From: Demequina sp. B12
GTDB lineage: Bacteria; Actinomycetota; Actinomycetes; Actinomycetales; Demequinaceae
Assembly: GCF_028823635.1 (NCBI RefSeq)
Contig: NZ_JAPEHU010000001.1
Span: 496,001 to 560,000 of the forward strand
Reading direction: 5' to 3'
DNA length: 64,000 bases
Shown here: positions 1 through 64,000 of the stretch, piece by piece
How the letters are laid out: the number at the start of each line of letters is the position of its first letter
Position numbering within the stretch: the first letter of the stretch is position 1
Made by a program: the position numbers and the translations under genes
Notes under the pieces: generated by a model
The model's input: only the letters and a program-made list of their open reading frames with translations
What the model was told of the DNA's origin: nothing
The model's database searches: none

Positions 1-529
1 TGATGTCGTAGCCCTTGTCGGTCACGTAGTCGCCTAGCAGGTTGACTGCTTCGCGGTAGCGCTCGAGCGCGGCGTTGACGTCCTTCGCGGAGTCATACTC
101 TGCGCCTTCGCGTCCGCCCCACATGACGAAGGTGGTGGCACCTAGCTCTGCGGCGAGGTCGATGTTGCGCAGGACCTTCCGCAGCGCGAAACGGCGCACG
201 TCGCGGTCGTTGGAGGTGAAACCGCCGTCCTTGAAGACGGGGTGCGTGAAGAGGTTGGTCGTCACCATCTCCACCACGATTCCGGTGTCGTCACAGGCTC
301 CCTTGAGGTCGGAGATGGCGCGGTCACGGACCGCGTCGGTGGCGCCGAACGGGAAGATGTCGTCGTCGTGGAAGGTGATGCCCCACGCGCCTTCTTCGGC
401 GAGGCCGTGGATGACTTCGACGGTGTCGAGACGGGGCCGGGTGGGGCCGCCGAAGGGGTCTTGCGCTTCCCAGCCGAGGGTCCACAGTCCGAAGGAGAAC
501 TTGTCGGCGGGGGTGGGGGTGAGTGTCAT
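1..529 (-). CDS. xylA: xylose isomerase, N-terminal part (cut by window start)
   Basis: Interconverts D-xylose and D-xylulose in the cytoplasm. Only the first 176 or so residues are present; the rest lies before base 1. The opening matches actinobacterial xylose isomerases of about 390 residues: a [16 protein letters not shown] block, then FHDDD at residues 53-57, placing the catalytic His at 54 and Asp at 57 as in the Streptomyces enzyme. The ATG at 529-527 is preceded by a GAGGAG ribosome site at about 532-538. It is divergent from a ROK regulator, with an 18-bp palindrome between them, so xylose or other sugar control is likely. Identity is recognised from memory of the family. Confidence 0.95.
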
Positions 530-547
530 GGTGCTCCTCGCATCATC

Positions 548-565
548 TTCGATAACGTTATCGAA
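548..565. promoter_or_regulatory. perfect 18-bp palindrome, LacI-type operator
   Basis: The sequence TTCGATAACGTTATCGAA is a perfect palindrome. It lies 19 bp upstream of the xylA ATG and about 100 bp upstream of the ROK gene. The AACGTT core is typical of LacI/GalR-family operators. A related core is seen at 39045-39077 upstream of cellobiose phosphorylase. The ROK regulator next door is the simplest candidate binder, but the shape looks more like LacI. Confidence 0.7.
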
Positions 566-661
566 AGTATGCCGTGACTTGGTTGTGAATCGCAACTTTT
601 GTAGGTTAGGCGATACTTCTATGGGAGTGGAGGGGTGCACACCCCACAACAAGGAGGCTCG

Positions 662-1855
662 ATGGACTCGCGAGACTACGGACGACCGCTGACCCCAGGT
701 CGCGGCAGCCGCAATGAATCTACGCGTCAACACAACCTTTCGTTGTTGCTGTCGTTGGTTCACCACCATCCGCAAATCTCACGCGCAGAACTCACCCGCA
801 TGACGGGACTGAACCGTTCCACCATCGGCGCGCTCGTGGCAGACCTGGTGGACGCACGCCTCGTCGTCGAGGTCGCAGCCCTCTCCGGCAACGTGGGCCG
901 CCCCAGCCCCCGCGTCACCGCGCACCCCGGCATCGCAGCGGTCGCGGTCAACCCCGATGTCGACGCGATCATCGTCGGTCTCGTGGGCATGGGAGGTGTG
1001 GTGCTCGACCGCAAGCGCATCCCGCTCCCCGAGCTACCCAGCCCCGAACAGACCGTCCAAATCGCAGCAGACGCCACCCGCGACCTCCTGGCAGCCCATC
1101 CCGAGATCATCCGTATCGCAGGCGCTGGCGCGGCCGTCCCGGGACTCGCACGGCCCCTCGACGGCGTGATCACCCGGTCGCCGCACCTGAACTGGTACGA
1201 AATCCCCTACGCAGAGATGCTGGAGGACGCCCTCCAAACCCCCGCGTACATCGACAACGACGCCAACGTCGGCCTCCTTGCGGAAGCGGTGTTCGGTGCA
1301 GGACGCAACCTGTCCACGTACTTCTACATGAACGGCTCCGCATCCGGCATCGGCGGCGCGATCATCGCTGGCGGCACGGTGCTGCGTGGCGCTGACGGCT
1401 ACGCAGGTGAGCTCGGCCACACCGTCGTGGACTCCAACGGCCCCCTGTGCCACTGCGGACGCCACGGCTGCCTCGAAACGGAAGTCCAATACGCCCGGCT
1501 CAAGGACGCCGCAGCACCACACGAACTCGTGTTCGGTGACCTCGCCAACTCGCTGGCAGACATTGACAACGGCGCGGTAGCGGAAGAGATCGACCGCCAG
1601 GTCGAACTACTTGCCGGCGCAATCGCCTCTCACATGTCCGTGTTCAACCCCGAGGCCGTCATTCTGGGTGGCTTCCTGGGTGGCCTGTTCGAACGCCGCG
1701 GCGAAGAACTCCGTCAGCGCGTCAAGGACTTGGCCTTTGCGCCGCTCGCGGACGAACTAGTCCTCGAGCGCGACTCCATCGGAGAAGACCTGCTGCTCGT
1801 CGGCGCCGCTGAGTTGGCGTTCGCGCCCCTGCTGGACAACCCGCTGGGCGGCTAG
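662..1855 (+). CDS. ROK-family transcriptional regulator (XylR-like)
   Basis: Sugar-responsive DNA-binding repressor. The protein has 397 residues. An N-terminal winged helix-turn-helix (about residues 15-75, RQHNLSLLL... [19 protein letters not shown]) is followed by an ROK sugar-kinase-like fold. The ROK zinc motif [10 protein letters not shown] is visible at about residues 262-271 after a GELGH segment. I start it at ATG 662 because AAGGAGG lies at 650-656; a GTG at 635 is in frame but lacks a ribosome site. It is divergent from xylA across a palindrome, so it probably controls xylose genes and itself. The exact ligand is inferred from context only. Confidence 0.88.
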
Positions 1856-1914
1856 TTGCGGTCAGGTTGGTGCGGTTCCGGCCAGTCGCGTCACGAGTGA
1901 AAGTTCGTAGTCCC

Positions 1915-1920
1915 TACAAT
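1915..1920 (+). promoter_or_regulatory. -10 hexamer TACAAT of a probable leaderless start
   Basis: TACAAT ends 7 nt before ATG 1928, the spacing expected when transcription starts at the initiation codon. This favours ATG 1928 over the in-frame GTG at 1922, which lies too close to the hexamer. Confidence 0.55.
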
Positions 1921-1927
1921 CGTGGCC

Positions 1928-2476
1928 ATGGCTCGCCGATCCCGCCCGCAGCTGGCCGCACCGGTGCTCCGTGCCGCATTGGGGATTGCGCTCGTGGCTA
2001 CGATCGCGTGGTCCGCTATGTGGCTGGCTCCTACCGATGCGACCTACCCGCCGCGGTACAAGGCGATGGGGCGTGCAGACACGGCAGACATCCTTGACGC
2101 TGCCGTGAAGTCGGGAGCGCAACTGTACGAGGCGTATTCCTTGTCGCAAGCGGTAGGCCAGGTGGCGCCGGACGCCACCCTCGTCTTCCCGGACGGTGGC
2201 CGCTACGAGCGCACGTGGACTGGGATGAGACTGAGCGGATACGGAAAGGCTGCGGACGTCGCCAGTTCCACCGTCCCCGCTATCGAGCTCTGGGGCCGTG
2301 TCGCCTTCAACGGCGATGAAGAAACCTACTCCGCACCAGGTCTGTGGGACATTGTGCTCGACCCAGACGGAGATCACAGCGTGTTGGTACACGTCATGCC
2401 AGCCAACCTCGACGACCCGCAACTCGTCATCGAGGCCACGCTTATCGATGCTTCCCTGGACGGAGTTGCCGAGTGA
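1928..2476 (+). CDS. membrane-anchored protein of unknown function
   Basis: The protein has 182 residues. After a short basic N-terminus (ARRSRPQ) comes one hydrophobic segment, about residues 12-32 (LRAALGIALVATIAWSAMWL), which is an uncleaved anchor or signal. The rest is soluble and probably outside the membrane, with no motif I recognise. Its stop codon overlaps the GTG start of the next gene by 4 nt (GTGA), so the two are translationally coupled and probably work as a pair. The partner is a polytopic membrane protein, so this may be an accessory subunit of an envelope enzyme. That is inference only. Confidence 0.7.
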   Translation: MARRSRPQLAAPVLRAALGIALVATIAWSAMWLAPTDATYPPRYKAMGRADTADILDAAVKSGAQLYEAYSLSQAVGQVAPDATLVFPDGGRYERTWTGMRLSGYGKAADVASSTVPAIELWGRVAFNGDEETYSAPGLWDIVLDPDGDHSVLVHVMPANLDDPQLVIEATLIDASLDGVAE

Positions 2477-3987
2477 TCGCCGAGTTGGCAGTTGTCACCT
2501 TCCTCTTTGCCGCAGGTACCTGCGTGGCCCTGGGCTCTGGCACCCGTGGTGCCCTCCAAGGCGTCGTGGCACTCATCAGTCAGGCCGTGCTTCTGCCGGG
2601 TGTGGGATGGCTACTGGTCGTCGCTCACCTGCCTGTGACCGTTGTGACGCTGGGCCTAGCCGTGGGTGCGGTCGCTGTTGTCGCATGCGCCTGGCACTAC
2701 CGGCGCCGCACTCACCGTGGCGGTCCGCGGCTCCCGCTCGCCTGGCCGTGGCTCGCGGCTGCGTATGTGCTCACCCTCGCGACGACCGTCGTGGTGCGCG
2801 AACTGCTGCTGTACAAGTGGTCGACGGACTCGCTCGCGTACCTCAACATCACCGCACTGTTCAACGGCGGCACCTACACGGACACGATCTATCCGTTGTT
2901 CCTTGAGGAACGCCTGGTGGGCGTGGCTTTGATGCACACGCCGGGAGCCCTCACGGGGGAGTGGTTCTTCCACGCGGCGACTCCGCTCACGTTCCTTGCC
3001 GTGGCCGCGATGGGGGCTTGGGGCTTGTGGCGCATCCTCGGTGCGCGGATACGTCCGGCGGTTGCCCTGGCCGCGGCGGCAGTGTTCGTTCTCGCGTTGG
3101 TGGCCACCAACCGGCTTATCTTCACGGCGTTCTACATCAACGGGCACGCCACGGTCGCCCTTGCTTTCATCGTCCTGTGCGCGGGTGCGTGGGTGCTTGC
3201 GGAAGGCCGTGCAGGCAGCGAACTTGTTCCCGTGATGGTCCTTGCCGGTGTCGCGGCTGTAGTGACCAGGCCAGACTCAATCGTCGCGCTCGCCGTGGTG
3301 CTGGCGGCCGTCGCGACCCAGGCGGAGATCCCCCGCCGCCTACGCGCTTTCCTTGCGGGAAGCATCGGCGTGAGTGCCGTGGTGTGGCAAACCTACGTGG
3401 TCGTGTTGTGGGCCGTTCACGGCCCAGAGATGTCGGTGCCCGCGGTGGTATCGCTGCTGCTCGCCGTGGGAGTTGTGGTGTTGGCAGGTGTTGCGCTGCT
3501 GCAATGGCCTTCCCGATATCAAGTCTGGCTGCTCGCTGTCGCGGAGGTGGCGTTGTGGGCGCTGTTGGCCGTCGCGGCAGCGAGGACGACCGGCATCGTG
3601 AAGGTCAGTGTGCTCGCGACCTGGGACAACATCATGCACAACGAGGGCGGCTGGTTCCCCATGCTTCCACTGCTTCCACTCATCGTGGGCTGTGCGGTGT
3701 TGTTGCTCCGCCGCACCACGACTCGGCCGCTGCGTTTCGCGGTCACGACCTTTGTGCCGGTGATGCTGATCCTGGCGGTCGCGCGTGACGGTGCATACCG
3801 TGTGGGTGCCGGCGACTCGCTGAATCGCGCGTGGGCCCACATCGTTCCCACGGCTGTTGTGCTGGCCATTGCGCTCATTGCGCTCGGTACTGCTCGGTTC
3901 GTGAGGACCTCGCGCCTCCTCCACGACATGGACGACGGAGCGCAGAAGCCTGGTGGTGCAGCTTCATCCCGCAACACACATACGTAA
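2473..3987 (+). CDS. polytopic membrane protein, possibly GT-C-like
   Basis: The protein has 504 residues, with roughly 12 hydrophobic segments spread over its length. I start it at GTG 2473 (VIAELAVVTFLF), overlapping the previous stop by 4 nt. Upstream codons in the frame are charged and overlap the previous gene, so they are unlikely to be used. Between segments there is a polar stretch near residues 115-150 with YKWSTDSLAYLN, placed like the acidic first loop of GT-C glycosyltransferases and O-antigen/oligosaccharide membrane enzymes, but I cannot prove the family. It ends just before a strong inverted repeat. Function unknown. Confidence 0.75.
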   Translation: MIAELAVVTFLFAAGTCVALGSGTRGALQGVVALISQAVLLPGVGWLLVVAHLPVTVVTLGLAVGAVAVVACAWHYRRRTHRGGPRLPLAWPWLAAAYVLTLATTVVVRELLLYKWSTDSLAYLNITALFNGGTYTDTIYPLFLEERLVGVALMHTPGALTGEWFFHAATPLTFLAVAAMGAWGLWRILGARIRPAVALAAAAVFVLALVATNRLIFTAFYINGHATVALAFIVLCAGAWVLAEGRAGSELVPVMVLAGVAAVVTRPDSIVALAVVLAAVATQAEIPRRLRAFLAGSIGVSAVVWQTYVVVLWAVHGPEMSVPAVVSLLLAVGVVVLAGVALLQWPSRYQVWLLAVAEVALWALLAVAAARTTGIVKVSVLATWDNIMHNEGGWFPMLPLLPLIVGCAVLLLRRTTTRPLRFAVTTFVPVMLILAVARDGAYRVGAGDSLNRAWAHIVPTAVVLAIALIALGTARFVRTSRLLHDMDDGAQKPGGAASSRNTHT

Positions 3988-3993
3988 GCGGAG

Positions 3994-4051
3994 ACGCGCA
4001 TCGGCCCTCACCTCCCGCTCAACTGAGCAGGTAGTGAGGGCCGATGCGCGT
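3994..4051. terminator. bidirectional hairpin with 18-bp perfect arms
   Basis: Arms 3994-4011 and 4034-4051 are perfect reverse complements around a 22-nt loop, between convergent genes ending at 3987 and 4065. Each arm carries the over-represented motif GGGCCGATGCG (or its complement). There is no T-tract, so it is either a non-canonical terminator or a repeat-derived hairpin. Confidence 0.7.
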
Positions 4052-4064
4052 GTGAAGTGAGTTT

Positions 4065-6370
<2,306 letters not shown>

Positions 6371-6487
6371 GGTTAGGCTCCGTAAAGTTCAAGGATGATA
6401 CGCCCGGCCTCGGACGCGCGCCCCATTCTAGTGAAAACGCGCGTGTGAGCCTATTCGGGTCCGTCGTGGTTGACGCGGGGGTGGCCG

Positions 6488-7033
6488 TTAGGGCTTGGCG
6501 TTCGCCACCCAGCGGGTCAGGTGGGCGACTTCCCGCTCCAAAGGAGTGGCCGTAGCGAGGGCCGATGCGAGGGCCGCGCCCCCTTCAACACCAGCGAGAA
6601 GGTGCTGGGCGCGGGCGGTCGCAGCCGACGAGGCGAACCCTAGGTCCTCAAACTGCTGTGCGATCCACTCCAGGGCTTGCTCGTGGGCGGAACTGAAGCC
6701 CACGCGAGCCGCTGTCGCGAGCACCGTGCCGTGGTCAAGGATCGCGTCGGACTCGTCCACATAGCTCGTGAGGAATGCGGTCAACGCTGCCCGCGCATCG
6801 GCGCTGGTGTCCGCGTGCTCCGCGGCCTGCGCCGCCAACGCCTCACGGATGCCATCAGCGATGCCAGCCGCGACATCGTCCTTGGTCTTGAAGTAGTAGT
6901 AGACGCTGCCCGAAGGCACCCCCGCCTCCGCAGCAATGTCCGCAATCGTGGTGGCATCGAGGCCCTGCGTGCGCGCCAACCGGATCGCTGCGGCGGTGAG
7001 ACGTTCTCGCTTGTCAGAAGCGCTGCGTGGCAT
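6488..7033 (-). CDS. TetR-family transcriptional regulator
   Basis: The protein has 181 residues. The N-terminal TetR helix-turn-helix spans about residues 5-50 (RERLTAAAIRLARTQGLDATTIADIAAEAGVPSGSVYYYF), followed by an all-helical ligand domain. I start at ATG 7031-7033 because GGGAGAT precedes it; an upstream extension to 7123 is in frame but low-quality. It is divergent from an ABC-2 exporter gene pair beginning at 7223, so it probably represses that exporter. The inducer is unknown. Confidence 0.85.
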   Translation of the reverse strand: MPRSASDKRERLTAAAIRLARTQGLDATTIADIAAEAGVPSGSVYYYFKTKDDVAAGIADGIREALAAQAAEHADTSADARAALTAFLTSYVDESDAILDHGTVLATAARVGFSSAHEQALEWIAQQFEDLGFASSAATARAQHLLAGVEGGAALASALATATPLEREVAHLTRWVANAKP

Positions 7034-7175
7034 GAGATCTCCCTCGGCGGCCATCGTCGGCCCACTAGTCGGTTCACTCACTATGACACTCCGGTATGAC
7101 ACCCCCACCCCCGACACACCCAAAGATCAGGGAACCACCTCATATGCACCGCAAGCACACCCTGCCAGGGTGGAC

Positions 7176-7204
7176 ATGCTGGCACGCAGGGGGCGAGCCA
7201 GCAT
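7176..7204 (+). promoter_or_regulatory. 8-bp inverted repeat in the exporter leader
   Basis: ATGCTGGC (7176-7183) and GCCAGCAT (7197-7204) are perfect inverted repeats, ending just before the AAGGAG ribosome site of the ABC gene at 7223. It could be a TetR operator or an mRNA hairpin; the sequence does not decide. Confidence 0.4.
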
Positions 7205-7222
7205 CACCAGACAAGGAGCACC

Positions 7223-8164
7223 ATGACCGCAACAGCACAGGCCCCAGCGCCCGTGCGTGAGGCAATCGTCGCCAACGGAGTCGCACGAAGCTTCGGCTCA
7301 GTACGGGCCGTTCAGGACGCGACGCTCACCGTTCCCGCCGGATCCGTCACCGCCCTCATCGGGCCCAACGGCTGCGGGAAGACCACCCTCATGCTCATGC
7401 TGTCCGGCTTACTACGCCCGGACACCGGAACCATCACCGTGGCAGGCCACAACCCCAGCACCGACGCTGCAGCAGTGCGCGCCGCCATCGGCTGGATGCC
7501 AGACCAACTCGGATCCTGGGACAACCTCACCTGCCTCCAGACCCTCACCCTCATGGGAGAGGCCTACCGCATCCCGCGCGCCACCGCCCGCGAACGCGGC
7601 CTGGACCTCCTGGAACGCGTCCATCTCATCGAGTTCGCCAACCGTCCCGCACGCGTACTGTCGCGCGGCCAAAAGCAACGACTCTCACTGGCCCGCGCAC
7701 TCGTCCACGACCCTCAAGTCCTGCTACTCGACGAACCCGCCAACGGACTGGACCCCCGCTCCCGCATCGAACTGCGCACCCTGGTCCGCGAGTTCGCCGC
7801 AGAAGGCCGCGCCGTCCTGGTCTCCAGCCACGTCCTCGCGGAACTCGACGAAATGGTCGACGACGCCATCTTCATGTCCCAAGGCCGCACCCTCGGCGAC
7901 GACGCCGCCGCCATGGTGGCCGACGCCAAAACCCGGTACCTCGTCCACGCCCTCGACCCCGCCGCACTCCAGGCAGCGCTCACCGGCGCCGACGTACCGT
8001 TCGAAGCCGCCGGGGAAGGCGTCATCATGCGGTTCGTCGACGAACAACGCGCCGCAGAAGCACTCACCTGGCTCGTCCAACAAGGCGTCCGCATCCACCG
8101 GTTCGGACCAGCTGGCTCCGCACTGGAACAGACCTACATGGCGATGAACGAGGAGCGGCGATGA
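7223..8164 (+). CDS. ABC exporter ATP-binding protein (ABC-2 type)
   Basis: Energises an ABC-2 type exporter at the inner face of the membrane. The protein has 313 residues. Walker A GPNGCGKTT is at residues 47-55, the ABC signature is the variant LSRGQKQR near residue 145, and Walker B LLLLDEPANG with the D-loop follows near 170. A C-terminal extension after about residue 225 is typical of DrrA/CcmA-like exporters. The start ATG has AAGGAG upstream. The stop overlaps the permease ATG by 4 nt (ATGA). A TetR gene lies divergently upstream and is the likely regulator. Substrate unknown; drug or antibiotic export is plausible. Confidence 0.93.
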   Translation: MTATAQAPAPVREAIVANGVARSFGSVRAVQDATLTVPAGSVTALIGPNGCGKTTLMLMLSGLLRPDTGTITVAGHNPSTDAAAVRAAIGWMPDQLGSWDNLTCLQTLTLMGEAYRIPRATARERGLDLLERVHLIEFANRPARVLSRGQKQRLSLARALVHDPQVLLLDEPANGLDPRSRIELRTLVREFAAEGRAVLVSSHVLAELDEMVDDAIFMSQGRTLGDDAAAMVADAKTRYLVHALDPAALQAALTGADVPFEAAGEGVIMRFVDEQRAAEALTWLVQQGVRIHRFGPAGSALEQTYMAMNEERR

Positions 8165-9438
8165 CGACCCCCACCACCACCCACACCCCACCGCCGCCCG
8201 AAGCCTCCGCATCGGCCCCCACCGCCGTCACGCCGCCACCACAATCCGGCAACCCCTGGCGGCCCACCTTCCACGGGGTCAGCCTCATGACGCGCATCGA
8301 ACTGCGCCGGCGCCGCCCCACCACCAAGGGCTACGTCTTCTACGGCATCCTGTTCGGCCTGGTGATCGCGATCTGTGTCGCGGCGGCCGTGTTCGCCCCA
8401 GCCCAGTTGTCCTCCACCAACTTCGAGATCGTCCTCATCATGGTGTTGGGCGTGGGCATGCTGATCGCACCATCGCTTTCGGCGACCTCGATCAACGGAG
8501 ACTCCAGCGAAGGCGTGCTCGCGCCACTGCAGATGAGCCACCTCACCGCAGGAGACATCGCCGTCGGCAAGCTGCTGGCATCCTGGACCGTCTCCGTCAT
8601 CGCGCTCGTTGCAGTGTCTCCGTTCCTGATCTACACGTTCGTGTCGTCGGGCTGGACTGTCCTCGAGATGCTGACCACCGTGGGCGCCATCCTGTTGGTC
8701 GTCATGGCCTTCACCGCGGTAGGCCTCGCCTGGTCCTCGATTGCAGCGCGCGCCGTCGCCTCCGTCGCCTTGGCACACCTCACCACCGGGTTCTTCCTCA
8801 TCGGCACGCTCATCGTGTTCGGCGTCGCGGGCCTCCTGGTGACGGAAGAGTCGTCGCAGCGCGACCACTACATCGACTGGAACGCGCTCAGCCCCGAGGC
8901 GGAATCCGCACTCGACAACGCCTACATGACCGGCGACTACACCAACCTCAACATCGACGACTACAGCTGCCTCGAGTCCGAATGGGCCTATACCGTGACC
9001 CACACCGAACGCGTGTCATGGATTGTGCTGATGAACCCGGCCGTCATGATCATCGAGACCGCCCCCATCGTGGACCCCGAAACCTGGGAAGAAGACGGAC
9101 GCGCCGCGCCAGGCGCATTCGCCATGCTGCACAGCGCGCTGTCCGAGGCCCGGATGGGGCCCGACAACGACATCAATCAGTACCAGGCCTACGACGAATG
9201 CGCCGAGCTCGCCACCATGATCGACAACAACGTCGCCTCGGACGAGGATTTGGAAGCACAGTGGGAGGCACAAAACTCCGCCTGGGAGCAGCGCCAACAG
9301 GAGCTCGCGAACCTTGAACGTGCACCCTGGATTGGACTGGGCGTCTCCGGAGCCCTCCTCGTGGGGTCCATGTGGATCGTGATCCGCAGGCTCCGCGTGC
9401 CGTACAAGACGCTACGCACGGGAACCCGAGTCGCGTAA
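8161..9438 (+). CDS. ABC-2 type exporter permease
   Basis: Membrane partner of the ATPase just upstream, with which it overlaps by 4 nt. The protein has 425 residues. A cytoplasmic, Thr/Pro-rich N-terminus of about 35 residues precedes six or more hydrophobic segments (beginning near residues 60, 95, 135, 175 and 205). A large acidic outside loop follows at about residues 235-375, and a final membrane segment lies near 390-410. The large acidic loop before the last helix is seen in some ABC-2 permeases. The product is recognised by context and topology more than by motif. Confidence 0.85.
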   Translation: MTTPTTTHTPPPPEASASAPTAVTPPPQSGNPWRPTFHGVSLMTRIELRRRRPTTKGYVFYGILFGLVIAICVAAAVFAPAQLSSTNFEIVLIMVLGVGMLIAPSLSATSINGDSSEGVLAPLQMSHLTAGDIAVGKLLASWTVSVIALVAVSPFLIYTFVSSGWTVLEMLTTVGAILLVVMAFTAVGLAWSSIAARAVASVALAHLTTGFFLIGTLIVFGVAGLLVTEESSQRDHYIDWNALSPEAESALDNAYMTGDYTNLNIDDYSCLESEWAYTVTHTERVSWIVLMNPAVMIIETAPIVDPETWEEDGRAAPGAFAMLHSALSEARMGPDNDINQYQAYDECAELATMIDNNVASDEDLEAQWEAQNSAWEQRQQELANLERAPWIGLGVSGALLVGSMWIVIRRLRVPYKTLRTGTRVA

Positions 9439-9489
9439 CGCGCTGCCCTCTCGCCTCGTATAGCGGGTGGGGTTGCGGCCCCGGGCTCC

Positions 9490-9593
9490 GTCGGTTTGAC
9501 ACATATGTGTGTCAGATGAGGAGCCTGGGGCCGATGCGACAGCCACATCCTGCGCGCAGGCCTCAACCGTCACATGGTTGTGTCAAAGCGACT
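9490..9593. repeat. intergenic inverted-repeat element, copy A
   Basis: The left end GTCGGTTTGACACA and right end TTGTGTCAAAGCGAC are nearly perfect inverted repeats, 104 bp end to end. GGGGCCGATG lies 37 nt in from the left end. Internal palindromes (ACACATATGTGT near 9498-9509, CCTGCGCGCAGG near 9549-9560) suggest a folded transcript. It sits between convergent genes. Related copies are at 14505-14667 and 61278-61380. An 18-nt stretch inside it (9521-9538) is repeated just outside at 9603-9620. Confidence 0.75.
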
Positions 9594-9641
9594 GGGCTGG
9601 GGGAGCCTGGGGCCGATGCGTCTGGGGCGGGGATGGCCGGG

Positions 9642-10238
9642 TTAGGACACCTGGCGGCGGCCCTCAAACGCACGGCCCAACGTCACTTCATCCGCGTACT
9701 CCAGGTCGCCACCCACCGGCAGACCCGACGCGAGCCGCGATACGGTCACTCCCATCGGCACCAGCATCCGCGTCAGATAGGTCGCGGTCGCCTCACCCTC
9801 AATGTTCGGGTCCGTCGCGATAATCACTTCTTGGATGGTGCCGTCACCCAGGCGCGTCAACAGTTCACGAATCCGGAGGTCATCCGGGCCCACACCGGAC
9901 ATCGGATCGATTGCTCCGCCGAGCACGTGATAGCGGCCCCGGTACTCACGTGTGCGCTCAATGACCACCACGTCTTTGGGCTCTTCCACCACGCACAACA
10001 CGTCGTCGAGGCGGCGGGGATCGGCGCAAATCCGGCACTGTTCCGACTCTGCGACATTGCCGCACGTGTCACAGAACCGGACCTTCTCTTTCACCGTGGT
10101 GATCGCATCGGCCAGACGCTTCACATCGGCAGCGTCCGCAGCAAGGAGGTGGAAAGCGATGCGTTGGGCGCTCTTGGGGCCTACACCGGGAAGGTAGCCA
10201 AGCTCGTCGATCAGGTCCTGCACTGCGCCGTCATACAT
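9642..10238 (-). CDS. recR: recombination mediator RecR
   Basis: Acts with RecF/RecO to load RecA at gaps. The 198 residues match the family. The N-terminal helix-hairpin-helix ([13 protein letters not shown]) is at about residues 14-26. A four-cysteine zinc finger [16 protein letters not shown] is at about residues 57-72, and a Toprim domain follows ([20 protein letters not shown]). I start at ATG 10238 because a -10 hexamer ends 7 nt upstream, which suggests a leaderless mRNA; longer starts exist in frame but do not resemble RecR. It lies near dnaX, as is common. Confidence 0.96.
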
Positions 10239-10245
10239 GGGGACA

Positions 10246-10251
10246 AGCGTA
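10246..10251 (-). promoter_or_regulatory. -10 hexamer TACGCT, leaderless recR start
   Basis: On the minus strand TACGCT is followed by 7 nt and then the recR ATG, so transcript and coding region probably start together. Confidence 0.5.
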
Positions 10252-10332
10252 GGCGTGAGGTGAGACAGTTGCGGCCAGACGCGCACAGTGGGGCGCCGTG
10301 AGAGGGGCCGATGCGTGGGGCTGGTGGGCGGT

Positions 10333-10956
10333 CTAGCGCGGTTCCAGGATGCGCACGTATGCGTCGAACAAGGCCGAGACGTCCGTGTCGTACAACCGGT
10401 ATGCCAACCCAAAGCCGTCCGTGATGGACAGGATCTGCTGAGCAAGGATCTCCGGTGGCAGGTCCGTGCGGCACCATCCGCGTTCTTGCAGGGTGCGCGG
10501 CAGGATCGCGAGTTCATGAAGCCACTCGCCGTAGAGTTCCCGTAGGGGTTCCACGAACTCGGGCTTGTCGCTGTTCTCGTTCACAAACTCGGCGATGAGC
10601 AGTGTCCATACGCCGCCATTGGGGTCGGTTCGGTCGAACTCTTGTGACGTGGTGATGAGTGCGCTGGGCAGGTCCGTCACGGCATCGGAGTCCAGCACCT
10701 CCCACCAGCGGCCGCGGATCTCTTTGCGGTGGCGCAGGACCTCAAGGAAGAACTGTTCCTTGGAGTCGAAGTGAAAGTAGAAGGCGCCCCGCGTGTAGCC
10801 GGAGTCACGCACGATGTCTTCGATGGTGGTGCGCCCGTAGCCCCGAATGCGGAACCGTTCGAAGCCCAGCCCCAGCAGGTCGGAGCGGGTCTTGGCGCGG
10901 CGCAACTCGAACTTGGTGGGTGGTTTTTCGCCACCAGATTCATGTGCGCCAGACAT
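10333..10956 (-). CDS. TetR-family transcriptional regulator
   Basis: The protein has 207 residues. The N-terminal DNA-binding region at about residues 20-65 ([41 protein letters not shown]) is typical TetR/AcrR. A helical ligand-binding part follows. The start ATG is preceded by the -10 hexamer TAAATT at 10969-10964 with a 7-nt gap, so it is probably leaderless. No exporter or enzyme is adjacent to suggest a target; the neighbours are recR and dnaX. Ligand and targets unknown. Confidence 0.88.
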
Positions 10957-10963
10957 GAACGCT

Positions 10964-10969
10964 AATTTA
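10964..10969 (-). promoter_or_regulatory. -10 hexamer TAAATT, leaderless tetR start
   Basis: TAAATT on the minus strand, 7 nt, then ATG of the TetR gene at 10956. Confidence 0.5.
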
Positions 10970-10991
10970 CCAGCCGGTCAGAACGGGCCTT

Positions 10992-13166
10992 CTAGGCATC
11001 CTCGACGATGGTGCCGCCGAGCATCTTCGCGACCACGTCTGCGCCTGAGAGCTGCGCGTCGGGTGCGCGTTCGTCGTCCTCGGAGATGATTTCTTCTTCC
11101 GGGTATTCGGAGTCGTCGTAGGGCGGCTCCTCCGGCTCGGGGGCGGATCCGCCAAAGGAGCTCGCGCTCGGTGCGCTGGCGCTCGGCGCGGGCGTGGATG
11201 GAGCCGCGGCAACAGCCGCAGCAGCCGCGGCGTAGCCTGCCGACGGTGCTGCCGCGGGAGCGCTCGATGGTGTGGGGCGTGGAGTAGGGGCTGCGACCGG
11301 GCCGGTCGTGGCTTCCACACGCACCTGGAGGCCCAGGGTTTCGCGGACCGCGAGGGCAACGTTCTCAGCGTGCTGAGAGCCGCCGAACCGGCCCGCGAGC
11401 GCAGAGTTGTCGAAGGCGAGCATCAGTACGCCGTTGTCGACGGACGCTACTTGGGCGCTTTGCGACACCATCGACCAGGTCACGCGGCGGCGCTCAAGAG
11501 TTCCGAGCACTTCGCTCCACCTGCGGCGCAGCAGTTCGGCATCGTCGGCGCCACCGGCAACCGCGTTTGCTTGCTGGCCTGCCGCAGGTGCAGGAGCCGA
11601 TGCAGGAGCCGATGCGGGTGCGGCAGGTGCTGCTGCCGCCGGTGCCGAGGGGGCTGCGGGTGCTGATGGGGCGGCCGACACGGGCGGCTCAACAGGCGGT
11701 GAAGCGGGCTGTGAAGGCGGCGGCGATGCGACCGGAGCGCTTGCGGGGGCGTCGTCCTCGGGGTCGTCCCAGGGTGCCGGGGGCCGGGTGTCTGCCGCGG
11801 GGGCTGATGCAGCAGCCGGTGCGGCTGGAGCCGGAGCCGGTGCTGGGCTTGAGGGCGCTGCGGTCGAGGGGGCAGCGCCTGACGGTGCTGTACCGGCTGG
11901 CGCGGCATCGGGCTTGGGCCGGGCTGCAGCGACCGCAGCCTTGGCGCGTTCGGCGGGGGACAGGCCGTCTTGCGGCGCAGCACTCGCGGCGCCACTCGCG
12001 TGAGTCGCGGGTGCGCTCGCGGATGTTGCTGCTGCAGGGGCGGCATACGCGGTGGAAGCGGGGGCCGCGTCCGCTGCCAAGAGGCGAGCGCACAGCAACT
12101 CAAGATGCAGGCGCGGAGACGTTGCTCCCACCATGGACGTCAAAGCCTCATTGATGAGGTCGCCCGCACGGGATCCGCGGGCCAAACCCAGACGACGGCT
12201 CTGGTCCTGCATGCGCTCCAGCTGGTCCTCAGGAACCTCCCCCAGCGCACCCGCGCCAGCGGAACCGGCCGCAGCCAACACCAGCAAGTCCCGGACTCGC
12301 TCCAGCAAGTCCTCAACAAATCGGCGAGGCTCATGACCCGTCGAGATGACACGGTTCACCACGTTGAACAGTGACCCGCCATCGCTTGCTGCCAACGCAT
12401 CAATGGCGTCGTCGAGCAGCGTTGCATCCGTGAAGCCCAGCAAGGCGATCGCGCGCTCATACGTCACACCCGTGTCGTCAGAACCAGCGATCAACTGGTC
12501 CAAGACGGACAACGTGTCACGAACAGAACCGCTACCGGCGCGCACCACCAGCGGCAGCACACCCGCGGCGACCTTGACTCCCTCTGCCTGGCACAAGGTC
12601 TCCAAGTACTCGGTCAGCACACTGGGCGGAACCAGCCGGAACGGATAGTGGTGCGTACGGGACCGAATGGTGCCAATGACCTTGTCTGGCTCCGTGGTCG
12701 CAAAGATAAACCGCACGTGAGGCGGCGGCTCCTCCACCAGTTTCAGGAGGGCATTGAAGCCCTGAGTGGTGACCATGTGAGCCTCATCCAGGATGAAGAT
12801 CTTGTAGCGGTCGCGTGCAGGAGCAAATGCCGCCCGCTCTCGCAGTTCACGAGCGTCGTCAACACCGTTGTGCGACGCCGCGTCAATCTCCACCACGTCG
12901 ACCGAGCCCGAGCCGCCACGCGCCAACTCCACACACGACTCACACGTGCCGCACGGAGTGTCTGTAGGCCCCTCCGCGCAGTTGAGGCAGCGCGCCAAGA
13001 TGCGTGCAGAGGTGGTCTTGCCACACCCGCGCGGCCCTGAGAACAAGTACGCATGGTTGACCTTGTCGGCGCGTAGCGCCTGCATCAGCGGGGTAGTGAC
13101 ATGCTCCTGGCCCACCACGTCAGCGAACGCGTCCGGGCGGTAGCGGCGGTACAAGGCTTGGCTCAC
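10992..13166 (-). CDS. dnaX: DNA polymerase III subunit gamma/tau
   Basis: Clamp-loader ATPase of the replicative polymerase. The protein has 724 residues, starting at GTG 13166 (VSQALYRRYRPDAFADVVGQEHV). The -10 hexamer TAGGCT lies 7 nt upstream. Walker A GPRGCGKTT is near residues 42-50, zinc-binding cysteines are in CLNCAEGPTDTPCGTCESC at about 62-80, DEAH is near 125, and the sensor region FATTEPDKVIGTIRSR follows. Residues about 395-550 and again 630-700 are long Ala/Pro-rich linkers, normal for actinobacterial DnaX. No frameshift signal for a short gamma form is evident. Confidence 0.96.
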   Translation of the reverse strand: MSQALYRRYRPDAFADVVGQEHVTTPLMQALRADKVNHAYLFSGPRGCGKTTSARILARCLNCAEGPTDTPCGTCESCVELARGGSGSVDVVEIDAASHNGVDDARELRERAAFAPARDRYKIFILDEAHMVTTQGFNALLKLVEEPPPHVRFIFATTEPDKVIGTIRSRTHHYPFRLVPPSVLTEYLETLCQAEGVKVAAGVLPLVVRAGSGSVRDTLSVLDQLIAGSDDTGVTYERAIALLGFTDATLLDDAIDALAASDGGSLFNVVNRVISTGHEPRRFVEDLLERVRDLLVLAAAGSAGAGALGEVPEDQLERMQDQSRRLGLARGSRAGDLINEALTSMVGATSPRLHLELLCARLLAADAAPASTAYAAPAAATSASAPATHASGAASAAPQDGLSPAERAKAAVAAARPKPDAAPAGTAPSGAAPSTAAPSSPAPAPAPAAPAAASAPAADTRPPAPWDDPEDDAPASAPVASPPPSQPASPPVEPPVSAAPSAPAAPSAPAAAAPAAPASAPASAPAPAAGQQANAVAGGADDAELLRRRWSEVLGTLERRRVTWSMVSQSAQVASVDNGVLMLAFDNSALAGRFGGSQHAENVALAVRETLGLQVRVEATTGPVAAPTPRPTPSSAPAAAPSAGYAAAAAAVAAAPSTPAPSASAPSASSFGGSAPEPEEPPYDDSEYPEEEIISEDDERAPDAQLSGADVVAKMLGGTIVEDA

Positions 13167-13173
13167 GGGACTG

Positions 13174-13179
13174 AGCCTA
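13174..13179 (-). promoter_or_regulatory. -10 hexamer TAGGCT, leaderless dnaX start
   Basis: TAGGCT on the minus strand with a 7-nt gap to the dnaX GTG; supports the GTG 13166 start. Confidence 0.5.
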
Positions 13180-13247
13180 ACTGTCCCCGGTGACACACGC
13201 ATCGGCCCTCCACATCCCCCAGTCCACCTGCACCCTGGGTCTACACG

Positions 13248-13291
13248 CACGAAGGCCGCGCCAGGAGGGAGAGCCTGGCGCGGCCTTCGTG
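13248..13291 (-). terminator. terminator hairpin after adhP
   Basis: Perfect 18-bp arms 13248-13265 and 13274-13291 enclose an 8-nt loop, 14 bp beyond the adhP stop. There is no T-tract, as often in actinobacteria. Confidence 0.85.
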
Positions 13292-13305
13292 AGAGAAAGC
13301 AGGAT

Positions 13306-14337
13306 TTATGCCATGTCCATGACAATCCGGCCGTCGATCTTGCCAGCGTGCATGCGGGCAAAGATGTCGTTGATGTTGTCCAGTGGTTCCACCGCATAGG
13401 TCGGGGAGACCTTGCCGCGAGCGAAGAAGTCAATGGCCTCTTCCATGTCGCGGCGCGTACCCACGATCGATCCGCGTACGGTCCAGCCGTTCAACACCAC
13501 AGAGAAAATGTCCAGCGGGAACTGCTCCGGAGGCAAGCCCACGAGCGACACGGTGCCACCGCGACGCAACGAGCTCACTGCCTGAGGGAATGCCTTGCCG
13601 TTGACGGCCGTGACCAGCGCACCGTGCACGCCGCCCCCGGTCGCTGCCTGGATCTCGGCAGCAGCATCGGCAGTCGTGGCAGCGTTGATCGCCACCTCCG
13701 CACCGTGCTTCTTAGCGAGAGCCAACTTGGCATCGTCCACATCCACTGCCACCACACGACGGCCCATCGCCACCGCGTACTGCACTGCAATGTGACCCAA
13801 ACCGCCGATGCCGGAGATCAGGACCCAGTCGCCAGGCTTGGTGTCGGTCTGCTTGAGGCCCTTGTACACCGTGACGCCAGCGCACAGGATGGGTGCGGCC
13901 GCCGCAAGGTCCACGCCGTCAGGAAGGATGGGGCAGTAGCGCGCATCGACGAGCATGTACTGACCGAACGAGCCGTCCACGGCGTAGCCGCCGTTCTTCT
14001 GCTGCAGGCACAGGGTTTCCCAGCCCGACTCGCAGAACTCGCATTCGCCGCACGCGCTCCACAGCCAAGCGTTGCCGACGGTGTCGCCCACACTGACACG
14101 AGTAACGCGGTCGCCTACAGCGACAACTTCGCCCACACCTTCGTGGCCGGGAATGAATGGGGGAGTGGGCTTGACCGGCCAGTCGCCTTCAGCGGCGTGG
14201 AGGTCGGTGTGGCACACACCCGAGTACTTCACCTTGACGAGGGCCTCGAAGGGTCCGGGACTGGGAAGTTCCACCTCAGAGACGTCGAGCGGAGCGTCGA
14301 AGCTCCGTACTACTGCGGCACGGAAAGTGTCGACCAT
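13306..14337 (-). CDS. adhP: zinc-dependent alcohol dehydrogenase (AdhP type)
   Basis: Oxidises primary alcohols or reduces aldehydes with NAD(H) in the cytoplasm. The 343 residues match AdhP. Catalytic zinc ligands are visible: Cys in SGVCHTD near residue 43, and His in GHEG near 66. The four-cysteine structural zinc site is CGECEFCESGWETLC at about 96-110. The NAD fold GIGGLGHIAVQ starts near residue 174. The start has GAAGGGA upstream. It is monocistronic, with a strong terminator. It probably takes part in fermentation or aldehyde detoxification. Confidence 0.95.
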   Translation of the reverse strand: MVDTFRAAVVRSFDAPLDVSEVELPSPGPFEALVKVKYSGVCHTDLHAAEGDWPVKPTPPFIPGHEGVGEVVAVGDRVTRVSVGDTVGNAWLWSACGECEFCESGWETLCLQQKNGGYAVDGSFGQYMLVDARYCPILPDGVDLAAAAPILCAGVTVYKGLKQTDTKPGDWVLISGIGGLGHIAVQYAVAMGRRVVAVDVDDAKLALAKKHGAEVAINAATTADAAAEIQAATGGGVHGALVTAVNGKAFPQAVSSLRRGGTVSLVGLPPEQFPLDIFSVVLNGWTVRGSIVGTRRDMEEAIDFFARGKVSPTYAVEPLDNINDIFARMHAGKIDGRIVMDMA

Positions 14338-14504
14338 GATTTTTCCCTTCGTTTTTATGTCGTCTCCGGGGACAACAATTCCAACGTACGCCTGGGATTT
14401 GGGCTCTGCACGGGGAAGAACGTCCCTAGTGGGGTGAGACCTCCGTCACACTCCGGGCTGTAGTCGTCACTGGGGCGGCAGGTGGTCGCTTTTGGGTGGT
14501 TCTG

Positions 14505-14667
14505 GTCGGTTTGGCACACGGCTGGGACGGATGGGGCCGATGTGGCGGGTGGGGGGTCGTTTCGCGTCGGTTTGGCACACGGCTGGGACGGATGGGGCCG
14601 ATGTTGCAGGTGGGGATGCACGTGAGCCACACGGTTCACAGCAGCAACAGGTGTGTGTCAAACCGAC
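14505..14667. repeat. intergenic inverted-repeat element, copy B with tandem left half
   Basis: A 61-bp unit begins at 14505 and is repeated at 14566; the first 39 nt of each are identical (GTCGGTTTGGCACACGGCTG onward, including GGGGCCGATG 28 nt in). The right end GTGTCAAACCGAC (14655-14667) is the inverted complement of the left ends. Inside the second unit GTGAGCC/GGTTCAC can pair. Other copies are at 9490 and 61278. It lies between adhP and the SRP RNA. Confidence 0.8.
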
Positions 14668-14770
14668 TGGGCGCAGGCGCGCGGGGCGCGGGGCGCAGGG
14701 CTGCGGCGGGACGATGCGCGAGGAGGGCTACAGATTCAGAGCGCGCGCGAGGGAATGCCAGTGGGCATAG
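14668..14770. other. GC-rich spacer between repeat B and SRP RNA
   Basis: Contains short imperfect GCGCGGGGC iterations near 14679-14700. I see no gene, and no further signal I can support. Confidence 0.4.
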
Positions 14771-14862
14771 AAGGACCCCCCACGCACCCGACAGAGCCCG
14801 CTTACCCTTGCTGCATTCCTGCCCTGGGGGAGTTGGGCGAGGTATCGCCACGTGGGGGGTCA
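14771..14862 (-). ncRNA. ffs: signal recognition particle RNA, small bacterial type
   Basis: On the minus strand the conserved apical helix reads CCAGGGCAGGAATGCAGC followed by AAGGGTAAGCGGG, with a GGAA tetraloop, as in actinobacterial SRP RNA. The ends GACCCCCCACG and CGTGGGGGGTC pair to close the hairpin. A TACACT hexamer at 14874-14869 lies about 7 nt before the probable 5' end. The tetraloop-closing pairs are CA/TG rather than the usual CC/GG, a compensated change. It sits beside tRNA-Ser and near dnaX-recR, as is common. It guides Ffh-bound ribosomes to the membrane. Confidence 0.9.
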
Positions 14863-14946
14863 GCGTCAAGTGTAGCGGCCTTGGCCACAGGGCAAAATCT
14901 GCCCGGTTAGGAGTTCTGCCAATGCTCGGGTAACATTTCTGCGCCT

Positions 14947-15036
14947 GGAGGATTCGCATAGTGGCCTAGTGCGCACGCTTGGAAAGCGTGTTGGGTGTTA
15001 AAGCCCTCAGGGGTTCGAATCCCCTATCCTCCGCCA
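14947..15036 (+). tRNA. tRNA-Ser (anticodon GGA)
   Basis: A 90-nt type II tRNA with encoded CCA. The acceptor arms GGAGGAT and ATCCTCC pair. The anticodon loop TTGGAAA gives GGA, reading UCC/UCU serine codons. A long variable arm and GGTTCGAATCC T-arm are present. Confidence 0.97.
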
Positions 15037-15074
15037 AGACGTCCCAGACGCATCCTGCCCCAGGAGTGGAATAC

Positions 15075-15776
15075 GTGACTGACGCACACCAGCCCCACGC
15101 GACAACGCGCGGCTCGGTGACGCGTCGCCGCCGCCGTGAACGCCAGCTCGTGGTCTTCGGTGTGCTGATCATTGTGCTGACAGCCCTGACCATTGCTTCG
15201 CTTGCGATCTACAACGGCAATGCCTCGGGCCCCTTCAAGGCCGCGATTCACACCCCTGCTGGCGAGTTCGAAGCCGACACCACTTTGGTGTGCCCGCCCA
15301 GCAACACCACGCCACTTCCCGCAGAGGAAGTCGTCGTGCGAGTCGACAATGCCACTGACGCCCAAGGCCTCGCGGGAACCACCGCAACAGCCTTGGAAAG
15401 CCGCGGATTCGTGGTCAGCGGCGCGCAGAACTGGTCGCGTTCGTACGACGGCAACGTGGAGATCCTGTTCGGCAGCCAGGGCGTTGTCCACGCGTACACG
15501 CTCGCGCTGCAGTTCGACAACGTGGAACTCACGCTGGACAGCCGCTCCGACATCACTCTGGATCTGATCCTGGGTGCTGAGTATGTCGAGACGCCTGGTC
15601 TGCGTTCCGCGCTGGCCCCTGAGCTTGACCCGGACGTTGCGCTTGCCGCAGGCGAGGCCTGCCTGCCCGTGGATGTCGTCGAACCCCAGCTTGCGCCCGG
15701 CGACTTGCCTGCGAACCCGCTGGCCACCGCAAGCCCCGAGCCTTCCGCCGAGCCCTCCGAAGGTGGCGACGAGTAA
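15075..15776 (+). CDS. LytR C-terminal-domain membrane protein
   Basis: The protein has 233 residues. I start at GTG 15075 with AGGAG at 15062-15066; the upstream frame runs into the tRNA. After a basic stretch (TRRRRRERQ) comes a transmembrane helix at about residues 24-46 (LVVFGVLIIVLTALTIASLAIY). Outside it lies a LytR_C-like domain (VVVRVDNATDAQGLAGTTATALESRGFVV, about residues 88-116). The C-terminus is Pro/Ser/Glu-rich. The domain family is found in envelope proteins beside LytR-CpsA-Psr enzymes; the precise role is unknown. A terminator hairpin follows at 15891. Confidence 0.8.
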   Translation: MTDAHQPHATTRGSVTRRRRRERQLVVFGVLIIVLTALTIASLAIYNGNASGPFKAAIHTPAGEFEADTTLVCPPSNTTPLPAEEVVVRVDNATDAQGLAGTTATALESRGFVVSGAQNWSRSYDGNVEILFGSQGVVHAYTLALQFDNVELTLDSRSDITLDLILGAEYVETPGLRSALAPELDPDVALAAGEACLPVDVVEPQLAPGDLPANPLATASPEPSAEPSEGGDE

Positions 15777-15890
15777 CACGCTCGCTTCCCCCGGCTCCCG
15801 CACCTCCCATGCTGGCAGTACTTGAGTGCCACATGTGGGCCCAAAGTGACGCCAGATGACTGCCAGGACGCAGCGCCTCAAGAAACACGA

Positions 15891-15920
15891 AAGCCCGGCT
15901 CCTCTACAGGAGCCGGGCTT
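15891..15920. terminator. bidirectional terminator hairpin
   Basis: Perfect 13-bp arms AAGCCCGGCTCCT and AGGAGCCGGGCTT with a 4-nt loop, between the LytR_C gene and the minus-strand tRNA-Ser. Confidence 0.9.
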
Positions 15921-15932
15921 GTCGCTTCAGCG

Positions 15933-16020
15933 CGGTGACGGTGGGATTTGAACCCACGGTACGGGGTTACCGTACACAGCATTTCGAGTGCTGCACCTTC
16001 GGCCGCTCGGACACGTCACC
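15933..16020 (-). tRNA. tRNA-Ser (anticodon CGA)
   Basis: Minus-strand type II tRNA. The acceptor GGTGACG pairs with CGTCACC. The anticodon loop CTCGAAA gives CGA, reading UCG. The long variable arm TACGGTAACCCCGTA and T-arm GGTTCAAATCC are clear. CCA is not encoded. Confidence 0.96.
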
Positions 16021-16053
16021 GCGGAAAAGATTACCGGCTGTTCAGCCTGAAAC

Positions 16054-17151
16054 CTAATCGGCGGAGTGAGGCGGTCCTAGTCGGTGAGTGTCGTCGGGGG
16101 CTGCTGCGGGATGGATGAGCGCGGTGGCGACTGCGAGGCTTGCGCCAAGGAAGGTGTCGACGAGTCGTTCGCTGGTGATGGCGGAGTCACCGAACGTTCC
16201 GGAGCCTGCGCTGACAATGACGAGTGCCATGGGAGTGACGGCGGTGACCGCGATGGCGTAGTGGCGGGTGATGGTGGCTTCGGTGATGAACTGGAGTGCG
16301 CCCAGCGTGAGGGCGAGTAGGACGGGTGCGGGGTCCAGGTGCACGATGCCCAAGTACACGCCCACTCCTAGGACGGTGCCGACGGTGCGGTGAAGTCCGC
16401 GCGTCACGGCTAGGCCGCGGCCGGGGACGACGCCCACCACCACGACTCCTGCGGCGACGGCCCAGTAGGCGCGGTCGGCGTCGAGCCACACCATGCTGAC
16501 GACGGTCGCGACTACGGTGACGATGACGGTGCGGGTGAGGAGTTCTTTGGCGCCTGCGTCCCAGGTGGGCCGGGCGAGCAGGACGGAGAGGGGGCGGGGG
16601 GTGATCTGCCAGTGTTGGCGACGGATGAGCGGTGCGAGCGAGGCGAGCACGGCCCAGGCGCAGCCTGCGGCGACGGTGCCGATGAGGGTGGCCGGTGCCA
16701 TGCCGCCTTCGACGGCGTGTCCGGACAGTCCGTAGACGAGGATGGGGAACAGCGGGCCGGGCGGGCCTAGGCGGTAGCCGTGGACTGCGACAGCGATGAG
16801 GACGGTGACGGCGATCAGTCCCGCGGCGAAGGCGGCGGGGTAGGGGCCGAGCAGTGCGCCGCAGGCGCTCGTAGCGACCAGCACGAGCCCCGCGATGGGG
16901 CGCAGTCGGAGGCGTTCCAAACGGGGCAATGCAGCAAAGTAGGGAACGGTGAAGGCGCCTGTGGCGGCGATCAGGCCCAGGTCCAGACGGTCGAATGCGA
17001 TGCCCACCAGCACGGGGAGGGTCATGACGATGGCGGCTTGCAGCGCGATGGGCCAGCGTGGCTGTTGCGCGGGAGTCACGGTGCCCAGGCTGATGACGGC
17101 GCGTTTCACGCCTCCGCGCCAGGCTTTGCGCCGTGAAGGGTCCTCGGCCAT
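16054..17151 (-). CDS. FUSC-family / aromatic acid exporter-like membrane protein
   Basis: The protein has 365 residues and is mostly hydrophobic, with about ten membrane segments in two groups (residues about 35-180 and 205-345). That is the arrangement of FUSC/YccS-like and aromatic-acid exporter proteins. The second half opens with a polar stretch (LARPTWDAGAKELLTRTVIV) followed by LDADRAYWAVAAGVVVV, which resembles the FUSC_2 domain. Its ATG directly follows the tadA stop, so the two may be cotranscribed. Substrate unknown. Confidence 0.75.
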   Translation of the reverse strand: MAEDPSRRKAWRGGVKRAVISLGTVTPAQQPRWPIALQAAIVMTLPVLVGIAFDRLDLGLIAATGAFTVPYFAALPRLERLRLRPIAGLVLVATSACGALLGPYPAAFAAGLIAVTVLIAVAVHGYRLGPPGPLFPILVYGLSGHAVEGGMAPATLIGTVAAGCAWAVLASLAPLIRRQHWQITPRPLSVLLARPTWDAGAKELLTRTVIVTVVATVVSMVWLDADRAYWAVAAGVVVVGVVPGRGLAVTRGLHRTVGTVLGVGVYLGIVHLDPAPVLLALTLGALQFITEATITRHYAIAVTAVTPMALVIVSAGSGTFGDSAITSERLVDTFLGASLAVATALIHPAAAPDDTHRLGPPHSAD

Positions 17152-17604
17152 TTAGCGTCGTGCCTCGAAGAAGTCGCGGAGGAGTTGCGCGGATTCGTCG
17201 GCGAGGACGCCGGACACCACTTCCACTTTGGAGCCGATGCGGGCGTCACGCACCACGTCCCATTGACTTCCAGTGGCGCCGGCTTTGTCATCCCATGCGC
17301 CCAGGACGATGCGGGGGATACGTGCAGCAAGTGCAGCTCCTGCACACATGAGGCAGGGTTCGAGGGTGACCACCAGGGTGCAGTCGTCGAGGCGCCAGCG
17401 ACCTAGGGCCGATGCTGCGGCTTGGAGGGCGCGAACCTCGGCGTGGGCGGTGGGGTCACCGTGGGCTTCGCGTTCGTTGCGCCCTTCGCCCACGATGGTG
17501 CCGTCGGGTGCGACAACAACGGCGCCCACGGGCACGTCCCCTGTCGCTATCGCGCCGGCCGCAAGCGTTAGTGCTGCGCGCATCGGCCCTTCCCACACAC
17601 TCAC
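17152..17604 (-). CDS. tadA: tRNA-specific adenosine deaminase
   Basis: Deaminates A34 of tRNA-Arg(ACG) to inosine. The protein has 150 residues. Zinc and catalytic motifs are TAHAEV at about residues 52-57 (His and proton-shuttling Glu) and LEPCLMCAGA at about 81-90 (two Cys). The start is GTG 17604, supported by a -10 hexamer TAACCT ending 6 nt upstream. An alternative ATG eight codons in lies inside a copy of the GGGCCGATGCG motif. The FUSC-like gene follows without a gap. Confidence 0.93.
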   Translation of the reverse strand: MSVWEGPMRAALTLAAGAIATGDVPVGAVVVAPDGTIVGEGRNEREAHGDPTAHAEVRALQAAASALGRWRLDDCTLVVTLEPCLMCAGAALAARIPRIVLGAWDDKAGATGSQWDVVRDARIGSKVEVVSGVLADESAQLLRDFFEARR

Positions 17605-17610
17605 GTGACC

Positions 17611-17616
17611 AGGTTA
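17611..17616 (-). promoter_or_regulatory. -10 hexamer TAACCT, leaderless tadA start
   Basis: TAACCT on the minus strand, 6-nt gap, then GTG of tadA. Confidence 0.5.
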
Positions 17617-17676
17617 CCGGCGTGAAATGCTGCACACCTGGGACCGGCGTCGCCGCCCCTGGGGCGCTGGCAAAGG

Positions 17677-17682
17677 TACCGT
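17677..17682 (+). promoter_or_regulatory. -10 hexamer TACCGT, leaderless upp start
   Basis: TACCGT, 6-nt gap, then the upp ATG at 17689; no ribosome site is present. Confidence 0.5.
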
Positions 17683-17688
17683 GGTGCC

Positions 17689-18330
17689 ATGGAACTGCAC
17701 GTTGCTGATCACCCGCTCATTCGCCACAAAGTCACGGTGTTGCGGGACAAGCGCACCCCGTCCCCCACGTTCCGCCTGCTCGTTGATGAGCTGGTGACGC
17801 TGCTTGCGTATGAGGCGACGCGTCATGTGCGGGTGGATGCGCATGAGGTGGAGACGCCGTTGACCACGGCGACGGGCACGAAGATCGCGGACCCGGCGCC
17901 GATCATTGTGCCGATTCTGCGTGCAGGTCTGGGCATGCTCGACGGTATGCAGCGCCTGATCCCCAGCGCCGAGGTGGGCTTCTTGGGGTTGAAGCGTGAC
18001 GAGGAAACCCTGGAGGCCGTCACGTATGCGAACCGTCTGCCGGACGACCTGACGGGCCGTCAGGTGTTCCTCATTGACCCGATGCTCGCGACGGGTGGTT
18101 CGCTCATCATGGCCATCGACTATGTGCTGCAGCGCGGCGCAACCGATGTGACGTGCGTGTGCCTGCTTGCCGCACCTGAGGGCATCCAGAACGTGCAGGA
18201 CGCTGTGGGCGACCGTGCGGATGTCACCGTGGTGGTGGCGCAGGTGGACGAGAAGCTCAACGAGCAGGGATACATCGTTCCTGGCTTGGGTGACGCGGGT
18301 GACCGCCTGTACGGCGTGATTGGCGATTAG
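17689..18330 (+). CDS. upp: uracil phosphoribosyltransferase
   Basis: Pyrimidine salvage: uracil plus PRPP gives UMP. The 213 residues match the family. The PRPP-binding loop DPMLATGGS is at about residues 127-135, preceded by [13 protein letters not shown] and followed by the C-terminal uracil-binding segment [15 protein letters not shown]. Its last 4 nt overlap those of the convergent gene ending at 18327. tadA lies divergently upstream. A leaderless start is likely. Confidence 0.97.
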
Positions 18331-18956
18331 CCCACCAGCTGAGCGGCCCCCGGGCCGTCCAGGAGTTCTGCGCTGACGGGCCGGCCGGAGACGGCGAGGA
18401 ACAGGTCGATGGCCGCTCCGGTGACCTCGATTCCTTCGCCCCATGCGGCGCCGGTCGCAGAGTCGATGAGTCGGTAGCCCGCGGCCCGCTCACGTCCGCC
18501 ACCGAACCAGGTGGGGGTGCGGAGTTGGTAGGTCAGTGCGTCGTGCACGCCTTCCGCGGGGTAGGACCCGGTGATGCCTAGCGGCCTGCGGATGTCTTCG
18601 CCGTGGAGGTAGACCTCGACGAGTCGGGTGGCGCGGTGTGCGGTGGGGATGCGCCGGTAGTGCGCGATTGCTTGGTAGTCGGCGAGGGTGTCGTGGGGGT
18701 CGTCGCGTTTGCACCGTTGGATGCCGTCGATGTTGGTCTGGTCGAAGTCGCCCTTGGCTCGCATCATGCTCCAGATGAATGCCCACTTTCCGGTGGCGGC
18801 AGTGTCGAGTTGGTGGGCGAGGACGTCGTGGACTGTCCAGTTGCGGCACGCGGTGGGGGTTTCCCAGGCGTCGCGCGGGAGGTCGGTGAGGTCGTCGATC
18901 AGGTGGTGGCGTTCGGCGTGGACGAGTTCCCAGACCTCTGACTTGCGCAAGTACAT
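18327..18956 (-). CDS. maleylpyruvate isomerase-like (MDMPI/DinB fold) protein
   Basis: The protein has 209 residues. The N-terminal half has the mycothiol-dependent isomerase/DinB-like pattern ([14 protein letters not shown]... [17 protein letters not shown] at about residues 38-53), with a His that would bind metal. A further [16 protein letters not shown] segment at about 111-126 fits the same family. It is divergent from an HxlR regulator at 19051, which may control it. Such proteins include mycothiol-dependent isomerases and many of unknown reaction; the substrate here is unknown. Confidence 0.75.
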
Positions 18957-19038
18957 CCTGTTTACCCCGTAACTTAACTTTTAGTAGTAATCGCTACGGT
19001 AAGCGGAGTTGCTACTGGGCGTCAAGAGCTGATCGGAG

Positions 19039-19044
19039 TACGAT
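19039..19044 (+). promoter_or_regulatory. -10 hexamer TACGAT, leaderless start of the HxlR gene
   Basis: TACGAT, 6-nt gap, then ATG 19051. The 94-bp divergent spacer with the MDMPI-like gene holds an AT-rich stretch at 18970-19000, which is a likely promoter/operator region. Confidence 0.5.
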
Positions 19045-19050
19045 CGCCGC

Positions 19051-19737
19051 ATGGCCTCCCGGCGTACCTACGGTTCCTACAACGACGGTTGCGCGTCCGC
19101 ACACGCGCTGGACCTCATCGGTGAACGGTGGACCTTGCTGGTGGTGCGCGAGCTTCTGCTTGGCCCCAAACGGTTTGCGGAACTCGAGCGCGACATTCTG
19201 GGTCTGAGCCCTACGGTGTTGTCGCAGCGCCTCCGGGAACTGGAAGAACGCGGCATTGTTGAACGCCGCACCCTGCCGGCCCCCGCCCGTGTCGACGTCT
19301 ACGGCCTCACGCCGTGGGGTGCACGGCTCGAGGCGGTCAATGCGGCGTTGTCGGCCTGGGCGGTGGAGTCACCGAACCTGCCGTGGGACGCGGACATGAG
19401 CCCAGACACGCTGGTGCTGGCCATGCGTGCGCATGCGCGACCGGTCGCGTCCGTTGACGGGCCTGTGCGGGTGGCGCTGACCCTCGAGGATTCCCGCCTC
19501 GTGGACGCCCCTGCCGTGACCTATCTCGCCACCGTCTCAGCGGAGGGAACGACGGTGGAGCGGGAAGCGGAACCCGGTCCCGTCGATGCGGAGATTCACG
19601 CGACAACTGCCGAGTGGAAAGCCTGCGTCATCGGCGGCGCACCTGTGGAGAGCCGGCCTGGCACCCGGGTCGTGGGGCGGGCCGATGCTGCGGAGACTGT
19701 GCTTCTCGGGACGCGTCTTGAGGTGGGCTCCGAGTAG
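19051..19737 (+). CDS. HxlR-family winged-helix regulator
   Basis: The protein has 228 residues. The HxlR domain spans about residues 10-105. It opens with a conserved Cys (NDGCASAHALDLIGERWTLL) that in relatives can sense oxidants or aldehydes, then GPKRFAELERDILGLSPTVLSQRLRELEERGIV. The C-terminal ~110 residues form an extra domain, resembling the SCP2-like extension of some HxlR proteins. It is divergent from the MDMPI-like gene, a probable target. It starts without a ribosome site, consistent with leaderless translation. Confidence 0.9.
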   Translation: MASRRTYGSYNDGCASAHALDLIGERWTLLVVRELLLGPKRFAELERDILGLSPTVLSQRLRELEERGIVERRTLPAPARVDVYGLTPWGARLEAVNAALSAWAVESPNLPWDADMSPDTLVLAMRAHARPVASVDGPVRVALTLEDSRLVDAPAVTYLATVSAEGTTVEREAEPGPVDAEIHATTAEWKACVIGGAPVESRPGTRVVGRADAAETVLLGTRLEVGSE

Positions 19738-19788
19738 TTCGTTGTGGCCGACCACCATCGATTGGCCAACACTTCACCAAGGTATTTT

Positions 19789-19800
19789 TACCGACTGGTA
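19789..19800. promoter_or_regulatory. short palindrome TACCGACTGGTA before the exporter gene
   Basis: TACC and GGTA arms around GACT, just upstream of a TACACT hexamer (19806-19811) that could be the -10 of the Bcr/CflA exporter. It may be an operator; weak. Confidence 0.35.
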
Positions 19801-19902
19801 GGGAATACACTGGATCTACCTGCGTTGGTGTGAGAGTCCCCGACACGCGCCGCGACTCCGCCCGCGCACGCCATTGATGTCACCCCTCAAGCTCGAAAGA
19901 GT

Positions 19903-21207
19903 GTGCCTTTTTTGTCTGCCCGCACCGACGTCTCTCACGCGACGAACGTCCCCACCGACCCCACCACCGTCGTTGTGCCCCCGCACCCCGGCGGTGCTGA
20001 AGCGCCTGCCATCTCAGGCAAGCGCCGGCTGGCATACGTACTGATCCTCGGTGCGCTCATCGCGCTCGGCCCCTTCACCGTTGACCTGTACCTCCCGGCA
20101 TTCCCCACCGTCGCCGCGGACCTCCAGGCTAGCGACGCCGCGATCCAGATGACCCTCACCGCGACCATGATCGGTTTTGGTCTGGGGCAGCTCATCGTGG
20201 GCCCACTGTCGGATGCCGTCGGACGCAAGAAGCCGCTACTGATCGCCACCACGGTGCACATCGTCGCCTCCCTCGCGATCGTCGTGGCCCCCACCGTCGA
20301 AGCCGTCATGGTCGCTCGCGTGTTCCAAGGCATCGGCGCTGCTGGTGGAGCCGTGGTCGCCATGGCGATGGTGCGCGACATGTTCCACGGCCAAGCCCTG
20401 ATCCGCATGCTCGCCAACATGGCACTCGTCACGGGCGTTGCGCCGGTGATCGCGCCCGTCATCGGATCCCAGCTGCTGCGCGTCGTGGACTGGAGAGAAA
20501 TCTTCGTCGTCCTGGCTTGCTACGGCGTCCTCATGCTCGCCATCTCCAAGTTTGTGCTGCACGAAACGCGCCCCAAGCATGTCCGCGGAAGACTCAGCCT
20601 GAGCGAGGTGGGCCGCCGCTACCGCCACCTGCTCACGGACGGCGTGTTCGTGGGAATCGCAGTCGTGGGCGCCATGGGGTTCACCGCGCTGTTCGCCTAC
20701 CTGTCGTCGTCCTCGTTCGTCTTGCAGGACCAGTACGGACTCACCGCACAGCAGTACGGCTTCGTGTTCGGTCTCAACGCAGCCGGACAGATCGTGTGCG
20801 TCCAGGTGGGAAGCCGCCTCATGCGTCGGTTCGCGCCCCGGACCGTCGCCACCATCGGCGTCATCCTCATGTCCTCCGGAGCTGTCGCGCTTGCCGTGTG
20901 CTCGCTCCTGGGTGCCGGGCTCGTGGGCGTGATTGTTCCGCTGCTGTTCCTGGTGCCGCCACTGGGACTTGTGATGCCTGCCGTGCAAGTCATGGCGCTC
21001 AACGGCCACGGAGCAGAGGCAGGTACGGCCGCGTCGCTGATTGGCGCAAGCAACAACATCGTCGCCGGCGCAGTGACGCCGCTCATCGGTGTGCTCGGCA
21101 TGTCCGCGATGTCCATGGCGATCGTGATGATTCTGGCGCTCGCGGTTGCTCACGTGGCGCTGTGGGTGGTGGTGCGTCCGCGCACCACGAACGCAGTCAT
21201 CGTCTAA
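19903..21207 (+). CDS. Bcr/CflA-family multidrug MFS exporter
   Basis: A 12-helix drug/H+ antiporter. The protein has 434 residues, with a soluble Pro/Thr-rich N-terminus of about 40 residues and then 12 hydrophobic segments. The Bcr/CflA signature LGPFTVDLYLPAFPTVA is in helix 1 (about residues 57-73), and the MFS motif GPLSDAVGRKKPLL is in the first cytoplasmic loop (about 103-116). The GTG start at 19903 has GAAAGAG upstream; other starts in frame are possible. A palindrome at 19789 may regulate it. Confidence 0.92.
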   Translation: MPFLSARTDVSHATNVPTDPTTVVVPPHPGGAEAPAISGKRRLAYVLILGALIALGPFTVDLYLPAFPTVAADLQASDAAIQMTLTATMIGFGLGQLIVGPLSDAVGRKKPLLIATTVHIVASLAIVVAPTVEAVMVARVFQGIGAAGGAVVAMAMVRDMFHGQALIRMLANMALVTGVAPVIAPVIGSQLLRVVDWREIFVVLACYGVLMLAISKFVLHETRPKHVRGRLSLSEVGRRYRHLLTDGVFVGIAVVGAMGFTALFAYLSSSSFVLQDQYGLTAQQYGFVFGLNAAGQIVCVQVGSRLMRRFAPRTVATIGVILMSSGAVALAVCSLLGAGLVGVIVPLLFLVPPLGLVMPAVQVMALNGHGAEAGTAASLIGASNNIVAGAVTPLIGVLGMSAMSMAIVMILALAVAHVALWVVVRPRTTNAVIV

Positions 21208-21233
21208 CCACCGCCACCGTCTGACGCACCCGC

Positions 21234-21239
21234 TAGCGT
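21234..21239 (+). promoter_or_regulatory. -10 hexamer TAGCGT, leaderless start of the DJ-1 gene
   Basis: TAGCGT, 6-nt gap, then ATG 21246. Confidence 0.45.
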
Positions 21240-21245
21240 GGGCTC

Positions 21246-21848
21246 ATGTCCCTACGCATCGGAATCCTGGTCTTTGACACGTTTGATCTGATCGACGCCG
21301 GCGGTCCCTACGAGGTTTTCCTCACGGCGTCACGCCTACGCGAACGGGCTGGGTTGCCTGCGCCGTTTGAGGTGGTGTTGGTGAGCCCCGGCGGTCGCGA
21401 CGCCACCGCATACGGCGGCATGACACTGACCGGGCTGGCCGATGCCGCCACGACCTCTGTCGACGCCGTCGTGGTCCCGGGCACCATTGACATTGAAGGC
21501 GCCATGAAGGACGTCGAACTCCGTGACACCGTCGCGGCGCTCGTGGGGGCCAGCGATCTCGCGTCGTCAGTGTGTACCGGATCGTTCCTGCTGGCCCGCG
21601 CGGGAGTCCTCGAAGGCCTGGCTGCGACCACCCATTGGGAGGACGTGCTGGCACTGGGAGAGGAGAACGTCTCCGAGTCCGTCGCGGGGGTGCGCTGGGT
21701 GGACGCCGGTGACGTCGTCACCAGCGGTGGGTTGACGTCCGGCATGCACATGGCGCTACACCTGGTGGCGCGGCTGGCCGATGCTGACTTGGCTCACGCG
21801 ACGGCACGCCAACTCGATATGGACTGGAGCGAGGACCCGCAGCGCTAA
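21246..21848 (+). CDS. DJ-1/PfpI-family protein
   Basis: The 200 residues form a single class I glutamine amidotransferase-like fold. The nucleophile elbow with Cys is SSVCTGSFLLARAG at about residues 115-128, and the early acidic residue is in DAGGPYEVF near 18-26. It lacks an AraC DNA-binding domain, unlike the GlxA-type protein at 58258. Relatives include isonitrile hydratases and glyoxalase-like enzymes; the His after the Cys and THWEDV (about 137-142) fit the isonitrile-hydratase side. Reaction unproven. Confidence 0.85.
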   Translation: MSLRIGILVFDTFDLIDAGGPYEVFLTASRLRERAGLPAPFEVVLVSPGGRDATAYGGMTLTGLADAATTSVDAVVVPGTIDIEGAMKDVELRDTVAALVGASDLASSVCTGSFLLARAGVLEGLAATTHWEDVLALGEENVSESVAGVRWVDAGDVVTSGGLTSGMHMALHLVARLADADLAHATARQLDMDWSEDPQR

Positions 21849-21861
21849 CGACGGCGCCACG

Positions 21862-21886
21862 CCCCTGAGCGGCTAGCCCTCAGGGG
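21862..21886. terminator. hairpin between convergent genes
   Basis: CCCCTGAG (21862-21869) and CTCAGGGG (21879-21886) are perfect 8-bp arms. The loop contains the stop codon of the sigma-fusion gene. Confidence 0.7.
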
Positions 21887-24860
21887 TGATGGTCACCGCG
21901 AAGGTGCCCACAAAGAAGTTGTCGCCGTTGGTCGACACCGTGATCTGGTGAACGCCCGCATCAACCGCCACCGGCTTGAACGGCTTCGCATCCGTTCCGA
22001 GCGAGTTTGCGAACATCGATCCGGTGGCGAACGAATCGCCAGCGTCGTCCACGGCACCTTCCGTGGAGCCACGGAGGGGGATCACGGGAGAACCGTCGAT
22101 CGTGACCTGGTCTCCACGCGTGCCGTAGTCCGTCTCGAATGCCGTCCAGGACAACGCCACATCGGCGTCAGTTGCGGTCTCGAACGTGCGGGTGGCGGGT
22201 GCACTGCTGGAGACCCAGTGGGGGCCTTCCAACAGCTTCACGGACGATCCAGCCGGGATGTCCTCGTGCTCGTACACCACCGTCAGTGTGAAGCCCGCGT
22301 AATACGTGGGGTCATCGTCGCCGCGGCCAGCCGCGGTCGCGATGTCCGCGAGCGAGTAGGCGCCCGCTCCGGCGTCCTTCACCAAGTCCGTGACATCTGC
22401 ACGGCTGAGGTAGTACTCGCGTCCGTCCTTAGAAAGGATGTGCAGTTCCGAGTTCAACACCGGCATGAAGTCTCCGCCAGGAACGCGTAGCAGTGCCGAA
22501 CTGAGATTGCCGCTCCACGCATCGGTCATGCCGCCGCCGCCGTTGTCCCGGGTATGACGGTTGGCAGACCACTCGAGTGTCGCGTGCGTGACCACGGCTC
22601 CCGCAGGGATCTCGACCTGTGTAGTGGCGCCGTTACGCTGCCAGTCCTCTTCCGTGAGCTCGACCATGCGGTCGCCAAAGAAGTTGTTGTCCTTGCGCAG
22701 TGCGGAATCGGGCAGGAGGCCATTGCCCATGGCTCGCGAGCAGTCCGCGGCAGGGGCCGCCGCGGGAGCGCAACCCAGGAGCGGCGCGCCGAACTGCTTG
22801 ACGCCCAGTCCGCCCTGGCCTTCATAGCCATCGCCCAAGTCATCGTCGGTCGCGACGACGCCGGTGCGCACCGTGTAGGTGTCCGTGATCTCTCCTGCGG
22901 AGACTGTGAAGGTCGTGGTCGCGTCGTCCGCGAGCGTGTCCACGGCGAGCGCAATACCCAAGTCCAGGGTTGCTTCCTGTCCGGCACCCACTTCGGCGGT
23001 TTCGCAGGTGAGGACCTGGGAGTCCGCGGACAGCGAGCACTGCCACGACTCCACATCGAAGCTAGTGCCGGCATTGGCCGAGACGTGGCGCGTCAACGCC
23101 TCCACGTTGCCCGCTTCAAGCCCACCAACACCGCCCGGAAGAGCGAACGTCAGCCCGGCCGGCAACGCGATGGTCGCCGTGACATCGGGCACCGCGGTAG
23201 CCGAGTCATTGGCCACGGCCATACTGATCTGCGGCTCCGACCGCGAGATCTCCAAGACGCCCAAGGCTGACCGGCCGATGCGCAAGGTCCCCGTCGGTTC
23301 CGAGGGGTCGCCCGGGTCTGTGGTGGGGTCCGGGTCAGGGCGAGGCTCGGGGTCGGTGGGAGTCGTGGGATCTGTCGGCGTCGTGGGGTCAGTGGTGCCA
23401 GTGCCGCCACCTGTGGATCCACCAGTGCTGCCCCCGGTTGAACCGCCTGAAGATCCGCCCGTGCTGCCATCGGCAGAAGAGTCACCGGCATCGGGAGTGG
23501 TGGGATCGGTGCTGACCTCGGACACGTCGCTGTCGGCATCCACTGCAGCCGCGCCGTCGCCAGTGGCGCCGCTCGCAGCCACCAGGGCAACATCGGAGCC
23601 GCCCACAGAAGCGGTACCGCCCTCACCTGCCGCAAGGACTGCCTCGTCTTCGGCGCCTGCGTTGCCCTCGTCCTCCGGTGCCGTCGGGTCCACAGAGGTG
23701 CCAGCATCGGCCCCTTCTGTGTCCTGGGTGCCGTCGGCAAGGTTCTTGCCGAACGCATCGACAGGTTCGCCTGCACGTTCCGCGATCGGTCCGGTGGGGT
23801 CGTCCGCGGTGCTCGTGGAGTTCGTCAGTAGCGTCACCCCACCCAACACCAAACTCGCAGCCCCCACGACGGCGGCAGCGGGCATCGCCAACTGCGTCAG
23901 GGTGCCGGTAATGCCCGCAACACTGAGCCCGCCAATGATGCCCGCAGCCCCGGAGGCTCCGCCCGCACCGGCCGCGCCAGCGCCCGCCGCGCCCGCACCT
24001 CCAGCACCACCCGCGGCCGCGAGACCCTCAGGACCAAACGCACCACCGATCGGCAACCCGCCCTCAAGCGCACCCACGCCCACAGCGCCCAAAAAGAGCG
24101 GCGCGATCACGGCGCGCATGCCGCGGTTCACATCTTCCAGTTCCACCACCAAGGCAGTGCAACGGCCACAGCTCTTGACGTGGGCGTCGATGCGAGTGTG
24201 CTCACGCTTCGACAGGCCACCCCGCACATAGGAACCCAGTTGCGAGTTGGCCTCCATGCAGTCCACCTCATCGGAGGTGGCAAGGTGCTGCTGCAAGTAC
24301 GCCTGACGCAGAGCTTCACGCGCACGGTAGGCCAACGCGGCTACACCATTGGCGCTCAACCCCAGCAGGGGAGCGATCTCCTTAGGGGCCTTCTTTTCGA
24401 CCTCGGTGTACCACAGCACTGCCTGCCACCGTTCAGGGAGGGAACGGAAAGCATCGGCCACCATGGACTTCTCGAAACCCTCGAGTGCCGGCTCATCTGA
24501 GGAAGCCTCGAAACCCAGCGCAGACTCGTATGGCGACATGTCGTCACGCGGCTTAGTCCGGATGCCCTTGTTGATGACATCCAAACCCGTGCGGCGCACG
24601 ATCGTAAAGAGGTATGCGCGGAACGCCAGGTCTGGACCGTCACCCTGTTGCAATGCACGCAGCACGCGAGAGAACGACTCGGACACGACGTCGTCAACGT
24701 CGGAAGGGGAGTTCGTGTACTGGGCGGCAACCTTCCGCGCCGCACCCACGTGCCGTTCGTAGAGCACGCCAAAGGCAGCCGGATCGCCGGCGCGTACGCC
24801 TGCGATCAGCTCAGGATCGCTGGACGTTTCCTTCCACAGCGCGATCGCCTCGGAACTCAT
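21873..24860 (-). CDS. ECF sigma factor fused to membrane and surface domains
   Basis: The protein has 995 residues, starting at ATG 24860 (GGAGGACC upstream). In order: sigma region 2 at about residues 10-80 (AFGVLYERHVGAARKVA, DVDDVVSESFSRVL); sigma region 4 at about 138-187 (LPERWQAVLWYTEVEKKAPKEIAPLLGLS); a zinc-finger anti-sigma-like segment with His and CGRC at about 222-233; a Gly/Ala-rich stretch; one hydrophobic helix at about 325-347; a long Ser/Thr/Gly/Pro linker to about 522; a DUF11-like Ig domain at about 523-667; and a C-terminal beta-rich region. Transmembrane ECF groups in actinobacteria (such as ECF52/53) have similar heads. Release by proteolysis is inferred. Confidence 0.85.
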   Translation of the reverse strand: MSSEAIALWKETSSDPELIAGVRAGDPAAFGVLYERHVGAARKVAAQYTNSPSDVDDVVSESFSRVLRALQQGDGPDLAFRAYLFTIVRRTGLDVINKGIRTKPRDDMSPYESALGFEASSDEPALEGFEKSMVADAFRSLPERWQAVLWYTEVEKKAPKEIAPLLGLSANGVAALAYRAREALRQAYLQQHLATSDEVDCMEANSQLGSYVRGGLSKREHTRIDAHVKSCGRCTALVVELEDVNRGMRAVIAPLFLGAVGVGALEGGLPIGGAFGPEGLAAAGGAGGAGAAGAGAAGAGGASGAAGIIGGLSVAGITGTLTQLAMPAAAVVGAASLVLGGVTLLTNSTSTADDPTGPIAERAGEPVDAFGKNLADGTQDTEGADAGTSVDPTAPEDEGNAGAEDEAVLAAGEGGTASVGGSDVALVAASGATGDGAAAVDADSDVSEVSTDPTTPDAGDSSADGSTGGSSGGSTGGSTGGSTGGGTGTTDPTTPTDPTTPTDPEPRPDPDPTTDPGDPSEPTGTLRIGRSALGVLEISRSEPQISMAVANDSATAVPDVTATIALPAGLTFALPGGVGGLEAGNVEALTRHVSANAGTSFDVESWQCSLSADSQVLTCETAEVGAGQEATLDLGIALAVDTLADDATTTFTVSAGEITDTYTVRTGVVATDDDLGDGYEGQGGLGVKQFGAPLLGCAPAAAPAADCSRAMGNGLLPDSALRKDNNFFGDRMVELTEEDWQRNGATTQVEIPAGAVVTHATLEWSANRHTRDNGGGGMTDAWSGNLSSALLRVPGGDFMPVLNSELHILSKDGREYYLSRADVTDLVKDAGAGAYSLADIATAAGRGDDDPTYYAGFTLTVVYEHEDIPAGSSVKLLEGPHWVSSSAPATRTFETATDADVALSWTAFETDYGTRGDQVTIDGSPVIPLRGSTEGAVDDAGDSFATGSMFANSLGTDAKPFKPVAVDAGVHQITVSTNGDNFFVGTFAVTITPEG

Positions 24861-25031
24861 GGTGCTCTGGTCCTCCCACCGTGCACATAGTTTGAGGTCT
24901 ATGCTTCCGGCCTGCACGCGCGAAAGCAAGGCGCTTGGTGCGCAATTGGTCACACTTCGTTCTAGACATACCGAACAAAAAATTCTGACAAAAGCGCGTC
25001 ATAGCCAGGATGGACGCCACTCTCATCAGTC

Positions 25032-25796
25032 ATGAACCAGGTCGGAGCCGCCGCCCCCACCGCAGCACTGCTGCGTGAATGGGAGCGTTCGAGCGTGCAA
25101 TCGGTCTGGTTGCGGCCCGGAGACTGGTACACGCCGGCAGCAGAAGCGCTCGTCGAAGCACTTGAAGCTCGCCTCGACACCGCACCCGCGGCCTACCGTC
25201 TAGGGCAGGCCCGGTCCGCAGCAGGGGTCGGCATTACTGAAGCGATCGACGACATGGGAGTGCTCTTCCGCGCCGCCGGTTACGAGTCCGCTCCCATTCG
25301 TTCCGTCCGGTCGCTATGCCAAGGATGGACCGAGGGCACCCCGGACGCTTCCGCCGTACCGACCATGACCGATGCCGAATCCGGCCTGGGTACGCCCGAA
25401 TACTTGGTGCAACGCCTCGCAGAGGCGTACGGGGCCGCTGCTCGTAGCGGAAGCGCCGTGGGCCACAGCCACGCGCTCGTGATGATCGACGTATCCGTCG
25501 AAGACTCCGACCCTTGGCAGCGCATGGCACGCAACGCCGCCATCGGCGAAGCGCTCCGCAGTGCTTACGGGCAAGGCCACCCCATGGCCCGCCTGGGTGA
25601 AGGTCTTTACGCCGTGCTCGTCACCCGCGACGATTCGCTGGGCTCCGGCATCGCCGCGCTTCGAGACCACGTGTCCGAGCGTGCCGTCGCCATGCGAGTC
25701 GACAACCTGATGCGTCAACCCCCGCGTGTGTGGATCGAATCCCTTCCCGGCACACACGCGTACGCCACCGAACTGGTGGAGTCATTGCAACGTTGA
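25032..25796 (+). CDS. hypothetical cytoplasmic protein, possibly degenerate GGDEF-like
   Basis: The protein has 254 residues, with no signal or membrane segment. The first ~70 residues are helical (LREWERSSVQSVWLRPGDWYTPAAEALVEALEARLD). The last ~110 residues run strand-helix-strand (ALVMIDVSVEDSDPW, RLGEGLYAVLVTRDD, RVWIESLPGTHAYATELVESL), an order that faintly resembles a nucleotide-cyclase/GGDEF fold without its signature. It is divergent from the sigma fusion with 171 bp between starts, so it may be linked to that regulator. A terminator hairpin follows. I do not recognise the family. Confidence 0.65.
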   Translation: MNQVGAAAPTAALLREWERSSVQSVWLRPGDWYTPAAEALVEALEARLDTAPAAYRLGQARSAAGVGITEAIDDMGVLFRAAGYESAPIRSVRSLCQGWTEGTPDASAVPTMTDAESGLGTPEYLVQRLAEAYGAAARSGSAVGHSHALVMIDVSVEDSDPWQRMARNAAIGEALRSAYGQGHPMARLGEGLYAVLVTRDDSLGSGIAALRDHVSERAVAMRVDNLMRQPPRVWIESLPGTHAYATELVESLQR

Positions 25797-25814
25797 GGGG
25801 ACTCACAGGGGGAC

Positions 25815-25853
25815 GAGGGGTTGGTACCGAGCTGAGGGCGGTACCAACCCCTC
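25815..25853. terminator. bidirectional terminator hairpin
   Basis: Perfect 14-bp arms 25815-25828 and 25840-25853 with an 11-nt loop, between the unknown gene and hspR, which converge here. Confidence 0.88.
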
Positions 25854-25899
25854 AACTCTTGACCCCGGCGCAAGACATGGTCGCCGCCTAGGCCTGCGC

Positions 25900-26313
25900 C
25901 TACTGCTGCAGCCCGCGCCACACCACCAACGAGCGGCCTTCGTCGCGGCTGGCGCGCCTTCCGCGCTCCACAATCACCACGTGTCCGGTAGGGCCGGTAG
26001 TGAACACGCGGGAGCCAACATCGGCCTTGGGGCGCATCTTCTCCACCTCAGCCTCCAGCCGCTCCACCTTCTTCTGAAGAGTGAGGATGCGGGCAATGCC
26101 GGCGAGGTTGATGCCTTCGTCCTGGCTCATGCGCTGGATCTCGCGCAGCACCGCAACGTCCCGCAGCGAGTAACGGCGGCCGCCGCCAGCACGCCGGCGG
26201 GGGACAACCAAACCTAGGCGGTCGTATTGGCGCAACGTCTGCGCATGCATGCCAGCCAACTCTGCGGCGGCAGAGATCAGGAAGACCGGCTCGTCAACGT
26301 CGGGCTGCTCCAT
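25900..26313 (-). CDS. hspR: heat-shock repressor HspR (MerR family)
   Basis: Represses the dnaK operon by binding HAIR inverted repeats, using DnaK as corepressor. The protein has 137 residues. The MerR-type helix-turn-helix is at about residues 10-50 (LISAAAELAGMHAQTLRQYDRLGLVVPRR), followed by GGGRRYSLRDVAVLREIQRMS. A coiled coil follows at about 80-100 (LTLQKKVERLEAEVEKM). AAGGAGG precedes the start. It is the last gene of dnaK-grpE-dnaJ-hspR, the standard actinobacterial order. Confidence 0.96.
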   Translation of the reverse strand: MEQPDVDEPVFLISAAAELAGMHAQTLRQYDRLGLVVPRRRAGGGRRYSLRDVAVLREIQRMSQDEGINLAGIARILTLQKKVERLEAEVEKMRPKADVGSRVFTTGPTGHVVIVERGRRASRDEGRSLVVWRGLQQ

Positions 26314-26346
26314 CGTTGGCCTCCTTCCCTTAAGGCGAGATTACGG

Positions 26347-27297
26347 CTACTTAGCTGCGTCGTCGTACAGGCGCGAGCGGGGTTCGTGTTTGGCCGATGC
26401 CAGGGCGAACGCCTGCAGCGCTTCCTTCGCTTTGCGGGTGAGCTTCTTTGGCACATCCACCTGGACCGTCACCAGAAGATCACCGGGACCAGACTTGGGT
26501 TGCAGGCCGCGGCCCTTGACGCGCAGCGTGGTGCCGGACGTCGTGCCCTCGGGAACCTTGACCTTGACGCGGTCGCCTTCCAACGTGGGCACCTCAACGG
26601 TCGCGCCCAGCGCGGCCTCGTCAAACGTGACCGGCAGCGAGATGCGCAGGTTCTTGCCGTCCATGGTGAACACCGGATGCTTCGCGACATGCACGGTCAG
26701 AATCAGGTCGCCAGCGGGACCGCCGTTCATTCCCGCACGGCCCTTGCCGGCAATGCGGATCTTCTTACCGCTAGCCACTCCCACGGGAAGGCGTGTCTTC
26801 ACGGTGCCCGTGGACGTACGCAACGAGATGGTGTCGCCCAGCGCAGCCTGACGGAACGTCACCTCAGTGGCGGCCGCAACATCGGCTCCCTTTTGAGGTC
26901 CGCGCTGGAAGCCGCCACCGCCGAACATGTTGGCCAAGACATCCTCAAAGCCCTGTGCGCGGTATTGCTGACCGCTGCCGGGACCACCGGAGAACATGCT
27001 GGAGAACACGTCTTCAAAGCCCGCGCCGCCAGCGCCGCCCGCCTGGAATCGAGGACCGCCACCACCCATCGCGCGGATGGCGTCGTACTGCTTGCGCTGC
27101 TCAGCATCGGACAAGACCCCGTACGCCTCGCCCACTTCCTTGAAGCGCTGCTCTGCGGCAGCGTCCCCCGGGTTGCGGTCCGGGTGCAGGTCGCGGGCAA
27201 GCCGACGGTAAGACTTCTTCACCTCATCGGCTGAGGCGTCCTTGGAGACGCCCAAAGTGGAGTAGAAGTCCTTGGTGAACCAATCCTGACTAGACAT
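26347..27297 (-). CDS. dnaJ: DnaJ co-chaperone without zinc finger (CbpA-like)
   Basis: Stimulates DnaK ATPase and delivers substrates. The protein has 316 residues. The J domain spans about residues 9-75 with HPD in DLHPDRNPG near 38-46. A Gly/Phe-rich linker follows at about 78-140 (GGGGPRFQAGGAGG, MFGGGGFQRG), then two beta-sandwich substrate domains. The CXXCXGXG zinc repeats are absent, as in CbpA and in the DnaJ1 of several actinobacteria. A full DnaJ is expected elsewhere. GAAAGGAGG precedes the start. Confidence 0.95.
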   Translation of the reverse strand: MSSQDWFTKDFYSTLGVSKDASADEVKKSYRRLARDLHPDRNPGDAAAEQRFKEVGEAYGVLSDAEQRKQYDAIRAMGGGGPRFQAGGAGGAGFEDVFSSMFSGGPGSGQQYRAQGFEDVLANMFGGGGFQRGPQKGADVAAATEVTFRQAALGDTISLRTSTGTVKTRLPVGVASGKKIRIAGKGRAGMNGGPAGDLILTVHVAKHPVFTMDGKNLRISLPVTFDEAALGATVEVPTLEGDRVKVKVPEGTTSGTTLRVKGRGLQPKSGPGDLLVTVQVDVPKKLTRKAKEALQAFALASAKHEPRSRLYDDAAK

Positions 27298-27326
27298 GAG
27301 CGCCTCCTTTCGGTGCTGCCTGGGTG

Positions 27327-27893
27327 TTATTCGGGTTGCGCAACGATGACGCGAGCAGGACGCACTACGCGGTCGCCGATGCGGTGGCCCGGCTGCGCTA
27401 CCAGCTGCACGGTGGGAACGGAGACGTCTGCGGAGGCCTGCGAGGTCAGGGCCTCGTGGACGTTGGGGTCGAACTCGTCGCCTTCGGCGCCAAAGCTCGA
27501 CCAGCCCAAACGGCCCAGCGCGTCTTCAAGCTTGACTGCGATGGACGCGAACGGACCGTCTTCGAGGTCACCGTGTTCGCGGGCCTTCAGAACGTCGTCC
27601 AAGACGGGGATCAGTGACTCGATGACCTTGGCGGTGGCTTGTTCGCCCATCGCCTCGCGGTCACGGTCCACGCGCTTGCGGTAGTTCACAAACTCGGCTT
27701 GCAGGCGCTGCAGGTCCGCGAAGTGCTCTGCGGCCTTGGCTTCTGCCGCGGCGAGGTCGCTGTCGAACGCATCGGCTTCGCTTTGGGTTTCCGCCTGCGC
27801 GCGGGCCGCTTCCTCGTTGAGGATCGCTTCGGCTTCAGACAAGGCGTCCTGGTTGTCGCCGTTGTCGTCGGGGGTGGGGGTGGTGTCAGTCAT
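27327..27893 (-). CDS. grpE: nucleotide exchange factor GrpE
   Basis: Releases ADP from DnaK. The protein has 188 residues from ATG 27893. An acidic, disordered N-terminus of about 55 residues leads into a long dimerisation coiled coil (AAEHFADLQRLQAEFVNYRKRVDRDRE, about 52-78). The C-terminal beta domain ends with QLVAQPGHRIGDRVVRPARVIVA. Further upstream codons in frame exist but overlap nothing conserved. It is 70 bp downstream of dnaK. Confidence 0.95.
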   Translation of the reverse strand: MTDTTPTPDDNGDNQDALSEAEAILNEEAARAQAETQSEADAFDSDLAAAEAKAAEHFADLQRLQAEFVNYRKRVDRDREAMGEQATAKVIESLIPVLDDVLKAREHGDLEDGPFASIAVKLEDALGRLGWSSFGAEGDEFDPNVHEALTSQASADVSVPTVQLVAQPGHRIGDRVVRPARVIVAQPE

Positions 27894-27963
27894 GTCACGC
27901 CTTCCGTGAGCGACCGCAGCGGGCGGCAGGAGCATCGTCCCGCCGCCCGCGTGAGCGGTATCG

Positions 27964-29826
27964 CTACTTCTTGTCGTTCTCGTCGTCGACGATCTCAGCG
28001 TCCACCACGTCGTCGTCCTGCGACGCGGTGTCGTCTGCGGGGGCGCCCTCGGCACCATCAGCGGCCTCGGCCTGCTGTGCTGCGTAGACGGCCTCGCCGA
28101 TCTTCTGAGCCTTCTCGACCAGAGTGTCGTGAGCGGTCTTCACTGCTTCGGTGTCGTCACCTTCCAGTGCGGTCTTCACCTCAGCGATAGCGGCCTTGAC
28201 GTCCTCAGCAACCTCGGCAGGAACCTTGTCCTCGTTTTCGGACAGGATCTTCTCCGTCGAGTATGCGAAGGTCTCCGCATTGTTGCGGGTCTCCTGCTCC
28301 TCACGGCGAGCCTTGTCCTCAGCCTCGTGCTCCTCGGCGTCCTTGACCATGCGCTCGATGTCGTCCTTGCTCAGCGCCGAACCACCGGTGACAGTGATGG
28401 ACTGCTCCTTGCCGGTTCCACGGTCCTTCGCGTTGACGTGCACGATGCCGTTGGCGTCGATGTCGAACGTGACCTCAATCTGGGGCACACCGCGAGGCGC
28501 GGGGGCAATGCCACCGAGCTCGAAGGTGCCGAGCAGCTTGTTGTCACGAGCGAACTGGCGCTCACCCTGGTACACCTGCACCAGCACAGAAGGCTGGTTG
28601 TCTTCAGCGGTCGAGAAGACCTCCGAGGACTTGGTGGGGATCGCAGTGTTGCGCTCGATCAGCGACGTCATCACGCCACCCTTGGTCTCGATGCCGAGGC
28701 TCAAGGGGGTTACGTCGATGAGCAGGACGTCCTTGCGCTCACCGGAGATCACACCGGCCTGCAGGGCGGCGCCCACAGCCACGACCTCGTCAGGGTTGAC
28801 GCCCTTGTTGGGCTCCTGGCCGCCGGTCAGTTCCTTCACCACTTCGGTGACGGCAGGCATGCGGGTCGAACCGCCCACGAGAACCACGTGGTCGATCTCC
28901 GACAGCTTGATGCCCGCGTCCTTGATGACCTGGTGGAAGGGAGCCTTGGTGCGCTCGATGAGGTCCTGCGTCATCTGCTGGAACTGTGCGCGGGTGAGGC
29001 GGGTGTCCAGGTGGACAGGGCCGTTCTCGCCGATGCTCAGGTACTGCAGCGAAATGTTGGTGCTGGTCGCGGAGGACAGTTCCTTCTTGGCCTGCTCCGA
29101 AGCTTCACGCAGACGCTGAACGGCAGCCTTGTCCTTGGACAGGTCCACGCCTTCAGTGTTCTTGACTTCCTTGATGAGGTGGTCAACGATGCGCTGGTCC
29201 CAGTCGTCGCCGCCCAGGCGGTTGTCACCGGCGGTGGCGCGCACCTGAATGGTGGAGAAGTCGTCTTCATCCTTGCCGACTTCCAGCAGCGAGACGTCGA
29301 ACGTACCGCCACCGAGGTCGAACACCAGGATGAGTTCGTCTTCCTTGCCCTTGTCCAGACCGTAGGCGAGGGCCGCGGCGGTGGGCTCGTTGACGATGCG
29401 CTGGACCTTGAGGCCAGCGATCTCACCGGCGTCCTTGGTGGACTGGCGCTCAGCGTCGTTGAAGTAGGCGGGGACGGTGATGACGGCTTCCGTCACCTTC
29501 TCACCCAGGTACTCCTCGGCGTCACGCTTGAGCTTGCCCAGGATGCGCGCGGAGATTTCCTGCGCGGTGTACTTCTTGTCGTCGATTTCCTGCGACCAGT
29601 CGGTGCCCATGTGGCGCTTCACCGAGGTGATGGTGCGGTCCACGTTGGTGACTGCCTGGCGCTTGGCGATCTCGCCCACCAGAACTTCACCGGTCTTCGA
29701 GAATGCGACCACGGACGGGGTGGTGCGTGCACCCTCAGCGTTCGCGATGACGGTGGGCTCGCCACCCTCAAGAACGGTCACCACGGAGTTCGTGGTTCCC
29801 AAGTCAATTCCAACTGCACGCGTCAT
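27964..29826 (-). CDS. dnaK: molecular chaperone DnaK (Hsp70)
   Basis: ATP-dependent folding chaperone. The protein has 620 residues from ATG 29826, with GAAGGAGG upstream. Signatures: [11 protein letters not shown] at residues 6-16, [17 protein letters not shown] near 170-186, [17 protein letters not shown] near 310-326. The substrate-binding domain starts with [17 protein letters not shown], and the acidic C-terminal tail is rich in Ala, Asp and Glu. First gene of the heat-shock operon, under HspR control (HAIR site at 29958). Confidence 0.99.
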
Positions 29827-29914
29827 GCGTTCCTCCTTCAGAGATGGGGCGCTCCTGTGCGGGTTGCGCCTCGAGTTCTTGCCGGCTCTCACGGAGTTGA
29901 GCCGCCTACACTCA

Positions 29915-29942
29915 AGTATGCGCGCGCTTGGGTGGATGTCAA
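29915..29942 (-). promoter_or_regulatory. dnaK promoter (-35 TTGACA, -10 CATACT)
   Basis: On the minus strand TTGACA (29942-29937) is 16 nt before CATACT (29920-29915), a good housekeeping-sigma promoter. ACTCAAG-N10-CTTGGGT (29910-29933) overlaps the spacer and could be a second repressor site with the arms in reverse order. Confidence 0.7.
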
Positions 29943-29957
29943 GCCGAGATTGCCAAA

Positions 29958-29978
29958 GTTGAGTGAACTCTGCTCAAC
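29958..29978. promoter_or_regulatory. HAIR operator for HspR
   Basis: GTTGAGT-N7-GCTCAAC matches the HspR-associated inverted repeat CTTGAGT-N7-ACTCAAG in spacing and in most bases, just upstream of the -35. The flanking bases extend the arms to AAAGTTGAG/CTCAACTTT. Confidence 0.8.
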
Positions 29979-30007
29979 TTTCTCTCGCCGCCCCTGCCTC
30001 CCCTCTT

Positions 30008-30069
30008 CGCGGAATGGCTCTATCTCGTTGTTTTGGGGCTGCTAGACAGCGGAATGGAGCCACTTCGCG
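30008..30069. repeat. imperfect hairpin element, family 2 copy 1
   Basis: Arms 30008-30023 and 30054-30069 pair at 13 of 16 positions. The sequence GGAATGGCTCTAT...TTGTTTT resembles the hairpin at 41562-41641. It lies between dnaK and the rhodanese gene. Confidence 0.4.
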
Positions 30070-30105
30070 GGGGAGTGGCTGTAGCGCGCGTCACACCCTG
30101 AGTTC

Positions 30106-30111
30106 TACGTT
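30106..30111 (+). promoter_or_regulatory. -10 hexamer TACGTT, leaderless rhodanese start
   Basis: TACGTT, 6-nt gap, then ATG 30118. Confidence 0.5.
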
Positions 30112-30117
30112 GATCTC

Positions 30118-30603
30118 ATGACTACGGTTCCCACGCCCTCCATCGCCGATGCTGCGGCCCACTTCCGCGCCAAGCTCGCCTTCGAGACCGATCCCTCGGA
30201 TGTTGCGGCGGCGCTCGCGGACGGCAGTGCGGACTTCGTGTTGGTCGATACTCGTGACGACCGTGCGTGGCGTCAGGGTCACGCCCGCGGCGCGGTGCAT
30301 ATCCCCAAGCCGGACATGCCTGCCCGCATTCCTGAGTACCCCGCAGGGACTCGATTCGTGGTCTATTGCTGGGGGCCGGGCTGCAACGGCGCTACCCGCG
30401 CGGGGCTGATCATCTCGGAACTGGGCTACGAGGTGAAGGAGATGATCGGGGGCTTCGAGTATTGGGCGCGGGAGGGCATGCCGGCCGATGCTGTGGCGGC
30501 GGACGCCCACGGGCACGACGTGACGGAGGACATGACGCGGGAGCCGGACCCGTTGACCGCGCCTGTCGCCGTGGCTGGAGTGCGCATCGCCTGCGACTGC
30601 TAG
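30118..30603 (+). CDS. rhodanese-like sulfurtransferase
   Basis: A single rhodanese domain of 161 residues. DTRDDRAWRQGHARGAVHIP at about residues 44-63 is the family signature. The active-site loop is YCWGPGCNGATRAG at about 82-95; the Cys after PG fits the catalytic position. The C-terminus carries a short extension ending in CDC. The sulfur donor and acceptor are unknown. It is probably leaderless. The 122 bp after it show no gene, only a C8 run near 30706. Confidence 0.88.
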   Translation: MTTVPTPSIADAAAHFRAKLAFETDPSDVAAALADGSADFVLVDTRDDRAWRQGHARGAVHIPKPDMPARIPEYPAGTRFVVYCWGPGCNGATRAGLIISELGYEVKEMIGGFEYWAREGMPADAVAADAHGHDVTEDMTREPDPLTAPVAVAGVRIACDC

Positions 30604-30725
30604 CACGCTGGCGTGCGGTGGGGTTTGCCGGCGGTCGCGACTGCGGGCGCTTGGCATGTCGGGAGCCTTATTCTCGCCAAAGCAAGAACAGCCCACACGC
30701 CGGTGCCCCCCCCGGCCGCTGACCC

Positions 30726-31379
30726 CTAGGGCACCAGTTCCCCGTCGCGCATGCGCAGCACGCGGGAGGCCATGACCTCGGCCTCGGCCGGGTCGTGGGT
30801 CACTACCAGCGCGGTGGTGCCTGATGCGGTGAGGATGTCGCGCACGTCAACGGCGAGGCGGCCGCGTAGTTCTGCGTCGAGCGCAGACAGGGGTTCGTCG
30901 AGAGCAAGCAGACGTGGGCGCGGAGCAAGGGAGCGGGCTAGTGCCACACGTTGGCGTTGACCGCCTGACAACTCCGTGACCGGCCGCTCACCCAGACCTT
31001 CAAGCCCCACCAACTCCAGCAGCTCCGCAACGCGCTCAGCACGTGCACCACGGTCCAGGCCCGCCATCTCCAACCCAAAGCCAACATTCCGGGCAACCGT
31101 CCGGTGTGGGAACAGTTGGCCGTCCTGGAACACCATGCCAAAGCCGCGCTTGTGTACGGGCGTGTGAGTGACATCGGCCCCCTCCCACAACACCCGACCG
31201 CCAGCCGGTGAAATGATGCCCACCACAGCGCTTAGCAGCGATGACTTGCCACAGCCGGAAGGCCCCAGCAGGGCAACGGTCTCCCCGGCTGCAACCTCCA
31301 ACGACACTGAGCGCACCGCCTCCACGGGCCGGCGTCCGCCATAGGTGACGGAAAGATCCTCAACACTGAGGCCGGTCAT
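30726..31379 (-). CDS. thiQ: thiamine ABC transporter ATPase
   Basis: ATPase of a thiamine (or thiamine-precursor) importer. The protein has 217 residues. Walker A GPSGCGKSS is at about residues 38-46, the signature LSGGQRQRVALARSL near 130-144, and Walker B LLALDEPLSALD near 150-161. It is shorter than most importer ATPases, matching ThiQ, which lacks a regulatory C-terminus. It overlaps thiP by 4 nt. Third gene of thiBPQ, downstream of a TPP riboswitch. Confidence 0.92.
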   Translation of the reverse strand: MTGLSVEDLSVTYGGRRPVEAVRSVSLEVAAGETVALLGPSGCGKSSLLSAVVGIISPAGGRVLWEGADVTHTPVHKRGFGMVFQDGQLFPHRTVARNVGFGLEMAGLDRGARAERVAELLELVGLEGLGERPVTELSGGQRQRVALARSLAPRPRLLALDEPLSALDAELRGRLAVDVRDILTASGTTALVVTHDPAEAEVMASRVLRMRDGELVP

Positions 31380-33019
31380 AGGTCGCCTCCCACGGTGGTG
31401 CGCATACGTTCTGACGTCATCATGATTCCTGCGGTCAGGAATGCCAACAGCACGGCGGCCGCAAATGCCATGCCCATGTTCTCAAGGCCAGGCCGGCCCA
31501 AAAGGCGGAAGATCGCGGTGGGAAGCGTGGGCCTGTCGGGCCTAGCCAAGAATGAGGTGGCACCAAACTCGCCCAACGAGATCGCGAACGCGAAACCCAA
31601 CGCCAAACCAAACGGCCGGCGCAGCAGCGGCCAATCCACGCTGGCCCACACCCGCCACGGACGCGCGCCCAGCGTGGATGCGGCAGACCGCATGCGCGGA
31701 TCAATCGCCCGCGCCTGCGGAATCAGCGTCCTCACCACCAGCGGCAACGCCACCACCGCTTGAGCGAACGCCACCAGCCACCACGAACCGCGCAAATCAA
31801 AACCCACCACGGACCTGTTGAGGGTGAGCAACATGCCCAAACCCACCACCACAGAACTGACCCCCAACGGCATCATGACGAGCGCATCCAAGGTGGCGGC
31901 GCGCCGGCCGCGGGCAGCGTTCAACGCCGCCACGATCAGCCCCAACGCCGTCGCAATCCCCGCCGCGATCACCGCAGTGACCAGGGAGTTCATGGTGGCC
32001 TGCCACACGCTCACCGGCAGCACAGAGCGCGGCGGGTCAGTGAACAGCGCCACATAGTGGTCGATGCCGTGCCCGCCCGGAATGCGCAGTGAGCGCTCCA
32101 CCAACGAAAACAGCGGTGCCGCCATCAGCAGTCCCAGCACCGTCAGCACCGGCACCATCACCCGCAAGTCCCGCACCGTCGCCGGACGCGTGCCGTCCAC
32201 CGTGCGAGTCCCCAACACCCGTTCGCGCCGCCGCCGCGCCCACGCGGAAACCGCCAAGATCCCCACCACAAACGCCAGCTGGATGACCGACAGCACCGCC
32301 GCAGCGCGCATATCCAAGTACTGGTTGACTTGCAGCCAGATCTCCGTCTCGATGGTGTTGATCCGCGTGCCACCCATCACCAACACCACCCCAAAGGAGG
32401 TGGCGCAAAACAAGAACACGACGGAAGCGGCCGATGCCACGGCAGGCATCAGCGCAGGCACCGTCACGTGCCACCAGGCTTGGCGACGGTTGGCTCCCAG
32501 GGTGCGGGCAGCATCGGCCGTCCGGGGGTCAAGCGACGCCCACGTCCCACCCACGATGCGCATCACCACAGCCGTGTTGTAGAACACCATGGCGAGCGCA
32601 ATAGCCCACACGGACTGATCCCAACCCAAGAATGCCAGCGGGCCCGACCGCCCCAACAGAGCCGTGAACGCCGTCGCCACCACAATGGTGGGCAGCACAA
32701 ACGGGACCGCAGCGATACCCCGCACAGTGGCCTGACCGCGCCAACGCAAGCGATACAAGACGTAAGCGCCAGGGATGCCCAACGCCAAGGACCCGGCCGT
32801 ACCCAACGACGCCAGAAGTGCGGTGGTGACCAGGGCATCGGCCGTCCGCGAGTCGACGACCACAGCCCACGTGCCAGCCCAGTCAAACCCGCCGTCCCAC
32901 AGGCCACGAATCAGCACAGTCAGGAGCGGCCACACAAAGAAAACGCCGAGGAACACCAACGGCACCGCAGCCAAACCCCACCAAGTGAGGTGGCGTGTGA
33001 GGCGGCGACCGACTGGCAT
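31376..33019 (-). CDS. thiP: thiamine ABC transporter permease, two-domain
   Basis: The protein has 547 residues and about 12 membrane helices in two homologous halves (about 1-265 and 285-547), the ThiP/FbpB arrangement. Each half carries an EAA-like loop: DAARTLGANRRQAWWHVTVPALMP near residues 185-208, and SAASTLGARPWRVWASVDWPLL in the second half near 450-471. It follows thiB by 33 bp and overlaps thiQ by 4 nt. Confidence 0.92.
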   Translation of the reverse strand: MPVGRRLTRHLTWWGLAAVPLVFLGVFFVWPLLTVLIRGLWDGGFDWAGTWAVVVDSRTADALVTTALLASLGTAGSLALGIPGAYVLYRLRWRGQATVRGIAAVPFVLPTIVVATAFTALLGRSGPLAFLGWDQSVWAIALAMVFYNTAVVMRIVGGTWASLDPRTADAARTLGANRRQAWWHVTVPALMPAVASAASVVFLFCATSFGVVLVMGGTRINTIETEIWLQVNQYLDMRAAAVLSVIQLAFVVGILAVSAWARRRRERVLGTRTVDGTRPATVRDLRVMVPVLTVLGLLMAAPLFSLVERSLRIPGGHGIDHYVALFTDPPRSVLPVSVWQATMNSLVTAVIAAGIATALGLIVAALNAARGRRAATLDALVMMPLGVSSVVVGLGMLLTLNRSVVGFDLRGSWWLVAFAQAVVALPLVVRTLIPQARAIDPRMRSAASTLGARPWRVWASVDWPLLRRPFGLALGFAFAISLGEFGATSFLARPDRPTLPTAIFRLLGRPGLENMGMAFAAAVLLAFLTAGIMMTSERMRTTVGGDL

Positions 33020-33052
33020 TCCCCGGCGTCCTAACGCGCTAACGAGCGAACG

Positions 33053-34147
33053 TTAGCCGAGCAAGATCGACGTCCAGGTGTCGATCCACTCGTCGCGGTT
33101 GTCTGAGATTTCCTGCGGGTCCAGCGTCAGCGGGGCGTCCGACAGGGGTGCGTACTCGGCCCACTCGGCGGGAATCTCCACCTGCTGGGACACGGGGTAG
33201 ACGTACATGTTTTCGGGGATGGCGGCCTGGAACTCGTCCGACAGCATCCAGTCGATCACGGCCTGCGCGGCCTCGGGGTTCTCGGCGCCTTCCAACACGC
33301 CTGCGTACTCGACCTGACGGAAGCAGGTGTTCAGCATGGCGGCCGTGGTGGGCTCGCTGTCCACGACCTCAAACGGAGGGGACGATGCGTAGGACAGCAC
33401 GATCGGGTAGTCGCCACCGTAGTTGGGGGCCGCGAAGTCCGTGTAGTACGTGTCCGACCAGGAAGCCGTTACGCGCAGACCGTTGTCCGCGAGGTCCTGC
33501 CAGTAGGTTTCCCACTCGTCGCCAAACTCGGCGATGGTGGCCAGCAGGAAGGCCAGGCCGGGGGAGGATGTCGCGGGGTTCGACACGGACAGCATGTCCG
33601 CGTAATCGGCACCGGTGAGGGCGCCCAGGTCTGACGGCAGTGCAGGGTCGTCGCCTGCGAACGTGGCGAGGTCGTAGTTGAGGCAGACGTCCGAGTAGTC
33701 GATTGCCGTCAGGCCTTCTGAGCCGGGCACCGCGTACTGGTCGGCATCCGCAGCTGCGGGCACGCTCGAGGTGTAGTCCGCGAACACGCCCTCTGCCACG
33801 GCGCGCGACGCGAACGTGTTGTCCACGCCAAACACCACGTCACCCAGCGGGGCGTCCTTGGTGAGGATGAGCTGGTTGACCAAGCTGCCCGCATCTCCCG
33901 GGGCAGCGAACTCGACCGTCAGGCCGGTCTCTTCTTCAAACGACGCCAGGACCTCTTCGGGAACGTTGAAGGAATCGTGGGTCACGAGCGTCACCGACTG
34001 GCCGGCAAAGCCCTGCGCGGAGGTGGTGGGGCTGGTCGTGGGTGTCGCCGAGTTCGTGGGCTCTGCGTCTGCGTCGCTCGTGCACGCAGCGAGGGTCACG
34101 GTGGCGATGGTGGCGGCTGCAAAAGCCGCGGTGCGCATGATGCGCAT
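33053..34147 (-). CDS. thiB: thiamine-binding lipoprotein
   Basis: Periplasmic-side substrate-binding subunit anchored as a lipoprotein. The protein has 364 residues. A signal peptide with lipobox TLAAC puts the lipid-modified Cys at about 22, and a Thr/Ser-rich linker follows. The mature part opens with VTLVTHDSFNVPEEVLASFE, a TbpA/ThiB signature, and later has LGDVVFGVDNTFASRA. GGGAGG precedes the ATG. A TPP riboswitch lies 34 bp upstream, so it is repressed by thiamine pyrophosphate. Confidence 0.95.
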   Translation of the reverse strand: MRIMRTAAFAAATIATVTLAACTSDADAEPTNSATPTTSPTTSAQGFAGQSVTLVTHDSFNVPEEVLASFEEETGLTVEFAAPGDAGSLVNQLILTKDAPLGDVVFGVDNTFASRAVAEGVFADYTSSVPAAADADQYAVPGSEGLTAIDYSDVCLNYDLATFAGDDPALPSDLGALTGADYADMLSVSNPATSSPGLAFLLATIAEFGDEWETYWQDLADNGLRVTASWSDTYYTDFAAPNYGGDYPIVLSYASSPPFEVVDSEPTTAAMLNTCFRQVEYAGVLEGAENPEAAQAVIDWMLSDEFQAAIPENMYVYPVSQQVEIPAEWAEYAPLSDAPLTLDPQEISDNRDEWIDTWTSILLG

Positions 34148-34180
34148 GGGTGCCTCCCAATGAAAGGAGGGGACGAGACT

Positions 34181-34304
34181 CGACTCCCTACGCCGGAATC
34201 ACCCGGATCAGGTTCGAGGGTCTGCGGCGGTTCCGCACTCTCAGCGCTCTTACTTGCGGCCCGTGCTCACTGGCATCCGGCACGCAAAGCGCTCCCCTGT
34301 CGTG
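34181..34304 (-). promoter_or_regulatory. TPP riboswitch (THI element)
   Basis: On the minus strand the conserved GCTGAGAGTGCGG is followed by CCCTCGAACCTGATCCGGGT and then CCGGCGTAGGGAGTC, which are the two TPP-sensing arms. The 5' side starts near CGACAGGGGAGCGC, whose CTCCC pairs with GGGAG of the 3' end. It controls thiBPQ. The thiB ribosome site GGGAGG, right after it, could be sequestered. Confidence 0.97.
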
Positions 34305-34372
34305 TCCGGTCAGCATAGCGCCCATGCGTGGCGTGGTCTGACAGGGCTTGGTGGTGCCGTGCGGGGTGGGGA

Positions 34373-34442
34373 CTCACGGTGCGCTGAAGCGAGCGGGAAT
34401 GGCGATCCGGGGTTGGTCGGGCCTGCCTCCACGCACCGTGAG
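34373..34442. repeat. 11-bp inverted repeat with 48-nt spacing
   Basis: CTCACGGTGCG (34373-34383) and CGCACCGTGAG (34432-34442) are perfect reverse complements in the gap between the riboswitch and the DsrE gene. Nothing else in 34305-34450 looks coding. Confidence 0.5.
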
Positions 34443-34450
34443 CGGGGTGC

Positions 34451-34493
34451 GGCATGGCAGCGGTGCGCCCCTCAGCGTCGGCGCTGCCATGCC
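34451..34493 (-). terminator. terminator-like hairpin after the DsrE gene
   Basis: GGCATGGCAGCG (34451-34462) and CGCTGCCATGCC (34482-34493) are perfect 12-bp arms, 11 bp beyond the stop of the minus-strand gene. Confidence 0.75.
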
Positions 34494-34504
34494 ACGACTG
34501 TGGC

Positions 34505-34861
34505 CTAGAAGTTGATGATCTGGCGGCCTTCGTTGGCGAGTTCGCGGATGCTGACCTCACCTGCTGCTTCGGCGCGCAGGTCCCAGCCTGCCTGGGCGAT
34601 CTCTTCCTTGACGTTGTGGCTGCCGGCGCAGAAGGAGCACGCGCCACGGACGTTGTCGCGCAGGGACTCGAGGAGGCCGTTGAGCATGTGGTCGTTCGCG
34701 CTGACGGCGGCGAGGGACTCGACGCCTGATCCGTCGAACACGACGGCTACGTCGTCTCCGGCTCCCTTGAACTCGGCGGCGACTTTGAGGCCGCGGTAGA
34801 CGCGGGACAGGTCTCCGGAGACGGGTTCGTAGATGACGACGGCGATCTTGTTGGTGGCCAT
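34505..34861 (-). CDS. DsrE-family protein
   Basis: The protein has 118 residues from ATG 34861, with GAGAGGACC upstream. The DsrE/TusD-like fold is suggested by an N-terminal strand (IAVVIYEPVSG), DDVAVVFDGSGVESL in the middle, and a conserved Cys pair in RGACSFCAGSHNVKEEI at about residues 72-88, where sulfur-handling cysteines lie in relatives. It is divergent from a TetR gene across two near-identical operators, so probably repressed by it. Role in sulfur or oxidant response is inferred. Confidence 0.82.
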   Translation of the reverse strand: MATNKIAVVIYEPVSGDLSRVYRGLKVAAEFKGAGDDVAVVFDGSGVESLAAVSANDHMLNGLLESLRDNVRGACSFCAGSHNVKEEIAQAGWDLRAEAAGEVSIRELANEGRQIINF

Positions 34862-34883
34862 GATGGTCCTCTCGTTGGTAAAC

Positions 34884-34897
34884 ATACCGGTCGGTAT
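34884..34897. promoter_or_regulatory. TetR-type operator 1
   Basis: ATACCGGTCGGTAT: perfect 6-bp arms around GT, in the divergent promoter region between the DsrE and TetR genes. Confidence 0.75.
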
Positions 34898-34912
34898 AGT
34901 GGCAGGGTAACT

Positions 34913-34926
34913 AGACCGGTCGGTAT
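34913..34926. promoter_or_regulatory. TetR-type operator 2, overlapping the -10
   Basis: AGACCGGTCGGTAT repeats operator 1 with one change, 29 bp along. It overlaps the TATAAT hexamer (34924-34929), which is 7 nt before the TetR ATG, so binding would block that leaderless transcript. Confidence 0.75.
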
Positions 34927-34936
34927 AATCAAGTTC

Positions 34937-35494
34937 ATGGTTGAGACAGCGCCCACCGCCAAGCGCGGAACTGCCCGCGAACGCCTCCTGCGCGCCGCCG
35001 AAGAGTTGTTCTACTGCGAGGGCATCAACACCACCGGAGTCGAAGCCATCGCAGCCCGCGCGGGCGTCACCAAAGCCACGCTCTACAACAACTTCCGTTC
35101 CAAAGACCAACTAGTCGCCGAGTACTTACGCGGCAAGCTCGAAAAGTCCCGCGCCGCGGCACACGAGTATGACGACCCGCACGCCCCGGCATCGGCCCGG
35201 GTAGCGGCGCTGTTTGAAGACGTGGAGCGCACGATCGAGCAGGGCGATTTTCATGGCTGCCCGTTCACGAAAGCAGCAGTGGAGGTGCCCGGTAACGCCG
35301 ATGCCATGGCGGTGGTGCGCGAACACTATGCGGACATTGTGGGTCACCTCACGGCGGTCACCGGGGATGCGGCGAGCGCCGACACGATCGCGATGATCTA
35401 CGACGGCGCCATGATTGCCGCAAAGGCGTCAGGGGATGCGGCGCCCATCGCTCGCGCAAAGACGGCGGCCGTGGGCTTGCTTGACCCGCGCTAG
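34937..35494 (+). CDS. TetR-family regulator
   Basis: The protein has 185 residues. The helix-turn-helix at about residues 11-57 (ARERLLRAAEELFYCEGINTTGVEAIAARAGVTKATLYNNF) is classical TetR. The C-terminal domain has a CPFTKAAVEVP motif near 110-120, common in a TetR subgroup that controls stress enzymes. TATAAT ends 7 nt before the ATG and there is no ribosome site, so it is leaderless. Two operators upstream suggest autorepression and control of the DsrE gene. Confidence 0.92.
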   Translation: MVETAPTAKRGTARERLLRAAEELFYCEGINTTGVEAIAARAGVTKATLYNNFRSKDQLVAEYLRGKLEKSRAAAHEYDDPHAPASARVAALFEDVERTIEQGDFHGCPFTKAAVEVPGNADAMAVVREHYADIVGHLTAVTGDAASADTIAMIYDGAMIAAKASGDAAPIARAKTAAVGLLDPR

Positions 35495-35508
35495 CGCGGC
35501 CGTGCGCC

Positions 35509-36084
35509 TTACACGTCCGTGCGGTGGAAGTTCAGGTAGCTCTTGGACGCCGTGGGGCCGCGCTGGCCGCGGTAGCGGGAGCCGTAGCGGTCAGAACCGT
35601 AGGGGTGCTCGGCGGATGAGGACAGCCGGAAGAAGCACAACTGGCCGATCTTCATTCCGGGCCACAGGTTGATGGGCAGTGTCGCCATGTTCGACAGCTC
35701 GAGTGTGACGTTGCCTTCGAATCCGGGGTCGATGAAGCCCGCGGTCGAGTGGGTCAGCAGTCCCAGGCGCCCGAGTGACGACTTGCCTTCGAGGCGGGCT
35801 GCGATGTCGTCGGGAAGGGTCACGGATTCGTAGGTGGAGCCCAGGACGAACTCGCCGGGGTGCAACACAAAGGGTCCGTCGCCTTCGACCTCAACGAGCC
35901 GGGTGAGTTCGGACTGCTCCGCTGACGGGTCGATGGCCGCGTACTTGTGGTTGTCGAAGACGCGGAAGAACTTGTCGAGCCGGACGTCGATGGAGGACGG
36001 CTGGATCATGGTGGCGTCGTAGGGCGACAGTGCCACGCGGCCATCGGTGATTTCGGCTCGGATATCGCGGTCGGAGAGCAACAT
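35509..36084 (-). CDS. dcd: dCTP deaminase (bifunctional dCTP deaminase/dUTPase type)
   Basis: Makes dUMP from dCTP for thymidylate synthesis. The protein has 191 residues. MLLSDRDI opens it; [17 protein letters not shown] is at about residues 27-43, [25 protein letters not shown] at about 98-122 holds the nucleotide-binding and catalytic residues, and the C-terminal [11 protein letters not shown] loop follows. Actinobacterial and archaeal relatives also hydrolyse dUTP. The -10 hexamer TAGGAT (36096-36091) lies 6 nt before the ATG, so it is leaderless. Confidence 0.96.
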
Positions 36085-36090
36085 AATCGC

Positions 36091-36096
36091 ATCCTA
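36091..36096 (-). promoter_or_regulatory. -10 hexamer TAGGAT, leaderless dcd start
   Basis: TAGGAT on the minus strand, 6-nt gap, then the dcd ATG. Confidence 0.5.
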
Positions 36097-36190
36097 GCCG
36101 GGTGGTTCGCGTGGGAGACCGCATGTGGTGGGGGAGGGGGCCGATGCGCGGGCTGAGTTGTGGCGGACAGCGTGCTCCGGATTGACGCTC

Positions 36191-36196
36191 TACAGT
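36191..36196 (+). promoter_or_regulatory. -10 hexamer TACAGT, leaderless wecB start
   Basis: TACAGT, 8-nt gap, then ATG 36205. The spacer upstream also carries a GGGCCGATGCG motif at 36138. Confidence 0.45.
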
Positions 36197-36204
36197 AGTT
36201 GCCC

Positions 36205-37248
36205 ATGAAGGTCATCAGCGTGGTGGGCGCCCGCCCCCAGTTCGTCAAGCTTGCACCGGTCGCTCAGGCGCTTTCCGCCGCAGGGATTGACCACGTCATT
36301 GTCCACACAGGTCAGCACTATGACGCGGATATGTCGGACGTGTTCTTTGAGGGGCTGTCCATCCCTGCGCCCGATGTTCACCTGGGCGTGGGTTCGGGGT
36401 CTCACGGTGCACAGACGGGTGCAATGCTGGCAGCGCTGGAGCCCGTGTTCTTGGAGCACAACCCGGACTGGGTGTTGGTGTACGGCGACACGAACTCGAC
36501 GCTTGCAGCAGCACTTGCCGCGGTGAAGATCCATATCCCGGTCGCTCACCTCGAGGCAGGGCTGCGCAGCTTCAACAAGCGCATGCCAGAGGAACACAAC
36601 CGTGTGATGACCGATCACTGCGCGGACCTGTTGCTCGCTCCCACTGACGTGGCTCAGGGCCATCTTGCGAACGAGGGGCTTGCTGGGATCACCCGAGTCG
36701 TCGGAGACGTGATGGTGGACGTTTGCTTCACTGTCCGTGACGCAGTCCTTGCCGCCGGCGGTGGCACCAGTGAGTCGCCCTATCTTCTGTCAACGATCCA
36801 CCGGGCAGAAAACACCGACGACCCGGACCGTTTGCGCGCGATCATCGATGCGCTGGCATCGGCACCGCTGCCCGTACGCCTGCTGGCGCACCCCCGCCTA
36901 CGAGCAAAGGCTGAGCAGTTCGGAATCGAGCTAGCGCAGGGTTCCATCGAACTTCACAGCCCTGTGCCGTACGCGGAGATGGTTGCCTCGGTGCTGGGTT
37001 CCGCGGGCGTGGTGACGGACTCTGGTGGTCTCCAGAAGGAGGCCTACCTGCTTGACCGTCCGTGCACCACGTTGCGCACGGAGACGGAGTGGGTGGAGAC
37101 GCTGCACGACGGCTGGAACGTCCTAGTAGCGGATCCTGCCGATCTTGCAGAGGCGCTCAAGCGCGACCGTCCGACCGCTGCACGCAAGGCTCCCTACGGT
37201 GACGGGCACGCTGCGGAAGCTGTGGCGTCCGCACTGATCTTGGGTTAG
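36205..37248 (+). CDS. wecB: UDP-N-acetylglucosamine 2-epimerase (non-hydrolysing)
   Basis: Converts UDP-GlcNAc to UDP-ManNAc for surface polysaccharide. The protein has 347 residues. VVGARPQFVKLAPV is at about residues 5-18, THQHYD-like HTGQHYDADMSD near 35-46, HLEAGLRSFNKRMPEEHNR near 115-133, and TDSGGLQKEA near 272-281 in the UDP-binding site. I prefer ATG 36205 over the in-frame TTG at 36199. It begins a small sugar locus with the convergent genes to 39004. Confidence 0.95.
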   Translation: MKVISVVGARPQFVKLAPVAQALSAAGIDHVIVHTGQHYDADMSDVFFEGLSIPAPDVHLGVGSGSHGAQTGAMLAALEPVFLEHNPDWVLVYGDTNSTLAAALAAVKIHIPVAHLEAGLRSFNKRMPEEHNRVMTDHCADLLLAPTDVAQGHLANEGLAGITRVVGDVMVDVCFTVRDAVLAAGGGTSESPYLLSTIHRAENTDDPDRLRAIIDALASAPLPVRLLAHPRLRAKAEQFGIELAQGSIELHSPVPYAEMVASVLGSAGVVTDSGGLQKEAYLLDRPCTTLRTETEWVETLHDGWNVLVADPADLAEALKRDRPTAARKAPYGDGHAAEAVASALILG

Positions 37249-37685
37249 GCGCTGTCAGCGATCTGTCCGATCAAGTATGTGGCGCGCGCAGGAGATGTGA
37301 CATACGGCGTCGTGGGTGTACGTCGCGACGCGAGCCATGCAGTGGGGACTGCAGCCACCTGATCGACGTAAACAAGGTCAGCTGTTGCGAGTAGTTGCCG
37401 CGCGGGCTTGTTCCTCGCCAAGCCCCACCACATTCTCAACCGTTTGGTGCGGTTTGCGAGCGGCATGATCACGCGGCGTGAGACTCTGTCGCGTCTCTGA
37501 ACTCTGACGACGGCCCGCGTGTCGAGCACGTAGGGAACCGGATCTGTCGGGCGCCACTTCGAGAGTTGGCCAAGCGTGATGATCGACACCTGGGTCGCAC
37601 CAACGCCACGAAACTGGTCAACATAGCTCTGCATGGCGGAAGACCGTCTAAGCTCTTGCGCGCTGAGGATAACGACGTGAGTCAC
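37245..37685 (-). CDS. orphan protein, polysaccharide locus
   Basis: The protein has 146 residues; I recognise no family. It opens with a strand (THVVILSAQELRRSS), then an Arg-rich middle (VVRVQRRDRVSRRVIMPLANRTKRLRMWW) and ATADLVYVDQVAAVPTAWLASRR. This could be a truncated N-terminal Rossmann half of a glycosyltransferase, because the DLVYVDQ step resembles GT-B first domains. It overlaps the upstream glycosyltransferase by 4 nt and shares its last 4 nt with wecB. Base composition looks lower in GC than neighbours. A remnant is possible. Confidence 0.6.
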   Translation of the reverse strand: MTHVVILSAQELRRSSAMQSYVDQFRGVGATQVSIITLGQLSKWRPTDPVPYVLDTRAVVRVQRRDRVSRRVIMPLANRTKRLRMWWGLARNKPARQLLATADLVYVDQVAAVPTAWLASRRTPTTPYVTSPARATYLIGQIADSA

Positions 37686-39004
37686 GGTGTGACCTCCTGG
37701 GTGAGGGAGCCGATGCGTGGCGTGAGCTGTGCGTCGCGGCGCAGCTTCTCACCTGCGGCGTGGGCCCGGGCGTAGTCGGCGGTGGTGGCGGAGTGGAGCA
37801 GCTTCACGGTGTCGCCCAGGGTGGTGGCGATCGCTTCTGGCGTGACGTCGGGTACTGCTGTCCAGAGCGGGTAGTCGCGGAGCACGTTGGAGGAGTCGTT
37901 GGTGGGGGCGTGGACGGACACGATGGGTTTGCCTGTGGCCACGTATTCGAACACTTTGCCGGAGGTGACGTACCGGCCTTCGCCGAGCGCCAGGACCAGG
38001 GCGTCTTGGCGCGCGTAGAACTCGGCGACTTGGCCTTTGTGTACTTGGCCGATGAACGTGACACCGGCGTCGCGAGCGTCGTCGAGCAGGGTGGCGAGGT
38101 CGCCGCGTGGGGTGGCGAAGTAGCCTAGGTATCCGCCCACCTCCAGGGTCGATGCCGCGGGGATGTGGCCTTGTGCCTTGGCGAGTGTCCAGCCCTTCAT
38201 GAGCGGTTCGAGGGGGACTTTGGGGGTGATGGTGCCCAGGTAGCCAAACCGCGGCGCGTCAGGATTGGCGACGGGAAGCGCAACGTTGCGTTCTCCGAAG
38301 AGCGCGGGGTCCCAGCCGTTCATGACGACCTGCATTTTGTCTGCGGCGAAGGGGTACTCCTTGCGGTGCCACTCACGGATGGCGTCGTTGACGAACCACA
38401 CCTCGTGTGCGGCCTGCAGGTACTTCTTTTCTAGCCGTCCCACGCGTGACTTCTCGGGGAAGAGGTAGCCGCCGTCGAACACGTCGAGTCGCCAGCCGTC
38501 GCGGTAGTCCATCACGAAGGGCACGCCTGCCTTCTTGTGTAGGTGGTAGGCGCCTTGAAAGTCGACGTTGGGGTTGGCGGTGGCGACCACCAGATCTGCG
38601 GGGTCACGGTCGTGGATGCGCTCGAGTGCGTCTTCGAGGGCGCCGCGCCATTGTCCGTAGTTGCTTTCGGGGAAAGCGAGACCGTCTAGCCGCGATCGGA
38701 TGCGATTGTAGGTTTTACCGAAGGTTAGTCCTTGCACTAGAGGCATCCGAGAAAGATCTGTCTCACGAGCAGCCCACGTGAAGGGCACGCGTTCGACGGT
38801 GACGCGGGGGTCGACGGCGTCGTTCATGGAGGTGTCGACGCCGACGTACCGTGCGTAGGCATCGCTTTCGGCCGCGACAACGGTCACTTTCCAACCCGCC
38901 CCTGCGAACGCGTTCGCAGTAGCGACGGCGCGGTAGACCCCGCCTGTACGGGCAGGGGCGAAGCCCCACGCGATGTAGATGAGGTGAGGTGTTGAAGCGG
39001 TCAC
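37682..39004 (-). CDS. glycosyltransferase, GT4-like
   Basis: The protein has 440 residues from GTG 39004. A GT-B fold: the N-terminal domain has HLIYIAWGFAPARTGGVYRAVATANAFA (an acceptor-side loop with GG), and the C-terminal domain has PRFGYLGTI at the linker and GRYVTSGKVFEYVATGKPIVSV at about 350-371, the donor-site EXFEYVATGKP-type motif. It probably adds a sugar to a surface glycan. It is convergent with wecB and coupled to the small orphan gene. Confidence 0.85.
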   Translation of the reverse strand: MTASTPHLIYIAWGFAPARTGGVYRAVATANAFAGAGWKVTVVAAESDAYARYVGVDTSMNDAVDPRVTVERVPFTWAARETDLSRMPLVQGLTFGKTYNRIRSRLDGLAFPESNYGQWRGALEDALERIHDRDPADLVVATANPNVDFQGAYHLHKKAGVPFVMDYRDGWRLDVFDGGYLFPEKSRVGRLEKKYLQAAHEVWFVNDAIREWHRKEYPFAADKMQVVMNGWDPALFGERNVALPVANPDAPRFGYLGTITPKVPLEPLMKGWTLAKAQGHIPAASTLEVGGYLGYFATPRGDLATLLDDARDAGVTFIGQVHKGQVAEFYARQDALVLALGEGRYVTSGKVFEYVATGKPIVSVHAPTNDSSNVLRDYPLWTAVPDVTPEAIATTLGDTVKLLHSATTADYARAHAAGEKLRRDAQLTPRIGSLTQEVTP

Positions 39005-39044
39005 GGTTGCTCATTGTTCCACGGTGGTGCAATCACGCCAATTT

Positions 39045-39077
39045 CGAAACGTTACGAGAAACAGTCGCAACGTTTCG
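39045..39077. promoter_or_regulatory. paired LacI-type operators before cellobiose phosphorylase
   Basis: CGAAACGTTACG (39045-39056) and CGCAACGTTTCG (39066-39077) are each centred on AACGTT. Together they form a perfect 10-bp inverted repeat (TCGAAACGTT at 39044, AACGTTTCGA at 39069). The second overlaps the expected -35 of a TAGCAT -10 at 39088. Repression in the absence of cellobiose is the likely purpose. Confidence 0.7.
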
Positions 39078-39126
39078 ATTTCCTCGCTAGCATGGGTCGC
39101 GATCACCCTCAATGGAAGGCTCTCCA

Positions 39127-41550
39127 ATGAAGTACGGCCACTTCGACGACGCAGCGCGCGAGTACGTCATCACGACGCCCCACACTCCCTACCCCTGGAT
39201 CAACTACCTGGGGACGCAGGAGTTCTTCTCGCTCGTGTCGCACACCGGTGGTGGCTACGCCTTCTACCGCGACGCGAAACTCCGTCGCCTCACCCGCTAC
39301 CGCTACAACAACACCCCCGTTGACGACGGCGGCCGTATCTTCACCATCAACGATGGCGGCGATGTCTGGAGCCCCTCGTACCGCCCCTACAAGACGGAAC
39401 TGGACCACTTCGAAACCCGCCACGGCCTGGGCTACACCCAGATCACCGGCACACGCAACGGACTCGAAGCATCGGTCCTCATGTTTGTGCCCGTGGACAC
39501 CAATGCGGAGATTCACCACGTCACCCTGACCAACACCACGGACGCGGCCAAGCAGGTGTCGCTGTTCTCCTTCGTGGAGTTCTGCCTCTGGAACGCGGAA
39601 GACGACCAAACCAACTACCAGCGCAACCTGTCCATCGGCGAGGTCCAGGTGGACGGCAGTGCGATCTATCACCTCACCGAGTACCGCGAGCGCCGCAACC
39701 ACTACGCCGCCTATGGCGTCAACGCCCCGGTGGCGGGCTTCGACACCGACCGCGACACCTTCTTGGGGCTGGGCAACGGCTTCCACGAAGCGGCCGTCCC
39801 TCACGCCGGCGTCAGCGGAAACTCGGTGGCGTCCGGGTGGTATCCCATTGGCTCCCACCATCTGAGCGTGGAGCTCGCTCCCGGAGAGTCCAAGCGCTAC
39901 GTGTTCACATTGGGCTACTTGGAGAACGATCCGGAGGACAAGTGGGAGGCGCCCGGTGTCGCGAACACGGCAGGCGCCCGCGCACTGTTGGAACGCTTTG
40001 CGACGTCCGATGCTGCCGATGCGGAGTTCTCCCGGCTCCAGGAGTACTGGGACGACCTCCTGGGGTCCTACACGGTGTCCTCTCCAGACGACCGTCTGGA
40101 CCGTTCCGTCAACATCTGGAACCAGTACCAGTGCATGGTGACGTACAACATGTCCCGCTCGGCGTCCTACTTTGAGACCGGGATGGGGCGTGGCATGGGC
40201 TTCCGGGACTCGTCTCAGGACCTGCTGGGATTTGTGCACTTGGTGCCGGAGCGGGCCCGCGAACGCATCCTCGACATTGCGGCCACGCAGTTCCCCGACG
40301 GCAGCGCGTACCACCAGTACCAGCCGCTTACCAAGCGCGGAAACCATGCCCTGGGCTCAGGTTTCAACGACGACCCGCTATGGCTGATCTTGGGTGTTGC
40401 GGCGTACATCAAGGAGACCGGCGACGAGGCAATCCTCGATGAGATGGTGCCGTTCGACAACGACGACACTCAAGCCGACACCCTCATGGAGCACCTGCGC
40501 CGTTCCTTCAACCACCCGCTCGACAAGGCCGGTCCGCATGGCTTGCCGCTGATTGGCCGCGCGGACTGGAATGACTGCCTCAACCTCAACTGCTTCTCCA
40601 CGGAACCAGGGGAGTCGTTCCAGACCACCGGCAACCGTACGGGCGGTGTGGCCGAATCGATCATGATTGCCGCGATGTTCTGCGCGATCGGTCCCGAGTA
40701 TGCGGAGCTGGCACGCCGTAGGGGAGACACGGCTGAAGCGGAACGCGCCGATGCCGCCGTCGCCCAGATGCGTGAGGTCACCGCGGAGCACGGCTGGGAC
40801 GGGCAATGGTTCCTGCGTGCCTACGACTACTTTGGTGACAAGGTGGGCTCGGCGCAGAACGCCGAGGGCCAGATCTGGATCGAACCTCAAGGCTGGGCCG
40901 TCATGGGTGGCGTGGGGCTCGATGACGGCAAAGCCGTGGCCGCCCTGGACTCGGTCCACGAACGCCTCAACACTGATCACGGCATCGTCCTGCTGAACCC
41001 CGCCTACACGGAGTATCACGTCGAGCTGGGAGAGGTCACCAGCTACCCGCCCGGCTACAAGGAGAACGCGGGAATCTTCTGCCACAACAACCCATGGATC
41101 ATCATTGGTGAAGCGCTCCTGGGCCGCTCCGAGCAGGCCTGGCAGTACTGGAAGCAGATCGCTCCGGCCTACCGCGAGGAGCAGTCTGAGGTTCACCGGC
41201 TGGAGCCGTATGTGTACGCGCAGATGATCGCCGGCAAGGATGCGGTGCGTCACGGTGAAGCGAAGAACTCGTGGCTCACCGGAACAGCCTCGTGGAACTT
41301 TGTGGCTGTCTCGCAGTACCTGCTTGGTGTGCGGCCGGGCTACGACGGCTTGATTGTGGAGCCGCGCATCGGCGCCGACATCGGTGTGTACACCGTCACC
41401 CGCGTGATCCGGGGTGCCACGTACGTGATCACCGTCACGAACTCGGGTGGGGCCGATGCCGTGGTCACCGTGGACGGAGAGACGATCGCGGGCACGGTGG
41501 TGCCGTACGCCCCGGCTGGGTCGACGGTGCAAGTGGAAGTCACGGTCTAA
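39127..41550 (+). CDS. cbp: cellobiose phosphorylase (GH94)
   Basis: Phosphorolyses cellobiose to glucose 1-phosphate and glucose in the cytoplasm. The protein has 807 residues, starting at ATG 39127, where [29 protein letters not shown] matches the start of the Cellulomonas enzyme. Other blocks: [34 protein letters not shown] near residues 330-363, and [15 protein letters not shown] near 480-494 with the catalytic Asp. The C-terminal beta domain ends [15 protein letters not shown]. Operators at 39045-39077 suggest LacI control. Other GH94 substrates are less likely given the closeness. Confidence 0.95.
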
Positions 41551-41561
41551 CCCCGCCCCAT

Positions 41562-41641
41562 CTTCTTTCCCGTCAAATGGCTCCATTTGGTGGTTTTAGT
41601 TAACTGAAACAGGAAGATGGCTCCAATTGACGGGAAAGAAG
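41562..41641. terminator. long imperfect hairpin, family 2 copy 2
   Basis: CTTCTTTCCCGTCAA (41562-41576) and TTGACGGGAAAGAAG (41627-41641) are perfect 15-bp arms, extended inward with mismatches through ATGGCTCCAT/ATGGCTCCAAT. It lies between convergent genes and resembles the hairpin at 30008-30069. Confidence 0.7.
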
Positions 41642-41672
41642 GGGCGTGACCCCGGGCCCCGGGGCGCTGGGG

Positions 41673-42665
41673 TTACGGGGCTTCGGTGGGCGTGGGCGTG
41701 GGCGTGGCCGTGGCGCGGGTGCGGCGACGCTTGCGCACGATCACGACCACGACCGTGCCCAGAATGGCCAGCACTCCAAGCCACGGCAGCAGCACGCCGG
41801 TCACGACCAGGCTTCCGGACACGAAGGCCACGAGCGACTCCCATCCTGACTGGAGGCCGCCCCAGAAGGAGTCGGGGTTGTCGTCGACGGGGACGGCGGG
41901 CTCGGTGGTCAGCGACAGTTCCAGAGTGGACATCGACACCTGGTCGTCGAGTCCACGCTGGCGTGCTTCCAGGCTTTCGAGTTCGGAGCGGCGGCTGTCT
42001 AGCTCGTTTTCGAGGGCGATGATGTCCTCGATCTTTTCGGCCTGGTCCAGGAGCCCCTGAATCCGTTCGGTGGAGGCGCGCAGCGTGGAGATTTGGGCTT
42101 CCAGGTCCGTCACTTCGACGGTGACGTCGCGGGCGCTGGTGTTGAGTTCGTCGACCGTTCCCAACTCGCGCAGGTCGTCGATCACTGTGTCGAGCGCATC
42201 GGCCGGGATGCGCAGTGTCAGCCAGGCGGCGCCGCCGTCGTAGTCGCTGGGAGCGGTTTCGCTGCGGCCGTCGATCCGCCCGCCGGCGCCGGTCACGATC
42301 GATGCGGCACGTGCGGTGGCTTCTGTGGGGTTGTCGACGGTCATGAACATGGACCCGGTCACGATGACGGAACGGTCGCCGCCAGTTTCTTGGGTGGTCC
42401 GGTCTGCGGAGTACGTCGTGGCCTCGTCCACCACGCCTTCGACGGCCATGTCTTCCATGGCGGCGGAGGGGTCGTACATGCGGGAGTCCGCAGACTCACC
42501 TGCGGAGTCACCGCTGGAGGAGCATGCGGCGAGCAGCCATGCCGCGACAAGGATGGCCGCCACGAGAGCAACCCAACGGAGGTACGGCGTTGACGTACCG
42601 GTGTGCGTGTCCATGGCGTGCGTACCAATGGAGTGCCTGCTCGTGGCCTGCTTGCGAGTGCTCAT
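41673..42665 (-). CDS. DUF4349 lipoprotein
   Basis: The protein has 330 residues from ATG 42665; the start is uncertain because no ribosome site is visible, and ATG 42614 is an alternative. A signal peptide with lipobox LLAACSSSG gives the lipid-modified Cys near 50. The DUF4349 region follows (GSMFMTVDNPTEATARAASIV, WLTLRIPADALDTVIDDLRELG), then a coiled coil at about 185-235 (LDQAEKIEDIIALENELDSRRSELESLEARQ). A transmembrane helix near 275-305 precedes a basic tail. The function of DUF4349 proteins is not established; an envelope role is likely. Confidence 0.85.
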   Translation of the reverse strand: MSTRKQATSRHSIGTHAMDTHTGTSTPYLRWVALVAAILVAAWLLAACSSSGDSAGESADSRMYDPSAAMEDMAVEGVVDEATTYSADRTTQETGGDRSVIVTGSMFMTVDNPTEATARAASIVTGAGGRIDGRSETAPSDYDGGAAWLTLRIPADALDTVIDDLRELGTVDELNTSARDVTVEVTDLEAQISTLRASTERIQGLLDQAEKIEDIIALENELDSRRSELESLEARQRGLDDQVSMSTLELSLTTEPAVPVDDNPDSFWGGLQSGWESLVAFVSGSLVVTGVLLPWLGVLAILGTVVVVIVRKRRRTRATATPTPTPTEAP

Positions 42666-42847
42666 ACAAGTGAGACGGCCTGTGCGCGCAAAACGTTGGG
42701 TGCCTGGGTGGACCGCCGCCGTGCCGTACTCATGCCCGGTGGCGCCTCTTTCGCCTGGAAGTGGCCCTTTTGTGTGGACGTGCGTAAGATGCTCCGAATT
42801 ACCTCCTGCCAGGTGGGCTGGGGTACGAACAGAAGGACCGATGCCCC

Positions 42848-44684
<1,837 letters not shown>

Positions 44685-44827
44685 GCGAACTGTCTCCCCA
44701 ACATCGGCCCCTGTTCACTGTGAGCATAATTTGAGGTGGTGTGCATCCAAACCGCATCTCCCGCCAGAAGTGGTCAGTAACGAGGTCGCACCCCGGCGGC
44801 CACGTGACCACCAGAGGTAAGGAGAGC

Positions 44828-45637
44828 ATGATGCGCACTTCGATCTTCGCCGGCGCTGCAGCCGGCACCCTGCTCGCAGCAGGACTTGCTGGACCCGCCT
44901 TCGCCGTCGAGGACGGGATGGCAGAACTGTCCGTCCTCCACGGCATTCCGGACACTCCCGTCGACGTCTACGTCAACGGTGAGAACACCATCGACGACTT
45001 CCAGCCCGGTGACCTTGCCGGACCCTTGGACCTGGAGCCCGGCACCTACACCGTGGCGCTGACCGCCACGGACGCTGCCGACGACTCCGACCCCGTGCTG
45101 GGCCCCATCGACCTCACCCTTGAGGCCGACATGAGCTACACCGCAGTCGCCCACCTGGACGCCGACGGTGCTGCCACCGCCAACCTGTTCACCAACGACA
45201 TCTCTGAGACCGCTGCTGGTGAGGGCCGCCTGACGGTGCGTCACACGGCTGCTGCTCCCGCGGTGGACGTGTGGGCCGACGGCAACGTCCTGTTCGAGAA
45301 CCTTGCCAACCCGGACGAGGTCATGGGTGATGTCCCCGCCGCTACCTATGAAGCAGCCGTGTCACTGACGGGTGAGACGGACCCCGTGCTGGGGCCCACA
45401 GATGTTGAGGTTGCCGATGGTGTGAACACCATCGTCTACGCGTGGGGTTCGGCCGCTGACGACACTCTTGCTGTCGCTGTTCAGACCGTTGATGTTCACG
45501 CCGCTGCTCCGATGGGCGTGGAGGCCGGTCAGTACGGCTACGCAGATGAGGGCTCTATCCCGATGGCCGTCACCATCGGCGGTGTCCTCGCGATGCTGGG
45601 CCTTGCCGGCCTGGGCGTCCGTCTGTCGCGTCGCTAA
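44828..45637 (+). CDS. DUF4397 secreted, membrane-tethered protein
   Basis: The protein has 269 residues. AAGGAG precedes ATG 44828 (a second ATG follows directly). A signal peptide ends at AFA near residue 27. Two DUF4397-type beta domains follow (AELSVLHGIPDTPVDVYVNGENTI, about 33-56, and GRLTVRHTAAAPAVDVWADGNVLFENL, about 137-163). A C-terminal helix (MAVTIGGVLAMLGLAGLGVRL) and RR tail anchor it. The mid-protein strands repeat DPVLGP. Its neighbour is a class F sortase, although no clear sorting signal is visible here. Confidence 0.88.
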   Translation: MMRTSIFAGAAAGTLLAAGLAGPAFAVEDGMAELSVLHGIPDTPVDVYVNGENTIDDFQPGDLAGPLDLEPGTYTVALTATDAADDSDPVLGPIDLTLEADMSYTAVAHLDADGAATANLFTNDISETAAGEGRLTVRHTAAAPAVDVWADGNVLFENLANPDEVMGDVPAATYEAAVSLTGETDPVLGPTDVEVADGVNTIVYAWGSAADDTLAVAVQTVDVHAAAPMGVEAGQYGYADEGSIPMAVTIGGVLAMLGLAGLGVRLSRR

Positions 45638-45646
45638 CCCACACCA

Positions 45647-45678
45647 GGGGAGGGTGCGTTCCCCGGCGCACCCTCCCC
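45647..45678 (+). terminator. terminator or attenuator hairpin
   Basis: GGGGAGGGTGCG (45647-45658) and CGCACCCTCCCC (45667-45678) are perfect 12-bp arms, 10 bp after the DUF4397 stop and before the sortase. A CTCCTTTTCC tract follows, so readthrough to the sortase may be partial. Confidence 0.8.
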
Positions 45679-45716
45679 GCTCCTTTTCCGCTTGGCACTC
45701 ACCATAAGGAGGGACG

Positions 45717-46442
45717 ATGCTTCGGTCACCAGGAACACCAGCAGTGGTGGCGATGGTTGTTGCGGTCGCTCTGGCGGGGTGTGCTGCGGGAGGTCAGGAG
45801 GCCGATGCCCCGGCCGCGGCGACCTCCAGTGCCAGCCCCCTTCCCGCAGTGAGCGCAGGGACGCTCGCTGGAGAAGGGACAGCTGGAGAGGCGACGTCAC
45901 AAGCGTTCGGCGACATCCCCATCCAGTCCTCGGACCCGCAGGACCAACCCCAGGCCGCACCGGTCGATGAGCCAGCATCCGTGACCGTGCCGTCTTTGGA
46001 CATTGCGATGACGGTGGACGCTGTGGGGGTTGAACGCGACGGAACCATGGAGATCCCCCAGGATGCTGACGTGGCGGGCTGGTACAAGTTCGGGCCCGCT
46101 CCGCTCGAACCTGGCAACACGGTCATGGCAGCCCATGTGGACGACCCCGACGGGCTCGGTCCGTTTGGCAGGCTCCCGCAGATCGCGGTAGGTGCCGGCG
46201 TTACGGTGACCACGGCATCGGGCCTCACCATCACGTATGAAGTGACCGAGGTGGAGCAAACCGACAAGCGCGACGTTGACCTCGCTGCCGTGTTCGCAAA
46301 CTCCGGCGATTCTCAGGTAGTGCTCGTCACCTGTGGAGGCCGCTGGGATGCGGGCCGTGGCCACTACGACGACAACGTCATCGTCACTGCCGTCCGCACC
46401 GGCACTGATGGTGCATCTGCGGGTGAGGATGCCGTACCGTGA
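45717..46442 (+). CDS. class F sortase
   Basis: Transpeptidase of the outer membrane face or cell surface. The protein has 241 residues. A lipoprotein-like signal (VALAGC, Cys near 21) is followed by an Ala/Ser/Pro-rich linker to about residue 85. The sortase domain has the three catalytic residues in order: His in MAAHVDD near 139, Cys in VLVTCGGRW near 206, and Arg in GRGHYDDNVIV near 215. GGAGGG precedes the ATG. It overlaps the sigma gene by 4 nt (GTGA). The targets are unknown; the DUF4397 protein is a candidate partner. Confidence 0.9.
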   Translation: MLRSPGTPAVVAMVVAVALAGCAAGGQEADAPAAATSSASPLPAVSAGTLAGEGTAGEATSQAFGDIPIQSSDPQDQPQAAPVDEPASVTVPSLDIAMTVDAVGVERDGTMEIPQDADVAGWYKFGPAPLEPGNTVMAAHVDDPDGLGPFGRLPQIAVGAGVTVTTASGLTITYEVTEVEQTDKRDVDLAAVFANSGDSQVVLVTCGGRWDAGRGHYDDNVIVTAVRTGTDGASAGEDAVP

Positions 46443-47044
46443 GCGTGACAACGGTTCGGCGCCCCACGCCGGCCCCCACCCCGGAAGGCTCGTTGATGGA
46501 GTTGCCCTCGTCCACGGCAGGCGGAGCCGCGCTGGCACACGCCTTTGCTGCAGGGGATGACTCCGCACTTGAGGAGCTTTATCGGGATGTGTCATCCCTG
46601 GTGTACACGCTCGCAGTCCGGGCACTCGGCTCCGCTGCCGACGCAGAAGACGTCACCCAACAGACCTTCGTCTCCGCCTGGAAAGCACGCGAAACCTTCG
46701 ACCCCGATCGCGGCGATCTCCGCGGCTGGACCGTGGGAATCGCCAAGCGTCGCATCGCCGATGCGCTCGCCGCTCGCGCCCGCGAGGCACGCCGCGCACA
46801 AGCCGCCCAAGAACACGTCCCCACCGTGGGTGCCGACCACGTCGACGCAGTGCTGCTGGCCTGCGAGGTTGAAGCGCTCGGCGACCCGCGGAACCGGATC
46901 GTGGCGCTCGCCTACTTTGAAGGCGCCACACATCAACAAATCGCCACCCGGCTCGACATGCCGCTCGGTACTGTCAAGAGTCACCTACGCCGCAGTCTGA
47001 CCGAACTACGCCACCGATGGGAGGTGTCCGATGTCGCATCTTGA
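46439..47044 (+). CDS. sigK: ECF sigma factor (SigK-like)
   Basis: The protein has 201 residues. Region 2 is at about residues 40-105 (ALEELYRDVSSLVYTLAVRALGSAADAEDVTQQTFVSAW), and region 4 at about 140-192 (RNRIVALAYFEGATHQQIATRLDMPLGTVKSHLRRSL). It is coupled to the sortase by GTGA, and overlaps the downstream anti-sigma gene by 14 nt. It probably transcribes this operon and envelope genes when released from the anti-sigma factor. Confidence 0.92.
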   Translation: MSVTTVRRPTPAPTPEGSLMELPSSTAGGAALAHAFAAGDDSALEELYRDVSSLVYTLAVRALGSAADAEDVTQQTFVSAWKARETFDPDRGDLRGWTVGIAKRRIADALAARAREARRAQAAQEHVPTVGADHVDAVLLACEVEALGDPRNRIVALAYFEGATHQQIATRLDMPLGTVKSHLRRSLTELRHRWEVSDVAS

Positions 47045-47777
47045 TGATGATGCGCTTGCCGCGATCGTGCTCGGTGACGGCACCGACGCTGACGTGGCTC
47101 ACGCCACCTCATGCCCGCAATGCGCGGAGGCGCTCGCGGACTTTGAACGAGTCACGGGCTCGCTGTCTGCGCTGGGGGCCGATGCTCCACGCGGCCCGCT
47201 TGAGGCACCGCCGGCTCACGTCTGGGACGCCATCGCGGCACAGACGGGTACAGCCCAGGCCGGGAACGCACAGACTGGTACAGTTCAGCCCGGCGCGGCG
47301 CCAGCAGGCGCGACAGATGAACTGGCAGCCCGGCGAGCTCAACGGAACACGTCGTGGTGGGCACTCACTGCCGCTGCCGCGGTGGGCGTGGTCGTGGGTG
47401 GGTTTGGAGTGTCCCTCGCTACAGGCCCCACGCAGGAAGCGTCGGAACTGGTCGCTAGTGCGCCGCTCGCGCAACTGCAAACCGAGTCCTCCGCCGGAAC
47501 CGCTGATGTGGAAGTGCGGGAAGACGGCACCCGTGTCCTTGTGGTCGAAACCGACTATGAGGACCTCACGGACGCCTACCTGGAAGTGTGGCTGATCGAC
47601 CAGAACATTGAAGGCATGGTCAGCCTGGGACACCTCACGGGGGAGCGCACGGAGTTTGTGCTGCCCGAGGGCTTCGACATCACGCTCTATCCGATCGTGG
47701 ACATCTCGATCGAGCCCGTGGATGGAAACCCGGCGCACTCTGGCGACTCCGTCACGCGAGGGGTCTTGGACTTGTAG
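47031..47777 (+). CDS. rskA: anti-sigma factor (RskA-like)
   Basis: The protein has 248 residues. An N-terminal zinc-binding anti-sigma domain has the HATSCPQC pattern at about residues 23-30. A Gln/Thr/Pro-rich stretch follows, then one transmembrane helix at about 107-128 (WWALTAAAAVGVVVGGFGVSLA) and an outside C-terminal RskA domain (LEVWLIDQNIEGMVSLGHL, ITLYPIVDISIEPVDG). ATG lies inside the end of sigK. It holds SigK inactive at the membrane until cleaved; that mechanism is known for mycobacterial RskA. Confidence 0.92.
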   Translation: MSHLDDDALAAIVLGDGTDADVAHATSCPQCAEALADFERVTGSLSALGADAPRGPLEAPPAHVWDAIAAQTGTAQAGNAQTGTVQPGAAPAGATDELAARRAQRNTSWWALTAAAAVGVVVGGFGVSLATGPTQEASELVASAPLAQLQTESSAGTADVEVREDGTRVLVVETDYEDLTDAYLEVWLIDQNIEGMVSLGHLTGERTEFVLPEGFDITLYPIVDISIEPVDGNPAHSGDSVTRGVLDL

Positions 47778-47786
47778 CCACTCGAC

Positions 47787-47792
47787 TAGCAT
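47787..47792 (+). promoter_or_regulatory. -10 hexamer TAGCAT, leaderless start of glycosyltransferase 1
   Basis: TAGCAT, 6-nt gap, then ATG 47799, so this gene can start its own transcript after rskA. Confidence 0.45.
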
Positions 47793-47798
47793 TCATCC

Positions 47799-49616
47799 AT
47801 GCTTGGTCTTGCTGTCGTTACACCGTGGTTCGCGACTCCCGATGCCCCGTTCGCTGGCGCGTTCGTCGCGGAATGGACGCGTTCTTTGGGGCTCCCCCCC
47901 AATGAGGTTCTAATCGTTCACCTGCGGTCCGTGCCACTAGGCTCCCCGACTTCACCCGTGACTCGGGAGCATGAGCTGGCGAGAGTGCTGGAGATCCCTG
48001 TCGCTGTGTCCCCTGAATGGCATAGAGCGCGGATCGCGCGCCTTCATGCGGAGGCCCTTGCTAAGCACGCGCCTGACGAGTACTGGCATGCAAAGGTTGT
48101 CCATGCTCACGTCGGGTTACCAACCGGCTACGCCGTTGCGCAGAACAAGCCCCGCGGTGCCCGACTGATTTCGATCGAGCATGCCACGTTCATGCGCAAG
48201 AAGATTCGTGATGACGAAGGCCGTGCCGCGTATCGCACATTGTTGGAAGCGAGTGACCTCCTACTCTGCGCGGGAGACTCGGAGGCCCGTATCTTGCGTG
48301 CCGTTTTTCCCTCCGAGCGTACAAAGATCCGTGCGGTAGGGAATCCCATCGACACCACAGTGTTCGCGCCCAACGATGACCATAGCCGGAGGCCCTTGGA
48401 TCGTTGGTTGTACGTTGGCTACTTCGTGCCGGTCAAGGGAGTAGACCGGCTGATCAACTTGTATTCGCAGTGGCGCGCCGCGAACGGGAGAAGCTTCGGG
48501 GAACTCGTGCTCGCCGGTATGGGTCCGCTGGAAGAGGAACTCCGCGGCATCGCTGCTTCAAGTCCCTACGCTGATGAGATCAAGTTCGTCGGGCCGCTTC
48601 AACGTGTTGCAGTGGCGCGTGCGATGCGGGAAGCTGACGTACTCGTGCACTTGTCACAACACGAGACCTTTGGCGTGACGGTGGTCGAGGCCGCGATAAC
48701 GGGGTTACCTGTGATCTCGACGCGATGCGGTGGGCCGGAGGAGACCATGGCGGTCGCTGTCGAGTCCGGAGACGCGCTGCTACTTGCCCCTGAGGCGCAG
48801 CACGGTGACATCGATCGCATTCTAGATTTCGAGAGGAATCTTCCGGAGTCAATGGACTCTATGGTGCTGAATGGCCTTTGTGTCAAATATGGCGCCAGTA
48901 GTTTCGGCGAACAACTGTCACGCATGAGTTTCGGTCAGCCCGAAGGCGAGGGTGCCGGGAGCGTCGATCGCGTCGCAGTCGTAGGAACACGGCCAGGCGA
49001 TGCAGAGAGGGGGTATGGTCTTGTTCGGCTCGCGCTTGACTCGGCCGGCTTCGGTACTTTGGCCGTGCGGTCCGCCCTGGCAGTCGGTGGTCCCGATGCC
49101 AGAATCGACATTGTCGATACGTCGCCAAAGTGGGCTCTTAGTCATCTGCGCAGTGTGCGCCAGTGGATGCGCTTGCTTGTGCATGGTCCGGTAGCGCGGA
49201 TTCGGTTCTCGCATGCCCAGCGTCTTGCGGCGGATGATCGACGCGGAGGGCCAGAAGCTCGTCGGCGTAGGCGCGAGGCTGGGCGCAAGTTGGACTCCGT
49301 AAGGAACTCCTTTCAAGCACAAGTTTCTGTACATCGTGACTCCAGGGCACTAGGACCTCTCGCATGTTTGGCCCTTGCCATGAAGCTGGCTCGCAATGAG
49401 AGTCTGCGAAACGCAAGCCGGGTCACATGGGTCGTTCTCGACCGCCGGGCGAGGGCCGTTGTGGCAGTCGCGCTGGTGCTCTCGTTGAAGCGCCCGACGC
49501 TACTTCGACAGTCGGAGCGCACAGGGACTCCGGACCGGGGGCACGCCTTGGTAGAAGCGGTAGCGGGCCAGGTATCTCAGGCGGCCCTCGTGTTGACGAA
49601 GCGACCGGCGTCATGA
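47799..49616 (+). CDS. glycosyltransferase 1 of tandem trio, extended GT4 type
   Basis: The protein has 605 residues. The GT-B fold fills about residues 1-385: VVTPWFATPDAPFAGAFVAEW at 5-25, HAHVGLPTGYAVA near 104-116, GNPIDTTVFAPN at about 187-198, and donor site HLSQHETFGVTVVEAAITGLPVI near 283-305. A C-terminal ~200 residues form an unrecognised extension, with a basic middle (ARRRRREAGRKLD) and VTWVVLDRRARAVVAVAL. The gene body is visibly less GC-rich than its neighbours. Its first codons are identical in DNA to those of the next gene over 54 bp. It overlaps that gene by 4 nt. Confidence 0.85.
   Translation: MLGLAVVTPWFATPDAPFAGAFVAEWTRSLGLPPNEVLIVHLRSVPLGSPTSPVTREHELARVLEIPVAVSPEWHRARIARLHAEALAKHAPDEYWHAKVVHAHVGLPTGYAVAQNKPRGARLISIEHATFMRKKIRDDEGRAAYRTLLEASDLLLCAGDSEARILRAVFPSERTKIRAVGNPIDTTVFAPNDDHSRRPLDRWLYVGYFVPVKGVDRLINLYSQWRAANGRSFGELVLAGMGPLEEELRGIAASSPYADEIKFVGPLQRVAVARAMREADVLVHLSQHETFGVTVVEAAITGLPVISTRCGGPEETMAVAVESGDALLLAPEAQHGDIDRILDFERNLPESMDSMVLNGLCVKYGASSFGEQLSRMSFGQPEGEGAGSVDRVAVVGTRPGDAERGYGLVRLALDSAGFGTLAVRSALAVGGPDARIDIVDTSPKWALSHLRSVRQWMRLLVHGPVARIRFSHAQRLAADDRRGGPEARRRRREAGRKLDSVRNSFQAQVSVHRDSRALGPLACLALAMKLARNESLRNASRVTWVVLDRRARAVVAVALVLSLKRPTLLRQSERTGTPDRGHALVEAVAGQVSQAALVLTKRPAS
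47814..47867 (+). repeat. 54-bp exact direct repeat, copy 1
   Basis: Identical to 49631-49684. It encodes VVTPWFATPDAPFAGAFV near the N-terminus of two adjacent glycosyltransferase paralogues whose flanking sequence is diverged. Confidence 0.9.
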
Positions 49617-51385
49617 CTCGTCGATTTGCGGTCGTTACACCGTGGTTCGCGACTCCCGATGCCCCGTTCGCTGGCGCGTTCGTCAGTCAATGGACACGGT
49701 CGCTCCAGGCAGAGCCGTCCACCGTCACCGTCATCCACCTTCACGTGGTGGCACCCGGCACTGAGACCGCTCCCGAACGGCGCACTGAACCGTGGGGCAC
49801 CGTGGTAAGGATTCCCATCGAGCTCGAACCGAACGCCCCCCGCATCGATGTTGCGCGTGCCCAAGCACAGGCGCTCACCGACCATGCACCACAGGAGTAT
49901 TGGGATGCGGACGTGGTGCACGCCCACGTGGGTCTACCCACGGCGTGGGCTGTCACGCAGGTCCCCCCGCCGCATGCCCGCATCGTCACCATTGAGCACG
50001 CCTCCTACCTGACGACGTTGTTGAAACAGGACGACACTCGGCCCGCGTATGGGGAGCTGCTGGAGTCGAGCCTCATGCACCTCATGGCGGGTGAGCGTGA
50101 AGCGCGGATGGTCCGGGGATCGTTCCCGGAACAGCGCGACAAGATTGTCGCGGTTGGTAACCCCGTCGACGACGACTGTTTCTTCCCCCGCGAGAGCGCG
50201 CCCACGCACCTTCAGCACTGGTTGTACGCCGGCAACATCACGGAGGCCAAGGGTGTGGCGCGCGCCGTCACTCTGTACATCGCGTGGCGGGACCGGCATC
50301 CAGATCAGCCCGGCTCGTTCACCTTCGCAGGCCAGGGGTCGGCATCCGCTGAGGTGCGAGCCATCGCGGATGCCTCGCCGTGGGGACACGAGGTCCACTT
50401 GGTGGGATCCAAAACCGCCGCGGAGCTGGGCGACATGATGCGTCAGGCCGATGTCCTGGTCCACCTCAGCCACAAAGAGACCTTTGGGCTCACGGTGGTC
50501 GAGGCGGCGATGTGTGGCGCGGCCGTGGTGACGACGCGGTGCGGGGGGCCGCAAGACACCCTGGCGGAAGCCTTCGACGCGGGACAGGCGCTGCTGCTTC
50601 ATGTGGACGCTAGGCCTGAGGACCTAGACCTGCTAGACGATTTCGCGGCACGGCTGCCTGACGCACGGTTTACCGCAGCGGACCACCTGCGAACCCGGTA
50701 CGGCGCCCACGCGTTCGGTGACCATCTGCGTGAAGTGTCCGCAGGTGGCAACCCATTCACGGCACCCGTAGGCGCCCCCAAGGTGGGTGTGTTGGCAACA
50801 TCCAGGCAGGGATTGAGACTCGCCCAACACCTCGCTGCCGTGGTGGTGGGGGCAGGGGCAGTGCCCGTGGTGGCGTCATCTCCTGCGCGGGAACTGAGCG
50901 TCCTGGACCCGCGCGCCATCGGTGTTGACCTGAGCGGTGTGGGTACCGCGCCAGGCGCGTTCCTCTATCTGCGGGTGCTGTACATCTGGCCGGTGCTGGT
51001 GGTGGGTATTCCTGCCCGATGGATTGCTGCGCGTCTAGGGCGCCTGGGCGGGTCCGTGGGAAAGTACGGGCGCTCGCTGCGCAAGGCCATTAGCCGCCGT
51101 ATCGACGCCGCCCGTCAGAAGAAGCGGGCCGTGACGATGCAACCGCGAGGGATCGCCGGACCCTTTGGGAAGGTCGCGGCACCTGTGAGTGCAGCCATCC
51201 GTGCGGCTGATGACCGCTTGCTGCATGACGGCGCGCCATGGATTGTGTGTGACGGTCAAGCAAAGGCGCTCTTGTCAGCGCTGGAGAAAGAGTGCGAGTT
51301 CAGTTCGCAACGTGTCGATGCAAGCGCTGCGGGAATCGCGGAAGTAGTGGCGGACCACATTGCTCGCACCGCGCAGGTGCGCTGA
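49613..51385 (+). CDS. glycosyltransferase 2 of tandem trio, extended GT4 type
   Basis: The protein has 590 residues from ATG 49613, overlapping the previous stop by 4 nt. Same layout as its neighbour: VVTPWFATPDAPFAGAF at residues 7-23, HAHVGLPTAWAVT near 105-117, GNPVDDDCFFPRE near 183-195, HLSHKETFGLTVVEAAMCGAAVV near 283-305. The C-terminal ~200 residues (from VGVLATSRQGLRL) include a hydrophobic/basic stretch (YIWPVLVVGIPARW) and APWIVCDGQAKALLSALE. GC content is normal for the window. Substrate unknown. Confidence 0.87.
   Translation: MTRRFAVVTPWFATPDAPFAGAFVSQWTRSLQAEPSTVTVIHLHVVAPGTETAPERRTEPWGTVVRIPIELEPNAPRIDVARAQAQALTDHAPQEYWDADVVHAHVGLPTAWAVTQVPPPHARIVTIEHASYLTTLLKQDDTRPAYGELLESSLMHLMAGEREARMVRGSFPEQRDKIVAVGNPVDDDCFFPRESAPTHLQHWLYAGNITEAKGVARAVTLYIAWRDRHPDQPGSFTFAGQGSASAEVRAIADASPWGHEVHLVGSKTAAELGDMMRQADVLVHLSHKETFGLTVVEAAMCGAAVVTTRCGGPQDTLAEAFDAGQALLLHVDARPEDLDLLDDFAARLPDARFTAADHLRTRYGAHAFGDHLREVSAGGNPFTAPVGAPKVGVLATSRQGLRLAQHLAAVVVGAGAVPVVASSPARELSVLDPRAIGVDLSGVGTAPGAFLYLRVLYIWPVLVVGIPARWIAARLGRLGGSVGKYGRSLRKAISRRIDAARQKKRAVTMQPRGIAGPFGKVAAPVSAAIRAADDRLLHDGAPWIVCDGQAKALLSALEKECEFSSQRVDASAAGIAEVVADHIARTAQVR
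49631..49684 (+). repeat. 54-bp exact direct repeat, copy 2
   Basis: Exact copy of 47814-47867 at the equivalent codons of the second glycosyltransferase. Confidence 0.9.
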
Positions 51386-51475
51386 CTATTCCGTGAAGAT
51401 TTGCTTATCCCTCGCCGAGGTGCGTCAAACGTTGCCGTGCGATTGAGTATTGTCGAACCAGCGTGAGGAAAGTGG

Positions 51476-52594
51476 GTGATTGAGCTGCGTCAGTCGACGG
51501 GCACAAGCCGGGCTGGTAGCAGTGCAGCCCAGCCGGATGTGAGCATCGTGACCTCCGGGCATGACATTGCGGACGCACGCTTGCACCGTCACGTAGCCGC
51601 GCTCACCGCGGCCGGCATGGCCGTCGAGGTCCTCGCTCTGGGAGACGCCGCAGACGCCCCCAGCGGATCCGTTCACACCGTGGTGAGTCCCCGCCCGCCG
51701 TTGTGGAAGCGACTTGCGCTTGCGCAACGGTATGCCCGTGACGCCCAAGGGCGGGTGTTGATCTCGCTGGACCCCGAAAGCGCGTACGCGTGTAGCCAGG
51801 TGGCCAAGCGAAGCGCACAGGTTTTTGTGGCCGATGTTCACGAGGACTATCAGGCCGTCCTACAAGACCGCTCCTGGTCACGCGGCTTGGTCAAGATTGG
51901 TGGCGCCGCCTTGGCCCGGATGGGGTCCACAGCCGCCCGGTCCGCAGACATCACGGTCGTGGCGGACTCGCACCTCATGCGTGACGTCACGGACCGCATC
52001 GTGGTGCGCAACGTGCCCGACGGAGTGGGAGCATCTCCGCGCGATGCCACTCCCCGCGCCGTCTATGTGGGCGACCTGCGCCGCACCCGTGGACTGTTCG
52101 ACATGCTTGAGGTTCTTGAGCGGTGCCCCGACTGGACTCTCGATTTGGTGGGTCCCATCGCTCCGCACGACGTTGAGGAAGCCCATGCGAGGGCCGCCGC
52201 GCTGCGAGGCCGGGTCCGCATTCATGGCCGTATGCGGCCCGACGACTCGTGGGCTTTGGCGGATGGCGCGTGGGTAGGTTTCTGCATGCTCCACGACACC
52301 CCTGCCTTCCGGGAAGCGGCGCCGTCGAAGGTGTACGAGTACATGGCGCATGGCATCCCCGTGGTGGCGACCGATCTTCCGGTGCAGGCTCGCCTGGTCG
52401 AGGAATCCGGCGGGGGACAGGTGGTGTCCGGCGTAGATGAAGCTGTCCACATGCTGGAAGCGTGGCAAGCCGACCCCGACGGCCATGCGGATGTCGCTCA
52501 CCGCGCCGCAGCGTGGGCCAGCGGTGCCGAACAGTACCTGCAGGGCAGTCGCAGGCTCGCAGTGGCGATCCAGGAACACTTGGGGAGGGACTGA
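51476..52594 (+). CDS. glycosyltransferase, GT4-like, single GT-B
   Basis: The protein has 372 residues from GTG 51476 (GAGGAAAG upstream). No C-terminal extension, unlike the flanking paralogues. The first domain has DVSIVTSGHDIADARLHRHVAALTAAGM with conserved HD and H residues, and FVADVHEDYQAV near 117-128. The second has YVGDLRRTRGLFDMLE near 195-210 and donor motif PAFREAAPSKVYEYMAHGIPVVATD near 276-300. Its stop overlaps the next ATG by 1 nt (TGATG). Part of the glycan cluster. Confidence 0.87.
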   Translation: MIELRQSTGTSRAGSSAAQPDVSIVTSGHDIADARLHRHVAALTAAGMAVEVLALGDAADAPSGSVHTVVSPRPPLWKRLALAQRYARDAQGRVLISLDPESAYACSQVAKRSAQVFVADVHEDYQAVLQDRSWSRGLVKIGGAALARMGSTAARSADITVVADSHLMRDVTDRIVVRNVPDGVGASPRDATPRAVYVGDLRRTRGLFDMLEVLERCPDWTLDLVGPIAPHDVEEAHARAAALRGRVRIHGRMRPDDSWALADGAWVGFCMLHDTPAFREAAPSKVYEYMAHGIPVVATDLPVQARLVEESGGGQVVSGVDEAVHMLEAWQADPDGHADVAHRAAAWASGAEQYLQGSRRLAVAIQEHLGRD

Positions 52595-54339
52595 TGCGGG
52601 TCGCGGTGGTGACGCCGTGGTTCCCCAGCGCGGTCAGCCCCTACTCGGGAACGTTTGTCCGTGAATGGGTACGGGCGATGGTGCTCGACCCCGATCACGT
52701 GACTGTGGTTCATTGCCTTGACGTGCCCGCGAACGAGCACTTCCCCGTGGAACGCGAAACGTACGGCTGGGGAAACTTGATCCGTATCCCCGTGGCGCAC
52801 GATCCGATGCTGTCACGGGCGGATACCGCGATCCGTCACCGTGAAGAGTTGCGAGCGCATGCCAGTGAAGCGCTCGACGCTGCCGATGTGATTCATGCGC
52901 ACGTGGGGATGCCATCGGGAGTTGCGGTGGCGGCGCTCCTGCAGGACCGCCAGCGCCTGGTCACGATCGAACACGCGACCTACCTGCCCACATTGCTGGC
53001 ACACCCTGTTGCGAACGCCGCATACCGGGACGTGGTGGACCGCACCACGGCACACCTCGTGGTCGGCGAAGACACTGCCCGCATGGTTCGCTTGGCGTTC
53101 CCGGAACTGCGCGACCGAGTGGTCACCGCCGGCAACCCCGTCGACGTCTCCGTGTTCGCCCCCGCCACTGGACCGAGTTCACTGGAAACGGAGCCGGAGG
53201 TCACCAAGAATCGGTGGCTGTTCGTGGGCAACTTCATTGAACGCAAGGGTGTGCTGACCTTGCTGGAGTCGTTCGCACTGGCCTGCCAGCGCCATCCCGA
53301 CTCCGGCCTGACCTTGACCATGGTGGGTGGTGGCCCACTGGAGGAACGGCTGCGTGCGGCGGTCGCGGAGTATGGGCTTCAGCACCGGGTGGAGTTCGTG
53401 GGGCCGCGTAGTGGTGACGAAGTGGCGGCGCTGATGCGTAGCCACGGCACGCTGGTGCATCTGTCCCAGTTCGAGACCTTCGGCCTCACGGTGGTGGAAG
53501 CAATCGCGGCGGGATCACGAGTCATCGCGACCGCATGTGCGGGCCCGGAGGAAACGCTGCGTGGAGCTGTCGCCGCGAACCGTGCCGCCCTGGTGCCCTT
53601 GACTGCCACCGCCGCCGATGTTGTCGACGCCTGGACGTCCCTCGTGGCCCAACCAGGTGACGCTGCGGCTGCCCGCCAGAGCATCGTCGATGCTTACGGC
53701 GCCACCGGGTTCGGCGAACGACTCGTGCGAGTGTCGCGTGGTGAGGACTGGCATGTGGAGGGGCCGTCGCGCGCACGAATCCTGATCACCGCCGCCACCG
53801 GCGCGGGCGAACACGCAGTTCGGTACGCCGTTCCGGAACTCATCGGCCGTGACTGTGACGTCACCGTGGTCGTGGGCGGCAGGGCAGAGGAAGTCATGAC
53901 AGACCCGCGCGCCACGGTCGTCAACGTGCAATCACAGGTGGGGGGCACGCTCACGGCACGGGCGGAGACGTGGTTCCTGGACGCGGCGCCCGCCTGGACG
54001 GTGGGCGTGACCGCCCGCACCTTCGCAGGGGTCGGCGCAGCCTTTCCCGCCGCACAACGGGTGTCGAGCGCAGCGCATCGGCTCGTCACCCGGTTCGGAA
54101 AAGGGTGGGAAAGGCGCCGCACTCCGCGGCGCGCACAGATGCGCGCACGGACACTCGCCAGTCCCGCACTACGCGACGGTGTGGTCGCCCATGTGTCACA
54201 AACCGTGCATGGACACGGCATCGACCTTGTGGTGTGGGCCGACCGCGACAACCGCGTCCTCGCGGAGCACCTGGGAGAGAAGATCAGCGCGCCCGTCATT
54301 GGCCTGAGCGACGTTGACCACTGGACGCCAGAGCACTAG
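52594..54339 (+). CDS. glycosyltransferase 3 of tandem trio, extended GT4 type
   Basis: The protein has 581 residues. Start ATG 52594 overlaps the previous stop. VVTPWFPSAVSPYSGTFVREW is at residues 5-25, HAHVGMPSGVAVAAL near 98-112, GNPVDVSVFAP near 180-190, LHLSQFETFGLTVVEAIAAGSRVI near 288-311. The C-terminal ~195 residues (RILITAATGAGEHAV... GIDLVVWADRDNRVLAEHL) parallel those of the other two. The gene ends on a CTAG shared with the stop of the convergent gene. Confidence 0.87.
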   Translation: MRVAVVTPWFPSAVSPYSGTFVREWVRAMVLDPDHVTVVHCLDVPANEHFPVERETYGWGNLIRIPVAHDPMLSRADTAIRHREELRAHASEALDAADVIHAHVGMPSGVAVAALLQDRQRLVTIEHATYLPTLLAHPVANAAYRDVVDRTTAHLVVGEDTARMVRLAFPELRDRVVTAGNPVDVSVFAPATGPSSLETEPEVTKNRWLFVGNFIERKGVLTLLESFALACQRHPDSGLTLTMVGGGPLEERLRAAVAEYGLQHRVEFVGPRSGDEVAALMRSHGTLVHLSQFETFGLTVVEAIAAGSRVIATACAGPEETLRGAVAANRAALVPLTATAADVVDAWTSLVAQPGDAAAARQSIVDAYGATGFGERLVRVSRGEDWHVEGPSRARILITAATGAGEHAVRYAVPELIGRDCDVTVVVGGRAEEVMTDPRATVVNVQSQVGGTLTARAETWFLDAAPAWTVGVTARTFAGVGAAFPAAQRVSSAAHRLVTRFGKGWERRRTPRRAQMRARTLASPALRDGVVAHVSQTVHGHGIDLVVWADRDNRVLAEHLGEKISAPVIGLSDVDHWTPEH

Positions 54340-55538
54340 TCGTCGAGCCCCCAGGCTTCTACGAGGCGTTCTGCAGTCTGGGTCCCGGTATGCCATCGTG
54401 CCGCAAACTCCCGGCCTCGCTCCGCAAGTTCACGCGCTTGTGAGCCATCCGCTTGCCACTGTGTGATCAACTCTGGGACCTGCGACGCTTCGCATGCCGC
54501 CACCGGAAGGTCCTCTCCCGTGAAGCGCTGTACCGCGTCCCGCAGGGGTGCGCCCGCCAAGCTCACCACGGCACGGCCCGCATGCATCGCCTCCACGGCC
54601 GCAACGCCATACAGGTGCAATCCGAACTGATCCGCGACCACATCGGCACCCTCCACTGCAGCAGGTACCTCGGCAGACGGCATCCGCGCGGCAAAGTTCC
54701 ACGCCACATCCGGTGCCGCAGCAGCAGCGGCTCGCAACGGAGCAGAGTTCTTGATCCACGGATTGGACGGCAGGTGCAGCACCCGCAAAGGCGCCACCCA
54801 TGGCGGGGCATCAAGTTCTCGCCATGGCGACTGCGGGACCACCACCGGGACCCACGTGCCGTGCGGGACATGCTCCGCTAGATCAGGCGTGGTGAAGAAC
54901 TGCGGACCATCCCAAGCTGCGGCAATGTGCCCGTTGCGTTGAGCGCGCGCCTCCAGCGCACGAATATGGCCCTTCTTGTGCGCATCCCAGAACGGTGATG
55001 CTGGGTTGTGTTCGCGTTCCACTAAAGGGCGGCGGATGTCCGTGCCGTGCCACAGCATGGAGACGTTCACCCCGCGCTCACGCAACGCCTCCGCCTCGGC
55101 GAGCACCTCGAAGCCAAAGAGCCTGCCAAACAACGGCCTGCCGGACTCCAGCATCACGTGCGTGAAGTGGCGGCTCACATCGTCAAACACTTCACGCTGC
55201 CACGCCCGTGACAACCCTGCGCTTTCCCGTGGGGTCCGGTGCGTGGACGGAAAATCAAAACCTGCAGTCCCCGTATGAGTCCACGTCTGAGCAACAATGT
55301 CGGGGCGCGCGCTCGTCAGCGCACTAGCCCACGCATGCGCCTGCCCCGCGAAGTTCGCTGGCGCAATGAGTACCCGCACGGGAGCCTGCGCTGGGGCGGT
55401 GCCGCTCCATGGCGAGCGCGCATCGGCCGCCCGGCGGGCACTCGGGACCCACCGCATCGTCTCGATCCATGCGTGAGCCCGTGGCCCAGCGCTGTACTGT
55501 GCGGCGCGGATCGAGCCCTTGAGGTTCGCGAGGTTCAC
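54336..55538 (-). CDS. glycosyltransferase-like protein, coupled to ktrA
   Basis: The protein has 400 residues from GTG 55538. A GT-B-like C-terminal half is suggested by LRVLHLPSNPWIKNS near 239-253 and the donor-side ADQFGLHLYGVAAVEAMHAGRAVVS near 305-329. The first half has VRVLIAPANFAGQAHAWASAL near 54-74 and HGTDIRRPLVEREHNPASPF near 173-192. It overlaps the ktrA stop by 4 nt, so it is the last gene of the ktrB-ktrA operon, yet it faces the glycan cluster. Substrate unknown. Confidence 0.75.
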   Translation of the reverse strand: MNLANLKGSIRAAQYSAGPRAHAWIETMRWVPSARRAADARSPWSGTAPAQAPVRVLIAPANFAGQAHAWASALTSARPDIVAQTWTHTGTAGFDFPSTHRTPRESAGLSRAWQREVFDDVSRHFTHVMLESGRPLFGRLFGFEVLAEAEALRERGVNVSMLWHGTDIRRPLVEREHNPASPFWDAHKKGHIRALEARAQRNGHIAAAWDGPQFFTTPDLAEHVPHGTWVPVVVPQSPWRELDAPPWVAPLRVLHLPSNPWIKNSAPLRAAAAAAPDVAWNFAARMPSAEVPAAVEGADVVADQFGLHLYGVAAVEAMHAGRAVVSLAGAPLRDAVQRFTGEDLPVAACEASQVPELITQWQADGSQARELAERGREFAARWHTGTQTAERLVEAWGLDD

Positions 55539-56200
55539 GGCCGCTGCGCGAACCGTTCCACTAGGTCACCGTCGCCACCAATGACCAGCAGGTCGTCGGC
55601 GTGAATAACCGTTTCCTTGGAGCCGTACTCGAAGTCCTCACCCGGGCTCATCACACCGATCACCTGGATGCCGTACTTCTCCCGCAAGTTCAGCTCACGC
55701 AACGTGAAGTTGTGCGTCTCCTTGGGTGGGCTCATCTTGACGATCGTGAAGCCCTCGTCGATCTCGATGTAGTCCAGCATGCGGCCACCCACCGAGTGCG
55801 CCACGCGGACACCGGCATCGGACTCGGGCAACACAATGTGGTGGGCACCAATACGGCGCAAGATGCGGGCGTGCTCATCGGAGATGGCCTTCGCCCAAAT
55901 CTCCGGCATCCCAATGTCGACCAGGTTTCCGGTGATCAGCACGGACGCCTCAAGCGACGTTCCCACCCCCACGACGGCGGCGCTGAAGTCCTTGGCGCCC
56001 AACTGTTCAAGCGCACGGGGGTCCGCGGCATCGGCCTCCACCACGGGGATGCGCTTAGACCAGCGCTCCACGAGCGCAGGATCACGTTCGACGGCGAGAA
56101 CCTCAACGTCCATAGCGTCCAAGTTGTCGGCAAGCGCGGAGCCAAACCGGCCCAGGCCTACGACCAGGACGCCCGATGCGGTGGAGTCGTTGCTAGCCAA
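55535..56200 (-). CDS. ktrA: potassium uptake regulatory subunit (KtrA/TrkA)
   Basis: Cytoplasmic gating ring of a Ktr potassium channel. The protein has 221 residues. The RCK N-terminal Rossmann motif VVGLGRFGSALADNL is at about residues 13-27, with the ADAADPRALEQLG segment following. A C-terminal TrkA_C domain lies at about 140-221 (FTLRELNLREKYGIQVIGV, DLLVIGGDGDLVERFA). One RCK unit, so KtrA rather than the double TrkA of E. coli. It overlaps ktrB by 8 nt. In relatives, ATP, ADP or cyclic di-AMP binds here. Confidence 0.93.
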   Translation of the reverse strand: MASNDSTASGVLVVGLGRFGSALADNLDAMDVEVLAVERDPALVERWSKRIPVVEADAADPRALEQLGAKDFSAAVVGVGTSLEASVLITGNLVDIGMPEIWAKAISDEHARILRRIGAHHIVLPESDAGVRVAHSVGGRMLDYIEIDEGFTIVKMSPPKETHNFTLRELNLREKYGIQVIGVMSPGEDFEYGSKETVIHADDLLVIGGDGDLVERFAQRP

Positions 56201-57566
56201 TGATCGGCCTTTCTGACGGGTAGCGGATAACGCGGCGCTGCTTGTTCAACGCTAGCGCGGCGGCGATGGTCATGGACCCCACACGGCCCACGTACATCAG
56301 GATGATGAGGGTGGTCTTCGCTTCGGTGGGCAGGTCTGCGGTGATACCGGTCGACAAACCACAGGTCGCGTATGCGGAAATCACTTCGTAGAGCGCGCGG
56401 TCCAACGGGATGTCCGTTTGTGCCATGAACACGCCTGTGCCGATGGTGACGATCGCGATACCGATCATGGTGATCGCGACCGCGCCACGCAGCACTTCAG
56501 TGCCGATGCGCTTGCCGAACGCTTCCATGTCGCGGCGGCCTCGAGCTTCTGCCCAAATGGCGAGCAGCAGTACGGCGACCGTGGTGACGCGGATTCCACC
56601 CGCGGTGGAGCCCGATCCTCCACCGATGAACATCAGGACGTCTTCCAACAGCCACGTCTGTTCGCGGGCCTGGCCAATGTCGAAGGACGCGAACCCTCCG
56701 GAGCGTTGGTTGATGGACTGGAAGAAGAGGTTACCGGCGGTGTCTGCTGCGCTGTGGTCGCCCAGGGTGTCGGGGTTGGACCATTCGAAGATGGCGAGCA
56801 GGCCGGCAGAGATCACGGCGAGCGCGCTCACCATCACGAGCGTCAGCTTGGTGTGGAGCGACCACCGCCGCGGGTGCCGCCAGTTGCGGATCAGGTTCAG
56901 GTAGACCGGATAGCCCAGGCCGCCAATGAACACACCCAGGCCGATGGGGATGAGGACCCAGAAGTCATGCGAGAACCCGTAGAGCCCGGCTGGGTCCGGG
57001 GTGAAGCCTGCGTTGTTGAACGCGGAGATGCCGTAGAACACGGAGTAGCCGATGGACTTCCAGAACCCGTAGTCCAACGTGATGAAGCGCGGGATGAGAA
57101 TGGCGGCGATCACGAGCTCGACGCTGGTCGACACGATGAGCACGGTGCGCAGCAGCGAGCGCAGGTCGCCTAGCCCGGTGGCGCGTGCCTCGCCGGCGGC
57201 GAGCAGGCGCTGAGTGAGGCCCAATCGTCGGGACACTGCCAAGCCGATGAGCGAGGCGAGCGTCATTATCCCCAGGCCACCCACCTTGATGCCGGTGGCG
57301 ATGATGGTGAGGCCAATGGGGGACCAGTAGGTGCCGGTATCGACGGTCACCAGGCCTGTCACGCAGACGGCCGATGTGGCGGTAAACAGCGCGTCGATGA
57401 ACGGTGCTCGCTGCCCCGACGTGGTGGCAGCGGGCAGTGACAGCAGTGCGGTGAACAGCAGGATTACCAGTGCGAATGCCGCCAAAGCGAGTCGCGAAGG
57501 GGAGCGCAGGGCTACGTGGCCGAACCACTCACCCACGCGGGCGCGCACGTCGCGCAGCGTGTCCAT
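56193..57566 (-). CDS. ktrB: potassium channel subunit (KtrB/TrkH)
   Basis: The 457-residue membrane channel has four M1-P-M2 repeats. The selectivity-filter strands are visible: TSAVCVTGLV near 58-67, SAFNNAGFTPD near 175-185, QSINQRSGGFAS near 290-301 and VISAYATCGLSTG near 398-410. ATG 57566 is chosen for the GAGGAGAC ribosome site; an in-frame start at 57584 is possible. Works with the adjacent KtrA. The 165-bp upstream region contains GGCGGTGAAAAAGCCGCC, a small hairpin. Confidence 0.94.
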   Translation of the reverse strand: MDTLRDVRARVGEWFGHVALRSPSRLALAAFALVILLFTALLSLPAATTSGQRAPFIDALFTATSAVCVTGLVTVDTGTYWSPIGLTIIATGIKVGGLGIMTLASLIGLAVSRRLGLTQRLLAAGEARATGLGDLRSLLRTVLIVSTSVELVIAAILIPRFITLDYGFWKSIGYSVFYGISAFNNAGFTPDPAGLYGFSHDFWVLIPIGLGVFIGGLGYPVYLNLIRNWRHPRRWSLHTKLTLVMVSALAVISAGLLAIFEWSNPDTLGDHSAADTAGNLFFQSINQRSGGFASFDIGQAREQTWLLEDVLMFIGGGSGSTAGGIRVTTVAVLLLAIWAEARGRRDMEAFGKRIGTEVLRGAVAITMIGIAIVTIGTGVFMAQTDIPLDRALYEVISAYATCGLSTGITADLPTEAKTTLIILMYVGRVGSMTIAAALALNKQRRVIRYPSERPIIG

Positions 57567-57661
57567 GCGTCTCCTCACATGCACCGTTATGCGCGGTGCT
57601 CGGCGGACCTATCCGGGCGGTGAAAAAGCCGCCACTCCCATCATCGGCAACTTTCACACTC

Positions 57662-57690
57662 TTCACAACTGTCACTTCAGCCCCTACAGT
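57662..57690 (+). promoter_or_regulatory. promoter of the BldC-like gene
   Basis: TTCACA (57662-57667), 17-nt spacer and TACAGT (57685-57690), about 60 nt upstream of ATG 57750. Confidence 0.55.
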
Positions 57691-57749
57691 AGAGGGAGGG
57701 TTCGGCCGATACACCTGCCGGATAGTGTTCACTGAGGGAGAATGACTTC

Positions 57750-57989
57750 ATGGCAGACAATGGCGGGTCCCGGACAACGTTCCTCACGGTAGCTGAGGTT
57801 GCGCAACTTCTGCGCGTGTCCCGCATGACGGTGTATCGCTGGGTTCACGCAGGGGAGATCCCCGCAGTCCAGTTCGGACGGTCCTACCGCGTACCCCGCG
57901 CGGCAGTCGACCAGTTCATGGAACAAGCAGGCTTTCAGGGTGGCTTTGCCGCCGAAGATGACGAGCGCCGCTCCGGCACGGTAGGCTAG
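57750..57989 (+). CDS. BldC-like helix-turn-helix protein
   Basis: The protein has 79 residues. An excisionase/MerR-like winged helix-turn-helix covers about residues 11-58 (FLTVAEVAQLLRVSRMTVYRWVHAGEIPAVQFGRSYRVP). It matches the small BldC family of actinobacteria, which bind DNA cooperatively and control development in Streptomyces, but the family is also found in organisms that do not sporulate. GAGGGAG lies upstream. No phage genes are nearby, so it is not an excisionase. Targets unknown. Confidence 0.88.
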   Translation: MADNGGSRTTFLTVAEVAQLLRVSRMTVYRWVHAGEIPAVQFGRSYRVPRAAVDQFMEQAGFQGGFAAEDDERRSGTVG

Positions 57990-58057
57990 GCCCTTGTCTG
58001 TCGCGTCCAGCGCGTACTGGACGCCGAAAGCACCCTGATCGATTCGAGGTAGGTTCC

Positions 58058-58156
58058 GTGGGATCCGTCATCAAGAAGCGCCGCAAGCGTATGTCGAAGA
58101 AGAAGCACCGTAAGCTGCTTCGCAAGACTCGCCACCAGCGCCGCAACAAGAAGTAG
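58058..58156 (+). CDS. bS22-like ribosomal peptide (AURKAIP1/COX24 domain)
   Basis: The protein has 32 residues and is very basic: GSVIKKRRKRMSKKKHRKLL then RKTRHQRRNKK. It is nearly identical to the actinobacterial AURKAIP1/COX24-domain peptide found as bS22 in mycobacterial ribosomes. GTG 58058 is the start; AGGTAGG lies just upstream. Too short for most gene finders. A strong intrinsic terminator follows at 58192. The BldC-like gene ends 68 bp earlier and they may be cotranscribed. Confidence 0.95.
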   Translation: MGSVIKKRRKRMSKKKHRKLLRKTRHQRRNKK

Positions 58157-58191
58157 CGTGACGCCGGGCATGTCCCGGCCTTCGCGCACGC

Positions 58192-58228
58192 AACGCCCGT
58201 TCCACCCTGCGGTGGGGCGGGCGTTTTT
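58192..58228 (+). terminator. intrinsic terminator after bS22
   Basis: AACGCCCGTTCCACC (58192-58206) pairs with GGTGGGGCGGGCGTT (58211-58225), with two G-T wobbles, 4-nt loop, and a run of T to 58228. Confidence 0.93.
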
Positions 58229-58257
58229 GCTTGGCCCGCGCACCGTCCCCCGCCTGG

Positions 58258-59193
58258 CTAGGCCTGATGCGTGCGCCGGTACGCCGACGGTGTCACGTTG
58301 AACCTGGCACGGAAGTGGCTGCGCAGCGAGGACGAGTCCGCGAACCCGTGCCGGTGTGCAATGTCCTCAAGCGTCGCATCGGACTGTTCAAGCGCCACCC
58401 GCGCGGAGTCGAGGCGCTGGTTCAGCAGCCATGCGGCGGGGGAGAGGCCCGATTCGGCGCGGAACCGCCGGGTGAAGGTGCGCCGCGACATGTTCACTGC
58501 TGCAGCCCACTCATCCAGCGTCAGTGCAGTGCCAAGCCGCTCAAGCGCGTACGTCATGGCGCGGGAAATGTCATGCGGCGCAGTGGGGGTCGCGGTGAGG
58601 GGGCGTGCGTGTTGAGCCTGGTTCCCGTCCCGGTGCGGGGGCAGAACCAGGCGGGACGCGGCGGTCGCGGCAACTGCCGCGCCATAGTGACGGCGCACCA
58701 GGTGCAGGCAACAGTCATAGCCGGCAGTCGCGCCAGCAGAGGTGATGACGTCGCCATGGTCAATCCACAGCGGGCTTGGGTCAACATTGACTCTCCAGCG
58801 CGTGGCGACGTCCGCGGCGAACGCCCAGTGGGTGGCCATGGGCCGGCCATCCAAGAGGCCCGATGCCGCGACTGCCACAGCTCCCAAGCACAAGCCCACG
58901 ATGGTGGCGCCGCGCGAGTGGGCGGCGCGCAGGGCGTCCAGGAAAGCCTGGGGCGGGTCGATGCTGAGGTTCCATGTGGGGATCACGACCACGTCGGCGG
59001 TGTCGAGCGCTTCGAGGCCGTGCTGAACGGTGATGTCGAGACCATCTGCGGTGGGCAGAGTCCCTGGGTGTGTCGTGCACCAGCGGACGTCGTAACGGTC
59101 CACGTCGCGGGACGCGGCCCGGAACACCGCGTGTGCCGTGGGCAGAAGGTGAGACTCTGTGCCGGGGCAGGCATACACCGCAACCGAGATCAT
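58258..59193 (-). CDS. GlxA-type AraC-family regulator with DJ-1 domain
   Basis: The protein has 311 residues. N-terminal DJ-1/PfpI-like domain (about 1-185), with the Cys in VGLCLGAVAVAASG near 98-111. C-terminal AraC domain with two helix-turn-helices (about 215-311: LTLDEWAAAVNMSRRTFTRRF, ATLEDIAHRHGFADSSSLRSHFRARFNVTPSAYRR). The -10 TAGATT (59205-59200) lies 6 nt before the ATG. It is divergent from an MBL-fold hydrolase with ~70 bp between starts; that gene is the likely target. Confidence 0.93.
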   Translation of the reverse strand: MISVAVYACPGTESHLLPTAHAVFRAASRDVDRYDVRWCTTHPGTLPTADGLDITVQHGLEALDTADVVVIPTWNLSIDPPQAFLDALRAAHSRGATIVGLCLGAVAVAASGLLDGRPMATHWAFAADVATRWRVNVDPSPLWIDHGDVITSAGATAGYDCCLHLVRRHYGAAVAATAASRLVLPPHRDGNQAQHARPLTATPTAPHDISRAMTYALERLGTALTLDEWAAAVNMSRRTFTRRFRAESGLSPAAWLLNQRLDSARVALEQSDATLEDIAHRHGFADSSSLRSHFRARFNVTPSAYRRTHQA

Positions 59194-59199
59194 GGCCCT

Positions 59200-59205
59200 A
59201 ATCTA
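59200..59205 (-). promoter_or_regulatory. -10 hexamer TAGATT, leaderless start of the GlxA-type gene
   Basis: TAGATT on the minus strand, 6-nt gap, then ATG 59193. Confidence 0.5.
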
Positions 59206-59263
59206 CCGGTACATGCCCATTGGGCCATCGCCATCGTGGGAGTCACGCAGCCACGATGAAGTC

Positions 59264-60016
59264 ATGACACACATCATCACAGCAACACTCATCGGCGGTC
59301 CCACAGCAGTCCTGCAGTATGCAGGCCTCACCATCGTGACGGACCCCACCTTTGACCAGCCGGGCCCGCATGCGTACCTGGTGAAGACCCACGGGCCCGC
59401 GCTCACCGCGGACCAGGTGGGAGTCGCGGATGTCGTGCTGATCTCTCACGATCAGCATCCCGACAACCTTGACGACGCAGGCCGCGAGTACGCCCAGCGC
59501 AGCACCGTTGCGATCACCACAGTCGCGGGCGCAGAGCGCAACCCCGGCTTCGTGGGAGTCGCACCAGGAGACACCCACACAGTCCAGGGGGATGTCGAGG
59601 TCACCATCACCGCAGTTCCCGCCCAGCACGGACCCTTCGAACTGGTGGAGGTCGCCGGACCCGTGGTGGGTTTTGTGATGGAAGCGGAAGGCTGGCCCAC
59701 CGTGTACTTCTCTGGCGACAACGCGTCCGTGGAGGTTGCGGGCACCATCGCGGACCGGTTCCCTTACGTTGACGTCGCTCTGTTGTGCGTAGGTGCCGCC
59801 CAGTTGGCGATGCGCGGGCCTGCCTTGCTGACGTTGAACGCGGACCGCGCCGCTCAGGTCATGCAGCGGTGGCCCTCAGCGACCGTGGTTCCTGTGCATG
59901 CGGACGGGTGGGAACACTTCTCCGAGCAGCGGGCTCAGGCAGTCGCGCGGCTCCGTGAACTGGGCCTGGCCGGCCGGCTGGTGGACCTGGAGCCCGGGGT
60001 GCCAACCGTGGTGTGA
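59264..60016 (+). CDS. MBL-fold metal-dependent hydrolase (UlaG-like)
   Basis: The protein has 250 residues from ATG 59264; upstream codons in frame overlap the divergent gene. The metallo-beta-lactamase metal motif is present in the form LISHDQHPDNLDDAGRE at about residues 60-76. Other metal ligands would be in AQHGPFE near 120-126, FSGDNAS near 150-156 and VPVHADGWEHF near 209-219. The first His of HxHxDH is in SHDQHPDN. Substrate unknown. Divergent GlxA-type regulator upstream. Confidence 0.85.
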   Translation: MTHIITATLIGGPTAVLQYAGLTIVTDPTFDQPGPHAYLVKTHGPALTADQVGVADVVLISHDQHPDNLDDAGREYAQRSTVAITTVAGAERNPGFVGVAPGDTHTVQGDVEVTITAVPAQHGPFELVEVAGPVVGFVMEAEGWPTVYFSGDNASVEVAGTIADRFPYVDVALLCVGAAQLAMRGPALLTLNADRAAQVMQRWPSATVVPVHADGWEHFSEQRAQAVARLRELGLAGRLVDLEPGVPTVV

Positions 60017-60080
60017 CGCACCTTCGGTGCTGGGAGGCATCGGCGCTTGCCGCCCGCTTAGGTGGGCGGCAAGTGTGGTT

Positions 60081-60938
60081 TTACAGCCCGTGCGACCGTT
60101 CGTCGTCCTTCACGGCGATAGGCCGGCGCGTCACCCGGTTCACGGTCGCCTTCCCTGCGCTCTTCACGCCCCGCGCCACCGCAACGGTCGCCCACACGGC
60201 CCCCGCCGCGGACGCCCGAACGATCCCGCGGCGTCCGTTCTTGCGGCGCTTGCGGAACTCCTTGACTTCCCAACCACGCTCGGCGGCCCGGCGCCGCAAC
60301 TTGTTGTCAGGGTTAATGGCACACGGGTTGCCCACTGACTCGAGCATCGGCCCGTCATTGATGGAGTCGCCGTATGCGTAGCTGTTGCTCAGGTCCAGTC
60401 CGCGTTCCTGTGCGAGCGCTGCGACCGCGATAGCTTTCGCTTCGCGGTGGAGGAGCTGGCCGTCGAGCCTGCCGGTGTAGTGGCCGTCGACGTGTTCGGC
60501 GCGGCTACCCAAAGCGCCGGTGGCGCCCAGCCGCTGCGCGATCACGGAGCCCACCTCTTGCGGAGTGGTGGTCACGAACCACACTTCGCGGCCTGCAGCC
60601 AAGTGTTCGTCGATGAGTGCGCGAGTGCCAGGGAAGATGCGCAGCGCGAGGATCTCGTCGTACACCTCTTCGCCCACCGCGATCATTTCCGCCACGGACC
60701 AGCCTTTGATGATCGACAGGCCCTCATCCCGCAGCCCTTCGATCTGCTCGCGGTTCTCACCCATCACGGTGTACTTCAACTGTTCCCAGAAGAATCGGAA
60801 CACGTCGCGCTTGCGGAAGAACCCGTGCTGTTGAAGCCCGCGCGCAATGTGATACGCGGATGCGCCACGAATGACCGTGTTGTCGACATCAAAGAACGCA
60901 GCCACGGTGGCGTTGGTCTGGGGACGGTCGGACATCAC
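60081..60938 (-). CDS. HAD-IB phosphatase (SerB-like)
   Basis: The protein has 285 residues. HAD motif I FFDVDNTVIRG is at about residues 15-25. An Asn replaces the Gly/Thr common after the second Asp, as in the HAD-IB group with DVDNT. Motif II VTTT is near 123-126, and motif III GDSINDGPMLESVG near 190-203. A basic C-terminal tail (about 230-285) contains a hydrophobic stretch that may touch the membrane. The -10 TAGAGT (60950-60945) is 6 nt before GTG 60938 and 9 before ATG 60935, which favours the GTG. The substrate may be a phospho-lipid or sugar phosphate; unproven. Confidence 0.85.
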   Translation of the reverse strand: MMSDRPQTNATVAAFFDVDNTVIRGASAYHIARGLQQHGFFRKRDVFRFFWEQLKYTVMGENREQIEGLRDEGLSIIKGWSVAEMIAVGEEVYDEILALRIFPGTRALIDEHLAAGREVWFVTTTPQEVGSVIAQRLGATGALGSRAEHVDGHYTGRLDGQLLHREAKAIAVAALAQERGLDLSNSYAYGDSINDGPMLESVGNPCAINPDNKLRRRAAERGWEVKEFRKRRKNGRRGIVRASAAGAVWATVAVARGVKSAGKATVNRVTRRPIAVKDDERSHGL

Positions 60939-60975
60939 CGTCTCACTCTAGCGAGGCCAGAGCTCAGGTCCGCCC

Positions 60976-60981
60976 TATCCT
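60976..60981 (+). promoter_or_regulatory. -10 hexamer TATCCT, leaderless glutaredoxin start
   Basis: TATCCT, 7-nt gap, then ATG 60989. Confidence 0.45.
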
Positions 60982-60988
60982 GTGAAAC

Positions 60989-61234
60989 ATGTCCGCTCGC
61001 GTCACCATGTATTCACGTCCCGGATGCCACTTGTGCGATGAAGCGCGGGAGGTCGTGGCCGCCGTGTGTGCCAAGCGCAAGGTGGCGTGGGAAGAGGTGG
61101 ACATTTCGGCCGATGCCGCACTGACCTCCGAATATGGCGAACAGATTCCAGTGGTCCTCATTGATGGTGAGGTGCACGGCTTCTGGCGTGTGGACCCGGC
61201 CCGCCTGGACCGGGAGTTGAAGCGCAAGCGTTGA
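60989..61234 (+). CDS. glutaredoxin-like protein
   Basis: The protein has 81 residues, a thioredoxin-fold single domain. Redox motif CHLC is at residues 13-16 within SRPGCHLCDEAREVV; the cis-Pro is in EQIPVVLIDGEVH near 51-63. The CXXC with His/Leu is typical of the NrdH/DUF836-like actinobacterial glutaredoxins. Partner unknown; mycothiol or thioredoxin reductase would be the reductant in this phylum. A GCATCGGCCC motif begins 5 nt after the stop. Confidence 0.9.
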   Translation: MSARVTMYSRPGCHLCDEAREVVAAVCAKRKVAWEEVDISADAALTSEYGEQIPVVLIDGEVHGFWRVDPARLDRELKRKR

Positions 61235-61277
61235 GCGCGCATCGGCCCGGCTGTGCTGTACCCAGCAGCGGTTCTCC

Positions 61278-61380
61278 GTCGGTTTGGCACAACCCTGTTG
61301 CTCCTGGGGCCGGTGTGAACCCAGTGACTGTCGCACGTGCCTCATCAGGCGCAGCAGTCACAGGTCTGTGTTAAACCGAC
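61278..61380. repeat. intergenic inverted-repeat element, copy C
   Basis: Left end GTCGGTTTGGCACAA and right end TGTGTTAAACCGAC are inverted repeats 103 bp apart. GGGGCCGGTG lies 28 nt in, the same offset as in copy B. Inside, TGACTG/CAGTCA and GCCT/AGGC pair to give a nested hairpin. Between the glutaredoxin and phosphatase genes. Confidence 0.75.
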
Positions 61381-61465
61381 TGAGCGGGGGCTGCCCGGGA
61401 CAGCCGCAGACAGCCACCTGGCCGGCGTGACCTAGGTCCCGCGCGCGTGAGCGACAATAGTGGCC

Positions 61466-62086
61466 ATGCCTGTCGTTCATTTGCTTCGCCACGGCCATGT
61501 TCACAACCCGGACAAGATTCTGTATGGCCGTTTGCCTCAGTTCCGGCTGTCTGACACCGGTCAGGCGATGGCGCGCGCTGTTGCCGAGGATTTGCAGGCA
61601 CGCGAGGTGAACGTGGGCCGGGTGGTGGCGTCGCCGTTGTTGCGTGCGCAGCAGACTGCGGCGCCCACGGCGGAGGCGTTTGGTCTGGAGATCCACACGG
61701 ATGAACGCCTGATTGAGGCGGGCAACGACTTTGCTGGCCGCGTCCTCACCAGGGGCGCTCGCGACTTCATGAACCCGCGCGACTGGTGGAAGTTGCGTAA
61801 CCCGTGGACGCCGTCATGGGGCGAGCCGTACAAGGAGCAGCGCGCCCGCATGTGGGCTGCGGTGAGGGATGCGGCGGAGGCGAACCCGGATTCGGACACG
61901 GTGATGGTGAGTCACCAGTTGCCGATCTGGGTGACGCGCTGCGATTTTGAGAACCGGTCCATGCTGCATGACCCGCGTTCGCGCCAGTGTGCGTTGGCGA
62001 GCCTGACCTCGTTCACGATCGAGGATGGTGAGCCGGTGGCGATGTCGTATGCGGAGCCGGCGGCCCATATCGAGGTGCCCACGTGA
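61466..62086 (+). CDS. histidine phosphatase family protein
   Basis: The protein has 206 residues from ATG 61466. The phosphatase RHG motif with catalytic His is LLRHGHVHN at about residues 6-14, VASPLLRAQQTAAPTAEAFG near 53-72, and the second His in VMVSHQLPIW near 150-159. A GACAAT hexamer lies 7 nt upstream, so the mRNA may be leaderless. It overlaps resA by 4 nt (GTGA), placing it at the head of the cytochrome c biogenesis operon, a common actinobacterial arrangement. Substrate unknown. Confidence 0.9.
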   Translation: MPVVHLLRHGHVHNPDKILYGRLPQFRLSDTGQAMARAVAEDLQAREVNVGRVVASPLLRAQQTAAPTAEAFGLEIHTDERLIEAGNDFAGRVLTRGARDFMNPRDWWKLRNPWTPSWGEPYKEQRARMWAAVRDAAEANPDSDTVMVSHQLPIWVTRCDFENRSMLHDPRSRQCALASLTSFTIEDGEPVAMSYAEPAAHIEVPT

Positions 62087-62643
62087 GGCGACATGCGCGG
62101 CTGGTGATTCTTGCCGCGGTGGTGATCGCGGCGGTGTTGTGGTTGGCTGCGTGTGCTCCGGGTGAGGTGGCGAACTCGCCTGGTTACGTCAGTGGTGATG
62201 GCACGGTGACGGAGTGGGCTGAGGACAGTCGTAGCGAGCCGTTGGAGTTGACGGGCACAGACTTTGAGGGCAACACGGTGGATGTTGCGGAGTATCGCGG
62301 CCAGGTGGTGTTGGTGAACACCTGGTACGCGTCGTGCCCGCCGTGCCGTGCGGAGGCACCGGACTTGGTGGCGCTTGATGCGATGGAGGATGTCCAGCTC
62401 ATTGGTGTGAACAGTCGGGACGATGCGGCGACGGCGCAGGCGTTTGAACGCACCTTTGAGGTGGAGTACCCGAGCATCGATGACGCTGACGGCCAGGCCA
62501 TTGCACATATGCAGGGTTTGGTGTCGATCAATGCGGTGCCGACCACGCTGATCTTGGACCCGGAGGGCCGTGTTGCGGCACGCGCGGTGGGCCGGGTGGA
62601 GCCGTCCACGCTTGAGGCGTTGGTTGAGGGTGCCCGTTCGTGA
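62083..62643 (+). CDS. resA: thiol:disulfide oxidoreductase, ResA/TlpA-like lipoprotein
   Basis: Reduces the CXXCH cysteines of apocytochrome c outside the membrane. The protein has 186 residues. The signal ends in lipobox WLAAC near residue 24. The thioredoxin fold carries CPPC in WYASCPPCRAEAPDLVALD at about 80-98, and a cis-Pro in INAVPTTLILDPEGRV near 146-161. GTG start overlaps the phosphatase stop; its end overlaps ccdA by 4 nt. Operon position fits cytochrome c system II. Confidence 0.93.
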   Translation: MRRHARLVILAAVVIAAVLWLAACAPGEVANSPGYVSGDGTVTEWAEDSRSEPLELTGTDFEGNTVDVAEYRGQVVLVNTWYASCPPCRAEAPDLVALDAMEDVQLIGVNSRDDAATAQAFERTFEVEYPSIDDADGQAIAHMQGLVSINAVPTTLILDPEGRVAARAVGRVEPSTLEALVEGARS

Positions 62644-63398
62644 ACCTTGCTGCGGTGTCTTTCTCTGAGACGGTCCTGACGGGCTCGTTGTTGCTTGCTA
62701 TCCCGATCGCGATGTTGGCGGGGTTGGTGAGCTTTGCGTCGCCGTGTGTGGTGCCGCTCGTTCCCGGATACCTGGGGTACGTGTCAGGCATGGCGGGGGC
62801 CGATGCTGGGGGTAAGAAGTCGCGGCCGCGCCTGGTGTTGGGCGTGCTGTTGTTTGTGTTGGGTTTTTCTGCGGTGTTTGTGTTGCTGGCGATTGTGGTG
62901 TCCGCTGCGGGTGCTGCGTTCCAAACTCGGCTGGACATCATTACGCGCGTGTTGGGTGTGCTGGTCATTTTGATGGGTTTGGCGTTCATGGGTGCCATGC
63001 CGTTCTTGCAAAATGAGCGCCGTCTCCACATCAATCCCAAGGCGGGCCTTGCTGGTGCGCCGTTGCTGGGTGTGGTGTTTGGGCTTGGCTGGGCGCCGTG
63101 CATCGGCCCTACGTTGTCCGCGGTGATTGCGCTGGGTTTGACTGAGGGGTCGGTGGGCCGCGGGGCGTTGTTGGGGGTGGCGTACTGCCTGGGGTTGGGT
63201 TTGCCGTTTTTGGGGATTGCGTTGTGGTTCGAGCGCTCGGGCAAGATGCTGAAGTGGTTGCGCAAGCATCGTCGTGGTTTGCAGATCTTCGGCGGCTCGA
63301 TGCTGGTGATTTTGGGTGTGATGTTGGTGACTGGCCTGTGGGGGACGTTGACGGGTCAGATGCAGGGTTGGATTGATTCGTTCTGGGTGGCGATCTGA
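62640..63398 (+). CDS. ccdA: cytochrome c biogenesis protein CcdA
   Basis: Carries reducing equivalents from cytoplasmic thioredoxin across the membrane to ResA. The protein has 252 residues and six or seven hydrophobic segments. The conserved FASPCVVPLVPGYLGYVSG at about residues 26-44 holds the first Cys with its prolines, and GLGWAPCIGPTLSAVIAL at about 148-165 the second. GTG 62640 overlaps resA; the stop overlaps resB (TGATG). Confidence 0.96.
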   Translation: MNLAAVSFSETVLTGSLLLAIPIAMLAGLVSFASPCVVPLVPGYLGYVSGMAGADAGGKKSRPRLVLGVLLFVLGFSAVFVLLAIVVSAAGAAFQTRLDIITRVLGVLVILMGLAFMGAMPFLQNERRLHINPKAGLAGAPLLGVVFGLGWAPCIGPTLSAVIALGLTEGSVGRGALLGVAYCLGLGLPFLGIALWFERSGKMLKWLRKHRRGLQIFGGSMLVILGVMLVTGLWGTLTGQMQGWIDSFWVAI

Positions 63399-64000
63399 TG
63401 AGTGCCCGGCTGAAGCTCGACAACTATGCGTACCGCGATGTGCCGCGTTTGGGGGTGCGCGGGTGGTTGCGGTGGATGTGGCGTCAGGTGACGTCGATGC
63501 GTGTGGCCGTGATTTTGCTGATTCTGTTGGCGTTGGCGTCGATTCCGGGGTCGGTGTTGCCGCAGTGGCCGCAGAATGCGGGGGATACGCAGGCGTTTAT
63601 TGATGCGAACCCGTTCTGGGGTCCGTTGTTGGATGCGACTGGCTTCCTTGATGTGTTTGGGTCCGCCTGGTTTACGGCGATCTATCTGTTGCTGTTTGCG
63701 TCGCTGATTGGCTGCATTGTGCCCCGGGTGGGCGTGTATTGGCGTGAGTTGCGTGAGCCGGTTCCGGCGGCGCCTAGCCGGTTGGACCGTTACGAGCCGG
63801 TGGAGGTTGAGGCGGACTCCAGCGCTGAGTCCGTGGTGGACGCGGCGCGCCGGGAGCTTGAGGGCTCGGGGCCGTTCCGGTGGTTGACGCATTACCGTGT
63901 GCGCGTCGATGAGCGGGAGCGTAAGGCGCCCGATGCTGGCCGTGAGCTGGCGTTGTCCGCACACAAGGGGCATGTGCGTGAGTTGGGCAATCTGGTGTTC
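63398..64000 (+). CDS. resB: cytochrome c biogenesis protein ResB, N-terminal part (cut by window end)
   Basis: Part of the system II heme lyase complex with CcsA/ResC. 201 residues are present; the full protein is usually about 500-550. LRWMWRQVTSMRVAVILLILLALASIPGSVLPQ at about residues 26-58 is the ResB first helix and loop, followed by FLDVFGSAWFTAIYLLLFASLIGCIVPRV near 81-109, and then a soluble outside region. ATG 63398 overlaps the ccdA stop. The remainder and probably ccsA lie beyond the window. Confidence 0.94.
   Translation, partial: MSARLKLDNYAYRDVPRLGVRGWLRWMWRQVTSMRVAVILLILLALASIPGSVLPQWPQNAGDTQAFIDANPFWGPLLDATGFLDVFGSAWFTAIYLLLFASLIGCIVPRVGVYWRELREPVPAAPSRLDRYEPVEVEADSSAESVVDAARRELEGSGPFRWLTHYRVRVDERERKAPDAGRELALSAHKGHVRELGNLVF

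Follow-up and report, generated by a model that had tools for sequence, protein, structure and literature searches.

Introduction

REPINs are extragenic elements composed of two inverted conserved ends and a variable spacer, where copying is attributed to a domesticated single-copy nuclease whose own gene has repeat-bearing flanks. Excerpts of the two reports on these elements give 69-235 REPINs per E. coli genome and describe compensatory changes within them (PMC3116915, PMC8049555). AbiEi antitoxins bind inverted repeats, according to an excerpt of PMC7319586, and in this way regulate the genes that encode them. The Caulobacter endonuclease VsrA (CCNA_02930) is linked, in an excerpt of PMC12907096, to the SOS response in cells lacking cytosine methyltransferase. 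The string "palindrom" occurs 0 times in the main text of the latter paper, and none of the papers listed in searches of the open-licence literature connects DUF559 or AbiEi-Vsr proteins with palindromic repeats.

Here we describe dispersed palindromes in a 64,000-nucleotide stretch of the Demequina sp. B12 genome (hereafter the window; G000:C10:496001-560000, with G000 denoting this genome). The original prediction held that three intergenic loci of the window share conserved ends as an unnamed family, either a folded RNA with compensated middles or a small non-autonomous mobile element.

Results

Palindromes in the window and genome of Demequina sp. B12

Inspection of the forward strand of the window reveals the left word GTCGGTTTGrCACA at 9490, 14505, 14566 and 61278, and its reverse complement at 9579 (one mismatch), 14654 (exact) and 61367 (one mismatch). 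Across the genome, 9 exact and 6 one-mismatch matches contrast with 0 for a reversed control pattern, so the recurrence of the word is not a matter of chance; when three mismatches are allowed, its count in the window does not exceed that of shuffled sequences (17 versus 13.4).

The genome contains seven full copies of the palindrome (A-G), each 102-103 bp in length. Copy A (9490-9592, 103 bp) is sited between convergent genes and presents inverted ends GTCGGTTTGACACA and TGTGTCAAAGCGAC around a degenerate 9-bp array. Copy B (14566-14667, 102 bp) has the ends GTCGGTTTGGCACA and TGTGTCAAACCGAC, and is preceded by a partial left-half duplicate (14505-14565) that lacks a right end and is identical to 14566-14626 at 50 of 61 bases. 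Copy C (61278-61380, 103 bp) has the ends GTCGGTTTGGCACA and TGTGTTAAACCGAC. No strand is assigned to any of these features. Outside the window lie copies D (G000:C10:568878-568980) and E (G000:C10:658851-658953), while copies F (G000:C41:50319-50421) and G (G000:C41:51412-51514) are on another contig. A model search of the genome recovers copies A-G on both strands together with one weak match (L402, G000:C41:1238-1334, 33 bits), which has other ends and is possibly decayed or a member of a different end-family.

The three predicted loci with shared ends are thus real, except that the second copy starts at 14566 and the word at 14505 belongs to the partial duplicate. The predicted right end, AAACCGACTGrGC, holds as an inverted end, but its TGrGC tail lies outside the element and is missing in copies D-G. 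A third word proposed as a signature, GGGGCCGrTG, suits the inner array, yet it is no mark of the family: it occurs all over the window as a generic word (66 matches at one mismatch versus 25.9 expected), and we rejected it on this basis.

Another word, GGGCCGATG, is over-represented in the window (3999-4046, 9609, 10304 and elsewhere), in places as part of CATCGGCCC...GGGCCGATG hairpins between genes, and looks like a terminator or other extragenic word. Rfam places a bacterial small SRP RNA at 14768-14864 and a TPP riboswitch at 34168-34308, both on the reverse strand, with copy B downstream of the SRP RNA.

A symmetric array of 9-bp sites

The consensus of 59 elements reads as an end (14 bases), N4, three TGTGACNNN, the centre TGNGACNGTCNCA, three NNNGTCACA, N4 and the opposite end. 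The 59 were taken from a set of 63 dispersed copies, leaving out those with lengths outside 102-104 and the odd copy G026 C6:281297, and the centre comes from the 14-copy alignment behind the covariance model. Both arms carry much the same consensus, with no strand preference, and information in the inner part peaks at a period of 9 (between-phase variance 0.22, versus at most 0.15 for the other periods from 5 to 12).

Pairing in the middles had been predicted as well, and each of 16 copies can adopt a hairpin when folded singly (-41 to -84 kcal/mol for the displayed strand). The pairing itself is not conserved, however. Across the 59 copies, the ladder pairs with its own arm at 0.682 and with shuffled partners at 0.674 (119 of 500 shuffles as high), and the spacers do so at 0.471 and 0.466 (213 of 500). 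The ends are the sole part to exceed shuffles (0.954 versus 0.735), an excess that would be anticipated for a set mixing families with different ends. For 14 copies, 73.8 per cent of the whole structure is paired compared with 72.1 per cent in shuffles (32 of 500), where the covariation score stands at 27 of 500 and the RNAalifold covariation term is -0.12. Since the middles lack covariation, compensated RNA stems are not supported; the covariance model serves as a search tool, but pair counts from 14 and 59 copies show no covariation clearly beyond chance, and we rejected the structured-RNA reading. An intrinsic terminator was rejected for want of a U-tract, as TTTT occurs within 12 nt of the element in 0 of 126 flanks. 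At Rfam 15 gathering thresholds over the whole window, no family matches at the three loci, in agreement with the earlier statement that no named family with this consensus was known.

These observations are better explained by a symmetric array of 9-bp DNA sites than by an RNA stem. At 10 orthologous pairs of sites in two genomes of the genus (G026 and G030, below), 262 of 280 end positions are identical, compared with 566 of 750 in the middles and 584 of 845 in total for the 40-bp flanks.

Elements and end-families across Demequina

The relatives compared are likewise Demequina, among them D. flava NBRC 105854 (G005), D. litorisediminis (G011), and Demequina sp. NBRC 110051 (G026), NBRC 110055 (G030) and NBRC 110057 (G032). 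Covariance model R1, built from 14 copies, detects elements in 26 of the 44 Demequina genomes; matches were counted across both strands because the element is nearly palindromic. The prediction of an unnamed family with further copies is therefore borne out, and the covariance-model search that had been proposed for the genome and its relatives returned many more copies, whose stems show no covariation clearly beyond chance.

Several end-families share a similar inner design, including GTCGGTTTGrCACA, GTCGGTTTGGCCCA, TACCGCTCAACACA, ACCGGTTCTGCACA, GTCGATTCCCAATG and others, and each of four end-families tested is dispersed in certain genomes. The two ends of the element at G026 C6:212463-212564 differ and give it the look of a GTCGGTTTGGCCCA/TACCGCTCAACACA hybrid; its G030 counterpart is purely of the GTCGGTTTGGCCCA type.

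The 63 dispersed copies are over-represented in convergent gaps (24 of 63, versus 23 of 171 among ordinary gaps) and under-represented in divergent ones (11 of 63 versus 53 of 171). Three of the 63 fell inside a called gene. The set includes orthologous and gene-bracketing copies and leaves aside four weak model matches (the short hairpin G026 C6:217639-217700, L085:1028-1121, L097:3147-3200 and L084:928-1030). The 171 ordinary gaps are those of at least 150 bp, element-bearing gaps included, as defined by a simple gene caller of our own with some miscalls.

A nuclease gene bracketed by matching palindromes

Outside the window, copies F and G lie at a distance of 1093 bp from each other on either side of an ORF that has hpt and ftsH as its neighbors. 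The 284 residues scanned identify a DUF559/MTES_1575 endonuclease with a weak AbiEi-like N-terminus, and relatives of this nuclease are present in all 44 Demequina genomes. Bracketing was defined as the presence, in both flanks, of an inverted-ended element with matching ends. It was scored for 85 gene-length matches in 83 loci, among the matches listed, with shorter C-terminal-only matches and the broken gene of G011 set apart. With 13-base ends and a score of at most 9, 34 of the 85 nuclease genes are bracketed and 51 lack a matching pair, where mismatched flank pairs give 13 of 1680. With 11-base ends, the corresponding counts are 36 of 85 versus 3 of 497 (score at most 4) and 48 of 85 versus 7 of 497 (score 6). 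Applied to 276 control genes of 600-1300 nt (drawn from the window, G026 C6 and G030 C4), the test is positive for just two, each of them a nuclease gene.

The inverted ends of the bracketing copies span 11-14 bp and are gene-specific: about two dozen different words occur among the 34 bracketed loci, yet they match on both sides of each gene. Similarity of ends follows protein identity over these loci (Mantel r 0.585, 0 of 5000 permutations; uncorrected for shared descent). The nuclease gene at ftsH first looked like a coincidence of one locus, a view overturned by the bracketing counts and by other genera. These results show that the nuclease and the palindromes are associated.

Dispersed copies tend to go with the partner gene. 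At one mismatch or fewer, 11 of 44 genomes contain at least four matches to GACAGTTTGAACCA. One match adjoins a nuclease gene in 8 of the 11 (with matches on both sides of the gene in at least 5), and among the matches listed at this threshold the word lies beside a nuclease gene in 0 of the other 33 genomes. In G029, GACAGTTTGAACCA provides one end only, beside a nuclease gene bracketed by another family. For TACCGCTCAACACA, at least four matches occur in 6 of 44 genomes, three of which have it flanking both sides of a nuclease gene, compared with 0 of the other 38 genomes where it lies beside one (at most one mismatch). Orphans also occur: the GTCGGTTTGGCCCA copies of G026 and G030 have no adjoining intact matching nuclease gene, and the GACAGTTTGAACCA copies of G004, G011 and G021 no adjoining intact nuclease gene.

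The gene lies beside ftsH in at least 35 of 44 Demequina genomes (35 loci, 35 genomes), which indicates that the place is old, while the end-family found there differs between lineages. In the gap upstream of ftsH (L043:5320-6515 in G000:C41; loci L147-L228), palindrome families differ between species. In D. litorisediminis (L084), the gene beside ftsH appears broken into two reading frames and is still flanked by one palindrome and a weak second one. No AbiEii toxin gene adjoins the hpt/ftsH locus of G000 or G005, where the neighbors are hpt and ftsH.

In a set of 248 genomes from the order, which includes some Demequina, 82 contain a nuclease relative at E 1e-15. Matching palindromes bracket 14 of 31 nuclease loci from other genera at a score of at most 4, versus 3 of 930 mismatched pairs, and 17 of the 31 are without a matching pair; L354 was excluded because both of its flanks are the same stretch. 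The word AGCCGCACTTGTGA has 31 matches in G192 versus 4 for the control, several of them paired 62 bases apart, and 9 versus 5 in G165. Counts for CCGTCGTGACCNNNTT are noisy (28 matches versus 22 for the control in G215), yet pairs flank the nuclease genes of G215 (exact) and G048 (near-exact). CCGTCGTGACC occurs too often for counting, and forms pairs around the nuclease genes of both genomes and at two other places of G215. The palindromes flanking L369 (G061) are 116-117 bp long and, unlike the other pairs listed, almost identical throughout, possibly through recent duplication.

Domain structure of the nuclease

Pfam searches of 16 members of the protein family identify AbiEi_4 in all 16 and MTES_1575 in 15 (E at most 0.01). 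The structure predicted for the D. flava protein (pLDDT 90.7) has two halves. Residues 1-176 of this model are similar to the AbiEi antitoxin 6y8q (Z 10.6, rmsd 3.8, 169 aligned), and residues 177-279 to 3hrl (Z 12.8), the homing endonuclease I-Bth0305I (3r3p, Z 11.9) and Vsr (1cw0, Z 10.3). Six residues are invariant across the 16 members: E181, D208, D220, H225, D234 and R237. The protein is thus predicted to join an AbiEi-like half to a Vsr/homing-endonuclease half with conserved acidic and histidine residues. PADLOC assigns AbiEi models to most members and, in a few cases, weak matches to HEase, Hhe and PDC-S37, and NCBIfam returned no match for the one protein tried. With AbiEi_4 and MTES_1575/DUF559 domains and a Vsr-like fold, the partner is not a Y1-HUH tyrosine transposase.

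Site occupancy and movement

The mobile-element half of the original prediction is the better one in light of the matching copies that bracket an endonuclease gene, although movement itself was not seen. Among the elements of G026 C6 without a counterpart in G030, none presents a precise empty/filled site; two are located within replaced DNA, and for one a decayed remnant is present. An element occupies site C in G000 and D. flava (G005:C3:875864-875966), and none is seen there in the seven other Demequina genomes compared. Site A is filled only in G000 among nine genomes, where 260 bases beside the matched gene were read in each of the other eight. The flanks of both sites are too diverged between genomes to give an exact junction, and strain-level insertion events were not seen because each species is represented by one genome. 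A stretch of ~25 kb that is unmatched in G030 (G026 C6:91942-116789) ends beside the element at 116680-116782.

Inspection of 63 copies reveals no fixed adjacent target repeat. Short repeats near the ends are weakly over-represented: those of 4 nt number 8 of 63 versus 3.5 in shuffles (9 of 300 as high), and those of 5 nt number 3 of 63 versus 1.0 (24 of 300). Of the copies in Demequina sp. B12, five of seven have no target duplication, while in A and G a 5-nt repeat lies 1-2 nt away from an end. That many copies are old and were inherited vertically makes present activity doubtful.

Spread by phages or plasmids was also considered and rejected: the phage collection has no relative of one nuclease (L161), plasmids give 2 weak matches to it, and viral contigs hold no exact match to two end patterns.

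Discussion

We favor, at a probability of roughly 0.55, a reading in which an AbiEi-Vsr-type endonuclease has a palindromic repeat of its own and the elements are solo copies of that repeat, a system similar to REPIN/RAYT but with a Vsr-type enzyme. From the association described above, we infer that the nuclease recognizes and copies its palindromes. The AbiEi-like half may read the ends and/or the 9-bp array as DNA, whereupon the nuclease would nick or cut at the palindrome. Host repair or single-strand processing could then, at a low rate, place a copy of the palindrome at a further intergenic position, in the manner of RAYT and REPINs. Copies would subsequently be inherited vertically and stay recognizable as continuing targets (or operators) of the protein. 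Counting against this reading are the lack of a precise empty/filled site, the nuclease genes without a matching pair (51 of 85 in the genus, 17 of 31 outside it), the orphan families and the age of many copies.

The main rival to this reading, which we consider unlikely, is that the palindromes serve the AbiEi-like half as binding arrays, for repression of the nuclease gene and as marks at dispersed sites, and are not copied by the nuclease. The resemblance of the N-terminal half to AbiEi is what such an operator would call for, a symmetric 9-bp array that lacks pair covariation looks like a protein-binding array, and the ends are better conserved than the flanks at the 10 orthologous sites. 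Against this, bracketed genes have a second copy downstream (by design of the test), for which an operator has no need, and the preference of dispersed copies for convergent over divergent gaps is the opposite of that expected for a promoter regulon.

Less probable again is a homing cassette, in which palindrome, nuclease and palindrome constitute one selfish unit and solo palindromes are recombination scars comparable to solo LTRs. Two copies do bracket the gene, the nuclease half has a predicted homing-endonuclease fold, and one pair outside the genus (L369) is almost identical. A gene that keeps its place beside ftsH in so many genomes does not resemble a widely hopping cassette, however; the middles of copies F and G differ, which is unexpected for a recent direct repeat; and solo copies outnumber matching bracketed genes in the families counted. 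That the elements are long hairpin terminators or structured RNAs is very improbable: the folded copies can all form hairpins and sit in gaps between genes, often convergent ones, but the missing covariation, U-tracts, strand preference and Rfam matches speak against it, and it leaves the bracketing of one gene family unexplained.

The REPIN/RAYT-like reading can be extended, at slightly less than even odds, to a widespread actinobacterial class in which a fused AbiEi-Vsr endonuclease recognizes, maintains and copies its own palindromes of ~60-120 bp. Such a class would have an origin separate from that of REPIN/RAYT, and its recognition ends would switch from lineage to lineage at a conserved site beside ftsH. 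If this is right, nucleases came to be combined with dispersed palindromes on at least two occasions, through unrelated enzymes, and the question of why bacteria keep REPIN-like populations becomes testable in a second, independent system. It would also provide a first proposed target for proteins annotated only as DUF559 or AbiEi-like. That is to say, the palindrome pair around a gene would predict the recognition sequence of its product, such that some two dozen protein-site pairs in Demequina would be directly testable.

Comparison with known systems

Several described systems share individual features with the one presented here. Caulobacter VsrA is likewise a DUF559/PD-(D/E)XK Vsr-like endonuclease, as an excerpt of PMC12907096 describes it. 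The modeled catalytic domain resembles I-Bth0305I in fold and in its conserved E/D/H residues, but the nuclease half in Demequina is fused to an AbiEi-like half and bracketed by palindromes, and the homing nature of the protein is putative. The N-terminal half has the predicted fold of AbiEi from the AbiE type IV toxin-antitoxin system, whose antitoxin reads inverted repeats; in contrast to AbiE, the hpt/ftsH locus has no AbiEii gene and the C-terminus is a nuclease. TIRtrons, as outlined in an excerpt of PMC3733652, present a gene between inverted repeats, and these repeats also make up dispersed families of moderate abundance, but their TIRYT protein is an HUH tyrosine transposase of the IS200/IS605 group.

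The closest parallel in design is REPIN/RAYT (the REPtron), to judge from the excerpts cited above. Both systems consist of palindromes scattered through intergenic DNA, whose inverted ends are conserved and whose variable spacer is of near-fixed length; both also have a partner nuclease gene that is flanked by the same repeat (for a subset of loci here, within and beyond the genus), more than one end-type per genome and a vertically inherited partner. The differences lie in the parts themselves. RAYT is a Y1-HUH tyrosine transposase, whereas the partner here is an AbiEi-Vsr-type endonuclease; Demequina ends have no GTAG tag; the inner part resembles an array of protein sites where REPINs show compensatory changes; and copy numbers are tens or fewer, against the 69-235 reported per E. 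coli genome. With a similar design and an unrelated enzyme, the Demequina system is not a member of REPIN/RAYT.
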